Positions 1 to 64,000 of a stretch of DNA of 64,000 nucleotides are shown here, in pieces. The stretch is from Roseovarius autotrophicus. Lineage in GTDB: Bacteria; Pseudomonadota; Alphaproteobacteria; Rhodobacterales; Rhodobacteraceae. Below the pieces are notes generated by a model. It was not told the DNA's origin and made no database searches. It saw only the letters and a list, made by a program, of their open reading frames with translations. The position numbers and the translations under genes were made by a program. Where the stretch lies: positions 1 through 64,000 of the forward strand of contig NZ_JAGQDH010000011.1 of NCBI RefSeq assembly GCF_018069895.1. Direction: 5' to 3'. Within the stretch, counting starts at the first letter, position 1. The number at the start of each line of letters is the position of its first letter.

Positions 1-132
1 CCGATAGCCAGGCGGCACCGAAAAGGCCAACATCTTCTCAACCGTCCCGCGAGAAATGTTGAAATGCTTCGCCGCCGCCCGCGCGCTCATGCCCTCGCCA
101 CACGCCAGACGGACCTTCTTGTAAAGTTCCAC
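1..132 (-). CDS. istA: IS21-family transposase IstA, N-terminal fragment cut by the window edge
   Basis: Forty-four codons are visible from a GTG start at 132, reading VELYKKVRLACGEGMSARAA and continuing through a helix-turn-helix to SVPPGYR at the edge. IstA proteins of IS21 elements typically begin with an ELY-K-VR segment, an HTH of the form S-REAAR-F-I-R-TV-KML, and a SVPPGYR motif, and all three are recognisable here. IstA is the DDE transposase that works with the AAA+ helper IstB; istB would lie off the left edge. The exact start is uncertain because codons upstream remain open (IYT before the GTG). Confidence 0.8.
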   Translation of the reverse strand, partial: MELYKKVRLACGEGMSARAAAKHFNISRGTVEKMLAFSVPPGYR

Positions 133-177
133 GGTATAGATCTCCCCACCCTCCCTGCAGCCGCAAGAAGGGAAAAG

Positions 178-245
178 TGGCAGAATTTTACTCCGCCCGC
201 AGCGAGACTATCCCGCCGCTACCGTGGCCTAATTTTGCACCGCCG
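178..245. repeat. Two terminal repeat units of the IS21 element
   Basis: TGGCAGAATTTTACTCCGCC at 178 and TGGCCTAATTTTGCACCGCC at 225 are direct, imperfect copies 47 bp apart, just inside the inferred IS end. IS21-family elements carry such multiple subterminal repeats as transposase-binding sites. Their position between istA and the truncated transporter supports an element end here. Confidence 0.65.
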
Positions 246-250
246 TTCTC

Positions 251-1408
251 AGTTTCAGGGATGGGCAGTCGAAACAGGGCGTTCTGGTGGAAACCGTCTC
301 GGGGCTGGAAACGATCAAGGCTACGGGTGCAGCGCGGCGAATGCGCGCCCGCTGGGAGGATGCGATCGCCCGCCAGTCCGAACACGGCACACGCGCCCGC
401 GGCGTCACGCAACTGGCGATGAACGCCACCAGCTTTACCCAACAATCCGCGCAGGTGATGATCGTGTTCTACGGCGTGTTCCTGATCACGGCGGGCGAGG
501 TGAGCATGGGCGCGCTCATTGCCAGCGTGATCCTGACCGGGCGCGCGCTGGCACCGCTGGCCCAGCTTGCGCAGACGCTGACCCGGCTCAATCAGGCGCG
601 CAATTCCTATCGCAGCCTTGATGCGCTGATGCGCGCCGACAGCGAGCGCCCGCAGGGCCGCCACTGGCTGAGCCGTCCGCGCCTCGACGGCCGGATCCGT
701 TTCGACAACGTTCATTTCACCTATCCAGACCAGCCGGTTGCCGCACTCAAGGGCGTGAGTTTCACCATCGAGCCCGGCGAGAAAGTCGCGATCCTCGGGC
801 GGATCGGATCGGGCAAGAGCACGGTGGCGCGGCTTCTGCTGGGGCTTTACGCGCCCGATCAGGGTGCGGTGCTGATGGATGACACCGATATCCGACAGAT
901 CGATCCTGGTGACCTGCGGCGCAATATCGGTTCTGTCTTGCAGGATGTATGGCTGTTTTCGGGCACCGTGCGCGAGAACATCGCCATTGGCGCACGCCGC
1001 CCGCGTGATTCCGACATCCTCGAGGCCGCCCGCATAGCCGGGGTCGAGGCGTTCATCGCCCGCCACCCCTCGGGCTATGACCTGATGCTGGCGGAACGGG
1101 GCGAGGGGCTTTCGGGCGGGCAGAAACAGGCAATTTCGCTGGCGCGCGCACTGGTCGGACGCCCCCCGGTGCTGCTGCTTGATGAGCCGACAAGCGCGAT
1201 GGACGTGCAGAACGAACGCGCGGTGATCGCCCGCCTCAGGGACGAGGCACGCGACCGGACGCTGATCGTGGTGACCCATCGCACCAGCCTGCTGGATCTG
1301 GTGGACCGGGTGATCGTGATCGAGGACGGGCGCGTTGGCGCCGATGGCGACAAGTCGATCCTGGCGCGCGCCGCGCGTCAGGCGGCGGGGGGCAAGGATG
1401 GCGCGTAA
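251..1408 (+). pseudogene. Type I secretion ABC transporter (LapB/PrtD type), 5' end removed by the IS
   Basis: About 385 residues of a type I secretion permease/ATPase remain; intact family members are roughly 550-750 residues. The reading frame is already transporter-like at 269 (SKQGVLVETVSGLETIKA, the conserved segment of the membrane domain), so the gene enters from inside the IS and no native start exists. Visible are the last membrane segments (VMIVFYGVFLITAGEVSMGA), then an ATPase domain with Walker A GRIGSGKST near 797-823, the ABC signature LSGGQKQ, Walker B VLLLDEPTSAMD and the H-loop VVTHR. It overlaps the HlyD-type adaptor gene by 11 bp, so the two formed an operon exporting an RTX-like or adhesin substrate. 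GTG at 287 could start a translated fragment, but that would lack most of the membrane domain. Confidence 0.8.
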
Positions 1409-2708
1409 CCACGATCTCGACCAGCTTGCCCGCGAGATGCGCGGGCGCTCGCCGCTGCGCGGATCGCTTCTGCTATTCACCATACTCGCCTTTCTGGCGA
1501 CCGCCGTCATCTGGGCCGCGCGCACCGAGATCGACGATGTGACCCGCGCCGACGGGCGCATCGTGCCCTCGGCCTCGGTGCAGGTGATCGAGGCGGCGGA
1601 ACCGGGCGTACTTCAGGCGCTGCATGTCCGCGAGGGTCAGGTGGTCGACAAGGGCGATCTGCTGATGGAACTGGATGGCACGATCCTGGACAGCCAGCTG
1701 GACCAGGAACAGCAGCGCGCCTACGGGTTGATGGCCAGGATCGCGCGGTTGCAGGCCGAGATCGACGGCATCGATCTGACCTTCAACCCCGATCTGGTAA
1801 GACGCGCGGGGGATGTAGTGACCTCGGAAACGGCGCTTTTTCGCGGTCGGCAGGCCGAATTGCAGTCCGAGATCGACATTCTCGAACGCCAGCGCCTGCA
1901 ACGGCGGCAGGAATACCAGGAGGGCCTGGTGGACCGGTTGACCGCGCTGGAAACGCTGGCCGTTCTTGGCGAGGAACGCGAGATGATGGAGCCGCTGGTC
2001 AAGCGCGGGATGGAGCCTGCGACCACGCTTCTGTCGCTGCGCCGGTCCGAGGCGGAATGGCGCGGCCGGGAAGTGCGGGCCGGGGCCGCGCTTGACCGGC
2101 TGCAATCCGCGCTCGACGAAATCGACGACCGCATCGCCGCGCAGCAGAGCCGCTTTCGCAGCGCGGCGCTCACCGATCTGGCCACGGCGACGGCAGAGCT
2201 CGCGGCGCTGAAGCCCGCGCTGCCCGCGCTGCAAAGCCGCGCCGCGCGCGCGCGTATCACAGCGCCGGTGCGCGGAATCGTGAACCGCATTCACCGCTCG
2301 ACCCTTGGCGCGCTGGCGCGTCCGGGCGAGGACTTGATCGAGATCGTGCCACTCGACGACACGCTTCTGGTCGAGGCCTATGTGCGCCCAGATGACATCG
2401 CCTTTCTCTATCCCGGCCAGCCGGCGAAGGTGACGATCACGGCCTATGACGCGGCGCGCTATGGCAGCCTCTCGGGCGAGATCCTGCGCATCGGCGCCGA
2501 CACGATCACCCGCTCGGAGCGCAGCGAGGAAGAGGTGTTCGTCGTCGAGATCCGCACCACCGACACCATCCTCGACGCTGACGGAGTCGAGGTCGAAATC
2601 ATGCCCGGCATGGTGGCGCAGGCCGATATCCTTGCCGGGCGCAAGACCGTGCTCGACTATATCCTCAAGCCGGTCGTGCGCGTCAAGGATCGCGCGCTGC
2701 GGGACTGA
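1398..2708 (+). CDS. HlyD-family periplasmic adaptor of a type I secretion system
   Basis: 436 residues. A short cytoplasmic N-terminus is followed by one membrane anchor (about residues 22-42), a lipoyl-like half-motif (IEAAEPGVLQALHVREGQVV), long heptad-rich alpha-hairpins (LDQEQQ..., LERQRLQRRQEYQ) and a beta-barrel ending VKITAYDAARYG-like with the HlyD C-terminal signature (EVEIMPGMVAQADI). It would join the inner-membrane ABC transporter to a TolC-type channel. The ATG at 1398 is chosen because it has GGGGGGCAAGG upstream and overlaps the ABC gene's stop, as is usual; earlier in-frame ATGs lie deep inside the ABC gene. With its ABC partner broken, this adaptor is probably idle unless it can pair with another transporter. 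Confidence 0.88.
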   Translation: MARNHDLDQLAREMRGRSPLRGSLLLFTILAFLATAVIWAARTEIDDVTRADGRIVPSASVQVIEAAEPGVLQALHVREGQVVDKGDLLMELDGTILDSQLDQEQQRAYGLMARIARLQAEIDGIDLTFNPDLVRRAGDVVTSETALFRGRQAELQSEIDILERQRLQRRQEYQEGLVDRLTALETLAVLGEEREMMEPLVKRGMEPATTLLSLRRSEAEWRGREVRAGAALDRLQSALDEIDDRIAAQQSRFRSAALTDLATATAELAALKPALPALQSRAARARITAPVRGIVNRIHRSTLGALARPGEDLIEIVPLDDTLLVEAYVRPDDIAFLYPGQPAKVTITAYDAARYGSLSGEILRIGADTITRSERSEEEVFVVEIRTTDTILDADGVEVEIMPGMVAQADILAGRKTVLDYILKPVVRVKDRALRD

Positions 2709-2721
2709 ACCGGGCGCGCCC

Positions 2722-4350
2722 TCAGCCCGGATCACCAAGCCGCGCCAGCACCACGTCCGTGTCGATCCCTGCAATCGCGCCCGCGACACGCCCGCGTGGC
2801 TCGCTCAGCCGCGTGGCAACATAGGCCCCCGCCACCGCCCCCGGCGCGTGGCGCATCAGCACCGACGCGGTCAGCAGCGTGGCAAGGCTCTCGGCATGGA
2901 ACCGCGCCTGCCCCTCCTCGGGCAGTTTCGGAAACGCCTGCATATGCGCCTGCATCGCAGCGTCAAAGCGCCGGTCCTGCCCCGCCACGGTCGCCAGTTC
3001 GGCAGCCAGCACCTCGCCCGCCAGCGGCTCGCGGCGCAGCGTGCGCAGGATGTCGAGGCAGATCACATTGCCCGAGCCTTCCCAGATCGAATTGAGCGGG
3101 GCCTCTCTGTAGAGCATCGGCAGGGGCGTATCCTCGACATAACCCATGCCGCCCAGGCACTCCATCGCCTCGTAGACCAGACCGGGGCAGAGCTTGTTGC
3201 CGAGAAACTTGGCCAGTGCCACGCCGAGCCGGGCAAAGGCGCGCGCCGCCTCTCCCTGCCCGTCGAAGGCGCGCGCCACATGCAGGCCAAGCGCCAGCGT
3301 GCCCTCCCAGTCGAGCGCCAGATCGGCCAGAACGGCGCGCATCAGCGGCTGGTCGATGAGGCGTTTCTGAAACGCGCAGCGGTGGCGCGCCCAGTGATGT
3401 GCCTCTGAGAGCGCCGCGCGCATCAGCCCCGCCGGGGCCATGGCGGTATCGAGCCGCGTGTGGTGCACCATCTCGAGGATGGTGCGCACGCCATCGCCCT
3501 CCTCGCCCAGCCGATATGCGATGGCCCCGTGATACTCGATCTCGGCCGAGGCGTTGGCAAGATTGCCCAGTTTCTCCTTGAGCCGCTGAATATGGATGGT
3601 ATTGCGCCCCCCCTCGAGCCAGCGAGGAACGAGAAAACAGGTGAGCCCCCCCTTGGCCTGTGCCAATGTGAGAAACCCGTCGGACATGGGCGCGGAGCAG
3701 AACCATTTATGCCCCGTGAGGCGGTAGTGGTCGCCGACAGCCTCGGCGCGGGTGGTGTTGGCGCGAATGTCCGAACCGCCCTGTTTCTCGGTCATCGCCA
3801 TGCCCATGGTCGCCCCGCCCTTGCGCGCAAGCGGTCGTGTCGCGGGATCATAAAGCCGCGCGGTCAGCTTGGGCACCCATTCGGCAAGCAGCGCCTTGTC
3901 GGCCCTGAGCGCGGGCACCGCGGCATAGGTCATGGTCAACGGACAGCACACACCCGGCTCCACCTGGCTCATGAGATAGACCATGGCGGCATGGGTGGCG
4001 TGGCCGCCCGCAGCCCCCTCCCACGGGAGCGCGGCATAGCCCGCGCTCAGCCCAGCCTGCATCAGCCGGTGATAGGCCGGGTGAAAGCGGACCTCGTCAA
4101 GCCTGCGCCCGCCCGCGTCAAAGAGGACGGGTTCCGGCGGATGGCGGTTTGCGTCGCGCCCCAGGGCGCGCATTTCGGCGGTGCCGATCGTCGCCCCGAA
4201 ATCCATGAGCCGCCCGACATCCGCCCCCGCCGCCGCGCCGTGATCGCAGAGCGCCGGATCATCGGCCCAGAGGTCGAGATCGCCCCGCTGTCCAGGCTGA
4301 TTGATCACCTCATGGGTGCTCAGGCGATCATGGGCGGGACTATCGGTCAT
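2722..4350 (-). CDS. AidB-type acyl-CoA dehydrogenase
   Basis: 542 residues, the length expected of AidB-like acyl-CoA dehydrogenases, which are longer than ordinary ACADs (about 380). Typical segments are GMAMTEKQGGSDIRANTTRA (FAD and substrate contact), GHKWFCSAPMSDGFLTLAQ, RLKEKLGNLANASAEIEY and YEAMECLGGMGYVEDTPLP followed by NSIWEGSGNVICLDILR. AidB in E. coli is linked to the adaptive response to alkylating agents and binds DNA, but other members act on isovaleryl-type substrates, so the substrate here is open. The ATG at 4350 is preceded by AAAGGAG; in-frame codons further upstream have no such site. It is transcribed away from ftsB and stands alone. Confidence 0.85.
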   Translation of the reverse strand: MTDSPAHDRLSTHEVINQPGQRGDLDLWADDPALCDHGAAAGADVGRLMDFGATIGTAEMRALGRDANRHPPEPVLFDAGGRRLDEVRFHPAYHRLMQAGLSAGYAALPWEGAAGGHATHAAMVYLMSQVEPGVCCPLTMTYAAVPALRADKALLAEWVPKLTARLYDPATRPLARKGGATMGMAMTEKQGGSDIRANTTRAEAVGDHYRLTGHKWFCSAPMSDGFLTLAQAKGGLTCFLVPRWLEGGRNTIHIQRLKEKLGNLANASAEIEYHGAIAYRLGEEGDGVRTILEMVHHTRLDTAMAPAGLMRAALSEAHHWARHRCAFQKRLIDQPLMRAVLADLALDWEGTLALGLHVARAFDGQGEAARAFARLGVALAKFLGNKLCPGLVYEAMECLGGMGYVEDTPLPMLYREAPLNSIWEGSGNVICLDILRTLRREPLAGEVLAAELATVAGQDRRFDAAMQAHMQAFPKLPEEGQARFHAESLATLLTASVLMRHAPGAVAGAYVATRLSEPRGRVAGAIAGIDTDVVLARLGDPG

Positions 4351-4409
4351 CGCGGCACTCCTTTCATCCGGAATGCTAAGCTGCGGGCGCGCAGGGCGAA
4401 AGAGGGATT

Positions 4410-4429
4410 CACAAGCCACCACGCTTGTG
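4410..4429. promoter_or_regulatory. Inverted repeat in the aidB-like/ftsB divergent intergenic region
   Basis: CACAAGC-N6-GCTTGTG is a perfect 7-bp inverted repeat, 60 bp upstream of the acyl-CoA dehydrogenase start. Its dimensions (20 bp, one turn between half-site centres) suit a dimeric regulator. No regulator is recognisable from the motif. Confidence 0.35.
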
Positions 4430-4481
4430 TCATGCTGTGGCAAAGCGCCCCAAGAGACGCAAACCGAGGCACGAAAGCAGC

Positions 4482-4778
4482 ATGACCGCACGAAACACAG
4501 TCTGGGGGAGCCTTGCCGTGCTCTCCGTCGCCTTTTTTCTGGGGGCCTATTTCACCTTTGCCGCAGTGCAGGGGGACCATGGCCTATTCCGCCGCGCCGA
4601 GATCAAGGCACAAAGCGCCGAGTTGCGGATACAGCTCGCACGGCTTGAGACCGAGGTGGCGCGGATGGAAATCCTGACCCGGCGGCTCTCGGACGGGTTT
4701 CTCGATCTCGATCTGCTCGATGAGCAGGCCCGCGACGTGCTCGGCCTGTTGCGCGCGGACGAAATCGTGATCCGCTGA
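4482..4778 (+). CDS. ftsB: Septum formation initiator FtsB/DivIC
   Basis: 98 residues: a short cytoplasmic tail, one membrane segment (about 9-29, LAVLSVAFFLGAYFTFAA), then a periplasmic coiled coil (IKAQSAELRIQLARLETEVARMEILTRRL) and a C-terminal LLDEQARDVLGLLRADEIVI segment typical of alphaproteobacterial FtsB. It forms the FtsQLB complex that activates septal peptidoglycan synthesis with the ftsL product encoded further right. Placement just upstream of pdhA is the usual alphaproteobacterial arrangement. The ATG at 4482 gives the normal family length; the open frame upstream lacks family features. Confidence 0.88.
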   Translation: MTARNTVWGSLAVLSVAFFLGAYFTFAAVQGDHGLFRRAEIKAQSAELRIQLARLETEVARMEILTRRLSDGFLDLDLLDEQARDVLGLLRADEIVIR

Positions 4779-4836
4779 CACGGGAAACGACGCCACGGAA
4801 AATTCCTTCTCGCAACCGCACCGCGATTGGTGTAAG

Positions 4837-4860
4837 AAATGGTTTAGCGTTAAACCATTT
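4837..4860. promoter_or_regulatory. 24-bp near-perfect palindrome, LacI-type operator candidate before pdhA
   Basis: The 24 bases from 4837 read AAATGGTTTAGC followed by GTTAAACCATTT: a dyad with a single mismatched pair and a central CG, the hallmark of LacI-family operators. It ends 24 bp before the pdhA start, where a bound protein would block transcription or initiation. The core TTTAGCGTTAAA matches sites before maeB, gap1 and gap2 in this window. CceR/PckR, a LacI-family regulator of central carbon flow in alphaproteobacteria, is the natural candidate; that assignment is inference. Confidence 0.75.
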
Positions 4861-4884
4861 CCGCCACCAAGGAGGAGCACCCGC

Positions 4885-5895
4885 ATGGCCCCCCGGAAAA
4901 GCGCCGCAAAACCAAATGTTTCCGCCGAAGACCTTAAAAAGTATTACCGCGACATGTTGCTCATCCGCCGATTCGAGGAGAAGGCGGGGCAGCTTTATGG
5001 CATGGGGCTGATTGGCGGCTTCTGCCATCTCTATATCGGGCAGGAGGCCGTTGTCGTCGGACTCGAGGCCGCCGCCGAAGAGGGCGACCGCCGCATCACC
5101 ACCTACCGAGACCACGGCCATATGCTCGCTTGCGGGATGGATCCCAATGGCGTCATGGCCGAACTCACGGGCCGCGAGGGTGGCTATAGCCGTGGCAAGG
5201 GCGGGTCGATGCACATGTTCTCGACCGAAAAGCGGTTCTATGGCGGTCATGGCATCGTCGGCGCCAATGTGCCGCTTGGCGCGGGGCTTGCCTTCGCCGA
5301 CAAATACCTTGGCAATGACCGCGTGACCTTCACCTATTTCGGCGATGGCGCGGCCAATCAGGGACAGGTCTATGAGACCTTCAACATGGCCGCCCTCTGG
5401 GCGCTGCCGGTGATCTTCGTGATCGAGAACAACCAGTATGCGATGGGAACCTCGCAGAAACGCTCTACTTCGACGCCCGATATCTACACCCGCGGCGAGG
5501 CGTTCGGCATCCCCGGCGAGGCGGTGGACGGCATGGACGTGCTCGCCGTCAAGGCGGCTGGCGAAAAGGCGGTCGCGCACTGCCGCGCGGGCAAGGGCCC
5601 GTATATCCTTGAAATCAAGACCTACCGCTATCGCGGCCACTCCATGTCCGACCCCGCGAAGTACCGCACCCGCGAGGAGGTCCAGAAGATGCGCGACGAG
5701 AAGGACGCCATCGAGCATGTGCGCGACCTTCTGCTGTCGGGCAGTCATGCGTCGGAGGACGATCTCAAGGCCATCGACAAGGACATCAAGGACATCGTCA
5801 ACAAGTCCGCTGAATTCGCCAAGGAAAGCCCCGAGCCTGCGGTCGAAGAGCTATGGACCGATATCATCGCTGACGCCGCACCGCAGAACGCCTGA
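4885..5895 (+). CDS. pdhA: Pyruvate dehydrogenase E1 component, alpha subunit
   Basis: 336 residues, full length. It catalyses the thiamine-diphosphate-dependent decarboxylation of pyruvate together with PdhB. The TPP/Mg motif starts GDGAANQG at residue 153 and ends with NN at 182-183; the phosphorylation-loop-like segment YRYRGHSMSDP and GKGGSMHMF are intact. A strong AAGGAGGAG precedes the ATG. It is the first gene of pdhA-pdhB-pdhC (gaps of 15 and 13 bp) and lies directly downstream of the 24-bp operator-like palindrome. No E3 (lpd) follows within the window. Confidence 0.97.
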   Translation: MAPRKSAAKPNVSAEDLKKYYRDMLLIRRFEEKAGQLYGMGLIGGFCHLYIGQEAVVVGLEAAAEEGDRRITTYRDHGHMLACGMDPNGVMAELTGREGGYSRGKGGSMHMFSTEKRFYGGHGIVGANVPLGAGLAFADKYLGNDRVTFTYFGDGAANQGQVYETFNMAALWALPVIFVIENNQYAMGTSQKRSTSTPDIYTRGEAFGIPGEAVDGMDVLAVKAAGEKAVAHCRAGKGPYILEIKTYRYRGHSMSDPAKYRTREEVQKMRDEKDAIEHVRDLLLSGSHASEDDLKAIDKDIKDIVNKSAEFAKESPEPAVEELWTDIIADAAPQNA

Positions 5896-5910
5896 GGAGG
5901 AGAGACGACA

Positions 5911-7287
5911 ATGGCAACCGAAATTCTCATGCCCGCCCTCTCCCCCACGATGGAGGAAGGCACCCTTGCCAAATGGCTGGTGAAGGAGGGCGACAGCGTC
6001 AAGGCGGGTGATATCCTTGCCGAGATCGAGACCGACAAGGCCACGATGGAATTCGAGGCGGTGGATGAAGGCACCGTGGGCAAGATCCTTGTCGCGGAGG
6101 GCAGCGAGGGCGTGAAGGTCAACACGCCCATTGCCGTACTGCTGGAGGAAGGCGAGAGCGCCGACAACGTTGCCAGCACCGCGAGCGCCCCGGCGCCGCA
6201 GGCGACCGAGGACAAGGCAGAGGCCCCGAAATCCGCCCCGGCGCAGGCCAAGGCACCCGAGGCCCCCCAATCCGACACCAGCCCCGACTGGCCCGAGGGC
6301 ACCGAGACCGAGAAGAAGACCGTCCGCGAGGCTCTCAACGCCGCCATGGCCGAGGAAATGCGCCGCGACGACACGGTGTTCATCATGGGCGAGGAGGTGG
6401 CCGAGTATCAGGGCGCCTACAAGATCACCCAGAACCTGCTCGAAGAATTCGGCGCGAAACGCGTGATCGACACGCCCATTACCGAGCATGGCTTTGCCGG
6501 GATCGGCGTAGGCGCGTCCTGGGGCGGTCTGCGCCCCATCGTTGAATTCATGACCTGGAACTTCGCCATGCAGGCGATTGACCAGATCATCAACTCTGCC
6601 GCCAAGACGCTCTACATGTCGGGCGGGCAGATGGGCAGCCCCATCGTCTTTCGCGGCCCCAACGGGGCGGCGGCGCGTGTCGGCGCGCAACACAGCCAGG
6701 ACTACGCCGCCTGGTATGCGCAGGTGCCGGGGCTTCGCGTGGTCCAGCCCTATTCGGCCGCCTGCGCCAAGGGCCTTCTGAAAACCGCCATTCGCGATCC
6801 CAACCCGGTCGTGTTCCTGGAGAATGAAATCCTCTACGGCCGCTCCTTCGAGGTGCCGAAACTCGACGATTTCACCATTCCCTTCGGCAAGGCAAAAATC
6901 TGGCGCGAGGGCACGGATGTGACCATCGTCAGCTTTGGGATCGGCATGACCTATGCGCTCGAGGCCGCCGACAAGCTGGCCGAGGACGGCATCAGTGCCG
7001 AGGTGATCGATCTGCGCACCCTGCGCCCGATGGATACCGACACGGTGATTGCCTCGGTGATGAAAACCAACCGCTGCGTGACCGTCGAAGAGGGCTGGCC
7101 GGTGGCCTCGATCGGCAACCATATCTCGTCCGTGCTGATGCAAAAGGCCTTCGATTATCTCGACGCGCCGGTGATCAACTGCACCGGCAAGGATGTGCCG
7201 ATGCCCTACGCGGCCAATCTGGAAAAGCTGGCGCTGACCTCTACCGCCGAGGTGATCGACGCCGTGCGCCAAGTCACCTATCGCTGA
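5911..7287 (+). CDS. pdhB: Pyruvate dehydrogenase E1 component, beta subunit with N-terminal lipoyl domain
   Basis: 458 residues, about 120 longer than a plain E1-beta because residues 1-80 form a lipoyl domain with the lipoylation lysine at K43 (TDKATMEF). An Ala/Pro-rich linker (about 85-130) leads into a transketolase-like catalytic domain beginning [19 protein letters not shown]. Lipoylated E1-beta is known from alphaproteobacteria such as Sinorhizobium and Zymomonas. The first 80 residues are nearly identical to the E2 lipoyl domain, and the Shine-Dalgarno stretch GGAGAGACGACA is shared with pdhC, showing that the domain was copied or kept homogenised between the two genes. Confidence 0.97.
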
Positions 7288-7300
7288 GGGAGAGACGACA

Positions 7301-8599
7301 ATGGCAATTGAAATTCTGATGCCCGCCCTCTCGCCCACGATGGAAGAGGGCACACTGGCCAAATGGCTGGTCAAGGAGGGTGATACCGTTGCGGCGGGCG
7401 ACCTCTTGGCCGAGATTGAAACCGACAAGGCCACGATGGAATTCGAGGCGGTGGATGAGGGGGTCGTGGGCAAGATTCTCGTGGCCGCTGGCACCGAAGG
7501 GGTCAAGGTCAACACCCCCATCGCGGTGATGCTGGACGAGGGCGAGAGTGCTGCGGATATTTCCAGCGCCCCGGCCAAGGCCGAGGCCCCGGCGGCCAAG
7601 CAAACTGAGGCCGCACCGCAAGCCGCAAGTGCCGCCAAAACTGCCCCCGCCGCGCCGAAATCGGCTGAGGGTGATCGGGTCTTTGCCTCACCCCTCGCGC
7701 GCCGGATCGCGGCGGAAAAGGGCATTGATCTTGCAGGGATTACCGGCTCTGGCCCGCATGGCCGGATCGTCAAGGCGGATGTGGAAGGGGCCAAAGCCGC
7801 CCCCGCCGCTGCGGATGCTGAGACCCCGGCACCCAAGGCGGCGACCCCGGTCGCCGCTGCCCCCTCTGGCCCGTCGTCGGATGCCGTGGTGGCGATGTAT
7901 CAGGGCCGCGCCTATGAGGAGGTCAAGCTGGACGGAATGCGCAAGACCATCGCCGCGCGCCTGACCGAAGCCAAGCAGACCGTGCCGCATTTCTATCTGC
8001 GCCGCGAAATCCGTCTCGACGCGCTGATGAAATTCCGCGCCGAGTTGAACAAGCAGCTTGAGCCGCGTGGCGTCAAGCTCAGCGTCAACGACTTCATCAT
8101 CAAGGCCTGCGCGCTCGCTCTTCAGGCGGTGCCGGATGCCAATGCCGTCTGGGCCGGTGACAAGGTGCTGCGCCTGAAACCCTCTGACGTGGCGGTGGCC
8201 GTGGCCATCGAGGGCGGACTGTTCACGCCGGTGCTGAAAGATGCCGAGATGAAATCGCTCTCGGCCCTCAGTGCCGAGATGAAGGATCTGGCCAAGCGCG
8301 CCCGCGACCGCAAGCTGGCCCCGCAGGAATATCAGGGCGGCACCTTCGCCATTTCCAACCTTGGCATGTTCGGGATCGAGAATTTCGACGCGGTGATCAA
8401 CCCGCCGCATGGCGCGATCCTCGCCGTTGGTGCGGGGCTGAAAAAGCCGGTGGTGGGCACGGATGGCGAATTGACCGTGGCCACGGTCATGTCGGTGACG
8501 CTGTCGGTGGATCACCGGGTGATCGACGGCGCGCTCGGCGCGGAACTGCTTCGGCAGATCGTCGAAAACCTTGAAAATCCGATGGTGATGCTGGCCTGA
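7301..8599 (+). CDS. pdhC: Dihydrolipoamide acetyltransferase, E2 of pyruvate dehydrogenase
   Basis: 432 residues forming the core of the complex. Order: one lipoyl domain (1-80, lipoyl lysine K43), an Ala/Pro linker (85-125), a peripheral subunit-binding domain (127-162, [20 protein letters not shown] then [13 protein letters not shown]), a second linker, and the acetyltransferase domain with the catalytic motif SVDHRVIDG near 402-410 (His 405). It transfers acetyl from lipoamide to CoA. It is the last gene of the operon and is followed by a GC-rich hairpin facing the convergent cysE. Confidence 0.97.
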
Positions 8600-8605
8600 A
8601 CGGGG

Positions 8606-8626
8606 GCCCCGGCCTTTGGTCGGGGC
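8606..8626. terminator. GC-rich hairpin between pdhC and cysE
   Basis: GCCCCGGCC-TTT-GGTCGGGGC can form a nine-pair stem with one G-T pair just after the pdhC stop, between two convergent genes. There is no T run, so it is a weak or factor-assisted terminator at best. Confidence 0.4.
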
Positions 8627-8698
8627 ATACGCCCGCTTTATGGGCGCGACCGGCGCTCTGACGCGTTGTTGCGCCGGCACTGGACGGCCCCGTGCGCG

Positions 8699-9520
8699 TC
8701 AGCCCTCGTCGCTGCCCCGCACGCCCAGAAGCTGATCCATGCTGACCGCTGGCTGATCGCAACCCGCCTCGCCGACGATGCGCGCGGGCACGCCCGCCAC
8801 TGTCTTGCAGGGCGGCACCTCCTGCAACACCACCGAACCGGCAGCAATGCGCGAGCACTGACCGACCCGGATATTGCCAAGCACCTTGGCCCCCGCCCCG
8901 ATCAGCACGCCGTCGCCGATCTTGGGGTGTCGGTCCTCTTCCTCCTTGCCGGTGCCGCCAAGCGTCACAGAATGGAGCATCGAGACATTGTCGCCCACCA
9001 CCGCCGTTTCACCGATGACGATGGAATGGGCGTGGTCGATCATGATGCCCTTGCCGATCTTTGCCGCCGGGTGGATATCCACGCCGAATACCTCGGACGA
9101 GCGCATCTGGAAGAACCGTGCCAGGTCGCGCCGCCCCTCGCGCCAGAGCCAATGCGCGATGCGGTGGCATTGCACCGCCTGATAGCCCTTGAAGAACAAG
9201 AGCGGCAACAGGAACCGGTCGCAAGCCGGGTCACGGTCGCGCACCGCGACGATATCGGCGCGCGCCGACAGGCCGATGGCCGAATCGGCCGCCAGCGCCT
9301 TGTCACAAATCTCGCGCAGGATCTGCTCCGGCATCTCGGGCGAGGCCAGCTTGAGCGAAATCCGGTAGGCCAGCGCCGATTCGAAGCTGCCATGGTGCAG
9401 CACGCTGGAATGAATGAGGCCGCCCATCAGCGGCTCATCGGCAATCGCTGCCCGCGCCTCCTGCGCGATCTGCACCCAGACGGGATCGAATTCGGCCAGT
9501 TTGGATTTGATATGCGGCAC
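8699..9520 (-). CDS. cysE: Serine O-acetyltransferase
   Basis: 273 residues. It makes O-acetylserine from serine and acetyl-CoA, the first step of cysteine synthesis, using acetyl-CoA that the neighbouring pdh operon supplies. The N-terminal helical domain (FDPVWVQIAQEARAAIADEP) is followed by left-handed hexapeptide repeats (HPAAKIGKGIMIDHAHSIVI, NVSMLHSVTLGGTGK, ILIGAGAKVLGNI-like). The catalytic Asp-His pair lies in the DIHPAAKIG...MIDHA region. The GTG at 9520 is chosen because AAGGAG sits 8 bp upstream and the family N-terminus begins there; the longer frame runs into the divergent dksA-like gene. Confidence 0.93.
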   Translation of the reverse strand: MPHIKSKLAEFDPVWVQIAQEARAAIADEPLMGGLIHSSVLHHGSFESALAYRISLKLASPEMPEQILREICDKALAADSAIGLSARADIVAVRDRDPACDRFLLPLLFFKGYQAVQCHRIAHWLWREGRRDLARFFQMRSSEVFGVDIHPAAKIGKGIMIDHAHSIVIGETAVVGDNVSMLHSVTLGGTGKEEEDRHPKIGDGVLIGAGAKVLGNIRVGQCSRIAAGSVVLQEVPPCKTVAGVPARIVGEAGCDQPAVSMDQLLGVRGSDEG

Positions 9521-9602
9521 GGGCTGGTCTCCTTGTAACGCTCTCAGTATAACAGAGCGCCGGGGCAGTGAAAATCCACTCCGGCTGTGGGGATTTAGGG
9601 CG

Positions 9603-9941
9603 ATGGACGACAAGACGCAAACCGCCTTTCGCGCGCGGATCACCGCGCGGCTTACCGAAATCGACGAAGAGGACGCACGCGGCGAGGCGGGGCAGGCCAC
9701 GGTGGAACTGGATCAGCAGGCCGTCGGGCGGCTGAGCCGGCAGGACGCGCTGCAATCGCAGGCCATGGCACGCGCCACCCATGCCCGGCGCGATATCGAG
9801 CGGCGGCGCCTGCGCGCGGCGCTTACGCGCCTCGACGAAGGCGAGTTTGGCTGGTGCGAGGATTGCGGCGAAGAGATCGCCACGGCGCGCCTCACCCTTG
9901 ACCCCGCGATCACGCGCTGCATCTCCTGCGCCAGGGGATGA
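9603..9941 (+). CDS. DksA/TraR-family zinc-finger protein
   Basis: 112 residues. A helical N-terminal half is followed by a four-cysteine zinc finger, C85/C88 (WCEDCGEEI) and C106/C109 (RCISCARG), separated as in DksA/TraR. These proteins insert into the secondary channel of RNA polymerase. This one is shorter than E. coli DksA (151), so it is probably one of the small DksA-like paralogues common in Rhodobacteraceae; whether it answers ppGpp cannot be told. Its stop overlaps the next start (ATGA), so the two genes are translationally coupled. Confidence 0.8.
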   Translation: MDDKTQTAFRARITARLTEIDEEDARGEAGQATVELDQQAVGRLSRQDALQSQAMARATHARRDIERRRLRAALTRLDEGEFGWCEDCGEEIATARLTLDPAITRCISCARG

Positions 9942-10654
9942 CCGCGCTGAGGGAGGCCATGCAGCAATTCGCCATCATCGTCAGCCACGGCCAACCCTCC
10001 GACCCGGATCCGGCGGAGGCGGAGCTTGTGGCCTTCGCGCAACGCGTATCAGAGGCCCTGCCAGGCTGGCATGTCGGCGCAGCGACGTTGGCCAGGCCCG
10101 GCGCGCTTGACGCGGCGCTGGCCGCCGCCGGCCCCGCGCCGCGCATCTATCCGCTTTTCATGACAGAAGGCTGGTTCACCGGCGACGCCCTGCGCAAGAG
10201 GCTGAGCGCCGCGCCCGAGGCCGTCATCCTGCGGCCATTGGGCGTCTCGCCCGCCCTGCCCGCGCTCGCCGCCGATCTCTTGCGTGACAGGATCGCGGCA
10301 GCGGGGTGGGTGCCGTCAGAGGTGCAGGTATTCATCGCCGCGCATGGCTCCGGGCGCAGCCCCAATTCCGCGCGCGACACCCGCGCCTTTGCCGCCGCAC
10401 TTGGCGCGCTGCTGCCGCTGGCCGAAATCCGTGTGGGTTTTGTCGAAGAGGCGCCATATCTGGCCGATGCGGCACGGGGGCTGGGCGAAAAGAGCCTCTG
10501 CCTGCCCTTCTTTGCCGCCGAGGGCGGGCATGTCGTGGACGATGTGCCCGAGGCGCTCGACGCCACAGGCTTTGCCGGACAACGCCTGCGGCCCATCGGC
10601 ACCGCCCCCGCCGTGCCCGACCTTGTGGCGCGCGAGATTGCCGACTCGGCCTGA
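9938..10654 (+). CDS. CbiX/SirB-type chelatase-like protein
   Basis: 238 residues with two related halves. Each half carries the histidine-containing start of a CbiX/sirohydrochlorin chelatase repeat: IIVSHGQPSDPDPAEAEL near residue 12 and FIAAHGSGRSPNSA near residue 130; PLFMTEGWFTGD and PFFAAEGGHVVDDVPE match the metal-site segments. Family enzymes insert cobalt or iron into sirohydrochlorin for B12 or siroheme. No other tetrapyrrole gene is adjacent; the neighbours are dksA-like and gap. The metal and product are therefore unknown. Confidence 0.75.
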   Translation: MTALREAMQQFAIIVSHGQPSDPDPAEAELVAFAQRVSEALPGWHVGAATLARPGALDAALAAAGPAPRIYPLFMTEGWFTGDALRKRLSAAPEAVILRPLGVSPALPALAADLLRDRIAAAGWVPSEVQVFIAAHGSGRSPNSARDTRAFAAALGALLPLAEIRVGFVEEAPYLADAARGLGEKSLCLPFFAAEGGHVVDDVPEALDATGFAGQRLRPIGTAPAVPDLVAREIADSA

Positions 10655-10702
10655 GGCATCGTTAGCGCCACCACACCAGCGCAGCCCGGTTTTGCGATAA
10701 CG

Positions 10703-10714
10703 GTTACCGCTAAC
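10703..10714. promoter_or_regulatory. LacI-type operator candidate upstream of gap1
   Basis: GTTACCGCTAAC is an imperfect dyad with one mismatched pair, and it overlaps GATAACGGTTACC to its left. A half-match GTTAGCGCCA lies at 10661. It is centred about 77 bp upstream of the start point inferred from a TATACC -10 at 10774, a place more typical of activation than of simple blocking. The core is related to the gap2, pdhA and maeB sites. Confidence 0.55.
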
Positions 10715-10808
10715 ACGCTGAAAAATGACCAAAAATATCTGCATTGCGGCTTTCCGAACGCGCGTGCCCCGTCTATACCGCGCGTAAATTCCGAACAGGA
10801 GACGCCCC

Positions 10809-11810
10809 ATGACCATTACCGTCGGCATCAACGGTTTCGGCCGTATTGGCCGCTGCACGCTCGCCCATATCTCCGAGAGCCTGCGCAACGATATCGAGGT
10901 CGTCAAGGTCAACGCCACTGGCCCGATCGAGACCTCCGCGCACCTGATGCGCTATGACAGCGTGCATGGCCGCTTTGGCCACCCGATCACGATAGCGGGT
11001 AACACGCTCGATCTTGGGCGTGGTCCGATCGAGGTCATGTCCACCTACAATCTCGACGAACTGGACTGGGAAGGCGTCGATGTTGTGCTCGAATGCACCG
11101 GCAAGTTCAATGACGGGGCCAAGGCCCGCGCGCATCTGGAGCGCGGCGCGCGCAAGGTCTTGATTTCGGCCCCCGCCAAGAATGTGGATCGCACCGTGGT
11201 CTTCGGCGTCAACGATGCGATGCTGCAATCGGGCGAAAAGATGATCTCGAACGGGTCGTGCACCACCAACTGCCTCGCGCCGCTGGCCAAGGTCCTGCAC
11301 GAGGGGATCGGCATCGAAAGCGGCATCATGACCACGATCCACGCCTATACCGGCGATCAGCCGACGCTGGACCGCCGCCACAATGACCTCTACCGCGCGC
11401 GTGCCGCGGCCATGTCGATGATTCCCACCTCCACCGGGGCCGCCAAGGCGCTTGGCGAGGTGTTGCCGGAACTGGCAGGCCGTCTTGACGGATCGGCCAT
11501 CCGTGTGCCCACGCCCAATGTCTCGGCGGTTGACCTGACCTTCATCGCGGCCCGCGACGTGACCAAGGCTGACGTGAACGAGGTTGTTGCCGAAGCAGCG
11601 ACGGGCGCAATGAAGGGCATTCTCGGCTACGATCCGGAACCCAAGGTCTCGATCGATTTCAGCCACACCGAGGAAAGCTCGATCTTCGCGCCCGACCTGA
11701 CCAAGGTCACCGGCAAGCGGTTGGTGCGGGTGCTTGCCTGGTATGACAACGAATGGGGATTTTCGTGCCGCATGGCCGATGTGGCCGTGGCCATGGGCCG
11801 GCTGCAATAA
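10809..11810 (+). CDS. gap: Glyceraldehyde-3-phosphate dehydrogenase, paralogue 1
   Basis: 333 residues with all catalytic features: NGFGRIGR, nucleophile C151 (SNGSCTTNC), H178 (TTIHAYTGDQ), the phosphate loop TSTGAAKA and RVPTPNVS. It interconverts glyceraldehyde 3-phosphate and 1,3-bisphosphoglycerate. After the second beta strand it reads KVNATG, with Ala36 where NAD-specific enzymes have Asp. In GapB-type and plastid enzymes loss of that Asp allows NADP use, so this copy may be the NADP-linked or gluconeogenic one (inference). AACAGGAGACGCCCC precedes the ATG, and a strong terminator follows. Confidence 0.94.
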   Translation: MTITVGINGFGRIGRCTLAHISESLRNDIEVVKVNATGPIETSAHLMRYDSVHGRFGHPITIAGNTLDLGRGPIEVMSTYNLDELDWEGVDVVLECTGKFNDGAKARAHLERGARKVLISAPAKNVDRTVVFGVNDAMLQSGEKMISNGSCTTNCLAPLAKVLHEGIGIESGIMTTIHAYTGDQPTLDRRHNDLYRARAAAMSMIPTSTGAAKALGEVLPELAGRLDGSAIRVPTPNVSAVDLTFIAARDVTKADVNEVVAEAATGAMKGILGYDPEPKVSIDFSHTEESSIFAPDLTKVTGKRLVRVLAWYDNEWGFSCRMADVAVAMGRLQ

Positions 11811-11828
11811 GCCGAGCGCTTTCACGAC

Positions 11829-11860
11829 AAGGCCCCGGTCCTCGCGCCGGGGCCTTTTCT
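11829..11860 (+). terminator. Rho-independent terminator after gap1
   Basis: GGCCCCGG, an 8-base loop and CCGGGGCC form a perfect 8-bp GC stem followed directly by TTTTCTTTT and preceded by AA. It lies 20 bp past the gap stop codon. Confidence 0.9.
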
Positions 11861-11999
11861 TTTGGTGACCGCCCTAAACCCCGGTTATACGCGCCTGTTT
11901 TCGCACTTCGGTTGCATGGTGCGCGGGGCGCATCGCTGCCATCTGGGGTTCAGCCACGCCATTCCGGCCGGCCATACACGTCACCGAAAGGAGCCACCC

Positions 12000-12248
12000 A
12001 TGAAACGCATCATCGCACTTGTTCTCGCCATCTCGCTTGGCGGCGCTGCGCTGGCCTCGGACTACAAGAAGATCGATCCGGCCACGACCGACGCGATCAC
12101 CGCCACGCTCACCGAGCAGGGCTATGAGGTGCGGCGCGTCAAGAAAGACGACGGCCTTTACGAAGCCTATGCCGTCAAGGACGGGGTGAAATACGAGATC
12201 TATCTCAACGAGAAGTTCGAGATCGTCAGGACCAAGATTGACGACTGA
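12000..12248 (+). CDS. Small secreted PepSY-domain protein
   Basis: 82 residues. An N-terminal signal peptide (MKRIIALVLAISLGGAALA, cleavage after ALA) leads a single PepSY-like domain: ITATLTEQGYEVRRVKKDDG then YEAYAVKDGVKYEIYLN and FEIVRTKIDD, the usual two-helix/beta arrangement. Periplasmic PepSY proteins of this kind often sit with cytochrome b561 or reductase genes; here the cytochrome b561 gene follows after 58 bp. The ATG at 12000 has GAAAGGAG seven bases upstream. A periplasmic partner or sensor of the cytochrome is plausible but not shown. Confidence 0.8.
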   Translation: MKRIIALVLAISLGGAALASDYKKIDPATTDAITATLTEQGYEVRRVKKDDGLYEAYAVKDGVKYEIYLNEKFEIVRTKIDD

Positions 12249-12306
12249 ACCTTCGCGCCGGGGCGGTCAACCACCCCGGCCCCCTTTCGCAACGGGAGTT
12301 GCCGAC

Positions 12307-12846
12307 ATGATCGAACACAAGATATGGGATCCGTTCGTGCGCCTGTTCCATTGGTCGCTGGTCCTTTTGTTCGCTGCCAATGCCCTTGCCATCGACGATG
12401 ACAGCAAGGCCCATGAATGGGTCGGTTACGTGATCGTCGCGTTGGTGGGTCTGCGCCTGATCTGGGGCCTTGTCGGCCCGAGGCGCCAGCGCTTTGCCAG
12501 CTTCCTGCCGCGCCCCGGCGCCGTGAGCGGACAGATCGGCGATATCGCCACGGGCCGCCGCCGCGCACATCTGGGCCACTCCCCACTGGGGGCGCTAATG
12601 ATCGTGAATCTGCTGGCGACGATGCTGGCGCTTGGCCTGACAGGCTGGATGATGACCACGACCACCTTCTGGGGATCGGAATGGGTCGAGGAACTGCACG
12701 AGTTGCTGTTTATCTGGGCCAGCGTCTCGGTTCTCGCCCATATCGCCGCCGTCATCTTCGAGAGCCGCCGCACCGGTGTGAACCTGCCGCGCGCGATGGT
12801 CACGGGGACAAAGCGCGTGCCGGATGATATCCGGATCGTGGAATGA
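12307..12846 (+). CDS. Cytochrome b561-type membrane protein
   Basis: 179 residues with four membrane segments. Candidate haem ligands are histidines in KIWDPFVRLFHWSL (residues 8-21), AHEWVGYVIVALVGLRLIWG, HSPLGALMIVNLLATM and ELHELLFIWASVSVLAHIAAV, the pattern of bacterial di-haem cytochrome b561 (CybB/YodB type). It would move electrons across or within the inner membrane. The start at ATG 12307 has GGGAG seven bases upstream; the longer open frame overlaps the PepSY gene. It overlaps the next gene by ATGA, so electron transfer and the HTH protein are co-translated. Confidence 0.87.
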   Translation: MIEHKIWDPFVRLFHWSLVLLFAANALAIDDDSKAHEWVGYVIVALVGLRLIWGLVGPRRQRFASFLPRPGAVSGQIGDIATGRRRAHLGHSPLGALMIVNLLATMLALGLTGWMMTTTTFWGSEWVEELHELLFIWASVSVLAHIAAVIFESRRTGVNLPRAMVTGTKRVPDDIRIVE

Positions 12847-13355
12847 CCAGAAGCGCGCAGGACAGTATCCCGATGCTGATCGGGCTGATCGCGGTGCAGA
12901 GCCTCTGCGCCGCCTTCTTCCTGTGGGATGTGCTGGCCGATATCCGCCCCTACGGGATTCGATCGCTGGCCAATGTGCATATCGCCACCGAGACGCTGGC
13001 CGCTCTGGCCCTGATCTCGGCCATCGTGTTCGAGACGCGGTATCTGATGCGGCTTCTGCGGCGCAAGGCACATCTGGAGGATCAGGTCTCGATTGCGGCC
13101 GGGGCGTTTCACGAGATCGTGCTGGCGCATTTCGACCGCTGGGACCTGACCCCGGCCGAGGCCGATGTGGCCATGTTCGCGATCAAGGGCTTTTCCATCG
13201 CCGAGACGGCGCAGTTGCGCGGCTCTGCCGAGGGCACGGTCAAGGCGCAGTTGAACGCCGTCTATCGCAAGGCCGGTGTCTCGGGGCGCGGCGCGCTGCT
13301 AGGGCTTCTGGTCGATGACCTGATGGGTGCGCCGCTGGTGGGGCGCGCAGGCTGA
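12843..13355 (+). CDS. Membrane-anchored LuxR-type HTH regulator
   Basis: 170 residues. Two hydrophobic segments (about 10-30, PMLIGLIAVQSLCAAFFLW, and 45-65, HIATETLAALALISAIVF) precede a short helical linker and a C-terminal LuxR-type helix-turn-helix (DLTPAEADVAMFAIKGFSIA, then ETAQLRGSAEGTVKAQLNAVYRK in two parts). So it looks like a DNA-binding domain tethered to the membrane, with no receiver or ligand domain. It is translationally coupled to the cytochrome b561, suggesting that it reads the state of the cytochrome or membrane. The target is unknown; the flanking gap genes are candidates. Confidence 0.8.
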   Translation: MTRSAQDSIPMLIGLIAVQSLCAAFFLWDVLADIRPYGIRSLANVHIATETLAALALISAIVFETRYLMRLLRRKAHLEDQVSIAAGAFHEIVLAHFDRWDLTPAEADVAMFAIKGFSIAETAQLRGSAEGTVKAQLNAVYRKAGVSGRGALLGLLVDDLMGAPLVGRAG

Positions 13356-13417
13356 TTGGCTTGCGCGGGCGTGCGCGCTCGGGCAAGATTGTGGGCGAGT
13401 TTGTCGAAAGGCCGCCC

Positions 13418-13561
13418 ATGACCAACAAGATCGCGCTTGCGCTCGGCGCTATGATCGTCGTCGGATTTGGCTATGATATTCTGCGAAACGACATGGCCGG
13501 ATCGCTGTTTGTGGCGCGCAAGTTGATGGACCTGATTGACTATCTCGCCTTCTGGCGCTGA
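13418..13561 (+). CDS. Small membrane protein, unknown function
   Basis: 47 residues with one hydrophobic helix (KIALALGAMIVVGFGYDIL) and a second hydrophobic stretch near the end (LMDLIDYLAFWR). GAAAGG lies upstream of the ATG and the coding pattern matches its neighbours. It sits 62 bp after the HTH gene and ends just before the gap2 promoter. I do not recognise the family. Confidence 0.6.
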   Translation: MTNKIALALGAMIVVGFGYDILRNDMAGSLFVARKLMDLIDYLAFWR

Positions 13562-13582
13562 TCACTTTCGTTTGCGGGCGGA

Positions 13583-13610
13583 TTGACAGACACCCGTTTT
13601 CGCGTATGTT
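13583..13610 (+). promoter_or_regulatory. Sigma-70-type promoter of gap2
   Basis: TTGACA at 13583 and TATGTT at 13605, 16 bp apart, form the clearest housekeeping promoter in the window. Transcription should start near 13617, just before the operator palindrome. Confidence 0.75.
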
Positions 13611-13621
13611 CGCGCCGACAC

Positions 13622-13633
13622 GTTAGCGCTAAC
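13622..13633. promoter_or_regulatory. Perfect LacI-type operator at the gap2 start site
   Basis: GTTAGCGCTAAC is a perfect 12-bp palindrome with a central CG, located about +5 to +16 relative to the start expected from the TTGACA/TATGTT promoter. That is the classic position for LacI-family repression. The same core, slightly varied, occurs before gap1, pdhA and maeB. Confidence 0.75.
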
Positions 13634-13652
13634 AAACGCGGGAGACCACGCC

Positions 13653-14654
13653 ATGACAACGACCCTCGCCATTAACGGTTTCGGACGGATCGGGCGGACC
13701 GTGCTCCGCGCGCTTGTGGAATCGGGGCGTGACGATCTGCGGATCATCGCCATCAATGATCTCGGACCGGTCGAGACGAACGCCCACCTGCTGGAATTCG
13801 ACAGCGTGCACGGGCGCTTTCCCGGTTCGGTCAAGGTTGACGGTGACATGATCGACGTCGGGCGCGGCCCGATCCGCGTGACCGCCCTGCGCGATCCCGA
13901 GGCACTGCCCTGGGGCGATGTGGATATCGTGCTGGAATGCACTGGAATCTTCACCGATCGCGATGCCGCCGCGCGGCACCTGAAGAACGGGGCCGGGCGC
14001 GTGCTTGTCTCGGCCCCTTCCACGGGCGCGGACCGCACGGTGGTCTACGGGGTCAACCATGGCGACCTGACAGCGGCAGATTTGATCGTGTCAAACGCAT
14101 CCTGCACCACCAACTGCCTCGCCCCCGTGGCCAAGGTGCTGCATGAGGTCATCGGCATCACGCGCGGCTTCATGACCACGATCCATAGCTACACGGGCGA
14201 TCAGCCGACGCTCGACACCATGCATCGCGACCTCTATCGCGCGCGCGGCGCAGCGATCAACATCATCCCCACCACCACCGGGGCGGCGCGCGCGGTGGGT
14301 CTGGTCCTGCCGGCCCTTGCGGGCCGTCTCGACGGCACCGCCATCCGCGTGCCTACGCCCAATGTGAGTGCGGTCGATCTGACATTCGAGGCCGCGCGCG
14401 ACACAAGCGTTGACGAGATCAACGCCGCGATTGTGCAGGCAGCCGCCGGTTCGCTCAATGGCATCCTCGATGTCACGGGGCGCGAACTGGTGTCATCCGA
14501 CTTCAACCACAACCCGATGAGCGCCATCTTCGCCACCGACCAGACCCGCGTGATGGAGGGCCACCTTGCCCGCGTGCTGGCCTGGTATGACAATGAATGG
14601 GGCTTTTCCAACCGGATGCTTGACGTGGCCTCGGCGATGGCGCGCGCAGCCTGA
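13653..14654 (+). CDS. gap2: Glyceraldehyde-3-phosphate dehydrogenase, paralogue 2
   Basis: 333 residues, complete: NGFGRIGR, nucleophile C151 (SNASCTTNC), H178 (TTIHSYTGDQ), TTTGAARA phosphate loop and RVPTPNVS. Unlike gap1 it keeps the NAD-selecting Asp36 (AINDLG), so it is probably the NAD-linked glycolytic enzyme. It has its own strong promoter and a perfect operator 20 bp before the ATG, so it can be controlled apart from gap1 despite lying only 1.8 kb away. The gene ends 4 bp before the convergent coaD stop. Confidence 0.94.
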   Translation: MTTTLAINGFGRIGRTVLRALVESGRDDLRIIAINDLGPVETNAHLLEFDSVHGRFPGSVKVDGDMIDVGRGPIRVTALRDPEALPWGDVDIVLECTGIFTDRDAAARHLKNGAGRVLVSAPSTGADRTVVYGVNHGDLTAADLIVSNASCTTNCLAPVAKVLHEVIGITRGFMTTIHSYTGDQPTLDTMHRDLYRARGAAINIIPTTTGAARAVGLVLPALAGRLDGTAIRVPTPNVSAVDLTFEAARDTSVDEINAAIVQAAAGSLNGILDVTGRELVSSDFNHNPMSAIFATDQTRVMEGHLARVLAWYDNEWGFSNRMLDVASAMARAA

Positions 14655-14658
14655 GCCG

Positions 14659-15150
14659 TCAGCCGTATTTCCCAGCCAGCGCCGCCTTGACCGGAGAGGT
14701 GACGAATTTCGTCACATCCCCGCCAAGCCGCGCGATTTCCTTGACCAGTTTCGAGGCAATCGCCTGATGCCCCGCATCAGCCATCAGAAACACCGTCTCG
14801 ACCGAATTGTCGAGCGCGCGGTTCATGCCGACCATCTGGAATTCATATTCGAAATCCGCCACCGCGCGTAACCCTCGAATGATGATCTGCGCGCCGACAT
14901 CATGGGCGCAGTTGATCAACAGGTTCTCGAAGGGATGCACCACGATCTCGGTGCCGGTCAGATCCGACAGCACCACGCATTCCGCCTCGATCATCGCCAC
15001 CCTCTCTTCGAGCGAAAACAGCGGCCCCTTGTCGCGGTTGATCGCCACACCGATCACCAGCCGGTCAACCAGCATCGCCGCGCGGCGGATGATGTCGATA
15101 TGGCCAAGCGTGATCGGGTCGAAAGTGCCGGGATAAAGGGCGATGCGCAT
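14659..15150 (-). CDS. coaD: Phosphopantetheine adenylyltransferase
   Basis: 163 residues, the normal length. It carries out the fourth step of CoA synthesis (4'-phosphopantetheine to dephospho-CoA). The nucleotidyltransferase T/HxGH motif is in YPGTFDPITLGHIDIIRRAA; the second motif region reads IIIRGLRAVADFEYEFQMVG and ends with the ISSS-like region replaced by AIASKLVKEIARLGGDV. The ATG at 15150 matches the family N-terminus MRIALYPGTFDP; the in-frame extension upstream has no family match. Confidence 0.95.
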   Translation of the reverse strand: MRIALYPGTFDPITLGHIDIIRRAAMLVDRLVIGVAINRDKGPLFSLEERVAMIEAECVVLSDLTGTEIVVHPFENLLINCAHDVGAQIIIRGLRAVADFEYEFQMVGMNRALDNSVETVFLMADAGHQAIASKLVKEIARLGGDVTKFVTSPVKAALAGKYG

Positions 15151-15214
15151 GGGACGGCTCCATTCTGGGATTTGCCGGGCACGCAACAAGATTGCGCGCG
15201 CCGATGCAAGCCCC

Positions 15215-15649
15215 TCAGTAGCCCATGATCATCCCTTCCAGTGCGCTTTTCTCCATCGACAACTCTTCCAGTCGCGCCTTGACCACGTCACCGATGGTGA
15301 CAATCCCCACCAGCTTGCCGTTTTCGACCACCGGCATGTGCCGGAACCGGCCATCGGTCATGCGCGCCAACACCGCGTCCGAAGTATCCTGCCGCGTGCA
15401 GCAGACGGGGTTGCGCGTCATCATCTGGCTCGCGGTTTCCTGAAGGCAGGGCGCGCCCCGGACCGCCAACGCCCGCACGATATCGCGCTCCGACAGGATC
15501 CCTTCGGGCCGCTCGCCATCGGAGGAAACGACCACACCGCCGATCCGGCGCTCGGCGAGAATGCTCGCCACTTCCGACACCGGCGTTTCGGGTGTGATGG
15601 TGATCACGCCGCTATCGCCCTTTGATTTCAGAATCTGCTGAACGAGCAT
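15215..15649 (-). CDS. CBS-pair domain protein
   Basis: 144 residues made of two CBS motifs (about 10-65, VITITPETPVSEVASILAER then GILSERDIVRAL; and 75-130, MMTRNPVCCTRQDTSDAVLA then GKLVGIVTIGDVVKARL). Stand-alone CBS pairs bind adenine nucleotides and usually modulate other proteins. The C-terminus EELSMEKSALEGMIMGY is typical of a group found across alphaproteobacteria. The start is set at MLVQQILKSKGD with AAGGG upstream; a longer in-frame reading would run into the LysR gene. Confidence 0.85.
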   Translation of the reverse strand: MLVQQILKSKGDSGVITITPETPVSEVASILAERRIGGVVVSSDGERPEGILSERDIVRALAVRGAPCLQETASQMMTRNPVCCTRQDTSDAVLARMTDGRFRHMPVVENGKLVGIVTIGDVVKARLEELSMEKSALEGMIMGY

Positions 15650-15710
15650 GTCGGGACCCTTCCGAAATAAAATGTCGATAACGTCAGCGTGATCCACTAA
15701 AAAAGTTCTG

Positions 15711-16604
15711 TCAAGCCTCGGCCTCCAGTTGCGCCACCTCGGCGCGCAGCCCCTCGACAAGGGCTGTGGCAAATCGATTCTGCCGCTCCAGCCGTCGGTC
15801 ATCGGCATGGCGCACCAGATAGAAGCTCCGAATGAGCGAAAGTTGGTCGGGCAACACCTTGACCGCGCACAGCCACGGCAGCGAGAAATCGTGCAACACG
15901 CCGATGCCCGCCCCCTGCCGCACAAGGTTGAGTTGCACAGAGACGGAATTGGACGCGAGATCCACATGCGTAATCCCCGCCTCGCTCAGGTAATCCAGTT
16001 CGCGGTCAAAGATCATGTCCTGGATGTAGCCGACGATGCGATGGCCGCGCAGATCCTCCAGCCGCTCGATGGGGGGATGGGCACGCAGATAGGCGGGCGA
16101 GGCCGCGAGATGCAGGCGATAATCAGTGATCTTCTGCACCGTCAAGCGACCGGCTGTCGGCGGGCTGACGGCAATGACCATATCCGCCTCGCGCCGCGTG
16201 AGGTTGAAGACGCGCGGCAGCGCGACGATCTGGATTTCCAGATCCGGGTTATCGGCCCCGATGGCTGCACAGACCTGCGGCAGAAGGAAATTGGCGCAAC
16301 CATCCGGCGCGCCGATACGGATCTGCCCCGAGAGGCCGCCCGCCTGCCCACCCAACTCGCTCGCCGCCGCCTCCATCGCCTGTTCGGCGCGGATCGCGTG
16401 AACCATGAGGCGCGCGCCCGCCTCGCTGAGTGCATAGCCGGTCGGAGATTTGGCAAAGAGTGGCGCGCCAAGGTCTTCCTCCAGCCGCGCGACGCGGCGG
16501 CCCACGGTGGCCGGATCAATCCGCAGCACACGCCCCGCACCAGACAGGCTTTCCTCGCGCGCCACGGCAAGGAAAATGCGCATATCATCCCAATGCGGCA
16601 TCAT
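15711..16604 (-). CDS. LysR-family transcriptional regulator
   Basis: 297 residues. An N-terminal winged HTH (MMPHWDDMRIFLAVAREESL, then GAGRVLRIDPATVGRRVARLEEDLG) is followed by a LysR substrate-binding domain (about 90-290). It is divergent from mmsA with about 108 bp between the starts. LysR regulators usually control the divergent neighbour, so methylmalonate-semialdehyde dehydrogenase is the likely target. The inducer cannot be read from the sequence. Confidence 0.88.
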   Translation of the reverse strand: MMPHWDDMRIFLAVAREESLSGAGRVLRIDPATVGRRVARLEEDLGAPLFAKSPTGYALSEAGARLMVHAIRAEQAMEAAASELGGQAGGLSGQIRIGAPDGCANFLLPQVCAAIGADNPDLEIQIVALPRVFNLTRREADMVIAVSPPTAGRLTVQKITDYRLHLAASPAYLRAHPPIERLEDLRGHRIVGYIQDMIFDRELDYLSEAGITHVDLASNSVSVQLNLVRQGAGIGVLHDFSLPWLCAVKVLPDQLSLIRSFYLVRHADDRRLERQNRFATALVEGLRAEVAQLEAEA

Positions 16605-16712
16605 CCCCGCCCCCTTTGCACAAATGCAAATCCATAATGGGATCTTGCCTCTTTTTCATCGAGTTTTGCAAGGCTAGGCTCCGGGCAACGCGCAATTCAG
16701 GAGGAGAAAGCC

Positions 16713-18212
16713 ATGCAGGACCTGACCCATTACATTAACGGCGCCCATGTGAAGGGCACATCGGGCCGTTATTCGGACGTGTTCAACCCCGCCACCGGCG
16801 AAGTGCAGGCCAGATGCCCGCTGGCCAGTGTCGAGGAAATGAACGTCGCCGTCGCCGCCGCCCAAGCCGCACAGCCCGCTTGGGCCGCCACCAACCCGCA
16901 GCGCCGGGCGCGCGTCATGATGGAATTCGTCCGCCTGCTCAACCGCGATATGGACAAGCTGGCCGAGGCGCTCTCGCGCGAGCATGGCAAAACCTTTCCC
17001 GACGCCAAGGGCGATATTCAGCGTGGTCTGGAAGTGGTCGAATACTGCATCGGCGCGCCGCACATGCTCAAGGGTGAATTCACCGATGGCGCAGGCCCCG
17101 GCATCGACATCTATTCCATGCGTCAGGCGCTTGGCGTGACGGCGGGCATCACGCCCTTCAACTTTCCGGCCATGATCCCGATGTGGATGTTCGCGCCCGC
17201 GCTGGCCTGCGGCAACGCCTTCATCCTCAAACCGTCCGAGCGTGACCCCTCGGTGCCGCTGATGCTGGCCGAACTGATGGAAGAGGCCGGGCTGCCCAAG
17301 GGAATCCTGCAAGTCGTCAACGGCGACAAGGTTGCGGTGGACGCGATCCTCGACCATGAGGTGATCCAGTCCATCGGCTTTGTCGGCTCGACCCCGATTG
17401 CGCAATATATCTATGGCCGTGGCTGTTCCAACGGCAAGCGGGTGCAGTGCTTTGGCGGCGCCAAGAACCACATGATCATCATGCCCGATGCCGATATGGA
17501 TCAGGCCGCCGATGCCCTCATCGGCGCGGGCTATGGCGCGGCGGGCGAACGCTGCATGGCCATCTCGGTCGCGGTCCCGGTGGGCGACGAAACCGCCGAC
17601 CGCCTGATCGAGAAACTCGTGCCGCGTATCGAAAAGCTGAAAGTGGGGCCGTATACGGCCGGAAATGACGTGGATTACGGCCCCGTCGTCACCGCAGAGG
17701 CCAAGCAGCGCATCCTTGGCCTTGTCGAATCCGGCATCGCACAGGGTGCCGAGTTGGTTGTCGATGGCCGCAATTTCAAATTGCAGGGCTACGAGGACGG
17801 CTTCTTTGTCGGCCCGCACCTCTTTGACCGCGTGACGCCGGATATGGACATCTACACACAGGAAATCTTTGGCCCCGTGCTCTCGACCGTGCGCGCAGCC
17901 TCTTACGAGGAGGCCCTGAAACTGGCGATGGACCACGAATACGGCAATGGCACCGCGATCTTTACCCGCGACGGCGACGCCGCCCGCGATTTCGCGGCGC
18001 GTGTCAACGTCGGCATGGTCGGCATCAACGTGCCGATCCCCGTGCCGCTGGCCTATCACACCTTCGGCGGATGGAAGAAGTCCGGCTTTGGCGATCTCAA
18101 CCAGCACGGCCCGGATTCGTTCAAGTTCTACACCCGCACCAAGACCGTGACAGCGCGCTGGCCGTCGGGGATCAAGGAAGGCGGCGAATTCAACTTCAAG
18201 GCGATGGACTGA
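16713..18212 (+). CDS. mmsA: Methylmalonate-semialdehyde dehydrogenase (CoA-acylating)
   Basis: 499 residues. It converts methylmalonate semialdehyde (valine, thymine and beta-alanine routes) or malonate semialdehyde, with NAD and CoA, to propionyl-CoA or acetyl-CoA. The aldehyde dehydrogenase features are clear: GITPFNFPAMIPMWMFAPAL, KPSERDPSVP, GFVGSTPIAQYIY, and the nucleophile in GYGAAGERCMAISVAV. The Cys is preceded by GER as in CoA-acylating MmsA. CAGGAGGAG precedes the ATG. Propionyl-CoA from this step meets the products of AcuI and PrpE encoded later in the window. Confidence 0.93.
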   Translation: MQDLTHYINGAHVKGTSGRYSDVFNPATGEVQARCPLASVEEMNVAVAAAQAAQPAWAATNPQRRARVMMEFVRLLNRDMDKLAEALSREHGKTFPDAKGDIQRGLEVVEYCIGAPHMLKGEFTDGAGPGIDIYSMRQALGVTAGITPFNFPAMIPMWMFAPALACGNAFILKPSERDPSVPLMLAELMEEAGLPKGILQVVNGDKVAVDAILDHEVIQSIGFVGSTPIAQYIYGRGCSNGKRVQCFGGAKNHMIIMPDADMDQAADALIGAGYGAAGERCMAISVAVPVGDETADRLIEKLVPRIEKLKVGPYTAGNDVDYGPVVTAEAKQRILGLVESGIAQGAELVVDGRNFKLQGYEDGFFVGPHLFDRVTPDMDIYTQEIFGPVLSTVRAASYEEALKLAMDHEYGNGTAIFTRDGDAARDFAARVNVGMVGINVPIPVPLAYHTFGGWKKSGFGDLNQHGPDSFKFYTRTKTVTARWPSGIKEGGEFNFKAMD

Positions 18213-18248
18213 TCCGTTCCGGGGGGTGCCGCCCACCCGATACGCAAA

Positions 18249-18271
18249 GCCCCGGCCCGTCGGGCCGGGGC
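18249..18271 (+). terminator. GC-rich hairpin after mmsA
   Basis: GCCCCGGCCC-GTC-GGGCCGGGGC forms a perfect 10-bp stem 37 bp after the mmsA stop, between convergent genes. It lacks a T run, so efficiency is uncertain. Confidence 0.55.
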
Positions 18272-18296
18272 ACCCGTCATAAGGCAATCAATGCCG

Positions 18297-18554
18297 TCAC
18301 AGGCCCCGCGGACCAAGGCGCCGCCGAAACCAGCGGGCAAGATAGATCACCGGCCAGCGCAGCACGCTCATCCCAGCCACCAGCACCACAAGGCCCACCC
18401 ACGGCCCGTTCTGCCACGTCACCAGCCCCAGGATCGGCACCCCGATCGCAATCAGCCCGTAGGCGCGACTCCAGTGATTGTCGCGCGAGGGAAGCATCGC
18501 GAGCAGGTTCGCAGCCACGGCCCAGAGACAGGCCACAAGAAGCGAGCCCGTCAC
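18297..18554 (-). CDS. DUF2484 family membrane protein
   Basis: 85 residues with three hydrophobic segments ([57 protein letters not shown]). This short family is typically encoded between murC and murB in Rhodobacteraceae; its role is unknown. The GTG at 18554 overlaps the murC stop (GTGA), so translation is coupled to murC. The genes that normally follow (murB, ddl, ftsQ) are absent here: mmsA, in the opposite orientation, comes next. Confidence 0.8.
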
Positions 18555-19960
18555 CTCGCCCCAGCCCGCCCGAGCCGCGCCGGCAGGCCGTTGGCCCAGG
18601 CAGAAATCGTGCCTGCGCCGAGGCACACCACCATGTCGCCCGGCCGTGCGGTCTCGCGCACCAACCGTTCCAGATCGTCCTCCGATCCGATGGCCACCGC
18701 CTGTCGGTGGCCGTGGCGGATGAGGCCTGCCACCAGATCGTCACGGCTGGCACCGGGGATCGGGTCTTCGCCTGCAGCATAGACATCGGCGATGCCCACC
18801 ACGTCGGCCTCGTTGAAACAGGCACAGAACTCCTCGAAAAGGCTCGACAGCCGCGAATACCGATGCGGCTGATGCACGGCGATCACGCGCCCCGTAGAGG
18901 CCTGCCGCGCCGCGCGCAGCACGGCCGCGATCTCCACCGGGTGATGGCCGTAATCGTCGATCACCGTGACGCCGCCCACCTCGCCCACGCGGGTAAAGCG
19001 GCGGTTGACGCCGCCGAACTCCGACAGCGCATCGCGGATTGTCGCGCGCGGCACGCCCAGATGCCGCGCCACGGCGACGGCGGCCAGCGCGTTCGACACG
19101 TTGTGATCGCCGGGCATGGGCAGAGAACAGCCTTCAATCAGCTTGCCCTCGGCCTGAAGCGCCACATCGAACCGCGCCCCCCCCGCCTCATAGTGCAGAT
19201 TGACCGCGCGCACATCGGCCTGCGCGTTGAAGCCGAAGGTCAGCACCCGCCGGTCGGTGATCCGCCCCACCAGCGCCTGCACCTCGGGGTGATCGGTGCA
19301 GCAGACCGCAAGGCCATAGAACGGGATATTGGAGACGAAATCGTGAAATCCCTGCCGCAGTCGCTCGATAGTGCCCCAGTGCTCCATATGCTCGGGGTCG
19401 ATATTGGTGACGATGGCGATGGTCGCGGGCAGGCGGTTGAAGGTGCCGTCGCTCTCGTCGGCCTCGACCACCATCCATTCGCCCTGCCCCATGCGCGCAT
19501 TGCTGCGATAGGCGTGGATGACACCGCCATTGATCACCGTCGGGTCGATCCCGCCCTTGACCAGCAGTTCCGCCACCAGCGTCGTGGTGGTGGTCTTGCC
19601 ATGGGTGCCCGCCACCGCGATGTTCGACTTGAGCCGCATCAGCTCCGCCAGCATCTCGGCGCGGCGCACCACCGGCAGGCCGCGCTGTCGCGCCTCGTCC
19701 AGTTCCGGATTGCCGGGCTTGATCGCGGAGGAAATCACCACCACCTCGGCCCCATCGAGGTTTTCGGCCCGCTGCCCGACAAAGACCCGCGCGCCCAGGC
19801 TTTCCAGCCGCTCGGTGATCTTCGACCCCTTGAGGTCAGAGCCCTGCACGTCATAGCCGAGATTGAGCAGCACCTCGGCGATGCCCGACATGCCGATGCC
19901 GCCTATGCCCACAAAATGCAAAGGGCCCACATCGGTGGGCAACTTGGTGGCGGCGTTCAT
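18551..19960 (-). CDS. murC: UDP-N-acetylmuramate--L-alanine ligase
   Basis: 469 residues. It adds L-Ala to UDP-MurNAc, the first amino acid of the peptidoglycan stem peptide. The N-terminal Rossmann glycine loop is [20 protein letters not shown], the ATP P-loop [17 protein letters not shown] near residue 110, and [10 protein letters not shown] and [16 protein letters not shown] follow in order. It begins 4 bp after the murG stop, in one unit ftsW-murG-murC-DUF2484. Confidence 0.97.
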
Positions 19961-19964
19961 CGTG

Positions 19965-21068
19965 TCAGTTTCCTTTCGTTGCCAACGCTTCGACCAGATC
20001 GGCGAGCCGTTCGGCAGCCTCGGGCCGGCCCTGCGACAGCGCGGCCCCGGCCATCAGCGTGGCCCCCCGCGCATCGCCCAGAACGGCGGCGATCTGCGTG
20101 GAAAGAGAGGCGGTGTCAAGCCGGCTCTCGGGAATGAGGATCGCGCCGCCCGCGCCGACCAGCCCACGCGCATTGGCGCTCTGGTGGTCGTCGGCGGCGG
20201 CGGCGAAGGGGATGAGGATCGATGGCCGCCCGATCACCGCCAGATCGGCAAGGCTCGACGCCCCTGCACGGCTGATGACAAGCTGCGCCTCGGAGATGCG
20301 CCGCGCCACATCGCGAAAAAACGGCTGCACATCCGCGTCGATCCCCGCCCCGGCATAGGCGCGTGCCACACGCGCCCCGTCCTCGTCACGGGCCTGATGG
20401 CTCACGCGGATGCGGCGCAACAATTCGTCGGGCAGAGCCGCGATGGCACCTGGCACCACGTCGCTCAGGACGCGCGCGCCCTGAGAGCCGCCGATCACCA
20501 GCACCGACATCGGGTAATCGCCCGGCGGGATATAAGGCGCGCCTGCGCGTTCGCGCACGGCGGCGCGCACTGGATTACCCACATGCTCGGCCCGCGTCGT
20601 CCCCTCGGGCAGGGTGGTGGGCCAGGTGCCGCAAGCCACAAGATCGACGCGCCGCGCGAAAAACCGGTTGACCCGCCCCGGCACGCCGTTCTGCTCGTGC
20701 ACCATGCGCGGCAGGCGCAGGATCGTGGCCGCCGCCAGCGCCGGGATGCTCGGATAACCGCCGAACCCCACCACCATCGCCGGCCGCTCGCGCAGCATCC
20801 GCACCACCGTGCCAAGGATCCCGCCCGCGATATGCAGCGGCGCGAGCAGCTTGTTGACGATCCCGCCTCGCGCGAAGGTGGCCGAGGACACCTGCGCGAT
20901 TTCGACCGAGTGTGGAAAGCCGCCGGTGTAGCGTGCCCCGCGGATGTCGGTCGAGAGCCGCACGCGCCAGCCGCGCCGCAACATCACCTCGGCCAGCGCC
21001 TGCGCGGGGAACATGTGCCCGCCGGTGCCGCCAGCCGCGATGATCAGAAGGGGGGCCTTGTCGCTCAT
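19965..21068 (-). CDS. murG: UDP-GlcNAc : lipid I N-acetylglucosaminyltransferase
   Basis: 367 residues. It converts lipid I to lipid II at the inner face of the cytoplasmic membrane. The GT-B N-domain starts [20 protein letters not shown], with [16 protein letters not shown] and [20 protein letters not shown]; the C-domain has [16 protein letters not shown] and [20 protein letters not shown]. Two consecutive ATGs are possible (21071 and 21068); GAGG is better spaced for 21068. The longer frame overlaps the ftsW end and carries no family match. Confidence 0.96.
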
Positions 21069-21111
21069 CATATGCCTCGTAGGGTGGGTGGCAACCCACC
21101 GTCTGCCTCGA

Positions 21112-22275
21112 TCATCGCCGCCCCCGCAGGATATCCCCGATCTGCCCCTGCGGCCGTGTGCGCGTGAAGGCAAACAACATGCCCAGGGCGATTCCCCCCG
21201 CCACCAGCGACGATCCGCCATAGCTCACGAAAGGCAGCGTCATCCCCTTGGCCGGCAGCAGGCGCACCGCGACACCCATGTTGATCATCGCCTGCGCGCC
21301 GAAGATGGCGACAAGACCCGTGCCCGCGAGGCGAATGAACGGATCACGCTCACGCATGAGCCGCAGGAAGGAACGCACGACAATCCCCGCATAGATCGCG
21401 ATGATCGCGAGCACCAGAACGAGACCGTATTCCTCGGCCGCGACAGCGATGATGAAATCGGTATGCGCATCGGGCAGCGACCATTTCACCTGCCCCTCGC
21501 CCACGCCTACGCCAAAGAAACCGCCCTCGCGGATCGCATTGGTGGCAAATCCAAGCTGCGTGGTGGGGTCCACCTCGGGGCTGAGAAACCCGTCGATGCG
21601 CCGCGCGAAATGCTCGGAATTGGCATAGGCGAAAGAGCCCGCCAGAACCACCGCCGCCGCCATGACCAGGAGCAGCGTCACCGGCGCGCCGCTCACGAAC
21701 CAGACCGCGCCCCATCCGAACAGCACCAGCGCCGCCTGCCCGAAATCGGGCTGCATTGCCAGAAAGCCGAGGATCACCACCATGATGACAAACGACCACA
21801 ACCGGCCCGGTGGGCCGCCGATCTCGTGGCTGGCCGCGATCATCCAGGCGGCGACGACGACAAAGGCAGGCTTGAGGAATTCTGAAGGTTGGACGCTTGC
21901 AAACCCGAGACTGTACCAGCGCACCGCGCCCTTGCCGAAATCCGTGCCGAAGACCGGCAGCATCATGAGCGCAAGCAGCGCGCCGAAGAAACCCAGCACC
22001 GCCAGCCTGCGCACCGTCTCGGGGCGCTGCATGGAGACAAGCATCATGGCGACAAGCGCAAGCCCGCCAAAGAACACCTGTCGCTGAACATAGTGAAAGG
22101 GGGGAAATCCGTTCTTTTCCGCCAATGGCACAGAGGCCGCCAGCCCCAGAAGAATGCCGATGGCAAAGAGGATGAGCACCGAGAAGAACGACCATTTATC
22201 GATCGTGCGCCACCACCGGGGGAGAACGGGCTCTGCGTCCCGCAGGGGCACTGCCCCATAGACCATTTCCGTCAT
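21112..22275 (-). CDS. ftsW: Septal peptidoglycan polymerase FtsW
   Basis: 387 residues with about ten membrane segments. It polymerises lipid II at the division site with its partner FtsI, which is encoded at 31.4 kb on the other strand. SEDS-family landmarks are [21 protein letters not shown] (in two parts), [58 protein letters not shown] and [20 protein letters not shown]. In relatives it directly follows murD on the same strand; here it lies about 16 kb from murD on the opposite strand. Confidence 0.95.
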
Positions 22276-22396
22276 CTGCCTGCCGCCTCGATTATGTTCG
22301 CCCCTTTGCGGGGTCTCGGGGCACAGTCTAGCCGCATTTCGGCCCCTGCGCCAGAACCTCTTGCCAATGGGCGGGTTTTCGCGTCAGACGCGCCCC

Positions 22397-23584
22397 ATGA
22401 CAAGCGCGGTTGCCACCCTCATCCTTGGCGCGGGCGCGGCGGGGCTGATGTGCGCGGCCCATGCCGGGCCGGGGGCACTTGTGATCGACCATGCCAGCGC
22501 GCCAGGCGAGAAGATCCGCATTTCCGGCGGCGGGCGGTGCAATTTCACCAATCTTCACGCGGGGCCAGAGAATTTCCTGTCGCAGAACCCGCATTTCTGC
22601 AAATCGGCGCTCGCGCGCTATACCCAGTGGGATTTCATCGACCTCATATCGCGCCACGGCATCGGCTGGCACGAGAAAACGCTGGGGCAGTTGTTCTGCG
22701 ACGGGCGTGCCACGCAGATCGTGGCGATGCTGGTGGCCGAGGCGCGGCGCGCGGGGGCCGATCTGTGGCTTTCGACGCGGCTTGTGGAGATTGCCCATGA
22801 CGGCCACCGCTTTCGCGCGGTGCTGGAGCGTGCAGGCATCCGCGTCACGATCACCGCCCGCAACCTCGTGCTGGCCACGGGGGGCAAGTCGATTCCGAAG
22901 ATGGGGGCCACGGGGCTCGCCTATGACATCGCGCGCCAGTTCGGCCATGACGTGACCGAGACCCGCCCCGCCCTCGTGCCGCTGACCTTCTCGGACGCAC
23001 CCTTTGCCCCGCTCTCGGGCACCGCCCTGCCCGTCCGCGCCACCTGCAACGGCGCGGCCTTCGAGGAGGCGGCGCTGTTTACCCATCGCGGGTTGTCCGG
23101 CCCTGCGATCCTGCAAATCTCGTCCTTCTGGCGCGAGGGCGCGACGATCACCCTCGATCTCGACCCCGAGGGCGCGCTTTATGGCGCCTTGCGCGCCGCG
23201 CGCCAGAGCGAGGGCCGCCGCAACCTCACAACGGTGCTGGGCCAGCACCTGCCGGGTAAGCTCGTGACCCATCTCGCGCCCTCGCTCGCCCTTGCGGGCA
23301 ATCTCGGGGACCAGTCCGACGCGCGGCTGGGCGCGATCATCGCGGCGCTGCGCGGCTGGCATCTGAAACCCACCGGCTCGGAGGGCTACCGCACCGCCGA
23401 GGTGACGCTGGGCGGCATCGCCACTGGCGGGCTTGAATCTGCCACGATGGAATCGCGCCACCTGCCCGGCCTTTTCGCGATCGGCGAGGCGGTGGACGTG
23501 ACGGGCTGGCTGGGCGGCTACAGTTTCCAGTGGGCCTGGTCCTCGGGCTGGGTGGCGGGACAGGCCATCGCGGCGCGGGGGTAG
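22397..23584 (+). CDS. NAD(P)/FAD-dependent oxidoreductase, TIGR03862/HI0933-like
   Basis: 395 residues. The N-terminal FAD site reads ATLILGAGAAGLMCAAHAG, followed by the family motif GEKIRISGGGRCNFTN, LVLATGGKSIPKMGATGLAY and a C-terminal AEVTLGGIATGGLESATMES with GLFAIGEAVDVTGWLGGYSFQ. Members of the wider HI0933/BaiN family are flavoproteins of mostly unknown substrate. The start at ATG 22397 fits the family; a TTG 36 bp upstream is possible. It is divergent from ftsW with 121 bp between. Confidence 0.87.
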   Translation: MTSAVATLILGAGAAGLMCAAHAGPGALVIDHASAPGEKIRISGGGRCNFTNLHAGPENFLSQNPHFCKSALARYTQWDFIDLISRHGIGWHEKTLGQLFCDGRATQIVAMLVAEARRAGADLWLSTRLVEIAHDGHRFRAVLERAGIRVTITARNLVLATGGKSIPKMGATGLAYDIARQFGHDVTETRPALVPLTFSDAPFAPLSGTALPVRATCNGAAFEEAALFTHRGLSGPAILQISSFWREGATITLDLDPEGALYGALRAARQSEGRRNLTTVLGQHLPGKLVTHLAPSLALAGNLGDQSDARLGAIIAALRGWHLKPTGSEGYRTAEVTLGGIATGGLESATMESRHLPGLFAIGEAVDVTGWLGGYSFQWAWSSGWVAGQAIAARG

Positions 23585-23673
23585 CGGGCCGGACTGGTCT
23601 CTTGCTGAGATTAGAGCTTTGCCCCCGCGCGGAGCAAAGGCCTGCTTGCACGCCGTCGCGCGCGTTCCTTGCC

Positions 23674-24408
23674 CTACGCCTTCGGCCGTGCCCGTGCCGC
23701 CATCACATCGCGCCCCAGCGTGAGCGTATAGGCCTCCAGCTCCGACAGTGCCGCCTGCGCCGCCTCGGCCTCGTGGCGCTCCAGCGCATCCGCGATGCGG
23801 GTGTGAAAGCCGACGATGGCCCCGCGCGACCGCGCCGTGAAGGTGATCATGTTCATCAGCGGCTGCATCGCCTCGACTGCGCCCGCCAACTGGTAGGACA
23901 GAACCGGGTTCCCGGCGCTGTCCACCAAAGCCCGGTGAAAGGCCACGTCCGAGGCGCAGAACGCCTCATCGGTCAGCCCCGGCTGTGCCTGCCGGTGGAT
24001 TTCCGCGCGCATGGTCGCCAGCGTGTCGGGCGTGCGCCGCTCTGCCGCCAGCGGCGTGCAGGCACGCTCCAGCGCATAGCGCGCCTCGCAGGCGACATCG
24101 AAGCTGATCGCGTTCATGCTGAGGAGTAGCGTGGCGGTTGTGATCTGCTGGCCATACGCCTCGGGGTAGCTGAGGCGGTTGACAAACGCCCCGCCAAAGG
24201 CCCCGCGCTGCGTGCGGATCAGCGATTGCGCCGCCAGACGTTTGAGCGCCTCGCGCACCGTGGGGCGCGAGACGGAGAAGTGATCGGCCAGTTCCGCCTC
24301 TGACGGCAGGCGTTCATCGACGATGAGCTTGCCCGAGACAATCGCATCGCGGATTGCCCCGGCGATCTGGGCCGAAAGGTCGGCTTTGTTATGCGGATCA
24401 ATTTTCAT
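23674..24408 (-). CDS. GntR-family regulator, FadR/FCD subgroup
   Basis: 244 residues. A winged HTH (LSAQIAGAIRDAIVSGKLIV, then LPSEAELADHFSVSRPTVREALKRL) is followed by a helical FCD ligand domain (about 95-235) with the metal/ligand histidines in DVAFHRALVDSAGNPV and VGFHTRIADALERH. It is divergent from the DUF2182-DUF1326-dmdA-acuI operon, and a matching GntR operator lies between the two starts. In Ruegeria pomeroyi a GntR regulator adjoins dmdA-acuI, so this is the probable DMSP/acrylate-responsive regulator. The ATG at 24408 is used; codons upstream run through the operator. Confidence 0.88.
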   Translation of the reverse strand: MKIDPHNKADLSAQIAGAIRDAIVSGKLIVDERLPSEAELADHFSVSRPTVREALKRLAAQSLIRTQRGAFGGAFVNRLSYPEAYGQQITTATLLLSMNAISFDVACEARYALERACTPLAAERRTPDTLATMRAEIHRQAQPGLTDEAFCASDVAFHRALVDSAGNPVLSYQLAGAVEAMQPLMNMITFTARSRGAIVGFHTRIADALERHEAEAAQAALSELEAYTLTLGRDVMAARARPKA

Positions 24409-24434
24409 TTGTCTTACATTTAAATGTCTGACAA
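24409..24434. promoter_or_regulatory. Paired GntR/FadR-type operator
   Basis: Two sites, TTGTCTTACA and TGTCTGACAA, lie back to back around ATTTAAAT, making a 26-bp dyad with two mismatched pairs. Each fits the FadR-subfamily consensus TnGTC-NN-ACnA. The dyad abuts the ATG of the GntR gene and lies 36 bp before the DUF2182 start, so one bound complex could repress both directions. Confidence 0.75.
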
Positions 24435-24469
24435 TTTGAACGCAAGAGGTGAGTCGGGGGGCGCGCGCG

Positions 24470-25228
24470 ATGATTGCGGCACAGGTCAGGCGGATGGGCG
24501 GGGGGCACTGGCTGGTGCTGTTCGGCCTCATTCTCGGGGCCTGGGGGGTGCTCTATGCCATGGCGCTGCCGCAGGATCTGCGCGACGGCGCGGTGATCTT
24601 TGGGGCCGATTTCCTGCAAAGCCTGTGTATCGTGACGCCCGATGCCGCCGGGTTTGGCCGGATTGTCCTGATGTGGGCGCTGATGTCGGCGGCGATGATG
24701 GCGCCCACCGCGCTCCCGGCCTTTGCCACCTATGAGGAGTTGAGCCACACCGGCGAGACGCGGTTCGGCGCGCTGGTGGCGGGGTATCTGGGCGTCTGGC
24801 TGGGGTTTTCCGTGTTGGCGGCGGGCGCGCAGATGGCGCTGTTTCAGGCGGGGTTGCTGACGGCCTTTGGCGATAGCCGCTCTGGCGTGCTGTCGGCGGT
24901 TTTGCTGGCGGTGGCGGGGGCCTATCAGTTCAGCCCGGTCAAGGAGGCGTGCCTGTCAAAGTGCCGCCGCCCGCTGTCGTTCTTCATGCAGCATTGGGAT
25001 GAGGGCGCGCTGCGCAATGGCCTGCGGCTGGGCCTCGTCTGTCTGGGCTGCTGCTGGGCGCTGATGGCGCTGGCCTTTGTGGGCGGGGTGATGAACCTTG
25101 CCTTCATGGGGCTGGCCACGGTGATCATGGTTCTGGAAAAACTGCCCAACCTCGGGCGCTGGCTGACACGTCCCCTGGGCGTCGGGCTGCTGGCCGCGTC
25201 GGTCTGGGTTCTGTTCACGTCAATCTGA
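24470..25228 (+). CDS. DUF2182 integral membrane protein
   Basis: 252 residues with about six membrane segments. Family motifs are MWALMSAAMMAPTALPAFA, GAYQFSPVKEACLSKCRRPL, LGLVCLGCCWALMALAFVGG and MNLAFMGLATVIMVLEKLPN; the paired cysteines (CLSKC and CLGCC) and methionines led to its description as a predicted metal-binding membrane protein. No biochemical role is established. It is the first gene of the operon leading to dmdA, 15 bp before DUF1326. ATG 24470 is taken as start; a GTG at 24449 in frame is the alternative. Confidence 0.8.
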   Translation: MIAAQVRRMGGGHWLVLFGLILGAWGVLYAMALPQDLRDGAVIFGADFLQSLCIVTPDAAGFGRIVLMWALMSAAMMAPTALPAFATYEELSHTGETRFGALVAGYLGVWLGFSVLAAGAQMALFQAGLLTAFGDSRSGVLSAVLLAVAGAYQFSPVKEACLSKCRRPLSFFMQHWDEGALRNGLRLGLVCLGCCWALMALAFVGGVMNLAFMGLATVIMVLEKLPNLGRWLTRPLGVGLLAASVWVLFTSI

Positions 25229-25243
25229 GAGAGGAGACCGGAA

Positions 25244-25873
25244 ATGGCATTGGATACAGTGGGCACGGTGCCCTGGGCGATCAAGGGGGAGTTGATCCTC
25301 AACTGCAACTGCACGGTGTTCTGCCCCTGCGTGGTGTCTTTGGGCAAACACGCGCCGACCGAGGGCTATTGTCAGGCCTGGTCGGGGGTGCGCATCGACG
25401 AGGGCCATTATGGCGACGAGGACCTGAGCGGCCTCAACGTGGGTCTGATGCTGGAAATCCCCGGCCTGATGGCGCGCGGCAACTGGAAGGCGGCGGCCTT
25501 TATCGACGAGCGCGCGAGCGAGGCGGGGTATGAGGCGCTGGTCAATATTTTCTCGGGCAAGGCACGCGGCACCACCGGCCTTTTCGGGGTGCTGGTCAGC
25601 GAATTTCTCGGCGCCGAACGCGCGCCGGTCATTTTCGAGACCGAAGGCAATGCGCGCCGCCTGATGGTGGGCAAGAAGATCCAGGGCGAGGTGGTGCCGG
25701 TGCCGGGCCATCAGGGTCAGGATATCGTTGTCACCAATACCGAATACTGGATGGGGCCGGATATCACCGTGGCCACCGCCACCAAGGGCCGCGTGCGCGC
25801 CTTTGGCCGGGTCTGGGATTTCGACGGGCGCAGCGCGGAAATCTGTCAGATCGACTGGAAAGGTCCGCGCTGA
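25244..25873 (+). CDS. DUF1326 domain protein
   Basis: 209 residues, soluble. The N-terminal signature NCNCTVFCPC (about residues 21-30) offers four closely spaced cysteines suited to metal or thiol chemistry, followed by a compact beta-rich domain (GNWKAAAFIDERASEAGYEA, FSGKARGTTGLFGVLVSEFL). DUF1326 genes commonly accompany DUF2182 genes, as here. GAGAGGAGA lies before the ATG. Its TGA overlaps the dmdA ATG by one base, so it is translationally coupled to DMSP demethylase. Function unknown; a metal or C1/sulfur-handling role linked to DMSP use is conjecture. Confidence 0.8.
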   Translation: MALDTVGTVPWAIKGELILNCNCTVFCPCVVSLGKHAPTEGYCQAWSGVRIDEGHYGDEDLSGLNVGLMLEIPGLMARGNWKAAAFIDERASEAGYEALVNIFSGKARGTTGLFGVLVSEFLGAERAPVIFETEGNARRLMVGKKIQGEVVPVPGHQGQDIVVTNTEYWMGPDITVATATKGRVRAFGRVWDFDGRSAEICQIDWKGPR

Positions 25874-26979
25874 TGGTGGCCTTGTCCCTGTCGCGCCGGT
25901 TGCGCCGCACGCCGTTTTCCCAAGGGGTCGAGGCGGCGGGGGTCAAGGCCTATACGGTGTATAACCACATGCTGCTGTCCACGGTTTTTCGCTCCGTTGA
26001 GGAGGATTACCGCCACCTCAAGGAGGCGGTGCAGGTCTGGGATGTCGCCTGTGAGCGGCAGGTGGAATTGCGCGGGCCGGATGCGGGGCGGCTGATGCAG
26101 ATGCTCACCCCGCGCGACCTGCGCGGCATGACGCCGGGCCAGTGTTTCTATGTGCCCATCGTCGATGAGACCGGCGGCATGCTCAACGATCCGGTGGCGG
26201 TCAAGCTGGCCGAGGATCGCTGGTGGATTTCGATTGCGGATTCGGACCTGCTCTATTGGGTCAAGGGGATCGCGCAGGGCTGGCGGCTGGATGTGCTGGT
26301 GGATGAGCCGGATGTGAGCCCGCTGGCGGTGCAGGGCCCGCGCGCCGACGATCTGATGGCGGCGGTGTTTGGCGACAAGGTGCGCGATGTACGGTTCTTT
26401 CGCTTTGGGCATTTCGATTTTCAGGGCCGGGATATGGTGATCGCGCGCTCGGGCTATTCCAAACAGGGCGGGTTCGAGATCTATGTCGAGGGGTCCGATC
26501 TGGGCATGCCGCTGTGGCATGCGCTGATGGAGGCCGGGAAGCAGTGGGACGTGCGCGCCGGATGCCCCAACCTGATCGAGCGGATCGAGGGCGGATTGCT
26601 GAGCTATGGCAATGACATGACCGACGACAACACGCCGCATGAATGCGGGCTGGGGCGGTTCTGCAACACCCATACGGCGATTGGTTGTATCGGGCGGGAT
26701 GCGCTCTTGCGGGTGGCCAAGGAAGGGCCGGTACAGCAGATCCGCGCCATCGCCATCGAGGGCGCGCCGGTGCCGCCCTGCCGCGACTGGTGGCCGGTTC
26801 TGACGGACAAGGGCGCGCGCGTGGGCCGGATCAGTTCGGCGGCATGGTCGCCGGATTTCGCCACCAACGTGGCCATCGGCATGGTGCGGATGACCCATTG
26901 GGAGGCAGGCACCGAGTTGCGCATCATCGCCCCGGATGGTGAGCGGCGCGGGGTGGTGCAGGACGGGTTCTGGGCCTGA
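25873..26979 (+). CDS. dmdA: Dimethylsulfoniopropionate demethylase
   Basis: 368 residues of the GcvT/aminomethyltransferase fold. DmdA moves a methyl group from DMSP to tetrahydrofolate, leaving methylmercaptopropionate. The N-terminus SRRLRRTPFSQGVEAAGVKA and YTVYNHMLL, with VQVWDVACERQVELRGPDAG, SPLAVQGPRADDLMA, ARSGYSKQGGFEIYVEGSDL and AGCPNLIERIEGGLLSYGND, matches the Roseobacter DmdA I remember and differs from GcvT (also in this window). The acuI gene downstream and GntR gene upstream are the classical context. AAAGG precedes the ATG. The fit is strong, though DmdA-like paralogues of other function exist. Confidence 0.87.
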   Translation: MVALSLSRRLRRTPFSQGVEAAGVKAYTVYNHMLLSTVFRSVEEDYRHLKEAVQVWDVACERQVELRGPDAGRLMQMLTPRDLRGMTPGQCFYVPIVDETGGMLNDPVAVKLAEDRWWISIADSDLLYWVKGIAQGWRLDVLVDEPDVSPLAVQGPRADDLMAAVFGDKVRDVRFFRFGHFDFQGRDMVIARSGYSKQGGFEIYVEGSDLGMPLWHALMEAGKQWDVRAGCPNLIERIEGGLLSYGNDMTDDNTPHECGLGRFCNTHTAIGCIGRDALLRVAKEGPVQQIRAIAIEGAPVPPCRDWWPVLTDKGARVGRISSAAWSPDFATNVAIGMVRMTHWEAGTELRIIAPDGERRGVVQDGFWA

Positions 26980-26983
26980 ATGC

Positions 26984-27038
26984 GGGAGTGAGGGGCCAGC
27001 CCCTCACACTCCCCGGAGTATTTCTGGAACGATGAAGC
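26984..27038 (+). repeat. Intercistronic hairpin plus conserved 24-nt box (copy 1)
   Basis: Just after the dmdA stop an imperfect hairpin (GTGAGGGG / CCCCTCAC with a GGGA/TCCC extension) is followed at 27015-27038 by a 24-nt box beginning GGAGTATTTCTGGAACGATG. The same arrangement with a 22/24 identical box lies between gcvH and gcvP. Both copies are inside operons, oriented with transcription, between a stop codon and the next gene's ribosome site. Confidence 0.7.
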
Positions 27039-27073
27039 AGGGGGCTGGCCCTGCGAGGGAAAAGGAGAGCGAT

Positions 27074-28066
27074 ATGTTCAACGCATTGGTCGTCGAGAAG
27101 GACGAAGAGAGCGGCAAGACATCTGCCTCGGTCAAACAGATTTCCGTGGGCGATCTGCCCGAGGCGGAGGTGCTCGTCTCGGTCGAGTATTCCACGGTGA
27201 ATTACAAGGACGGGCTGTGCATCGGGCCGGGGGGCGGATTGGTCCGCAAATATCCGCATGTGCCGGGGATCGATTTCGCCGGAACCGTCGAGAAAAGCAG
27301 CGACGAGCGCTACAAGCCCGGCGACAAGGTGGTTCTGACCGGCTGGCGCGTGGGCGAGGCGCATTGGGGTGGTTATGCGCAAAAAGCGCGGGTCAAGGCC
27401 GACTGGCTGGTGCCGCTGCCCGGAGGTCTGAGCACACGCCAGGCCATGGCCGTGGGCACGGCTGGCTTTACCGCCATGCTGGCGGTGATGGCGCTGGAGG
27501 ATCACGGGCTCAGGCCGGGGCACGGCCCGGTGCTGGTGACGGGGGCCGCAGGCGGCGTGGGCAGCGTGGCCACCGCGCTCCTGGCCGCGCTCGGGCATGA
27601 GGTGGCCGCCGTGACGGGCCGCCCAGAGACCGCCGATTATCTGCGCGGGCTGGGGGCCACGCAGATCGTGCCGCGCGAGGAGTTGAACGAGACGGTGAAG
27701 CGCCCGCTGGAAAGCGAGACCTGGGCGGGCTGTGTCGATGCCGTGGGCGGCGCGATGCTGGCGCGGGTTCTGGGCCAGATGAAATATGGTGCAAGCGTTG
27801 CCGCCGTGGGGCTGGCGGGGGGCGCGGGCCTGCCGGCGACGGTCATTCCGTTCCTGTTGCGCGGGGTCAACCTGCTGGGTGTCGACAGCGTGTTGCAGCC
27901 ATATGCCAATCGCCTTCGCGCCTGGGAGCGGATCGCGCGCGACCTGCCCATGGACAAGTTGGAGGCGATGATCGTGCCCGCCACGCTAGACGACCTGCCC
28001 CGGCTCGGCGCGGAGATCCTAAAGGGCCAGGTGCGCGGCCGCGTGGTGGTGGATGTGAATGGATGA
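27074..28066 (+). CDS. acuI: Acrylyl-CoA reductase AcuI
   Basis: 330 residues of the medium-chain dehydrogenase/reductase superfamily without structural zinc. Signature stretches are VEYSTVNYKDGLCIGPGGGL, YPHVPGIDFAGTVEKS, the NADPH loop VTGAAGGVGSVATALLAALG, and LRGVNLLGVDSVLQPYANR. AcuI reduces acryloyl-CoA, from DMSP-derived acrylate, to propionyl-CoA and so detoxifies it. AAAGGAGAG precedes the ATG at 27074. It follows dmdA in one operon, the arrangement in Ruegeria pomeroyi, and overlaps the next gene by 8 bp. Confidence 0.9.
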   Translation: MFNALVVEKDEESGKTSASVKQISVGDLPEAEVLVSVEYSTVNYKDGLCIGPGGGLVRKYPHVPGIDFAGTVEKSSDERYKPGDKVVLTGWRVGEAHWGGYAQKARVKADWLVPLPGGLSTRQAMAVGTAGFTAMLAVMALEDHGLRPGHGPVLVTGAAGGVGSVATALLAALGHEVAAVTGRPETADYLRGLGATQIVPREELNETVKRPLESETWAGCVDAVGGAMLARVLGQMKYGASVAAVGLAGGAGLPATVIPFLLRGVNLLGVDSVLQPYANRLRAWERIARDLPMDKLEAMIVPATLDDLPRLGAEILKGQVRGRVVVDVNG

Positions 28067-28565
28067 CCTCTCGATCCGGCTGGCGCGCGCGGACGATTTC
28101 GACGCGCTCTGGCCGATCCTGCGCACGGTGATCCGCGCGGGCGACACCTATACGATCGACCAGAGCCTCAGCGCCGAGGCGGTGCGCACGCTCTGGATGG
28201 AGGCCCCGCGCGCCACCTTTGTCGCCGAGGTGGGGGGCGAGGTGGTTGGCACCTCATACATCAAGACGAACCAGTCAGGCGGCGGCGCGCATGTGTGCAA
28301 CGCGGGATTCATGGTGGCCGAAGCAGCGCGCGGGCGCGGGGTGGCGCGGCGCATGTGCGAACACGCGCAGACGCAAGCACGCGCCATGGGCTATCTGGCG
28401 ATGCAGTTCAATTTTGTCGTCGGCACCAATGAAGGGGCCATCGCACTCTGGCAAAGCCTCGGGTTCAACACGGTGGGCCGCCTGCCGCGCGCCTTTTGCC
28501 ACCCGAAAGCGGGGCTGGTGGATGCGCTGGTGATGTACAAATGGCTGGGCGCAACCGGAGATTGA
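28059..28565 (+). CDS. GNAT-family N-acetyltransferase
   Basis: 168 residues with a complete GNAT fold: an N-terminal IRLARADDFDALWPILRTVI, the acetyl-CoA binding motif A NAGFMVAEAARGRGVARRMC and motif B region FNFVVGTNEGAIALWQSLGF. The substrate is not predictable. The 8-bp overlap with acuI places it in the DMSP operon, although a functional tie is unproven. Confidence 0.82.
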   Translation: MDDLSIRLARADDFDALWPILRTVIRAGDTYTIDQSLSAEAVRTLWMEAPRATFVAEVGGEVVGTSYIKTNQSGGGAHVCNAGFMVAEAARGRGVARRMCEHAQTQARAMGYLAMQFNFVVGTNEGAIALWQSLGFNTVGRLPRAFCHPKAGLVDALVMYKWLGATGD

Positions 28566-28611
28566 GGTTGGCGCGCCCCGTGCGGCCATACCAGTATCCA
28601 CGCCACGATAC

Positions 28612-28875
28612 GTGTTGATAAAAAGCCCCTTGATCGCGGCCCTGCTGGTGGCCGTCCTTGCGGTGGCGCTGACCGCTGTGGGCTTTGCGCATCGCGGCGG
28701 GGCGTTACCGGATACCGATTACGCGGCCTATCTGGCAGCAGGAGGCTCTGCCGGAGACTTGTGCGCAGACGAGCACGCGCCCAACCAGCATGAGGCCGAG
28801 GCAACGGGTTGTGAGACCTGCCGCCTAGTCGCGGCCATGGCCCTGCCCGATGAAGCGCGCGCACCCGATGCCTGA
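28612..28875 (+). CDS. Small secreted or membrane-anchored Cys-containing protein
   Basis: 87 residues from a GTG start. An N-terminal hydrophobic segment (LIAALLVAVLAVALTAVGFA) looks like a signal peptide or anchor. The remainder is short, with cysteines at LCADEH and in a GCETCRLVAAMALPD motif. It resembles small DUF2946-type proteins in outline but I cannot assign it. It follows the GNAT gene after 46 bp and precedes the mraZ control region. Confidence 0.5.
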   Translation: MLIKSPLIAALLVAVLAVALTAVGFAHRGGALPDTDYAAYLAAGGSAGDLCADEHAPNQHEAEATGCETCRLVAAMALPDEARAPDA

Positions 28876-28902
28876 CCCCGCCCGGCGGGGCCATGTCCTT
28901 TC

Positions 28903-29092
28903 CGGGAAATCGTGGGACGGGGCGCGCGGCGCGGGAAATCGTGGCCCCGCGCGACAGGCCGCCCCGTCTGGCACCCGGATTGACGGGCATTCGCGGCTGT
29001 GATTCGGTGAGTTTTGGCATCGAACCGGGTCTTGCGGGCCGGAAATCATGGGGCAGCGCAAGAAAATAATCACAGTTCGGGAAATCATGGGA
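28903..29092. promoter_or_regulatory. Four MraZ-type boxes upstream of the dcw cluster
   Basis: Four copies of CGGGAAATCRTGGGA lie at 28903, 28932, 29039 and 29078 (the second ends GGCC, the third starts CCGGA). Each is two (C/T)GGGA units on a 10-bp period, the spacing known for MraZ sites in E. coli (TGGGN repeats separated by 5 bases). They sit 190-380 bp before the inferred mraZ start point, in an otherwise non-coding 664-bp stretch (28876-29539) upstream of mraZ. Autoregulation by MraZ is the simplest reading. Confidence 0.65.
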
Positions 29093-29243
29093 ATTTTGTT
29101 ATCTCAAGCACAAAACGCAATATATTGTAAGAAAAATCTCCACAACAACGACATAGGCGATAAAAAATCTGCCATTCTCCACATTACCTTGCTCAAAACG
29201 CTATTTGAAAACGAAATGTGGTAACCGAATGTGCAAAAATCAT

Positions 29244-29273
29244 TTGCGGTGGGATAAAATCCCATGCTATCCA
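29244..29273 (+). promoter_or_regulatory. Candidate main promoter of the mraZ/dcw transcript
   Basis: TTGCGG at 29244 and TATCCA at 29268, 18 bp apart, predict a start near 29280, about 260 nt before the mraZ codon; this agrees with the 268-nt leader reported for Rhodobacter sphaeroides. The spacer contains TGGGATAAAATCCCA (29250-29264), a perfect dyad made of two opposed TGGGA units, so MraZ could bind directly over the promoter. A second possible promoter (TTGTTA at 29096, TATATT at 29121) lies just after the last MraZ box. Confidence 0.55.
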
Positions 29274-29279
29274 GAATAC

Positions 29280-29489
29280 ACGATGAGGACGGGACAGACG
29301 AAGGGGCAACAAGACCCCGACATAATCTCCCAAGTCAGGCTTCATACAGGCACCCGCTTTCATCGAAAAAGAATCCGGCGCGCGAGCGAGCAGACATCCC
29401 CCCAGGTGGCGCGCGCAGTCGGAAACCCCGCTAGGCGGGACGAGGGCGGCGGGTTGATCAGTGGCAGCAGATCAACCCGCCGTTTTCCG
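29280..29489 (+). ncRNA. upsM: UpsM-like leader RNA of mraZ
   Basis: In Rhodobacteraceae the dcw cluster is preceded by an extended mraZ 5' UTR that ends in an internal Rho-independent terminator and releases the trans-acting sRNA UpsM. This interval has the same design: predicted start near 29280, an outer stem CGGAAAC/GTTTTCCG (29420 and 29482), a perfect CCCGC-TAG-GCGGG hairpin (29427-29439), a long terminator hairpin, and then about 50 nt to mraZ. Boundaries are inferred from these elements, not observed. No convincing ORF occupies it. Confidence 0.65.
29447..29486 (+). terminator. Intrinsic terminator/attenuator inside the mraZ leader
   Basis: CGGCGGGTTGATC (29447-29459), a 10-base loop and GATCAACCCGCCG (29470-29482) form a perfect 13-bp stem followed by TTTTCC, 54 bp before the mraZ start. 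A later segment, AATCAACCGG (29504-29513), can also pair with the left arm (GGTTGAT) and alternatively forms its own hairpin CCGGT-AATCA-ACCGG, so terminator and anti-terminator folds are possible. Confidence 0.85.
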
Positions 29490-29539
29490 TCTAGGGGACC
29501 GGTAATCAACCGGGGGCACCAAAAGAGGCCATCGGGACA

Positions 29540-30043
29540 GTGGGTCGGATATTCAGAGGCGAAAACACCGTCAAGGTGGATGCCAAGGGCCGGGTGTCGA
29601 TCCCCGCGCTCTTTCGCCCCGTGATCCAGGACAGTGACCCCAACTGGACCGCCGGCAAACAGCCCGAACTGATCATCGTCTATGGCGATCACCGTCGCGA
29701 TTTCCTTGAATGCTTCACCATCGAGGCGATGCAGGAAGTGGACGAGAAGATCGCCCGCCTGCCCCGTGGCTCGAAACCGCGCCGCCTGCTTGAGCACATG
29801 TTCCAGGGCCAGTCGTTACCCACCTCGGTTGATGACACAGGCCGTATCGTGCTGCCCGCCAAGCTGCGCAAGAAGCTTGATCTGGAGGATGAGGCGTTCT
29901 TTATCGCCGCAGGCGACACGTTCCAGATCTGGAAACCCGAGACCTATCAGGCCAAGCGTCTGGCCGATGTCACCGAGTGGCTTGACGAATTCCCCGAGGA
30001 TTTCGACCCGCTCACCCTGCTTGACGCGCCCGGCGGGGGCTGA
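29540..30043 (+). CDS. mraZ: MraZ, dcw-cluster transcriptional regulator
   Basis: 167 residues with two AbrB-like swapped-hairpin halves: N-half VKVDAKGRVSIPALFRPVIQ and C-half TSVDDTGRIVLPAKLRKKLD, each with the DxxGR-(I/V)-xxP-xx-(F/L)R motif. It binds direct repeats upstream of its own gene and tunes the division/cell-wall operon. The GTG at 29540 begins the conserved MGRIFRGENT. It is the first gene of mraZ-rsmH-ftsL-ftsI-murE-murF-mraY-murD, 3 bp before rsmH. Confidence 0.95.
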   Translation: MGRIFRGENTVKVDAKGRVSIPALFRPVIQDSDPNWTAGKQPELIIVYGDHRRDFLECFTIEAMQEVDEKIARLPRGSKPRRLLEHMFQGQSLPTSVDDTGRIVLPAKLRKKLDLEDEAFFIAAGDTFQIWKPETYQAKRLADVTEWLDEFPEDFDPLTLLDAPGGG

Positions 30044-30046
30044 GCC

Positions 30047-31036
30047 ATGGCCGCCGCTGCCCCTGCCCCGCCCGCCCCTCATATCCCCGTCCTGCTGCGC
30101 CCGCTTCTGGCCGCTGTCGCGCCCGTGAGCGGCACCTGGCTTGACGGCACACTTGGCGCGGGGGGCTATGCGCGGGGGCTTCTGGGCGCGGGGGCGGATC
30201 ATGTCATCGGTATCGATCGCGACCCGCTGGCGATTGCCATGGCGCGGGACTGGGGCGCGCAATACGGCGCACGGTTGAGCCTGGTGCAGGCCAATTTCGC
30301 GCAAATGGACAGCCATGCCGAGGCGCTTGACGGCGTGGTGCTCGATCTCGGCGTCTCCTCGATGCAACTTGACCGGGCCGAACGCGGTTTTTCGTTCATG
30401 AAGGATGGCCCGCTCGACATGCGGATGAGCCAGGAGGGCCCCTCGGCCGCCGATCTGGTCAACACCGCGCCCGAGGCGCATCTGGCCGATATCCTTTATC
30501 TTTACGGCGAGGAACGCGCGAGCCGCCGCATCGCCCGCGCCATCGTCAAGGCGCGCGCGGCGGCACCGGTCGAGACCACGGCCCAACTGGCGGCCATCGT
30601 CGAGCGTTGCCTGCCGCGCCCGAAACCCGGTCAGGCGCATCCCGCGACCCGCAGCTTTCAGGCCATCCGCATCGCGGTGAACGACGAATACGGTGCCCTT
30701 GTCGCCGGGCTGGAAGCGGCCGAGCGCGCACTCAAGCCGGGCGGGCAACTGGCCGTCGTCACCTTTCATTCGATTGAGGACCGCATCGTAAAGCGATTCC
30801 TGCAGACCCGCGCGGGCGCACAAGGAGGCGGCAGCCGCCACGCCCCCGAAACACGGCGCGCCGCGCCGCAATTCACGCTGAAAACCCGCAAGGCCATCGG
30901 CCCGGATGCCGAGGAACTGGCGGAAAACCCCCGCGCGCGCTCGGCCCGGTTGCGGATCGGCATCCGCACCGATGCCCCCCCCGGCCGGTCGGACCGTGCC
31001 GCCCTCGGAATGCCATTGCTTAAGGGAGAGACATGA
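30047..31036 (+). CDS. rsmH: 16S rRNA (cytosine(1402)-N(4))-methyltransferase
   Basis: 329 residues. It methylates N4 of C1402 in the ribosomal P site. The SAM-binding start reads [20 protein letters not shown], with [55 protein letters not shown] and the C-terminal [18 protein letters not shown]. Length and motif order are normal. It overlaps ftsL by 4 bp (ATGA). Confidence 0.96.
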
Positions 31037-31380
31037 TGCGCAGCCTTCTGCATGTCCTGACCGCTCTGGCCGTGATCGGCCTCGCCTTCTGGGCCTATCG
31101 CGAGAATTACCGCACGCAGGCCGCGCTGGCCGAGGCCGAGCGGCTTCAGACCGGCATCGCCGAGGCGCGCCAGCGGCTCAGGATGCTCAATGCCGAATGG
31201 GCCTATCTCAACCGGCCCGACAGGCTGATGGATCTGGTCGAGCTGAACTATGATCGTCTTGGCCTTCTGCCGCTGCAACCCCATCAGTTCGGACGGCTCG
31301 ATCAGGTGACCTATCCCGCGCCTGCCAGTATGGCGATCATCAATCCCGTGGATGTCGCGAATACGGAGCAACTGCCATGA
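31033..31380 (+). CDS. ftsL: Cell division protein FtsL
   Basis: 115 residues, bitopic: a membrane helix (about 4-22, [18 protein letters not shown]) and a periplasmic coiled coil ([37 protein letters not shown]). It works with FtsB (encoded at 4.5 kb) and FtsQ to activate FtsWI. The short size, low conservation and location between rsmH and ftsI support the assignment. It overlaps both neighbours by 4 bp. The second ATG (31036) is also possible. Confidence 0.88.
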
Positions 31381-33161
31381 TCCGCACGCCGCTGCGCCCG
31401 CTTGCACGCATTCTGGAGGCGCGCCGCAAAGGCGAGAACCCCGACGCGATCGAGCGCGAGAACATCCGCCTGCGCCATGAGGAGATGCGCGACCGCGCGC
31501 GGCGGCGCGCCGAGGGGCGGCTTCTGGTGCTGGCCGGGCTGTTCTTTATCGGTTTCACCGCCGTGGGCGGCAAGATGGCGGTGCTGGCGCAGTCCGAACC
31601 CGCCGAGCCGCGCATCAGCAGCGCCGGTGCGCGCATCCTTGCGCAGCGCGCCGATATCGTGGACCGGCAAGGCCGCGTCCTGGCGACGAATTTCGACACT
31701 CACAGCCTCTATGCGCAGCCACAGCAGATGGTGGACCCGGTGCGCGCCGCCGAAAAGCTGGCGGAGATTTTCCCCGATCTCGACGGCGAGCGCCTGCTGC
31801 GCGATTTCACCGGCACGCGCAAGTTTCTCTGGATCCGTCGCACGCTGAGCCCCGAGCAGAAACAGGCGGTGCATGACATCGGCGAGCCGGGGCTTCTGTT
31901 TGGCCCGCGCGAGATGCGGCTTTATCCCAATGGCCGGCTGGCCGCGCATGTGCTGGGCGGAGCGGGCTTTGGCCGCGAAGGTGTGCACGCCGCCGAGGTG
32001 GTAGGGGTTGCGGGCATCGAAAAGCAGCTGGACGAGCGCCTGCGCGACCCTGCCCGTGCGCATGAGCCGCTGACCCTCTCGCTTGATCTCAGCGTGCAGG
32101 CGGCGATGGAGCGGGTCCTCTTGGGCGGCATGAAGATCATGAACGCCAAGGGCGCGGCGGGCATCCTGATGGATGCGCACTCGGGCGAGGTGATCGCCGT
32201 GGCCTCGCTACCCGATTTCGACCCCAACAAGCGCCCGCCCCTGCCCACCGAGGGCAATCCCGACGACAGCCCGCTGTTCAACCGCGCGGTTCAGGGCGTC
32301 TACGAGCTTGGCTCGACCTTCAAGGTGTTCGCGCTGGCGCAGGCGCTCGATATGGGGCTTGTTACCCCCTCGACCGTGATCGACACCCGCTCGCCCATGC
32401 AATGGGGCAAGTTCCGCATCCGCGATTTCCGCAATTACGGCCCCGAGCTCAGCGCCGAGAAGGTGCTGGTGAAATCCTCGAACGTGGGCACCGCGCGCAT
32501 CGCGCTCCAGATCGGCGGGGCGCGGCAAAAGGCGTTTCTCGACGCGCTCGGCTTCATGCAGCCCTCGCCGCTCGAAATCAGTGAAGCCTCGGGCAGCCGC
32601 CCGCTCCTGCCCGCTAAATGGTCAGATCTTTCGACCATGACCATCTCTTACGGACACGGGCTGTCCACAAGCCCGATGCACCTTGCCGCCGCCTATGCCA
32701 CACTCGTCAATGGCGGGCGGCTGGTCACGCCTACGCTTCTGCGCGACCCTGCCCGCACGCCGGGTCCGCGCGTCATCTCGGAGGTCACATCTGCCTCCAT
32801 GCGCGACATGCTGCGCAAGGTGGTCAGCGAAGGCACGGCAAGCCTCGCCGAAGTGCCCGGCTATGCCGTCGGCGGCAAGACCGGCACCGCCGACAAGCCC
32901 AAGACGCGCGGCGGCGGCTACTACAAGGACAAGGTCATCGCCAGTTTCGCTGGCATGTTCCCCGCCGACGATCCGAGATATGTGCTTGTCGTCACGCTGG
33001 ATGAGCCGGTCGAGACATCAGGCGACGAGCCACACCGCACCGCAGGCTGGACCGCCGTGCCCGTGGCCGCCGAAATCGTGCGCCGCACGGCCCCCCTGCT
33101 TGGTCTGCGGCCCGCGATTGATCCCGCCGGAGCGCCTGTTATAAGGCCCGCATCTCAGTAA
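31377..33161 (+). CDS. ftsI: Septal peptidoglycan transpeptidase FtsI (PBP3)
   Basis: 594 residues. A cytoplasmic basic tail and one membrane anchor (about 46-66) precede a pedestal domain beginning ARILAQRADIVDRQGRVLAT. The transpeptidase domain has the SxxK motif in YELGSTFKVFALAQAL, SxN in VLVKSSNVGTARIAL, and KTG in GGKTGTADKPKT. It cross-links septal peptidoglycan with FtsW. Length is typical of alphaproteobacterial FtsI. It overlaps ftsL by 4 bp and is followed by murE after 15 bp. Confidence 0.95.
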   Translation: MIRTPLRPLARILEARRKGENPDAIERENIRLRHEEMRDRARRRAEGRLLVLAGLFFIGFTAVGGKMAVLAQSEPAEPRISSAGARILAQRADIVDRQGRVLATNFDTHSLYAQPQQMVDPVRAAEKLAEIFPDLDGERLLRDFTGTRKFLWIRRTLSPEQKQAVHDIGEPGLLFGPREMRLYPNGRLAAHVLGGAGFGREGVHAAEVVGVAGIEKQLDERLRDPARAHEPLTLSLDLSVQAAMERVLLGGMKIMNAKGAAGILMDAHSGEVIAVASLPDFDPNKRPPLPTEGNPDDSPLFNRAVQGVYELGSTFKVFALAQALDMGLVTPSTVIDTRSPMQWGKFRIRDFRNYGPELSAEKVLVKSSNVGTARIALQIGGARQKAFLDALGFMQPSPLEISEASGSRPLLPAKWSDLSTMTISYGHGLSTSPMHLAAAYATLVNGGRLVTPTLLRDPARTPGPRVISEVTSASMRDMLRKVVSEGTASLAEVPGYAVGGKTGTADKPKTRGGGYYKDKVIASFAGMFPADDPRYVLVVTLDEPVETSGDEPHRTAGWTAVPVAAEIVRRTAPLLGLRPAIDPAGAPVIRPASQ

Positions 33162-33176
33162 GGGGCGGATGCGCGC

Positions 33177-34658
33177 GTGGGGCAGATACGGACATTGACA
33201 GAGCTGGGGCTGACCGCGCAGGCCGGACGGCAGGCGCGCATCACCGGCCTTGCCACCGACAGCCGCGCCGTGCGCGAGGGGATGCTCTTTGCCGCGCTCC
33301 CCGGCACGCAGATTCATGGCGCACGCTTTGTCGAGACGGCACTGGCGCAGGGGGCCGCCGCGATCCTGACCGATGCGGCGGGCGCGCGTCTCGCCGCCGG
33401 GGCGCTCGCCGCGCATCAGGCCGCGCTTGTCGTGGCCGAGGACCCGCGCCAGACGCTCGCCTTTACCGCCGCGCTCTGGTTCGGTGCGCAGCCCGAGACG
33501 ATGGTGGCCGTCACCGGCACGAACGGCAAGACGTCGGTCGCTACCTTCACCCGCCAGATCTGGGAACGGCTGGGGTTTGACGCGGTCAATATCGGCACCA
33601 CCGGGGTGGAGGGCGCGGTGCGCGCACCGATGACCCACACCACCCCCGAGCCGATCACGCTGCACCGGACCCTGGCCGAGTGCGCCGCGCAGGGCGTGAC
33701 CCATGCGGCGATGGAGGCGTCCTCCCACGGGCTTGCTCAGGCGCGGCTTGACGGGGTGCGGCTCGTGGCGGCGGGATTCACCAACATCACCCAGGACCAT
33801 CTCGACTATCACCCCGATTTCGAGAGCTATTTCGAGGCCAAGGCGGGCCTCTTCGCCCGCGTCCTGCCCGAGAGCGGCGTGGCGGTGATCAACATCGACG
33901 ACCCCTACGGCGCGCGCATGGCCGAGATTGCCGCCGACCGGGGGCAGGACCTTCTGACTGTTGGGCGCAGCGACGGCGCCGATCTTCAGCTTCTGGCGCA
34001 GCGGTTTGATGCCACAGGCCAGGTGATCCGGCTGGCTTGGGAGGACCACATTCACCAGCTTCGCCTCGACCTCATCGGCGGATTTCAGGCCGAGAACGTG
34101 GCACTCGCGGCGGGGCTGGCCATCGGCGCGGGCGCGGACCCCGCGCGCGTTCTGGCGGAACTGCCGGGCATGACCACGGTGCGCGGGCGGATGCAACTGG
34201 CCGCGACGCGCGACAACGGGGCTGCGGTCTTTGTCGATTACGCCCACACCCCCGATGCCGTCTCGACCGCCATTCGCGCGCTGCGCCCGCATGTCATGGG
34301 CCGGCTTGTCGCCATCATCGGTGCGGGCGGCGACCGCGACCGGGGCAAGCGCCCGTTGATGGGACAGGCCGCCGCACAATTCGCCGATGCAGTGATCGTG
34401 ACCGACGACAACCCCCGCTCCGAAGACCCCGCCACGATCCGCGCCGCCGTGATCTCGGGCTGTCCCGGCGCCGCCGAGGTAGGCGACCGCGCCGAGGCGA
34501 TCCTGCGCGGCGTCGATGCGCTCGGGCCGGGCGATGCGCTGCTGATTTGCGGCAAGGGGCACGAGACCGGACAGGTCATCGGGCAGGACGTGCTACCCTT
34601 CGACGATGCCGAACAGGCCAGTCTTGCCGTCACCGTGCTTGACGGGGGCGTGGCATGA
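33177..34658 (+). CDS. murE: UDP-MurNAc-L-Ala-D-Glu : meso-DAP ligase
   Basis: 493 residues. It adds the third stem-peptide residue. The N-domain has GLATDSRAVREGMLFAALPG, the ATP loop VAVTGTNGKTSVATFTRQIW lies near residue 110, with NIGTTGVEGA, TTPEPITLHRTLA and ASSHGLAQARLDGV. The DNPR signature (VIVTDDNPRSEDPATIR) marks meso-diaminopimelate specificity. It starts at GTG 33177 and overlaps murF by 4 bp. Confidence 0.95.
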   Translation: MGQIRTLTELGLTAQAGRQARITGLATDSRAVREGMLFAALPGTQIHGARFVETALAQGAAAILTDAAGARLAAGALAAHQAALVVAEDPRQTLAFTAALWFGAQPETMVAVTGTNGKTSVATFTRQIWERLGFDAVNIGTTGVEGAVRAPMTHTTPEPITLHRTLAECAAQGVTHAAMEASSHGLAQARLDGVRLVAAGFTNITQDHLDYHPDFESYFEAKAGLFARVLPESGVAVINIDDPYGARMAEIAADRGQDLLTVGRSDGADLQLLAQRFDATGQVIRLAWEDHIHQLRLDLIGGFQAENVALAAGLAIGAGADPARVLAELPGMTTVRGRMQLAATRDNGAAVFVDYAHTPDAVSTAIRALRPHVMGRLVAIIGAGGDRDRGKRPLMGQAAAQFADAVIVTDDNPRSEDPATIRAAVISGCPGAAEVGDRAEAILRGVDALGPGDALLICGKGHETGQVIGQDVLPFDDAEQASLAVTVLDGGVA

Positions 34659-36091
34659 CCCTGTGGACCGCAGCCGAGGCCGCAGCGGCCACCGGGGGCA
34701 GCATCTCGGGTGACTGGCGGGCCACCGGCGTCTCCATCGACACGCGGACATTGCAACCCGGCGATCTTTTCGTGGCGCTGAGTGCGGCGCGCGACGGCCA
34801 TGAATTTGTGGCGCAGGCGTTGGCCAAGGGTGCCGCAGCGGCGCTGGTGTCGCGCATCCCCGAGGGCGCCCCCAAGGGCGCCCCGCTCCTTCTGGTCGCC
34901 GATGTGCAGGCAGCGCTGGAGGCATTGGGGCGCGCGGGCCGCGCGCGGATGCGCGGCCGCGTCATCTCCGTCACCGGCTCTGTCGGCAAGACCTCGACCA
35001 AGGAAATGCTGCGTGCCGTGCTCTCGCATCAGGGCCGCACCCACGCCGCCGAGGCGAGTTACAACAATCACTGGGGCGTGCCGCTGACGCTGGCGCGGAT
35101 GCCCGCCGAAACGGAATTCGCCGTGATCGAGATCGGCATGAACCACCCCGGAGAGATCGCGCCGCTGGCACGCATGGCGCGCCCGCATGTGGCGCTTGTC
35201 ACCACGGTTGCCGCCGCCCATCTGGAGGCATTCGAGAGCCTTGAGGGCATTGCCCGCGAGAAGGCGTCGATCTTCGAGGGGCTGGAACCGGGCGGCACGG
35301 CGCTTGTCAACACCGACATCTCTACCGCCGCGATCCTGCATGAGAGCGCCACGCGCCACGCCGCTCGCGTGATTGGCTTCGGCGTGGCGCGCGGCGCGCA
35401 TCACCGCCTCCTTTGGGTCGATCTGCACGATGGCGCGACCGTGGCGCATGCGCGCGCCTGGCGCACACCCATCCTTTACAAGATCGGCATCACAGGGCGG
35501 CATTTCGCGATGAACGGGCTGGCGGTTCTGGCCGTGGTTCAGGCGCTCGGGCTGGACCGCGCGGTGGCCATCGCCGATCTGGCTGCCTGGTCCCCCCCCG
35601 AGGGACGCGGCACGCGTGAGCGCCTGGTGCTCGATCTGGCCGCCGACGGCATGAGCATCGACCTGATCGACGACGCCTTCAACGCCAATCCCGAATCCAT
35701 GGCCGCAGCACTCGAGGTGCTGGCGGCAAGCGCACCGCGCAACGACGTGGGCCGCGTCGCGCGCGGGCGGCGCATCGCCATTCTGGGCGACATGCTGGAA
35801 CTGGGCACGACCGAAGCGGTGCTTCATGCCGGTCTTGCCGCCCTGCCGGCGATGCAGGCAGTGGACGAGGTGCATTGCGTCGGGCCCCGGATGCGCGCAC
35901 TCTGGAAGGCGTTACCCGAGCGCAAGCGCGGGCGGCAGGTGGACACCGCCGAGGCGCTGGCCGCAGAGGCGCATCGCCTCATCGACGCGGGCGATGTCGT
36001 GCTCGTCAAAGGCTCCAAGGGGAGCAAGGTCAGCCTTGTCGTCGCGGCACTACGCCGGGCGGGACGGGGCGTCGAAGAGGATCGCGCGTAA
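34655..36091 (+). CDS. murF: UDP-MurNAc-tripeptide : D-Ala-D-Ala ligase
   Basis: 478 residues. It adds D-Ala-D-Ala to complete the pentapeptide. The N-domain has [20 protein letters not shown], the P-loop [20 protein letters not shown] lies near residue 108, with [35 protein letters not shown], and the C-domain [20 protein letters not shown] with [14 protein letters not shown]. It overlaps murE by 4 bp and mraY by 1 bp. The ddl gene that supplies D-Ala-D-Ala is not in the window. Confidence 0.96.
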
Positions 36092-37173
36092 TGCTTTACT
36101 GGCTCACATGGCTCTCGGACGGGGGCGATGTATTCAACCTCTTCCGCTACATCACCTTCCGGGCAGGCGGCGCCTTCCTGACAGCACTGGTCTTTGGCTT
36201 TCTCTTCGGCCCGCCGCTCATCAATGTGTTGCGACGCCGTCAGAGCAAAGGCCAACCGATCCGCACCGACGGCCCCGAGACCCATTTCGCCAAGGCCGGC
36301 ACACCGACCATGGGGGGCCTGCTGATCGTCGGCGCGCTCGTGACCTCGACGCTGTTCTGGGCGCGGCTCGACAATCCGTTCGTGTGGCTTGTGCTCTTCG
36401 TCACGCTCGGCTTTGCAATGATCGGCTTTGCCGATGATTATGCCAAGGTCTCGCGGGGGAATGTGAAGGGCGTGCCGGGCCGCGTGCGGCTGCTGCTCGG
36501 CTTTGCCATCGCGCTCGTCGCCGCGCTCTGGGCGAGTTATAATCACCCTGCGGCGCTGCAAAACCAGCTTGCCCTGCCGGTGTTCAAGGATGTGCTGCTG
36601 AATTTGGGGATTTTCTTCGTCCCCTTCGCCATGTTCGTGATCGTGGGCGCGGCCAATGCGGTCAATCTCACCGACGGTCTCGACGGGCTGGCGATCATGC
36701 CGGTGATGATTGCCTCGGCCACGCTTGGCGTCATCGCCTATACAGTGGGACGGACCGATTTCACCGAATATCTCGGCCTGCATTATGTGCCGGGAACAGG
36801 CGAAATCCTGATCTTCGTCGCGGGGCTGATCGGCGGGGGCCTCGGGTTCCTGTGGTATAACGCACCACCCGCGGCGGTGTTCATGGGCGATACCGGCTCG
36901 CTCGCCCTGGGCGGCGCGCTCGGGGCCATCGCCGTGGCCACCAAGCACGAGCTTGTTCTTGGCATCGTCGGCGGCCTCTTCGTGGTCGAGGCGCTCTCGG
37001 TCATCATTCAGGTGCTCTATTTCAAGCGCACCGGCAAGCGCGTATTCCTGATGGCGCCGATCCACCACCATTACGAGAAAAAGGGCTGGGCCGAGCCGCA
37101 GATCGTCATCCGCTTCTGGATCATCGCGCTCATTCTGGCGATGATCGGGCTCGCGACACTGAAATTGCGGTAG
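36091..37173 (+). CDS. mraY: Phospho-MurNAc-pentapeptide translocase
   Basis: 360 residues, ten membrane segments. It makes lipid I from UDP-MurNAc-pentapeptide and undecaprenyl phosphate. Diagnostic segments are [17 protein letters not shown], the catalytic Asp pair in [50 protein letters not shown] and the metal-site [20 protein letters not shown]. It follows murF with a one-base overlap (TAATG) and is separated from murD by a repeat-containing gap of 151 bp. Confidence 0.97.
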
Positions 37174-37188
37174 GGCTCTCCTCTCCCC

Positions 37189-37255
37189 GTCACCCTCGGG
37201 CCTGACCCGAGGGTCTCATGCGGCAAGGGATCCTCCGGTCAGGCCGGAGGATGAC
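37189..37255. repeat. Paired palindromic intergenic repeat between mraY and murD
   Basis: Two GC hairpins, CCCTCGGGCCTGACCCGAGG and ATCCTCCGGTCAGGCCGGAG (each truncated by a base or more here), lie head to head, flanked by GTCA and TGAC so that the unit is itself an overall dyad. This form is a common dispersed repeat in alphaproteobacterial genomes. Being inside the dcw operon, it may fold in the mRNA and separate murD expression or stability from mraY. Confidence 0.65.
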
Positions 37256-37324
37256 AACCGTTTTCCCCCCCTTGCATCGCGCACCCCATCCGGCGCAAAT
37301 ACCGTGCAACGGGCGGGGGGCGCA

Positions 37325-38722
37325 ATGATACCGGTCAGAGGCATCGATGGGGTGAGAGTGGCGGTTCTGGGCCTTGGGCGCTCTGGCCTGTCGGCGGCGC
37401 GCGCCCTGCTCGCGGGTGGCGCTGAAGTGGTGGTCTGGGACGACAACCCCGAGAGCCGCGCGCAGGCCGAGACCGAGGGCCTCACCGTCACCGACCTGAC
37501 CCGCGCAGGCGCGTTCGACGGCATCGCGACGCTCGTCACCAGCCCCGGCATCCCCCATCTCTACCCCGCGCCCCACCCCACCATCGCGGCGGCGCAGGCG
37601 GCCGGGGTGCCCGTGGACAACGATATCGGCCTTTTCTTCCGCTCGTTCGCCACGCCCGACTGGGACCGGCTCGACACCGCCCCGCGCGTGATCGCGGTTA
37701 CCGGCTCCAATGGCAAATCCACCACTTCGGCGCTGATCCACCATATCCTGACGCAGGCGGGCCACCCCGCGCAACTTGCGGGCAATATCGGGCGCGGCGT
37801 GCTTGATCTCGACCCGCCCGGAGAGGGCGGTGTCGTGGTGCTGGAACTTTCCAGCTACCAGACCGAGCTTGCCCGCGCGCTGACCCCCGATATCGCCGTC
37901 TTCACCAATTTCTCGCCCGATCATCTTGACCGCCACGCCGGACTTGGCGGCTATTTCGCGGCCAAGCGGCGGCTGTTCTCGGAGGGCGGGCCGGACCGCG
38001 CAGTGATCGGCGTGGACGAGGCGGAGGGGCGCTATCTGGCGGGTCAACTCTCCGAAGGACCGGCCGATGACCGGGTGATCCGCATCTCGGTCAGTGGCAA
38101 ACTCACAGGCGCCGGCTGGGCGGTTTTTGCGCGCAAGGGGTTTCTGAGCGAATACCGCAAGGGCCGTCAGGTGGCGTCCATCGACCTGCGCGCCATTCCC
38201 GGCCTGCCCGGCGCACATAACCACCAGAACGCCTGCGCCGCCTACGCCGCCTGCCGCAGCCTTGGCCTTGCCCCCCGCGTGATCGAGGCGGGATTGCACG
38301 AATTCAAGGGCCTGCCGCACCGCTCGCAGCTTGTGGCCGAACGGGGCGGCGTGCGCTTTGTCAATGACAGCAAGGCCACCAATGTGGACAGTGCCTTCAA
38401 GGCACTTCTGGCCTTCGAGCGCATCCGATGGATCTGCGGCGGTCTGGAAAAGGACGGAGGTCTGGGCGCGCTTGGCCCCGCCCTGCCCCATGTCGCCAAG
38501 GCCTATGTGATCGGGCGCGAGGCGGCGCAATTCGCCATGGGGCTTGCGGGGGTGGAAACCGAGATCTGCACCACCATGGCCCGCGCCGTTGAGCGCGCCA
38601 TGGCCGAGGCCGCGCCGGGCGAGGTTGTCCTGCTTGCCCCCGCCGCCGCCAGTTTCGACCAATACGACAATTTCGAGAAGCGCGGCGAGGATTTCATGGC
38701 CGAGGTGCGCGCGCGGCTTTAG
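37325..38722 (+). CDS. murD: UDP-MurNAc-L-alanine : D-glutamate ligase
   Basis: 465 residues. It adds D-Glu, the second stem-peptide residue. The Rossmann N-domain starts [20 protein letters not shown], the P-loop [20 protein letters not shown] lies near 125, with [45 protein letters not shown] and [17 protein letters not shown]. The ATG at 37325 has GGGCGGGGGG upstream; a GTG 21 bp earlier is possible. ftsW should follow in relatives, but here two opposite-strand genes follow. Confidence 0.94.
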
Positions 38723-38729
38723 GCGCGCC

Positions 38730-39098
38730 TCAGAAATGCGACTTGGGCTCGTCCGGTTTGCCCGCCGCCAGCGCCAGCAGACCGGCCAGCCCGGTCATGC
38801 CGATGGGGAACATGGTAAAGACGCCAAAGCCAAAGGCGTAATACATCAGCCCCGCCGACACAAACAGCAGCACCCCGCCCCAGAGCGCGCGCATCTTCGC
38901 CATCGCCCCACCCGCAATCGCCATAATCGGCGCCACAAAACTTGCCACGCGAACGAGCGAGGGATCGCGCACCTGATGGAGCAGACCCTCCACCTCGCCA
39001 AAGCGGTCGACCACCTCGGTGTAGCCATAGCTGAAGAACCCGACGAGCACCGCGAGACAGCCGCCGATCACCCCCAGAACCATTGCCGCGCTGCGCAT
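38730..39098 (-). CDS. Small membrane protein, unknown function
   Basis: 122 residues with about four hydrophobic helices (MVLGVIGGCLAVLVGFFSYG, VASFVAPIMAIAGGAMA, ALWGGVLLFVSAGLMYYAFG, GMTGLAGLLALAAG) and a short charged loop. No family recognised. It follows the ArsC-like gene by 3 bp on the same strand, so the two probably share a transcript. Confidence 0.7.
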   Translation of the reverse strand: MRSAAMVLGVIGGCLAVLVGFFSYGYTEVVDRFGEVEGLLHQVRDPSLVRVASFVAPIMAIAGGAMAKMRALWGGVLLFVSAGLMYYAFGFGVFTMFPIGMTGLAGLLALAAGKPDEPKSHF

Positions 39099-39101
39099 CG
39101 T

Positions 39102-39425
39102 TCAGTCCTTTCCCGCCAGTGCCGCCTGCACATCCTTGCCCCATCCGAGATAGAGGCAGCCCCCCGCCTCGATCAAGGGCCGCTTCATCAGCGCCGGATG
39201 CGCGGCGATCAGGCCCAGCGGATCGCGCGCGCGTTCCGCCTCGCTCAGGCCGCGCCATGTGGTCGATTGACGGTTGATCAGCGCCGCGCCGAACCGCGCA
39301 TGGGCGGCTTGTGCCACATTTTCAGGCAGGCCATCGGTGCGGACATCCCGAAACTCTGCTTTCGTAAATAACTTCATGGCCTTACGGCATGTATCGCAGG
39401 TCTTGAGCCCGTAGATGATCATCAC
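39102..39425 (-). CDS. ArsC/Spx-family thioredoxin-like protein
   Basis: 107 residues. It begins MIIYGLKTCDTCRKAMKLF, with a CxxC pair (C10, C13 counted from the second Met) at the redox site, and contains the family's LIAAHPALMKRPLIEAGG segment. YffB/ArsC-like proteins of this size are often glutathione-dependent reductases of unknown substrate rather than proven arsenate reductases. No ars genes are adjacent. Two consecutive ATGs (39425, 39422) are possible starts. Confidence 0.82.
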   Translation of the reverse strand: MMIIYGLKTCDTCRKAMKLFTKAEFRDVRTDGLPENVAQAAHARFGAALINRQSTTWRGLSEAERARDPLGLIAAHPALMKRPLIEAGGCLYLGWGKDVQAALAGKD

Positions 39426-39594
39426 GTCCCCTCTTTCGCAATCCCCGTCTTAGCGTGCCGCGACCGCCCCGTCACGGAGTTTCGCTTGATTTTTACAATG
39501 GCGGTGCAATCATCTGCGCATGTACCTTGACGGATTGTCGCGGGTGCATATGGCCCGGCATACTCCCGGGGACGCGAAGACGAAGGAGAACGGA

Positions 39595-39801
39595 ATGCCG
39601 ACGGGCACCGTAAAATGGTTCAATACCACAAAAGGTTATGGCTTTATCGCGCCTGATGGCGGCGGCAAGGACGTATTCGTGCATATCTCGGCCGTTGAAC
39701 GGTCGGGGCTGACAGGTCTGGCCGACAATCAGAAGGTCGGATACGAGTTGAAGGACGGGCGGGACGGGCGGCAGATGGCCTCGGACCTGAAACTGCTCTG
39801 A
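39595..39801 (+). CDS. Cold-shock-domain protein
   Basis: 68 residues forming a single CSD beta barrel. RNP-1 is KGYGFIAP and RNP-2 DVFVHISAVE; it starts MPTGTVKWFNTTKG. It acts as an RNA chaperone or anti-terminator. GAAGGAGAA precedes the ATG. It is monocistronic and divergent from the ArsC-like gene with 169 bp between. Confidence 0.93.
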   Translation: MPTGTVKWFNTTKGYGFIAPDGGGKDVFVHISAVERSGLTGLADNQKVGYELKDGRDGRQMASDLKLL

Positions 39802-40118
39802 GCGCGGCGGGGTGCCGCCACCGGCGCCCCCCGGCCAGAAGCTGCAGCAGCAGCCCTGGGCCCCTGGCGGGCAATCACCATGGTGCGGCTGCGCATAAAA
39901 CGCGGCATTTAGGGATAGTTGTGCGATCCCTCGGAGATTGGCGTGCCTGTCGCCTGGCACCTTATTGGCCACGCCGCGCAAGATCGCGCCACTCTCCCCT
40001 GCATCTGGGGGCACGAATTACCCTCTACCCAAAACCTTGAGGCCACCCTATAGTGCCTGTGGATAACCGGGCCCGAGACCCATGATCCAAGAGGCAGAGA
40101 ACAAAGGGGGGGACGGCC
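39802..40118. other. 317-bp gap between the cold-shock gene and nrdR
   Basis: No credible ORF on either strand; the minus-strand open frame here is low-complexity and runs through the cold-shock gene. A GC hairpin (GGGGTGCCGCC / GGCGCCCCCC) follows the cold-shock gene, and GGCGTG (about 39940) and CACGCC (about 39973) can pair around a 27-nt interval. CTATAGTG-like -10 material lies near 40050. An unannotated small RNA is possible but I cannot name one. Confidence 0.4.
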
Positions 40119-40601
40119 ATGCGCTGCCCGTTTTGTGGAAATATCGACACACAGGTCAAGGATTCACGCCCCGCGGAGGAGCATGTCTCGATCCGCAGGC
40201 GGCGGTTTTGCCCGGCCTGTGGCGGGCGGTTCACAACCTATGAGCGCGTGCAACTGCGCGATCTGGTGGTCGTGAAATCCAACGGGCGCCGTGAGGATTT
40301 CGACCGCGACAAGCTTGAACGCTCGGTGCGCATTGCACTTCAGAAACGCCCAATAGACCCTGAGCGGATCGAACAGATGATCTCTGGCATCGTGCGCCGA
40401 CTTGAGAGCATGGGCGACACGGACATTTCCTCGAAGGTCATAGGCGAAATCGTGATGGAAACGCTCGCGCGGATCGACACCGTCGCCTATGTTCGTTTTG
40501 CCAGTGTTTACAAGAACTTCCAGGAAGCTGACGATTTCGACCGCTTCGTGAGCGAACTGCGCCCGGACGAGGGGGCCGCCGCCAAAGACGCCGAAGCGTG
40601 A
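40119..40601 (+). CDS. nrdR: Transcriptional repressor NrdR
   Basis: 160 residues. The N-terminal zinc ribbon has C3/C6 (MRCPFCGN) and C31/C34 (FCPACGG), followed by an ATP-cone domain (about 49-139, [56 protein letters not shown]). It represses ribonucleotide reductase genes in response to ATP/dATP. It overlaps ribD by 4 bp (GTGA), a pairing found in many alphaproteobacteria. Confidence 0.96.
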
Positions 40602-41692
40602 CCGCGCAAGACGCCCGCTTCATGGCGCTTGCCCTCGCGCTTGGGCGGCGCGGCATGGGGCAATGCGCGCCCAACCCCGCCGTAGGCTGCGTGATCGTGC
40701 GCGCGGGCAGGATCGTCGGGCGGGGCGCAACCGCAGCGGGCGGGCGCCCCCATGCCGAGACGCTGGCACTTGCGCAGGCGGGCGCGGCCGCGTTAGGCGC
40801 GACCGCCTATGTCACGCTGGAGCCATGCGCCCATCACGGCGAAACGCCACCCTGCGCCGAGGCGCTGATCGCGGCGGGTGTGGTGCGGGTGGTCGCGCCA
40901 TTCGACGACACCGATCCGCGCGTCTCGGGGCGCGGTTTTGCGATGCTGCGCGCGGCGGGCGTCGCGGTCACGACCGGCGTTCTGGCAGATGAGGCCGCGC
41001 ACGACCATGCCGGGTTCCTGATCCGCAACGAGGTGGGTCGGCCTTTCGTGACGCTCAAGCTGGCGGCGAGTTTCGACGGGCGTATCGCGACCGCCTCGGG
41101 CCACAGCCAATGGATCACCGGGCCCGAGGCACGGCGCGCGGTCCATGCGATGCGCGCGCGCCACGATGCGGTGATGGTTGGCGCGGGCACGGCGCGGGCG
41201 GATGACCCGATGCTGACCGTGCGCGGCATGGGCGTCACGCGTCAACCGGTGCGCGTCGTGGTTTCGCGCAGGCTCGATCTGCCGCTGATGTCACAGCTTG
41301 CCCGCAGCGCGCGCGAGGTGCCGCTCTGGCTGTGCCACGGAACCGAGGTGGACGACGCCATTGCCGAAGCGTGGCGCGGCCTGGGCGCGCGGCTTTTCCC
41401 CTGCGATGTGGTAGCGGGCCAGGTCGATGCGGACGCGATGCTGCGCGCGCTTGGCGCGGCAGGGCTGACGCGGGTATTCTGCGAAGGGGGTGGCGCGCTT
41501 GCGGCCTCGCTCCTCGCGGCGGGACTGGTGGATGAACTGGCAGGCTTTACCGCCGGGCTGGTCATCGGCGCCGAGGGGCTGCCGGGGGTCGGCGCGCTGG
41601 GGCTGGCGCGGCTGGACGAGGCCACACGTTTTCGGCTGATCGAGACACGCGCGCTGGGGGGTGCTGTGCTGCACCGCTGGGCGCGCGCCTGA
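40598..41692 (+). CDS. ribD: Bifunctional riboflavin deaminase/reductase RibD
   Basis: 364 residues. The N-terminal deaminase (1-145) has the zinc signature HAETLAL and [16 protein letters not shown]; the reductase domain (about 150-364) has [32 protein letters not shown] and [20 protein letters not shown]. It carries out two successive steps of riboflavin synthesis. It starts with GTG inside the nrdR stop. In relatives ribE and other rib genes usually follow; here thrS converges 9 bp after the stop, so the rib operon is interrupted. Confidence 0.93.
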
Positions 41693-41701
41693 CACGCTGC
41701 G

Positions 41702-43648
41702 TCAGAGCATATCCGGCGGCGTCGCCTCGCGTGCAAGTTCTGGCACCATCTCGTCCAGGGCGAGGCTGCGCGTCTCCTTCACACCCAGACGCCGCAGCGA
41801 CACCGACCGTTCCTCGACCTCACGCAGCCCGCAGGCAAGGATCACCGGCACCTTGGCGACAGAGTGTTCGCGCACCTTGTAGTTGATCTTCTCATTTCGG
41901 ATATCGGCTTCGGCGCGGACACCGTGTGCGCGCAATGTGTCCACAACCTCGCGCACATAGTCATCCGCCTCGGACACGATCGAGGCGACCACCACCTGAC
42001 GCGGGGCAAGCCAGAACGGCAGCCGCCCGGCATGTTCCTCGATGAGAATCCCGATGAACCGCTCGAAGCTGCCCAGACAGGCGCGGTGCAGCATGACGGG
42101 GCGGTGCTTGGCGCCGTCCGGGCCGATATAGGTGGCGTCAAGACGCTCGGGCAGCACGAAATCCACCTGATGCGTGCCGCATTGCCACTTGCGCCCGATG
42201 GCGTCGGTGAGGGTGAATTCCAGTTTCGGGCCATAGAACGCCCCCTCGCCGGGATTCACCTTCGGCTCGATCCCGGCGGCGCGGGTGGCCGACAGAAGCG
42301 CCGCCTCGGCACGGTCCCAGACCTCGTCGCTGCCTGCGCGCACCTCGGGACGGGTGGAAAACAGCACTTCGAATTCGGGGAACCCCAGATCGCGGTAGAT
42401 GTTCGAGAGAAACGCGATGAAGCGCGCGGTTTCAGCCTCGATCTGTTCTTCGGTGCAGAAGATATGCGCGTCATCCTGCACAAAGCCGCGCACCCGCATG
42501 ATACCATGAAGCGCGCCTGAGGGCTCATAGCGGTTGCAGGCGCCGAATTCGGCCATGCGCAAGGGCAGGTCGCGATAGCTTTTCAGCCCCTGATTGAAGA
42601 TCTGCACATGGCAGGGGCAATTCATCGGCTTGAGCGCGTTGACGGCCTTTTCGCGGGCATGTTCCTCGTCCACTTCGACGATGAACATGTTGTCCTGATA
42701 CTTTTCCCAGTGGCCCGAGGCCTCCCACAGCTTTCGGTCCACGACCTGCGGCGTGTTCACCTCGACATAGCCGCCGCGCATCTGCTGGCGGCGCATGTAA
42801 CCCTGAAGCGTGGTGTAGACGCTCCAGCCGTTCGGGTGCCAGAATATCTGGCCGGGGGCCTCCTCCTGCATGTGGAAAAGATCCATCTCGCGACCCAGTT
42901 TGCGGTGGTCGCGGCGCTCGGCCTCTTCGAGAAAGGTAAGGTATTCCTTGAGCTTGTCTCGGGTCTGAAAGGCCACGCCATAAATGCGTTGCAGCATGGG
43001 CCGCGTGCTGTCGCCGCGCCAGTAGGCCCCCGCCACGCTCATCAGCTTGAAGGCGTCGGCGGGCACCTGCCCGGTATGTTGCAGATGCGGGCCACGGCAG
43101 AGATCCTGCCAATCCCCGTGCCAATACATGCGCAAGGGCTCGTCGCCCGGAATGGCCGCGATCAGTTCAACCTTGTAGGGCTCATTCGTGCCTTCGTAAT
43201 GGGCGATGGCGCGGGCGCGGTCCCAGACTTCGGTGCGCACGGGATCGCGGGCGTTGATGATCTCTTTCATCTTCGCCTCGATCCGGCCCAGATCTTCGGG
43301 CGTGAACGGCTCTGCCCGGTCGAAATCGTAATACCAGCCGTTCTGGATCACCGGGCCGATGGTGACCTTCACATCGGGCCAGATCTCCTGCACCGCGCGG
43401 GCCATGATATGCGCAAGGTCATGGCGGATGAGTTCAAGCGCGGGCGCCTCGTCCTTCATCGTGTTGATGCTGATCTCGGCGTCGCCGGTAATGGGCCATT
43501 GCAGATCCCAATGCGCGCCGCCGACATGGGCGGAAATCGCGCGCTTGGCGAGCGAGGGCGCGATGCTCTCGGCCACTTCGGCGGGGGTGACGCCCGCCGG
43601 GTAGGCGCGCTGCGATCCATCGGGAAATGTCATGGAAATCTGGGACAT
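41702..43648 (-). CDS. thrS: Threonyl-tRNA synthetase
   Basis: 648 residues. Order: TGS domain (1-62, [20 protein letters not shown]), second additional domain with the editing zinc motif ([15 protein letters not shown]), class II catalytic core (about 250-540, with motif 2 [20 protein letters not shown] and the zinc ligands in NCPCHVQIF) and an anticodon-binding C-domain ([20 protein letters not shown]). Length is normal. It is separated by 106 bp from htpX upstream, on the same strand. Confidence 0.97.
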
Positions 43649-43754
43649 GGTCCGTCTCCTCGTCGGTCTGGCGCCTACGAAACGCCCGGTTGCGGGTTGT
43701 TTCGCCCCTGATGGCGCGGGCTGCGCGGACTGTCAAGACGGGGAAAGACGGCGC

Positions 43755-44615
43755 TCAGGCCCAGGGACCGCGCCGCGCGCCCTGCCCGGCCATCTCGCGC
43801 AGGGCGCGGATGCGGTTTTCCGGGTTGGGGTGGGTCGAGAACAGCCGGTCATGGGCATGGGCATGAAGCGGGTTGATGATGAACATATGCGCCGTGGCCG
43901 GGTTGCGCTCGGCGGCGTCATTGTCGATGCGCGCGGCAAGGCCCGAGATTTTCTGCAAGGCCGAGGCCAGCCAGAGAGGATTGCCGCAGATCTCGGCGCC
44001 CACGCGGTCGGCCTCGTATTCGCGCGAGCGGCTGATCGCCATCTGCACAAGGGCTGCGGCCATGGGCGCAAGGATCATCAGCGCCAGCGTGCCGATGAGG
44101 CCCATGCCGTTGCGCCCGCGCCCGAAGAACATGGCGAAATTCGCCAGCATCGAAATCGCGCCCGCAAAGGTCGCGGTGATGGTCATGATCGTGGTGTCGT
44201 GGTTGCGGATATGCGCGAGCTCATGGGCCATGACGGCGGCGATCTCCTCGCGGCTCAGGCTGCGCAACAGGCCCGTTGTGGCGGCAACGGCGGCGTTGGC
44301 GGGGTTGCGCCCGGTGGCAAAGGCATTGGGCTGGTCGTTATCGAGGATATAGACCGCCGGTCGCGGCATCCCGGCGGCATCGGCCATCTTGTGCACCATC
44401 TGCGTGAGCGCCGCGCCTTCGGGGCCATCGGCGGGGCGCGCGGCGTGCATCCTGAGCACCAGCTTGTCGGAATTCCACCAGGTAAAGGCGTTCATGGCCA
44501 GCGCCACCACAAGCGCGATCAACGCGCCGCCCGCGCCCCCCAGAAGCGCGCCGATCCCGATGAAAAGCGCGGTCATCGCCGCCATGAGAACGGCCGTTCG
44601 CAGATATCCGGTCAT
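43755..44615 (-). CDS. htpX: Membrane zinc protease HtpX
   Basis: 286 residues, M48B family. Two N-terminal membrane segments ([20 protein letters not shown] and [16 protein letters not shown]), the HExxH site in [20 protein letters not shown], two more hydrophobic segments and the third zinc ligand region [15 protein letters not shown]. It degrades misfolded membrane proteins with FtsH. The ATG at 44615 (MTGYLRTAV) has AAGGGGGA upstream; the much longer open frame has no further homology. Confidence 0.93.
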
Positions 44616-44776
44616 CCGTGGTCCCCCTTGTCCGACGCGCGCAATATGGGGGCTTTTGCCGCCGTGGCAAGGCGCTAGCGTTCGCCACCTGACGCAATAT
44701 ACCCGGTGCAAAGCGGCTGCAAAGTGTCTGTTGATGACCCGCATGGACATTCCCAATTGAGGGATGAGCCGCGCGA

Positions 44777-45238
44777 GTGCCTGACCGCCGGGTGGGCGCT
44801 GCGACGGTTTTTGTGGGCAGTTTATGGTGCAGGAACATCGAACGATTGTACGGGGTGCAGCGTTGCAAAAGCGCCCGCCCGGGGGGCGGTCGGGCGCGCG
44901 CGCAACGCTTCGATCACCCGACGGTGCGGCTGGCGCAATCGGTCGATTTCGCCGCCTTTCTGGCGAGACCCGAGACGCGCGCGGCTTGGGCGGCCAGCCC
45001 CGCACGCCATTGCATGACGACGGCAGACGGCCGGGAACGGTGTCGCCTTTACATCCGGCTGGAACAGTTCGACGAGGATGCGGCCCCGCTTTGGGATCAC
45101 CTGGGGTTCCGTCTCGATCTGCCGCGTCTCAATACCTCGACGCGGGGCGACTACCGGGGCTTTTACACCGACCGGAATGCCGAGACCCTTGCCGCCATTG
45201 CCGCCGAGGACATCGCGCGGTTCGGATACAGGTTCTGA
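44777..45238 (+). pseudogene. C-terminal remnant of a sulfotransferase-family gene
   Basis: The last 80-100 codons ([20 protein letters not shown], then [20 protein letters not shown] and EDIARFGYRF) look like the end of a family-2 sulfotransferase, where a conserved acidic segment and a final (E)DI-FGY-F close the domain. The N-terminal PAPS-binding P-loop is missing, and upstream codons up to a GTG at 44777 look random. Hence a decayed fragment rather than a working gene. A small novel protein is the alternative. Confidence 0.5.
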
Positions 45239-45246
45239 GCGGCCAG

Positions 45247-45258
45247 ATTTGATCAAAT
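45247..45258. promoter_or_regulatory. 12-bp perfect palindrome upstream of gap3
   Basis: ATTTGATCAAAT lies 76 bp before the third gap start, just past the sulfotransferase remnant. It resembles half-sites of FNR boxes but lacks the 4-bp spacer, so FNR is not proposed. The gap1/gap2/pdhA operator core is absent here. Confidence 0.3.
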
Positions 45259-45333
45259 GTTGTTTCACCTCTGGCCAAGCCCGCACGCCTGCGACAATGT
45301 CAACCCTGTTGACCTTGCCACGAGGAGCGCGCC

Positions 45334-46350
45334 ATGACCCAACCGCCAATCCGCATCGCCATAAACGGCTTTGGGCGCATCGGGCGGACGCTGTTGCGCA
45401 TCCTGATGCGCGAGCGCCCCGAGTTCGAACTGGCCTGCATCAACGAGATCGAGCCGCTCGACACCTGCGCCTACCTCTTTCAATACGACAGCGTCTTTGG
45501 CCCCTTCCCCGGCACCGTGGCGACGCGGCCCGGCGCGCTGGTGGTGAACGGGCGCGAGATCCCGTTTCATGGCGCGCGCGACCTAAGCACGCTGGACCTT
45601 ACGGGCGTCGATCTGGTGCTCGAATGCACCGGCATGGCAGGCGTGCGGGCGATGGCCGAACGGGGGCTGGCGGCGGGCGCGGCGGCGGTTCTTGTCTCGG
45701 GACCATCGGAGGAGGCCGACATCACGCTGGTTCTGGGGGCGAACGAGTCCGCGCTCGGCGATCACCGCATCATCTCGAACGCGTCCTGCACCACCAACGC
45801 GCTGGCGCCGCTGGCGAGGCTTCTGGACGAGGCCTATGGGATCGTGAGCGGCCAGATGACCACCGTGCATTGCTATACCGGCAGCCAGCCGACCGTTGAC
45901 AAACCGCGCGGCGCGCCCGAACGCAGCCGCGCCGCCGCTCTCTCGATGGTGCCGACGACGACAAGCGCGCAGCACCAGACCGGGCTTGTCCTGCCCGCGC
46001 TCCGGGGCCGCATCGAGGCGCGCGCGATCCGGGTGCCGGTGGCGTCGGTCTCGTGCATCGACCTCACGGTGCAGACCCGCAACAGCGTCACCGAGGCAGG
46101 CGTGAACGCCACGCTGCGCGACGCGGCGGCGCATCACCACTGGCTGGGCTGGACCGATCAGCCGCTGGTCTCCTCCGACCTGCGGGGGCGCTCAGAAAGC
46201 CTGATCCTGAGCGCGGCGCAGACCTCGGTTTCGGTGGGCGGGCTGCTACGGGTGTTCGGCTGGTATGACAACGAATGGGGATTTTCGGCCCGAATGCTGG
46301 ACATGGCCGCGCTGATCGGGCGAAGGGGCCGCCCTGTCGGCCCGCTCTAG
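45334..46350 (+). CDS. Divergent GAPDH-family dehydrogenase, paralogue 3
   Basis: 338 residues. It keeps NGFGRIGR, nucleophile C152 (SNASCTTNA) and H179 (TTVHCYTGSQ) but departs elsewhere. The coenzyme-selecting position reads INEIEP (Glu38), as in erythrose-4-phosphate dehydrogenase, instead of Asp or Ala. The phosphate loop TGAA of normal GAPDH is TSAQ, and RVPTPNVS is RVPVASVS. So the chemistry is kept but the substrate or phosphate handling is probably altered. It has its own ribosome site (CGAGGAG) and is monocistronic. Its stop codon shares CTAG with that of the opposite-strand SPOR gene. Confidence 0.85.
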   Translation: MTQPPIRIAINGFGRIGRTLLRILMRERPEFELACINEIEPLDTCAYLFQYDSVFGPFPGTVATRPGALVVNGREIPFHGARDLSTLDLTGVDLVLECTGMAGVRAMAERGLAAGAAAVLVSGPSEEADITLVLGANESALGDHRIISNASCTTNALAPLARLLDEAYGIVSGQMTTVHCYTGSQPTVDKPRGAPERSRAAALSMVPTTTSAQHQTGLVLPALRGRIEARAIRVPVASVSCIDLTVQTRNSVTEAGVNATLRDAAAHHHWLGWTDQPLVSSDLRGRSESLILSAAQTSVSVGGLLRVFGWYDNEWGFSARMLDMAALIGRRGRPVGPL

Positions 46351-47627
46351 CGCAGACGCACCTCTCCAAACCCCATGCCGCGAAGCCTTTGCGCCCCGCG
46401 CTCGGCTTCGGTCCGTGACGCGAAGGGGCCGGCGAGCACCACGGTCAGCGCGCGCCCGTCACGGCTGAGCTTGCCCTGGCGCGCGGGCAAGCCAGCGGCG
46501 GCGACACGCTGCGCGGCGGCGCGACCCTGTTCCGGGTCGGCGTAGATCCCCGCCTGCGCATAATGCGGGCGCGACACATCGGGGGCGGTTGCGATCCCCG
46601 GCACCGAGCGAGAGGAGACGGACGCAGTCGGTGCGCGGCGCGCCGGGACCGGATCGGGCACATGAACCCCGCGCGTGGCCACGGTGACACCGGCGGCGCG
46701 CTGCCCCTCGAAACTGGTGAAGGGTGGCTGAAGGCCCGGGAACCGATGGATCACATCCGTGCCGCTGCGCCGGTCGATGAGGCGGCGAGGCACGGTATTG
46801 GTCCACATCACCTCCATCTGCGCCTTGCCCTCGAAGGTCTGGTGAGCACGGCGCGGATTGAGGCGGTCATCCTCCCATGCCGGCTTCATGCCCTCGGGTA
46901 CCGAAATGCCGAAAAGGCTGGTGCGCTGGCTCGTGTAGACGCGGGACGGGGCGACACGGGTGCCGGTCGGAACGCTGCCAGGTATGGCGCGGGTGCCGAG
47001 AGCCGGGGGCGCGACCGGGATCAGGACGGTATAGGTTCCCCGGGCGCTGCCGTCTTGCGGATAGGTCGCGTAATGGGCGGTCTGCGGGCCGCAGCGCACC
47101 GGCGAGCCCTTGTGCTGCACCATGTAGGCCGCCGAAACGTCGGTCATGTTCGCACAGGCGGTGCGGGCGGGATCGGGGGGCGTAAGAACCCGCGCCGTCC
47201 CAGCGGAAGCCGCGGCCAACGAGACGCGCGGCGGCACGGGGGCGGGCGCGGCGGGTTTCGGGGCCGAGACGGGCGCGGGGCTTGTCCGCGGTGCCGGCTG
47301 CGCCCGAGGCGCGGGCGCGTCAGCGATGCGGGGCGCGGCTTGCGGCTGGATCTGCGGCTGGGGCTGTGGCGCGGTCGTGGCAAGCGAGGGCGCAAAGCCA
47401 CACATGTGCTCACGTGCGCCGCTCATGCGGGGCACCCAGATGGTGTTCAGGCCGACACCCGCGCGGATAAACACGCATCCCTGGCTGTCCACATATTGCG
47501 TGCCCGTAAAGGAGGTGGGAGGAAACTCCGCCGGCACGGGCACATCCCGCAGTGATTGCGCGAACGCGCCGGAAACGCTCATGCATGTTGCGACCGTGAC
47601 CAGGATCGCCTGTCTGGAAACTCTCAT
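46347..47627 (-). CDS. SPOR-domain exported protein
   Basis: 426 residues. A signal peptide (MRVSRQAILVTVATCMSVSG AFA in sequence) precedes a domain with two cysteines (VDSQGCVFIRAGVGLNTIWV, REHMCGFAPS), then a Pro/Ala-rich low-complexity linker (about 80-135), a second small Cys-containing region (ARTACANMTDVSAAYMVQHK) and a C-terminal SPOR domain (about 350-426, YAQAGIYADPEQGRAAAQRV, ALTVVLAGPFASRTEAERGA). SPOR domains bind denuded glycan at division septa. The N-terminal region is not a family I know. The ATG at 47627 follows GGGGGG. Confidence 0.78.
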   Translation of the reverse strand: MRVSRQAILVTVATCMSVSGAFAQSLRDVPVPAEFPPTSFTGTQYVDSQGCVFIRAGVGLNTIWVPRMSGAREHMCGFAPSLATTAPQPQPQIQPQAAPRIADAPAPRAQPAPRTSPAPVSAPKPAAPAPVPPRVSLAAASAGTARVLTPPDPARTACANMTDVSAAYMVQHKGSPVRCGPQTAHYATYPQDGSARGTYTVLIPVAPPALGTRAIPGSVPTGTRVAPSRVYTSQRTSLFGISVPEGMKPAWEDDRLNPRRAHQTFEGKAQMEVMWTNTVPRRLIDRRSGTDVIHRFPGLQPPFTSFEGQRAAGVTVATRGVHVPDPVPARRAPTASVSSRSVPGIATAPDVSRPHYAQAGIYADPEQGRAAAQRVAAAGLPARQGKLSRDGRALTVVLAGPFASRTEAERGAQRLRGMGFGEVRLR

Positions 47628-47692
47628 TCCACCCCCCGAACAAACCAATCCGAGAGTGCATTATTTTCCGCAATGAGTAAACAGTGGATGGC

Positions 47693-48325
47693 TTATTTTG
47701 TGCCGAACATGCGGTCACCCGCATCCCCTAGTCCGGGAAGGATATAGCCCTTTTCATTGAGCCGCTCGTCGAGCGCGGCCGTGACGACCGGCACATCGGG
47801 ATGGGCCTCGCGCATCCGCGCAACCCCCTCGGGCGCGGCCAGCAGGCACAGGAAGCGCAGGTCGCGCGCGCCTGCCTCCTTGAGCATCGAAATCGCCGCG
47901 ACCGAGGAATTGCCCGTGGCCAGCATCGGATCGACCACGATGGACAGGCGCTGGCCCAGTTGATCGGGCACCTTGAAATAGTATTTCACCGGTTGCAGCG
48001 TCTCTTCGTCACGATAAAGCCCGATAAAGCCGACCCGCGCCGAAGGGATCAGTTCCAGCATCCCGTCCAGAAGCCCGTTGCCCGCACGCAGGATCGAGAT
48101 GAGCGCCAGCTTGCGCCCGGCAAGCACGGGGGCCTCCATCTCCATCAGCGGGGTTTCGATGACCCGCGACGTCATCGGCAAGCCGCGCGTGACCTCGTAG
48201 GCAAGCAACTGGCTGATCTCGCGCAGAAGCTGGCGAAACACAGCGGTCGAGGTTTCCTTTTGACGCATCAAGGTCAACTTGTGCTGCACAAGCGGATGCG
48301 TAACGATGGTCAGGTGCTCGGTCAT
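47693..48325 (-). CDS. upp: Uracil phosphoribosyltransferase
   Basis: 210 residues. It salvages uracil to UMP with PRPP. Diagnostic segments are [40 protein letters not shown], and the PRPP loop [16 protein letters not shown], with the C-terminal [18 protein letters not shown]. Length is normal. The start [11 protein letters not shown] at 48325 fits the family. It is divergent from maeB and 65 bp downstream of the SPOR gene on the same strand. Confidence 0.96.
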
Positions 48326-48465
48326 GGCGGGCCTCTTGCGGTCTGGTTGTTCCGTCTTTCCAGAAATCACAGCGTGAGGCAATGTCGGGATTGCCGCGCG
48401 GCCCGGACCGGTGCAAGCTTGCCTTGTATTGCGATGTGGGGCTGTTATGACTGCATCCGAGATGA

Positions 48466-48477
48466 TTTAACGTTAAA
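48466..48477. promoter_or_regulatory. LacI-type operator candidate before maeB
   Basis: TTTAACGTTAAA is a perfect palindrome with a central CG, 24 bp before the maeB start codon. A possible promoter (TTGTAT at 48424, TTATGA at 48445) would place it about +8 to +19, a blocking position. It shares its core with the pdhA site (TTTAGCGTTAAA). Confidence 0.65.
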
Positions 48478-48501
48478 CTAGTTGGCCGGAGGGGGACAGA
48501 C

Positions 48502-50781
48502 ATGACGGACAACCACGGGGACGGACTTCGGCAGGCGGCGCTCGACTATCACGAGTTTCCGAAACCCGGCAAACTGGAAATCCGCGCGACAAAACCCATG
48601 GCGAACGGACGAGACCTTGCGCGCGCCTACAGCCCCGGCGTGGCCGAGGCCTGTCTCGAGATCAAGGCCGACCCGCAAAGCGCGCGTCGCTTCACCTCGC
48701 GCGGCAATCTGGTCGCGGTGGTCACGAACGGCACCGCCGTTCTGGGCCTCGGAAACATTGGCGCTCTGGCCTCCAAACCTGTCATGGAGGGCAAGGCCGT
48801 GCTCTTCAAGAAGTTCGCCAATATCGACTGTTTCGACATCGAGGTGAACGAGCCGGACCCCGAAAAGCTCGCCAATATCGTTTGCGCGCTGGAGCCGACC
48901 TTTGGCGCAATCAACCTCGAAGACATCAAGGCGCCGGATTGTTTCATCGTTGAACGGATTTGCCGCGAGCGCATGAACATCCCCGTGTTCCACGACGATC
49001 AGCACGGCACCGCCATTGTTGTGGGCGCTGCGGCGGTCAATGCGCTGCATGTGGCGGGCAAGCGTTTCGAGGAGATCAGGATCGTCTCCACCGGCGGCGG
49101 CGCGGCGGGGATCGCCTGCCTCAACATGCTGCTCAAGCTGGGCGTGAGGCGTGAGAACATCTGGCTCTGCGATATTCACGGACTCGTTTACGAGGGCCGC
49201 GAGATCGACATGAACCCGGAAAAAGCCGCCTTTGCGCAGGCAACCGAATTGCGCACGCTCGACGAGGTGATCGCCGGCGCGGACCTCTTTCTCGGCCTCT
49301 CGGGGCCGAATGTGCTCCGGCCCGAGATGGTCGCGCAGATGGCCCCGCGGCCCATCGTCTTTGCCCTTGCCAACCCCGATCCCGAGATCATGCCCGATCT
49401 GGCACGCGCCGCTGTTCCCGATGCGATCATCGCCACGGGCCGCTCGGATTTTCCCAATCAGGTCAACAATGTGCTGTGCTTCCCGTTCATCTTCCGGGGG
49501 GCATTGGATGTGGGCGCGACCGAGATCAACGACGCCATGCAGGTGGCCTGCGTGCAAGGGATTGCCGAGCTTGCCCGCGCCACGACAAGCGCCGAGGCGG
49601 CGGCGGCCTATCGCGGCGAAGAGATGACATTCGGGTCCGATTACCTGATCCCCAAGCCCTTTGATCCGCGCCTGTCGGGCGTTGTCTCGACAGCTGTGGC
49701 GCGCGCAGCAATGGAGACGGGCGTGGCCACGCGCCCCATTGACGACCTTGCCCAATACAAGGCCGATCTCGACGCGAGCGTGTTCAAATCCGCCCTGCTC
49801 ATGCGGCCCGTGTTCGAGGCCGCCCGCAGCGCCTCGCGCCGCATCGTCTTTGCCGAGGGCGAAGACGAGCGCGTGCTGCGCGCCGCTCAGGCAATCCTGG
49901 AGGAAACCACCGAGACGCCGATCCTGATCGGCCGTCCAGAGGTCATCACCATGCGCTGCGAACGCGCGGGGCTGACGATCCGCCCCGAGCGCGATTTCAC
50001 CATCGTCAACCCCGAGAACGACCCTCGCTACCGCGACTACTGGGAGACCTATCATGCCATCATGGCACGGCGCGGCGTGACGCCTGACATCGCGCGGGCC
50101 GTCATGCGCACCAACACCACAGCCATCGGCGCGGTGATGGTCAAGCGCGGCGACGCCGATTGCCTGATCTGCGGCACCTTCGGGGAATTCCGCTGGCACC
50201 TCAATTACGTCTGTCATCTCCTTCAGGACGAGGCGCATCGCCCGCATGGCGCGCTCAGCATGATGATCCTGGAGGACGGGCCCCTGTTCATCGCCGACAC
50301 CCATGTCTATTCGCGCCCTACGCCCGAGAACCTTGCCGAGATCGCCATCGGTGCCGCACGCCATGTGCGCCGCTTCGGCCTTGCCCCCAAGGTCGCGTTC
50401 TGCTCGCAATCGCAATTCGGCAATCAGGCCGAGGGGTCGGGCAAACGGCTGCGCGAGGCGATTGCGCTTCTGGACAGCGCACCGCGCGATTTCGCCTACG
50501 AGGGCGAGATGAACATCGATGCCGCGCTGGACCCCGAGTTGCGCGAACGGCTCTTGCCCGGCAACCGGCTTGAAGGGGCGGCGAATGTGCTGGTGTTCGG
50601 CCATGCCGACGCCGCTTCGGGGGTGCGCAACATCCTCAAGATGAAGGCGGGCGGGCTGGAAGTGGGGCCGATCCTGATGGGCATGGGCAACCGTGCGCAT
50701 GTGGTCTCACCTGGGATCACCGCGCGCGGCCTTCTCAACATGGCGGCCATCGCCGGCACGCCGGTGGCACATTACGGGTAG
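48502..50781 (+). CDS. maeB: NADP-dependent malic enzyme with phosphotransacetylase-like C-domain
   Basis: 759 residues, the usual MaeB size. The malic enzyme part (1-430) starts [20 protein letters not shown] and has [37 protein letters not shown] and the NAD(P) loop [20 protein letters not shown]. The C-terminal part (about 440-759) is a PTA-like domain ([20 protein letters not shown]) that usually acts as an acetyl-CoA-responsive regulator rather than an enzyme. It turns malate into pyruvate, feeding the PDH complex, and shares an operator type with pdhA. GGAGGGGGACAGAC precedes the ATG. Confidence 0.95.
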
Positions 50782-50812
50782 AATCGCGGGTTCGCAGATG
50801 ATCCTGCCTGAA

Positions 50813-50902
50813 TTTGCAAAATTTTCCATGAGGCGCGTCGAAACTGTATTTATTCACCTTATTTGCAAAAGTTTGCAGGCAGATCATCACGGTTTCTGCA
50901 AA
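50813..50902. promoter_or_regulatory. TTTGCAAA boxes upstream of prpE (ScfR/PccR-type)
   Basis: A perfect TTTGCAAA lies at 50813 and again at 50862, the latter followed 2 bp later by TTTGCAGG (50872), and TCTGCAAA lies at 50895. TTTGCAAA pairs are the recognised sites of short-chain fatty-acyl-CoA regulators such as PccR of Rhodobacter sphaeroides and RamB. They all lie in the 215-bp gap before the propionate-activating prpE gene. An inverted pair, GATGATCCTGCCTG (50797) and CAGGCAGATCATC (50876), brackets the first two boxes. Confidence 0.6.
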
Positions 50903-50996
50903 TTTTTCGCGGCCTTCTGCCACGCCCGCCGCCAAGGCGCTTGCCGCAAAGGCACCTTGCTCGTAACAGGATTGCAACGGATCGGAGGAGGATACC

Positions 50997-52889
<1,893 letters not shown>

Positions 52890-52913
52890 TCCACCCCTGC
52901 CCCACCTGTCGCC

Positions 52914-52942
52914 ACGCCCCCCGCCGTCAGGCAAGGGGCGTG
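52914..52942. terminator. Hairpin between convergent prpE and gcvP
   Basis: CACGCCCC (52914) pairs perfectly with GGGGCGTG (52935) around a 13-base loop, 25 bp after the prpE stop and just before the gcvP stop. There is no T run; it may serve both directions weakly. Confidence 0.5.
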
Positions 52943-52954
52943 ATGCACTTTGCC

Positions 52955-55804
52955 CTATTCCGCCGCCTCGGCATAATCCTCGAGCGGCGGACAGGTGCAG
53001 ACCAGATGCCGGTCGCCATAGACGTTGTCTACGCGGTTCACGGGGGGCCAATATTTGTCCACCCGGAAGGCACCGGGCGGAAAACAGCCCTGTTCGCGGC
53101 TATAGGGGCGGCCCCAGTCCTTGACCAGATCCTCCATCGTGTGCGGCGCGTTCTTGAGCGGGTTGTTCTCGGGGTCGATCCGGCCTTCCTCGATGGCGCG
53201 GATCTCTTCGCGGATGGCCAGCATCGCGTCACAGAAGCGGTCAAGTTCGGCGCGGGTCTCGGACTCGGTCGGCTCGACCATCAGCGTGCCCGCCACCGGC
53301 CAGCTCATCGTCGGCGCATGGAACCCGCAGTCGATCAGACGCTTGGCGATGTCATCAACAGTGACGCCCGCGCTTTCTGCAAACGGGCGCACGTCAAGGA
53401 TGCACTCATGCGCCACGCGTCCATTCCGCCCCTTGTAGAGCACGTCGAACGCCCCTTCGAGCCGCTTGGCGATGTAATTGGCATTGAGGATCGCCACCCG
53501 CGTCGCCTGCGTCAGCCCCGCGCCGCCCATCATCAGGCAATAGGCCCAGGAAATCGGCAAGAGCGAGGGCGAGCCAAAGGGCGCGGCGCTGACCGGCCCC
53601 TCCTGCCCGCCGGTTTCGGGATGCCCCGGCAGATGCGGCACCAGATGCGCCTTGACCCCAATCGGCCCCATGCCGGGACCGCCACCGCCATGGGGGATGC
53701 AGAACGTCTTGTGCAGGTTGAGATGGCTCACATCGCCGCCCAGATCGCCGGGGCGCGCAAGGCCCACCATGGCGTTAATATTGGCCCCGTCGATATAGAC
53801 CTGCCCGCCATGGGCGTGGGTGATCTCGCATATCTCGCGCACGGTTTCCTCGAACACGCCATGGGTCGAGGGATAGGTGATCATGCAGGCGGCCAGCGTC
53901 TTTGAATGCTTCTCGGCCTTGGCGCGGAAATCCTCCACGTCGATATCGCCATTCTCGGCAGATTTGACCACCACCACATCCCAGCCCACCATCTGCGCGC
54001 TTGCCGGGTTGGTGCCGTGCGCGCTCACCGGGATGAGGCAGACGCGGCGATGCCCCTGCCCCTGTGCCCGGTGCCAGGCGGCAATGGTCAGAAGGCCCGC
54101 ATATTCCCCCTGCGCGCCCGAATTGGGCTGCATGGAAATCGCGGCATAGCCGGTGATGTCGCAGAGCTTGGCCGACAGATCGTCTATCATCTCCTTGTAG
54201 CCCTCGGCCTGATCGGCGGGGGCAAAGGGATGCAGAAGCGAAAACTCGCGCCAGCTTACCGGCATCATCTCGGCGGCGGAATTGAGCTTCATCGTGCAGC
54301 TTCCCAGCGGGATCATTGCCCGGTCTAGCGCCAGATCGCGGTCAGCAAGGCGGCGCATGTAGCGCATCATCTCGGTCTCGGCCCGGTTCATGTGAAAGAT
54401 CGGATGGGTCAGATACGCGCTTTCGCGCGCAAGCGGCTCTGGCAGGCGGTATTCGGGCGTGAAATCTCTGTCCTCCATGACAATGCCAAAGGCGCGCCAG
54501 ACCGCCTCGACGGTCTTTGTGCGGGTGCGCTCGTCGAGCGTGATGCCGATCTTCGTCTCACCCACGCGGCGCAGGTTCACCCCCTCGCGCACCGCCGATT
54601 GCAGCACGCCGCGCTGCAAGAGGCCCACATCCACGGTGATCGTGTCGAAAAACGCCTTCGGCTCGACCTTGAACCCCGCCGCTTCCAGCCCCCTGGCCAG
54701 ACGTACGGTCTTGCGGTGGATGCGCTGCGCGATGGCCTTGAGGCCCTCGGGGCCGTGAAACACCGCATACATGGACGCCATCACCGCCAGAAGCGCCTGC
54801 GCGGTGCACACGTTCGACGTGGCCTTCTCGCGGCGGATATGCTGCTCGCGGGTTTGCAGGCTGAGGCGATAGGCACGGTTTCCGTGGCTGTCGATGGAAA
54901 CACCGACGATCCGCCCCGGCATGGCGCGCTTCATGGCGTCGCGGCACGACATGTAGGCCGCGTGCGGCCCGCCATAGCCCACCGGCACGCCAAAACGCTG
55001 CGTGCTGCCCACGGCAATATCGGCCCCCATCGCGCCGGGCTCCTTCAGCAGCGTAAGCGCCAGCGGATCGGCGATGACGATGCCGATGGCACCTGCGCCA
55101 TGAAGCGCGGCGATCTCATCCGTGAAATCGCGCAGGTGCCCGTGCGTGCCGGGATACTGGAAGATTGCACCAAAGACACGCTCGGCCTCCATCGTCTCGG
55201 GCGCGCCCACGACCAACTCGATCCCCAGGGGGGCTGCGCGGGTCTGCATCACCGCGATGTTCTGCGGGTGGCAGTTTTCATCGACGAAGAACGCCCTGGC
55301 CTTCGATTTGGCCACGCGCTGCGCCATGGTCATCGCCTCCGCCGCCGCCGTCGCCTCGTCGAGAAGCGAGGCATTGGCGATCTCAAGGCCCGTCAAGTCG
55401 CTCACCATGGTCTGGAAATTCAGCAGCGCCTCAAGCCGCCCCTGGCTGATTTCGGGCTGATAGGGGGTGTAGGCGGTATACCAGGCCGGGTTTTCAAGGA
55501 TATTGCGCTGGATCGCGGGCGGCGTGACCGTGCCATGATAACCTTGGCCGATGAGCGAGGTCAGCACCTTGTTCTTCGAGGCCACGATCCGCATATGATG
55601 CAAAAGCTCGCTCTCGGACTTGGGCTTGCCGAAATCAAGCGGGGCCTCCTGCCGGATGGATTTCGGCACTGTCTCGTCGATCAGCTGATCGAGGTTTTCG
55701 ACACCCAGCACCTCGAACATCCCCGCCATCTCCTTGGGCGAGGGGCCGATATGACGGCGGTTGGCGAAATCATAGGGCAGATAATCGGTGGCCTTGAAGG
55801 GCAT
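52955..55804 (-). CDS. gcvP: Glycine dehydrogenase (decarboxylating), P protein
   Basis: 949 residues, the single-chain form with two homologous halves. The PLP lysine is in [20 protein letters not shown] (C-terminal half); the N-half begins [20 protein letters not shown]. It decarboxylates glycine and passes the aminomethyl group to lipoyl-GcvH. It is the last gene of gcvT-gcvH-gcvP on the minus strand, with 96 bp and a hairpin/box repeat between gcvH and gcvP. It ends close to the convergent prpE. Confidence 0.97.
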
Positions 55805-55844
55805 CGCACTCTCCTCAACGCATGTCTCGGGCGGCCTGCGCCCG

Positions 55845-55891
55845 GCTTCATCGTTCCGAAAATACTCCCGCCGGAGGCATCCCCCGGCGGG
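55845..55891 (-). repeat. Intercistronic hairpin plus conserved 24-nt box (copy 2)
   Basis: Reading with gcv transcription (minus strand), the gcvH stop is followed by a hairpin (CCCGCCGG / CCGGCGGG, 55891 down to 55867) and then a 24-nt box (55868-55845) ending GGAACGATGAAGC. The box is 22/24 identical to the one after dmdA. The order stop codon, hairpin, box, next gene is the same in both. Confidence 0.7.
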
Positions 55892-55900
55892 CGTCCGGGC

Positions 55901-56260
55901 CTAGCCGACAAGGGCCTTGTAGGCGGCCTCGTCGAGGTAATCGTCCATCTGGCTCAGATCCTCTGGCTTGATCTTGAAGAACCAGGCATCGCCCATCGGA
56001 TCCTCGTTGACCTTGCCCGGCTCGTCGGCCAGAATCTCGTTGACCTCGACGATCTCTCCATCGAGCGGCGCAAGGATGTCCGAAGCGGCCTTGACGCTCT
56101 CGATCACCACAATCTCGTCATCCTTGGTGACGCTCGTGCCCACCTCGGGCAGATCGACAAAGACCACATCGCCCAGCTGCTCGGCGGCGTGCTCGGTGAT
56201 GCCGACGACGACAAGATCGTCCTCGACGCGCAGCCATTCGTGTTCTTCGGTGAATTTCAT
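55901..56260 (-). CDS. gcvH: Glycine cleavage system H protein
   Basis: 119 residues, a single lipoyl domain with the lipoylation lysine K57 in [20 protein letters not shown]. It shuttles the aminomethyl intermediate from GcvP to GcvT. It starts [15 protein letters not shown] with AGGGAG upstream, 20 bp after the gcvT stop. Full length and intact. Confidence 0.97.
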
Positions 56261-56280
56261 CGCTGTAAGCTCCCTGATGA

Positions 56281-57405
56281 TCAGCGTTTGAAACGGACGG
56301 GGGTGAAGGGCAGCGCCGTGACCGTCGTGGCCAGACGCTTGCCGCGCACCTCTCCGTAAAGCGTGGTGCCCTGCTGGCTGAGGGCTGCGGGCACATAGCC
56401 CATGGACATGGGCGCCTCGATGGTGGGGCCGAACCCGCCCGAGGTGATGTGCCCTACGGGATTGCCCCCCTCTGCGGCGGCAAAAAGCGGTGTGCCCTCA
56501 CGCATCGGCGCACGGCCCTCGGGGCGCAGGCCGACGCGGGCACGCGGCGCGCCATGGGCCAGCTCAGCCAATATCCTGTCGGCCCCCGGAAATCCGCCCG
56601 CCCGTGCACCGCCCGCGCGACGCACCTTCTGGATGGCCCAGGTCAGGCTTGCCTCCACCGGCGTTGTCGTGGTGTCGATGTCATGACCATACAGGCACAG
56701 CCCCGCCTCCAGCCGCAGGCTGTCGCGCGCGCCAAGCCCGATGGGCGCCACATCCTCATGCGCCAGAAGCGTGCGGGCAAGCGCCTCGGTCTGCCCTTCG
56801 GTCATCGAAATCTCATACCCATCCTCACCGGTATAGCCCGAGCGCGAAATCCACAGCTCGCCGAACGCCGAGTCGAAAACGCCCACATCCATGAAACGCA
56901 TCGCCGCCACCTCGGGCACCAGCGCCGCCAGAACGCCCTCGGCGGCAGGGCCTTGCAGCGCCAGAAGCGCGCGGCCGGTGATCGCCTCGACCTCCACACC
57001 GCTCAACCCCGCGCGCATATGGGCGATGTCATCGGCCTTGCATGCGGCGTTGACCACCACGAACATGTGATCGCCCCGGTTGGCGATCATCAGGTCGTCA
57101 AGGATGCCGCCCGCTTCATCGGTAAAGACGCCATAGCGCTGCCGCCCCTCGGCCAGGCCCAGCAGATCGACCGGCACGAGGCGCTCCATCGCGGCGGCGA
57201 CCGCCGCATATCCCCCCGGCGCCCGCAGGATCACCTGCCCCATATGGCTCACGTCGAAAAGCCCCGCTCGGGCGCGGCAATGCAGGTGCTCCTTCATCAC
57301 GCCCATGGGATATTGCACCGGCATGTCATAGCCCGCGAACGGGACCATCCTTGCCCCAAGCTCGCGGTGCATCGCATTGAGCGGTGTCATGTGCAGATCG
57401 GCCAC
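56281..57405 (-). CDS. gcvT: Aminomethyltransferase, T protein of glycine cleavage
   Basis: 374 residues. It releases ammonia and transfers the C1 unit to tetrahydrofolate. [60 protein letters not shown] and [15 protein letters not shown] are family segments. The GTG at 57405 (reading [12 protein letters not shown]) has AGAGGA ten bases upstream and gives the normal length; an ATG five codons later is possible. It lies downstream of a tandem glycine riboswitch. It shares its fold with DmdA in this window, and both use folate. Confidence 0.94.
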
Positions 57406-57492
57406 CGGATCGTTCCTCTGTCTTGGGCCGGACCCCCGAAGGATCGAACCGGCACCGATTTCGCACAAGCCCGCACGGACCCGCGCCACGAT

Positions 57493-57650
57493 GCCCCCTC
57501 TGTCCTTTGGCCTGAGATCGCTATCCCGTCGGCGCCCCGCAAACGGGGTCTCTCCAGAGTGTCGATATCGGAAGGTCCTTGCGCCTGAGAGTTTCCGGGG
57601 CGGTTGCTCCTTCGGCACCGGCACGAGGCCGGTTCTCCCTGTCCGATTAC
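57493..57650 (-). promoter_or_regulatory. Tandem glycine riboswitch controlling gcvTHP
   Basis: On the minus strand two aptamers follow each other. The first runs from GGACAGGGAGAACC (57644) through GCCGAAGGAGCAA to AAACTCTCAGGCGCAAGGAC; the second from CTCTGGAGAGACC through GCGCCGACGGGATAGC to ATCTCAGGCCAAAGGACAGA, ending near 57493. These GGA-AGAG, GCCGAAGG and CUCAGGC-AAAGGAC elements are the conserved glycine-aptamer core. A TATACT -10 at 57661-57666 lies just upstream. The expression platform is in the 88 bp before the gcvT GTG; glycine should switch expression on. Confidence 0.92.
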
Positions 57651-57680
57651 GGTGGACGCTAGTATACCGCGCGCCTTCGA

Positions 57681-58133
57681 TCAAGCCCGTTTGAGACAGC
57701 TCGGCGCGGAAAAGATGTCGAGCAGCGCCTCGTTCTCGCACACCAGCGCATCGAGCGTCACCCCGTCAAGCCGGGCATAAAACGCCTCGACCGCTTCCGT
57801 GAGTGCCTCGCGCAGGCGGCAAGCGGATTTGAGCGGGCAGGTATTGTCCACATCACCGAAACATTCCGCAACCGGCACGCTTTCCTCCAGCCGGCGGAAC
57901 ACGTCACCCACCGATATCTCGGCCATGGGACGCCCGAGCGTCACGCCGCCGGTGCGCCCGCGCTGCGTGCGCAGGAACCCGAGCTGCCCCAGCCGGTTGA
58001 TGATCTGCGCCAGATGGCTCTCGGAGGTGTTGCAGCGCAGGGCAATCTCGGTCTTGGTCACCAGCCGGTCAGGGTTGACCGCACAAAACATCAGGAGCCG
58101 GATGGCGATATTGGTTCGCTTGGTGATCCGCAT
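57681..58133 (-). CDS. nsrR: Rrf2-family regulator, NsrR-like
   Basis: 150 residues. A winged HTH (MRITKRTNIAIRLLMFCAV, RCNTSESHLAQIINRLGQLG) is followed by the dimerisation helix and three cysteines C91, C99 and C105 (ECFGDVDNTCPLKSACRL), spaced C-x7-C-x5-C as in alphaproteobacterial NsrR. It would hold an iron-sulfur cluster that senses nitric oxide. A perfect FNR-type box lies 56 bp before its ATG, suggesting low-oxygen control. The known NsrR targets (hmp, nor genes) are not in the window. Confidence 0.82.
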   Translation of the reverse strand: MRITKRTNIAIRLLMFCAVNPDRLVTKTEIALRCNTSESHLAQIINRLGQLGFLRTQRGRTGGVTLGRPMAEISVGDVFRRLEESVPVAECFGDVDNTCPLKSACRLREALTEAVEAFYARLDGVTLDALVCENEALLDIFSAPSCLKRA

Positions 58134-58188
58134 GGGGCACGCTCTCGCTTGAAACTGCCGCAGTTTGGCCCGACCATCGAAATGAACC

Positions 58189-58202
58189 TTGATACAAATC
58201 AA
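58189..58202. promoter_or_regulatory. Perfect FNR/FnrL box before nsrR
   Basis: TTGATACAAATCAA matches the FNR consensus TTGAT-N4-ATCAA at every position. It is centred 62 bp upstream of the nsrR start codon, so a start point about 21 bp before the ATG would put it at -41.5, the class II activation position. It lies between nsrR and the divergent cyclotransferase-like gene and could serve either. Confidence 0.8.
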
Positions 58203-58217
58203 GTGAGGGCAAAAACC

Positions 58218-58793
58218 TTGGTTCGGGATGCATATTTCTTCGGCTATGGCAGTCTCGTGAACCAGGCGACGCATGATTTCGCGGGTGCCATGCCCGCGCA
58301 ACTGCGCGGCTGGCGGCGGGTCTGGCGGCATACCACGCTGCGGCCCGTGGCCTATCTCACCGTGGCGCCGGATGCGGGGACCGAGATCGACGGGCTGATG
58401 GCGCCCGTGCCCGAAGCGCACTGGCCCGAACTCGATGCGCGCGAGGCGGCCTATATTCGCGTGCCCGCCGCCCATCAGGTGCGCCATCCCCTGCCCCACG
58501 CGCCCGAGATTGCCGTCTACACCATTCCCGAGGGCCATCACGGCGCGCCGACAGAGACCCATCCAATCCTGCTGAGCTATATTGACGTGGTGGTGCAGGG
58601 CTATCTGTGCGAGTTCGGCGAGGCGGGTGTGGCGCGCTTTTTCTCCACCACCGACGGATGGGAAGCACCGATCCTCGACGACCGCGCTTCGCCCCGTTAT
58701 CCGCGCCACCTGCCCATGTCCGGGCCGGAACGCGCGCTGACCGACGATCATCTGAACCGGGTGGGCGCCACAAGGATCGCGACGACGGGGTAA
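58218..58793 (+). CDS. Gamma-glutamylcyclotransferase-like protein
   Basis: 191 residues. The family's FGYGSLVN motif is near the N-terminus (AYFFGYGSLVNQATHDFAGA) and the predicted catalytic Glu region reads LDAREAAYIRVPA. Such proteins (GGCT fold) act on gamma-glutamyl peptides or glutathione, but many are uncharacterised. A TTG start at 58218 is preferred because GAGG lies 8 bases upstream and the product matches the family length; GTG 58203 and ATG 58182 are in frame but overlap the FNR box and have no ribosome site. Confidence 0.72.
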   Translation: MVRDAYFFGYGSLVNQATHDFAGAMPAQLRGWRRVWRHTTLRPVAYLTVAPDAGTEIDGLMAPVPEAHWPELDAREAAYIRVPAAHQVRHPLPHAPEIAVYTIPEGHHGAPTETHPILLSYIDVVVQGYLCEFGEAGVARFFSTTDGWEAPILDDRASPRYPRHLPMSGPERALTDDHLNRVGATRIATTG

Positions 58794-58817
58794 GACGCCC
58801 CGATCCACCTCTCCGCA

Positions 58818-58869
58818 CAAGAAAATTCTTCGAATTTTCTTGTTGGAATTTTTTTCAAGAAAAAAATTC
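58818..58869. terminator. Tandem AT-rich hairpins between convergent genes
   Basis: CAAGAAAATT-CTTCG-AATTTTCTTG (58818-58842) and GAATTTTTTTC-AA-GAAAAAAATTC (58846-58869) are two perfect hairpins, A- and T-rich on both strands, so they can terminate transcription from both the cyclotransferase-like gene and gltX. Confidence 0.75.
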
Positions 58870-58890
58870 GGTGGCGCCGAAGGCGGGCGG

Positions 58891-60216
58891 TCAGCCCCTT
58901 ACCCGGATCACCTGGAGAAGCGGCAGAACCTGCGCCATCTCGGGTCCCTGGGCCTGCCCGGTCAGCGCCTTCCTGAGCGGCATGAAGAGCGCCTTGCCCT
59001 TGCGCCCCGTGGCCTCCCTGACGGCCGCGGTCCATTTGCCCCAGCTGTCCTCGTCCAGCGGCCCTTCGGGTAAAAGCGCCATGGCTTGCGCCACAAAGAC
59101 CCGGTCCTCGTCGTCGATCGCAGGTTCGGCCCCGTCGCGGAACAGGGTCCACCACGCCTGAAGATCATCCAGCGTGGTGATATTTTCGCGCGTCACCTCC
59201 CAGAACCGTTCCGCCAGATCATCGGGCACACCGAGCGCCGCGATGATCCCGGCCACCGCCTCATAGGGCCGCGCGGCAAGACAGCGCGCGGTCAGCGGAA
59301 AGAGGTCTGCCTCGTCGAATTTCGTGGGGGCCGCACCGAATCGTTCGATGTCGAAACCCTCGATCAGTTCCGCCATCTCGCTGCGCAATTCCACCGGATC
59401 GCTCGACCCGAGCCGGGCCATAAGGCTCAGCAGCGCCATCGGCTCCACGCCGCGCGCGCGCAGGTCGCGCAAGGAGAGTGTGCCGAGACGTTTGGACAGC
59501 GGCTCTCCCTGCGGCCCCGTGAGCAGCGAATGGTGGGCAAAGCGCGGCGCGGTGCCGCCCAGCGACTCGATGATCTGGATCTGCGTGGCGGTATTGGTGA
59601 CGTGATCCGCGCCGCGCACGATGTCGGTCACACCCATCTCGATGTCATCCACCACCGAGGCGAAGGTATAGAGCACCTGCCCGTCGGTGCGAATGAGCAC
59701 CGGGTCTGACACGCTCGCCGCGTCGATGGAAATATCCCCGAGGATGCCATCGTGCCACTCGATCCGCGCCTGATCGAGCAGGAAGCGCCAGACGCCAGCG
59801 CCGCGCTCGGCGCGCAGCCGCGCGCGTTCCTCGTCGGAAAGCACCAGTGCCGCGCGGTCATAGACCGGCGGGCGGCCCATGTTGAGCTGTTTCTTGCGTT
59901 TGAGATCAAGTTCGGTCGGGGTCTCGAACGCCTCGTAGAGCCGCCCCATGGCGCGCAGCCGTTCGGCGGCCTCGGCATATCGGTCGAGACGCAGCGATTG
60001 CCGCTCCACCCGGTCCCAGTGCAGGCCCAGCCAGTCCAGATCCTGCTTGATCGCGTCGACATATTCCTCTTTCGAGCGCTCCGGGTCGGTATCGTCGATG
60101 CGCAGGATGAAACTGCCCCCGGCCTTGGCGGCAATGAGATAGTTCATCAGCGCGGTGCGCAGGTTGCCCACATGGATATAACCGGTGGGCGAGGGGGCGA
60201 AGCGGGTGGTGGTCAT
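58891..60216 (-). CDS. gltX: Glutamyl-tRNA synthetase
   Basis: 441 residues, a class I synthetase. The HIGH-type motif is in FAPSPTGYIHVGNLRTALMN and the KMSKS-type loop is PLSKRLGTLSLRDLRARGVE. The anticodon-binding helical domain (about 300-441) is shorter than in E. coli GltX (471). Alphaproteobacteria commonly have two GluRS paralogues, and this length fits the shorter one; whether it charges tRNA-Glu, tRNA-Gln or both is not readable here. GGAGACGCCC precedes the ATG. Confidence 0.93.
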   Translation of the reverse strand: MTTTRFAPSPTGYIHVGNLRTALMNYLIAAKAGGSFILRIDDTDPERSKEEYVDAIKQDLDWLGLHWDRVERQSLRLDRYAEAAERLRAMGRLYEAFETPTELDLKRKKQLNMGRPPVYDRAALVLSDEERARLRAERGAGVWRFLLDQARIEWHDGILGDISIDAASVSDPVLIRTDGQVLYTFASVVDDIEMGVTDIVRGADHVTNTATQIQIIESLGGTAPRFAHHSLLTGPQGEPLSKRLGTLSLRDLRARGVEPMALLSLMARLGSSDPVELRSEMAELIEGFDIERFGAAPTKFDEADLFPLTARCLAARPYEAVAGIIAALGVPDDLAERFWEVTRENITTLDDLQAWWTLFRDGAEPAIDDEDRVFVAQAMALLPEGPLDEDSWGKWTAAVREATGRKGKALFMPLRKALTGQAQGPEMAQVLPLLQVIRVRG

Positions 60217-60281
60217 GGGCGTCTCCTGACAATGGCCGGGGCTTTGTCACAGGCGGGGGCGTTTGTCCAGAATGGCCCGGC

Positions 60282-61601
60282 TCAGGGCCAGCGCCGGTGC
60301 AGGTCGTCGATGACATAGCTATGGGCGTGAGGGCCATGGCCATGAGTGCGCAGATGCGGGTGGTCTGGCGGCAGATCGGGGTGGTCGTGCAGCGGCGCGC
60401 GCGCCTGATCGCGGGGCCAGAGCCTGCGCGCCACGATCAGACCAAGCGCCGCCACCAGCCCCGCGATCACCAGAGCAGGCCCCATCCCGAGCCAGCGCCC
60501 CGTCACCCCCGCCAGCGGATAGGTGACAAGCCAGCAGGCATGGCTCAGCGCGAATTGTGCGGCGAAAAGCGCGGGACGGTCCTCGGCATGGGCCGAACGC
60601 CGCAAGAGCCGCCCCGCAGGCGTGAGGATCGCGGCGTAGCTGAAGCCGATCGCCGCCCAGAGCGCGAGAAAGGCCGCCCAGTCCGGAGCCCGCCCCCACC
60701 AGAGCACCGCGCCAAGGCCGAGCGCCAGCCCCACCAGCGCCACAGCCCCCGCCAGCATCACCGGCCGATCACCCGCGCGTTCCAGCAGCCGTGGCAGCAC
60801 CAGCGCCGCCGCCATGGACCCCGCGCCAAAGGCCGCCATGGCGACCGCCAGAGCGCTCTCGGTTCCACCGTGATCCACCCGCACCAGAACCACCGTGTTC
60901 ACCAGGACGAAAGCCCCCACCGCCGAGGCCGAGAGGTTCAGCGCCAGCAGGCCCCGCAGGCGCGGCGTTGCCAGATAGATGCGCGCACCGCGCCCTAACC
61001 GCTCGCGGAAGGGCCGCGCTGTCCCGTCGGCTACGGGGGGCACCGTGGCGCGCCACACCAGCCATGTGGAGGCCAGAAACCCCACCACCGTGCCCAGAAA
61101 AAGCCAGTGATAGCTCAGCACCAGAAGCAACACCCCCGCCAACGCCGGGCTGAGCAGGTTCTCCAGATCATAGGCCAGGCGCGACAGCGACAGCGCGCGG
61201 GTATAGTCACCCTCATCGGTGAGGATATCGGGGATCACCGCCTGAAAGGCCGGAGTAAACGTGGCCGAGGCCGCTTGCAGCACGAAGATCAGCGCATAGA
61301 CCTGCCAGAGATCAGTGACGAACGGCAGGCAGAGCGCGACACCGGCGCGGATGAGATCAGCCGCGATCAGCACCGCCTTGCGCGGCAGGCGCTGCACCAG
61401 GGCCTGCGCCACCGGCGAAAGGCCCACATAGGCCACCATCTTGACCGTATAGGCCACGCCAAGCACCAGACCCGCCGCTGCACCGGCCAGATCATAGGCC
61501 AGCAGGCCGAGGCCCACGGTCAAAAGCCCCGTGCCCAGAAGCGCCACGACCTGTGCGGCAAAGAGACGGGCGAAATCGCGGTTTCCGAGGATTTTCAGCA
61601 T
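60282..61601 (-). CDS. MFS transporter with His-rich C-terminal tail
   Basis: 439 residues with about 11-12 membrane segments (from FARLFAAQVVALLGTGLLTV to VIAGLVAALGLIVARRLW) of the DHA/EntS-like type. After the last helix comes a cytoplasmic tail of about 35 residues containing nine histidines (LHDHPDLPPDHPHLRTHGHG, PHAHSYVIDDLHRR). Such tails occur on nickel exporters like NreB and on other metal transporters, so metal efflux is a reasonable guess. No metal regulator is adjacent. The start MLKILGNRDFARLFAAQ is conserved. Confidence 0.82.
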   Translation of the reverse strand: MLKILGNRDFARLFAAQVVALLGTGLLTVGLGLLAYDLAGAAAGLVLGVAYTVKMVAYVGLSPVAQALVQRLPRKAVLIAADLIRAGVALCLPFVTDLWQVYALIFVLQAASATFTPAFQAVIPDILTDEGDYTRALSLSRLAYDLENLLSPALAGVLLLVLSYHWLFLGTVVGFLASTWLVWRATVPPVADGTARPFRERLGRGARIYLATPRLRGLLALNLSASAVGAFVLVNTVVLVRVDHGGTESALAVAMAAFGAGSMAAALVLPRLLERAGDRPVMLAGAVALVGLALGLGAVLWWGRAPDWAAFLALWAAIGFSYAAILTPAGRLLRRSAHAEDRPALFAAQFALSHACWLVTYPLAGVTGRWLGMGPALVIAGLVAALGLIVARRLWPRDQARAPLHDHPDLPPDHPHLRTHGHGPHAHSYVIDDLHRRWP

Positions 61602-61747
61602 GGGGGCAGATTACGCCTGTTCGGCGCCACGGCAAGCACGATCAACTTGACGTGAACCGCACCGCAGAGCCCTGGATCCGCGCTACGATTTCCTGGATTC
61701 GCGCGGCACTATCGTCAGCGCTTCATGTCAACGAACAGGAGATGTCG

Positions 61748-62665
61748 ATGACCCGAGGACAGATCACCCGCCGCGGCCTGATCGCCGCCACCGCTGCCCT
61801 GCCGCTTGCCACTGCCCTGCCCGCCCGCGCTGCGGCCCCGATGATGGGCACGGGCACCACCCGCTTCAACCGCGTGACACTTGGCGGTTTCGAGGTCACG
61901 ACGCTTCTGGCGGCCACCACGCCGCGCCCCGATCCGCACACGATCTTCGGCCTAAATGTCAGCGCGGAAGAATTCAACGCCGTCTCTGCCGCCGCCAACC
62001 TGCCGACCGATCAGGCGCAGTTCTTCTTTACTCCCACGGTCGTCAATACCGGCGCGGAACTTATCCTCTTCGACACCGGGCTCAATCCAGACGGCATCGT
62101 GGCCGCGCTCAACGAGGCAGGATACACGCCCGATCAGGTGGATGTGGTGGTGATCACCCATATGCACGGCGACCATATCGGCGGGCTGATGCGGGATGGC
62201 GCGCCCACCTTCGCCAATGCCCGCTACGTCACCGGCAGCGCCGAATTCGATCACTGGGCCGCCGCCGGCAATGAACGGTTCGACGCCAACATGCGTCCGC
62301 TGGCCGAGCAGACCACCATGATCGCCGACGGCGCAAGCGTGGCCTCGGGCATCACCGCCATGGCCGCTCCGGGCCATACGCCGGGCCATACCGGCTACAT
62401 GCTGGAAAGCGAGGGCAAGACGCTCCTGCTCGCCGCCGATTTCGCCAATCATTATGTCTGGTCGTTGGCCCATCCCGATTGGGAGGTGCGTTTTGACATG
62501 GACAAGGCGCAGGCCGGGGCCACGCGCAAGCGCCTGTTGGGGATGCTTGCCGCCGACCGTATCCCGTTCGTGGGCTATCACATGCCCTGGCCGGGGATAG
62601 GCTATGTCGAGGCGGCGGGCGAAGGCTTTCGCTATGTGCCGGTGAGCTACCAGCTCATGCTCTGA
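61748..62665 (+). CDS. Exported metallo-beta-lactamase-fold hydrolase
   Basis: 305 residues. The N-terminus TRRGLIAATAALPLATALPA is a twin-arginine signal (RR then a hydrophobic stretch ending ARA), implying export of the folded metalloenzyme. The MBL motif THMHGDHIGGL near residue 135, with AAPGHTPGHTGYML and a later Asp (LLAADFANH), gives the usual two-metal site. Substrate unknown; lactonase-like and quorum-quenching hydrolases share this fold. The second of two ATGs (61748) is chosen because AGGAG is six bases upstream. Confidence 0.85.
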   Translation: MTRGQITRRGLIAATAALPLATALPARAAAPMMGTGTTRFNRVTLGGFEVTTLLAATTPRPDPHTIFGLNVSAEEFNAVSAAANLPTDQAQFFFTPTVVNTGAELILFDTGLNPDGIVAALNEAGYTPDQVDVVVITHMHGDHIGGLMRDGAPTFANARYVTGSAEFDHWAAAGNERFDANMRPLAEQTTMIADGASVASGITAMAAPGHTPGHTGYMLESEGKTLLLAADFANHYVWSLAHPDWEVRFDMDKAQAGATRKRLLGMLAADRIPFVGYHMPWPGIGYVEAAGEGFRYVPVSYQLML

Positions 62666-62710
62666 GTGCGGCGCGGGGGCTGGATTTACAATTCCGGCCC
62701 CCTGCCCCAT

Positions 62711-63115
62711 ATGGCGCGCATGGATACACGCCCGCCTTCCCTTGCCGAGTTCGAGCGCCTCGCGCTCGCCGCCATCGACGCGCTGCCCCCCGCCTTTCGC
62801 AGGCCCGCCTCCGATGTGGTGCTGCTGGTCGAGGACTGGCCTCCCGACCATATCCTCGCCGAAATGGAAATCGACGATCCCCATGAACTGACCGGGCTAT
62901 ACGAGGGTATTCCCCTGACGGAAAAATCCCAGTTCGATCAGCCGCTTGGCCCCGATACGGTCTGGCTTTTCCGAGAGCCGATCCTTGACGAATGGCGCGA
63001 CCGTGGCGATGTCGCTCTCGAGGATCTCATCGCGCATGTGGTGGTGCATGAGTTCGCCCATCATTTCGGCTGGTCCGACGACGATATAGCCGCCATCGAC
63101 CGCTGGTGGGAATGA
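62711..63115 (+). CDS. Zincin-like metallopeptidase family protein
   Basis: 134 residues. The minimal protease site VVVHEFAHHFGWSDDDI (HExxH plus downstream Asp) is near the C-terminus, and the N-terminal half has ALAAIDALPPAFRRPASDVV. It matches the short possible metallopeptidases (zincin_1/DUF1025 type) found in many proteobacteria, of unknown substrate. Starts at ATG 62711 or 62720 are both possible; neither has a strong ribosome site. It follows the MBL gene by 45 bp. Confidence 0.8.
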   Translation: MARMDTRPPSLAEFERLALAAIDALPPAFRRPASDVVLLVEDWPPDHILAEMEIDDPHELTGLYEGIPLTEKSQFDQPLGPDTVWLFREPILDEWRDRGDVALEDLIAHVVVHEFAHHFGWSDDDIAAIDRWWE

Positions 63116-63121
63116 CCGGTC

Positions 63122-63916
63122 TCAGAACCGCCCCGCCGCACGGAACCGTTCCCACGCGAACAGGATATACTCGACGCGGAAGGCATGTCCTCCCGGATGC
63201 AGGCAGAGATCGAGGATCGCGCCTGCCGCGTTGCGCCGTTGCGTGCAGTCAAGATCACCCGTGACCGCCGCGCCCGCGTCCCGGAACCCGCCGAACCGCG
63301 TGTAGAATTCCATCACCGCGCCCACATCGCCCTGACTTGTCTCGCGAATCGCGCGCCCTTCAAGCGGCACGGTCGGATCGTTCGTGCCGTGAACATGCAC
63401 GATGCTGGCGTGCGGCGTGGCACAGGTGTCGGGCGGGCGCTGCCAGAACGTTCCCGCCACGGCGGCAAAGCCCACGAACCGATCCGGCAGGGCGCAGGCG
63501 AGCGTCCAGACCATCATCGCACCCGAGGAATAGCCCGCCGCCATCAGCCCCTCGTCGATGCCGAACCGCGCCGCCACATCATCGAGCACGGCCGCGACAT
63601 AGGCGATTTCCTCGACGCCGGTTGCGTCGGCATGGCCCGGCGCGTGCGGGATCACCCAGTCATCCGCCAGCGATTTCAACGCGATCAGCGCCAGCCCCCG
63701 GTCCGACAGTGCCCGCCGCAGCGCCGCATTGCGCATCACCCCCGCCGCCGAACCGCGATAACCATGAGCATAGACCACCGCCCCCGCCGGCCGCTCTGCC
63801 CCTTCGGGCAGGGCGATGCGGTAATGCCGGTCGCCCAGCGCGCAATCGCTCTTTTCCCCGCAGCCATGGGCAGGCGCGGCGAGCACAATGGCAAGGCAAA
63901 GGGCAGCAAAGCGCAT
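63122..63916 (-). CDS. Secreted PHB-depolymerase/LpqC-type esterase
   Basis: 264 residues. A signal peptide (MRFAALCLAIVLAAPAHG) is followed by a Cys pair (CGEKSDCALG) and an alpha/beta hydrolase with an oxyanion region VVYAHGYRGSAAGVM, nucleophile Ser in AAGYSSGAMMVWTLA, Asp in HVHGTNDPTVPLEG and His in LHPGGHAFR. This is the LpqC/poly(3-hydroxybutyrate) depolymerase-like family, which also includes feruloyl and acetyl-xylan esterases. The substrate is undetermined. The 84 bp to the window end hold no recognisable gene. Confidence 0.85.
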   Translation of the reverse strand: MRFAALCLAIVLAAPAHGCGEKSDCALGDRHYRIALPEGAERPAGAVVYAHGYRGSAAGVMRNAALRRALSDRGLALIALKSLADDWVIPHAPGHADATGVEEIAYVAAVLDDVAARFGIDEGLMAAGYSSGAMMVWTLACALPDRFVGFAAVAGTFWQRPPDTCATPHASIVHVHGTNDPTVPLEGRAIRETSQGDVGAVMEFYTRFGGFRDAGAAVTGDLDCTQRRNAAGAILDLCLHPGGHAFRVEYILFAWERFRAAGRF

Positions 63917-64000
63917 GGCAGGACCCGTTCGGTTGCCGGATCAGGATGCAAACCCCGGGCCGCGTCCGCAATTCACAAGCCCGTGGCCCTAGCCCCGGTC

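Follow-up and report, generated by a model that had tools for sequence, protein, structure and literature searches.

The DMSP demethylase gene dmdA is widely used as a marker in work on the marine sulfur cycle. In Ruegeria pomeroyi DSS-3, dmdA and acuI (SPO1913-SPO1914) were studied as an operon of just two genes that is induced by acrylate and by DMSP (PMC3338564). PpoB2 (COG5486, PF09948) is described as the copper chaperone of the tyrosinase PpoB1 in Marinomonas mediterranea. COG5486 is named in one paper found. Our search returned no paper naming DUF2182 or DUF1326, and for the operon, where it covered titles and the beginnings of abstracts, it gave no mention of the pair.

We analysed a stretch of 64,000 nucleotides from Roseovarius autotrophicus (contig NZ_JAGQDH010000011.1; hereafter the window), in which two genes precede dmdA on the forward strand. 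The first (24470..25228) encodes a DUF2182 protein, a PpoB2-type membrane copper chaperone by family name, and its product covers the whole PF09948 profile (positions 1-188 of 188; 210.1 bits, cut-off 28.7, E 3.7e-62). It is followed on the same strand by the gene for DUF1326, predicted to be soluble (25244..25873; PF07040, 174.7 bits, cut-off 25, E 2.6e-51), by dmdA (25873..26979), by acuI (27074..28066) and by a GNAT acetyltransferase gene (28059..28565; PF00583), which overlaps the end of acuI. An earlier note, made from the sequence alone, had given these five genes in this order, and all positions were confirmed, as was the single base shared by the DUF1326 stop codon (25871-25873) and the dmdA ATG (25873). 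The dmdA product lies well over the cut-off of the NCBIfam DMSP demethylase equivalog NF009133 (680.6 against 410 bits). AcuI passed the acrylyl-CoA reductase subfamily model TIGR02823 (452.3 bits, cut-off 297.25) and narrowly missed the AcuI equivalog NF051456 (428.9 bits, cut-off 440), a cut-off reached in only 37 of 295 family genomes. The GNAT gene was rejected as a core part of the operon because it had no blastp match among the 60 other loci compared; it does occur in several Roseovarius-like relatives.

The label DUF2182 has been dropped in the Pfam copy used, where PF09948 is entered as PpoB2, copper chaperone. This corrects the earlier note, which had given neither DUF an established function. 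Hydropathy analysis gave about five hydrophobic segments for DUF2182, and no segment of DUF1326 rose above the threshold. Alignments of 26 DUF2182 proteins revealed invariant residues in MWxxMxxxMM, CxxxC and CxGCC-type motifs, namely M68, M72, M76, M77, C161, C165, C191, C194, C195 and M199. Likewise, C21, C23, C27 and C29 of the CxCxxxCPC motif, together with C43, were invariant in 38 DUF1326 proteins, a distant lineage included. The motifs CLSKC, CLGCC and NCNCTVFCPC pointed out in the earlier note are real, and their cysteines are among these invariant positions. Comparison of both proteins with solved structures, by sequence and by profile, yielded no useful match (one pilin match, E 0.38). 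From the motifs and the PpoB2 homology, we propose that the two proteins form a module for Cu(I) or a similar soft metal, in which the DUF2182 membrane protein would bind the metal through Met and Cys in and beside its membrane segments, and its soluble partner DUF1326 would carry or receive it at the CxCxxxCPC centre. Copper is the probable metal, and the two proteins may bind each other.

Pairing and linkage to dmdA were counted in a family-wide sample of 295 genomes from 294 genera; the 80 named loci are those most similar to the window and sample the family unevenly. DUF2182 was present in all 151 DUF1326 genomes, and DUF1326 in 151 of the 156 DUF2182 genomes, so that the pairing is near-obligate (the DUF1326 matches were 150 plus 21 more, in 16 further genomes and as at least five second copies). 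DUF1326 lies within 3.5 kb upstream of dmdA on the same strand, in some cases with an intervening gene, in 99 of 125 dmdA genomes, and this adjacency is therefore not a matter of chance. The earlier note had called for such a count, with adjacency only here as the outcome to fear; this is clearly not the case. These results support the pair as a component of the dmdA-acuI operon that is conserved throughout the family. Laboratory strains with the cluster include Roseovarius mucosus DSM 17069 (L093) and Shimia marina CECT 7688 (L128).

The same pair could instead be an accessory cassette that occupies a well-expressed slot and serves copper homeostasis in general, with no relation to DMSP or acrylate. 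On a DUF1326 tree of 41 loci, dmdA linkage changed 12 times, close to the mean of 13.9 for shuffled labels (94 of 500 shuffles at or below), as a cassette would predict. The gene distances of DUF1326 barely track those of dmdA (r 0.24, 21 loci), acuI (r 0.18, 37 loci) or GntR, among loci that are not a random sample, the dmdA-linked and unlinked ones having been chosen by hand. Pairs of the same clade have a different context in a second family of the class (f10), where they stand beside a phosphatidylcholine synthase gene, with no dmdA and with a distant (25-28%) MDR-type gene in the place of acuI; the contexts outside the family cover 20 of 28 listed places. However, the pair precedes dmdA or acuI in 126 genomes, nearly all of which represent separate genera, and in the window DUF1326 overlaps dmdA by one base. 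DUF2182 distances follow those of DUF1326 (r 0.66, 41 loci) and moderately those of acuI (r 0.40, 37 loci) and dmdA (r 0.38, 21 loci), which means that the cassette is independent of its neighbours only in part. The position of the pair directly behind an operator-like site also speaks against it, and we regard a general cassette as rather unlikely.

This site, the palindrome TTGTCTTACATTTAAATGTCTGACAA (24409..24434), lies between DUF2182 and a divergent gene for a GntR/FCD-family regulator on the reverse strand (23674..24408; PF00392, 64.1 bits; PF07729, 70.9 bits). The start of the regulator gene at ATG 24408 was set by eye, and the Pfam scores were obtained with a longer start. The earlier note gave GntR-dmdA-acuI as the Roseobacter DMSP arrangement, and R. 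pomeroyi would share the GntR neighbour. The window contains the palindrome a single time, whereas 100 shuffles gave none, and the whole genome has it at one place with up to 3 mismatches allowed, so that the pair stands first behind the only such site of the genome. Similar palindromes occupy the same position in relatives, and an operator-like site was found in 15 of 20 dmdA-linked loci versus 3 of 20 unlinked loci, all hand-picked for long contigs and the unlinked set free of reversed pairs. GntR would be expected to bind the palindrome and to control the operon, and the proposed metal module would then be switched on with DMSP/acrylate catabolism wherever the operator is present.

The pair also occurs without dmdA, and often stays with acuI where dmdA is missing. 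Of the 52 remaining DUF1326 genomes, 27 have the pair ahead of acuI, and 25 of these 27 have no dmdA. The other two (G001, G128) have dmdA elsewhere, and at two loci (L099, L137) mere remnants of dmdA remain between the pair and an intact acuI. Two loci count against a pure link to acuI: L044 and L046 hold the pair with dmdA and not with acuI, which is on other contigs. The cluster at L044 and at L216 contains an AMP-binding enzyme, which scores 760.3 and 834.5 bits with the acyl-CoA synthetase model PRK08162 (cut-off 677) but 295.7 and 309.3 bits with that of 3-(methylthio)propionyl-CoA ligase (cut-off 822), and was therefore rejected as a DmdB-type ligase. Conversely, DUF1326 is missing from 19 of the 125 dmdA genomes, and the R. 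pomeroyi operon was studied as two genes; DMSP demethylation therefore does not depend on the module.

The pair might deliver copper to MtoX, the copper-dependent oxidase of the SBP56 family that removes the methanethiol formed after the DmdA step. The copper requirement of MtoX fits such a delivery; the frequent clustering of its gene with SCO1/SenC, presumed to be its chaperone, speaks against it (PMC5739008). SBP56 co-occurs with dmdA (74 of 125 dmdA genomes versus 24 of 170 others), two genomes have its gene near the pair, at a distance of about 1.1 kb (G043) and about 4 kb (G240), and in a third (G066), which lacks the pair, it directly follows dmdA. Among dmdA-less genomes it is weakly associated with DUF1326 (11/34/13/112, p 0.03), but within dmdA genomes it is independent of DUF1326 (64/42/10/9, p 0.61), both being Fisher tests on genome counts that ignore kinship between genera. 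SBP56 is missing from 42 of the 106 genomes with both dmdA and DUF1326, and no match at E 1e-30 was obtained in the genome of the window itself (83 contigs, 99.95% complete), so MtoX was rejected as a client there. Delivery to MtoX is highly improbable, and the pair probably does not serve in the maturation of DmdA, AcuI or MtoX. The earlier note had proposed an accessory of DMSP breakdown, metal- or thiol-handling, for example dealing with methanethiol. The conserved place in the operon and the metal-handling appearance (invariant Cys/Met, PpoB2 homology) bear this out, but the specific tie to demethylation and methanethiol is not supported, because of the 25 dmdA-less genomes with the pair before acuI, the two genomes with dmdA elsewhere, the two loci with remnants and the missing SBP56.

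Those 25 genomes would also suit a guard of thiols against the electrophiles acrylate and acryloyl-CoA, made up of the pair and often a DinB-superfamily protein, with the metal as cofactor and not as cargo. Among 121 cluster loci, 50 carry a DinB-family gene, mostly directly after DUF1326, and one representative also fits a mycothiol-S-transferase model (E 5.9e-07); the window operon, however, has no DinB gene, and the PpoB2 precedent is one of copper, not of thiol chemistry. AcuI itself gives protection against acrylate (PMC3338564). The acrylate-making DMSP lyases of the cupin type, to which the test was confined (PF16867, E of 1e-10 or lower, counting weak matches), are not clearly enriched with the pair. 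They occur in 20 of 45 dmdA-less DUF1326 genomes and in 12 of those 25 in which the pair precedes acuI. Of the 125 genomes that have neither dmdA nor DUF1326, 34 were tested and 13 had a match, and the search of the window's own genome gave no match. The cupin lyase was accordingly rejected as a client, and a guard in which the metal is only a cofactor seems unlikely.

The best explanation, with a probability of about 0.4, is that the PpoB2-DUF1326 pair is a module for Cu(I) or a similar soft metal that occupies the dmdA-acuI slot and balances copper and thiols during DMSP and acrylate breakdown. Its most likely role would be protective, maintaining the balance of copper and protein thiols as catabolism yields copper-binding thiols (methanethiol, on the DmdA arm) or thiol-reactive acrylate and acryloyl-CoA (on the AcuI arm). 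The dmdA genomes without DUF1326 and the f10 pairs in other contexts count against this explanation, as does the lack of a copper enzyme in the operon, unlike ppoB1-ppoB2. The further proposal, that the module is dedicated to the Roseobacter-type DMSP-acrylate operon and couples copper handling to DMSP and acrylate turnover, so that what becomes of marine organosulfur would depend in a hidden way on copper status, is a doubtful one. If the pair handles copper, a safeguard for copper or thiols would be built into Roseobacter-type DMSP breakdown, and the share of DMSP that becomes methanethiol or acrylate could vary with the copper available. In four fifths of the sampled dmdA genomes, dmdA is preceded by two genes that are absent as a pair from the literature found. 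DUF1326 moreover is a near-obligate partner for the PpoB2 copper-chaperone family, for which one studied protein was found, and this makes the family testable.

Reversed-order DUF1326-DUF2182 pairs in the same family consist of the same two Pfam families, usually adjacent, but the eight DUF1326 proteins compared are 24-29% identical to that of the window, and no copy known to be reversed, of which there are 16, is followed by acuI (order is lacking for 16 of 56 DUF1326 copies, whose DUF2182 matches were not entered or listed). The mtoX-SCO1/senC-mauG operon likewise places a copper-chaperone-type gene within DMSP-linked sulfur metabolism, whereas SCO1 belongs to another chaperone family at another locus, and MtoX was not found in the genome of the window. 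With PpoB2 of M. mediterranea, the window protein shares the Pfam family, the integral-membrane character and the encoding as an operon accessory; the window pair differs in that it includes DUF1326 and is placed with dmdA and acuI, and neither a tyrosinase nor another copper enzyme stands among DUF2182, DUF1326, dmdA, acuI and GNAT. As in R. pomeroyi DSS-3, dmdA is followed by acuI, but unlike that two-gene description, the window operon is headed by DUF2182 and DUF1326.

The window carries a GntR/FCD regulator gene (23674–24408, minus strand) divergent from an operon, in which DUF2182 (24470–25228), the first gene facing the regulator, is followed by DUF1326 (25244–25873), dmdA (25873–26979), acuI (27074–28066) and, last, a GNAT gene (28059–28565). 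The one-base overlap of the DUF1326 stop with the dmdA start, pointed out in the earlier note, was confirmed in the sequence. The DUF1326 protein and its counterpart in Roseovarius mucosus DSM 17069 share 98% identity. The gap between dmdA and acuI contains CTCCCCGGAGTATTTCTGGAACGATGAAG (27009–27037), and its core was found at six places in the R. autotrophicus genome with up to two mismatches, while the reversed control gave none; it therefore looks like a small dispersed repeat. GC-rich hairpins are also predicted in this gap, with a stability excess that is not strong (z −1.8).

The distribution was analyzed in 295 genomes of the family, representing 294 genera, where DUF1326 was detected in 151, DUF2182 in 156 and dmdA in 125 genomes. 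Both dmdA and DUF1326 were present in 106 genomes, dmdA alone in 19, DUF1326 alone in 45 and neither in 125 (Fisher p 2e-24, with the kinship of the genomes ignored). The earlier note had asked how often the pair adjoins dmdA: of the 125 dmdA genomes, 99 have DUF1326 at most 3.5 kb upstream of dmdA in the same orientation (91 from first-listed rows and the rest from supplementary rows). DUF2182 was present in all 151 DUF1326 genomes, with only five genomes having DUF2182 alone, and so the two act as a single unit. The conserved linkage of the pair with its slot before dmdA or acuI is well shown.

The pair is not tied to dmdA. DUF1326 was present without an adjacent dmdA in 52 genomes (dmdA absent from 45 and located elsewhere in seven), and a co-directional acuI lay 3′ of DUF1326, no more than 3.5 kb away, in 27 of them, i.e., 25 dmdA-less genomes and G001 and G128, which carry dmdA elsewhere. 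Among 29 DUF1326 copies not preceding acuI, the order was established for 20: 16 had the reversed order, DUF1326-DUF2182, and four the window order, two of these having acuI on the opposite strand at a distance of about 2 kb and one lying at a contig end. In 40 hand-picked loci, acuI was in the cluster equally in dmdA-linked and unlinked loci (18/20 each), and 16 of 80 named loci had no dmdA match above 40% identity. At L099, a locus from a MAG, dmdA matches only in pieces within residues 179–229 (2915–3096), and at L137 only its first 56 residues match (6142–6309); in both cases the remnant is flanked by the pair on one side and a full-length match to acuI on the other, which suggests that dmdA can decay while the pair and acuI stay. 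Conversely, six loci (L044, L046, L104, L110, L112 and L123) have the pair and dmdA without acuI in the cluster. A thiol guard on the acrylate side ranks next after our favoured reading, a copper/thiol safeguard expressed alongside DMSP-acrylate catabolism.

A 26-base palindrome (24409–24434), to which GntR would bind, lies between the GntR and DUF2182 genes and is the sole such site in the 3.68-Mb genome with up to three mismatches. Similar sites, defined as matching no fewer than 16 of the 22 fixed positions and lying at most 400 bases from GntR (maximum 15/22 in shuffled controls of 40 loci), were found in 15 of 20 dmdA-linked and three of 20 unlinked hand-picked loci, and also in five of eight loci with dmdA but without the pair. 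Thus, the occurrence of GntR and the site tracks that of dmdA more closely than that of the pair, and wherever they occur they precede the pair.

The slot DUF1326 proteins cluster (46 rows, support 100/99) with L216, whose pair neighbours an acyl-CoA synthetase, and four loci of f10, another family of the class, which may be Rhizobiaceae. In six f10 loci (L203, L207, L211, L217, L218 and L219), the gene adjoining the same-clade pair belongs to one common cluster, identified at L203 as phosphatidylcholine synthase (426.1 bits against a cut-off of 350); another gene beside the pair encodes a distant MDR-type oxidoreductase. A second, distant lineage of reversed order (L072–L081, L090 and L091) falls apart from the slot group in the DUF1326 tree, although long branches make its placement unsure. 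It sometimes has several copies per genome (five DUF1326 matches in G036), and its neighbour clusters are common to few loci only.

DUF2182 and DUF1326 distances were correlated (r 0.66, 41 hand-picked loci). DUF1326 distances were weakly correlated with those of dmdA (r 0.24, p 0.006, 21 hand-picked loci) and acuI (r 0.18, p 0.007, 37 hand-picked loci), and DUF2182 distances moderately (0.38 and 0.40, respectively). With all loci, the DUF1326 values dropped to 0.03 and 0.05, while those of DUF2182 held at 0.37 and 0.39. Linkage to dmdA changed 12 times on the DUF1326 tree, where shuffled labels did as well (94/500 at or below), and nine times on the acuI tree (15/500). We read the pair as a cassette holding its slot, with the sequences in and around it partly exchanged. 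A general copper cassette that holds this slot likewise comes next after the favoured safeguard.

DUF2182 is PpoB2, a copper chaperone, in Pfam. M68, M72, M76, M77, C161, C165, C191, C194, C195 and M199 are invariant in 26 DUF2182 proteins including the distant lineage (C161 is nearly invariant in a 68-sequence alignment), as are C21, C23, C27, C29 and C43 in 38 DUF1326 proteins. The Met and Cys residues in the DUF2182 membrane segments would fit Cu(I), and from the family and its motifs the module likely handles copper. Sequence searches returned no relative of either protein with a solved structure.

A DinB-family gene, absent from the window, occurs in 50 of 121 loci, mostly directly 3′ of DUF1326, and that of L064 (6749–7264) also matches a mycothiol-S-transferase model. 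A BCCT transporter gene lies 3′ of acuI in a number of loci; with these neighbours, thiol chemistry and the uptake of DMSP both stay under consideration. Cupin DMSP lyases were not clearly enriched with the pair in dmdA-less genomes (20/45 with DUF1326, 13/34 tested without). The flanks of many slot loci (L033–L071) show, in many genera, genes for a chromate transporter and a ChrB-like protein on the 5′ side, and class-V aminotransferase, photolyase-like (called by eye) and cyclopropane-fatty-acid-synthase-like genes 3′ of acuI.

The copper-dependent methanethiol oxidase family MtoX (SBP56) was found in 98 of the 295 genomes and not in that of R. autotrophicus. It was independent of DUF1326 within dmdA genomes (both 64, DUF1326 only 42, SBP56 only 10, neither 9; p 0.61) and weakly associated within dmdA-less genomes (11, 34, 13 and 112; p 0.03). 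Its gene is close to the pair in G043 and G240 and follows dmdA in G066. The earlier note had proposed a metal- or thiol-handling accessory of DMSP breakdown, and we favour a copper/thiol safeguard expressed alongside DMSP-acrylate catabolism as the role of the pair. In the accessible part of PMC3338564, the dmdA-acuI operon of R. pomeroyi responds to DMSP and acrylate, and, as described in the accessible part of PMC5739008, MtoX is often encoded together with its own SCO1-type chaperone.
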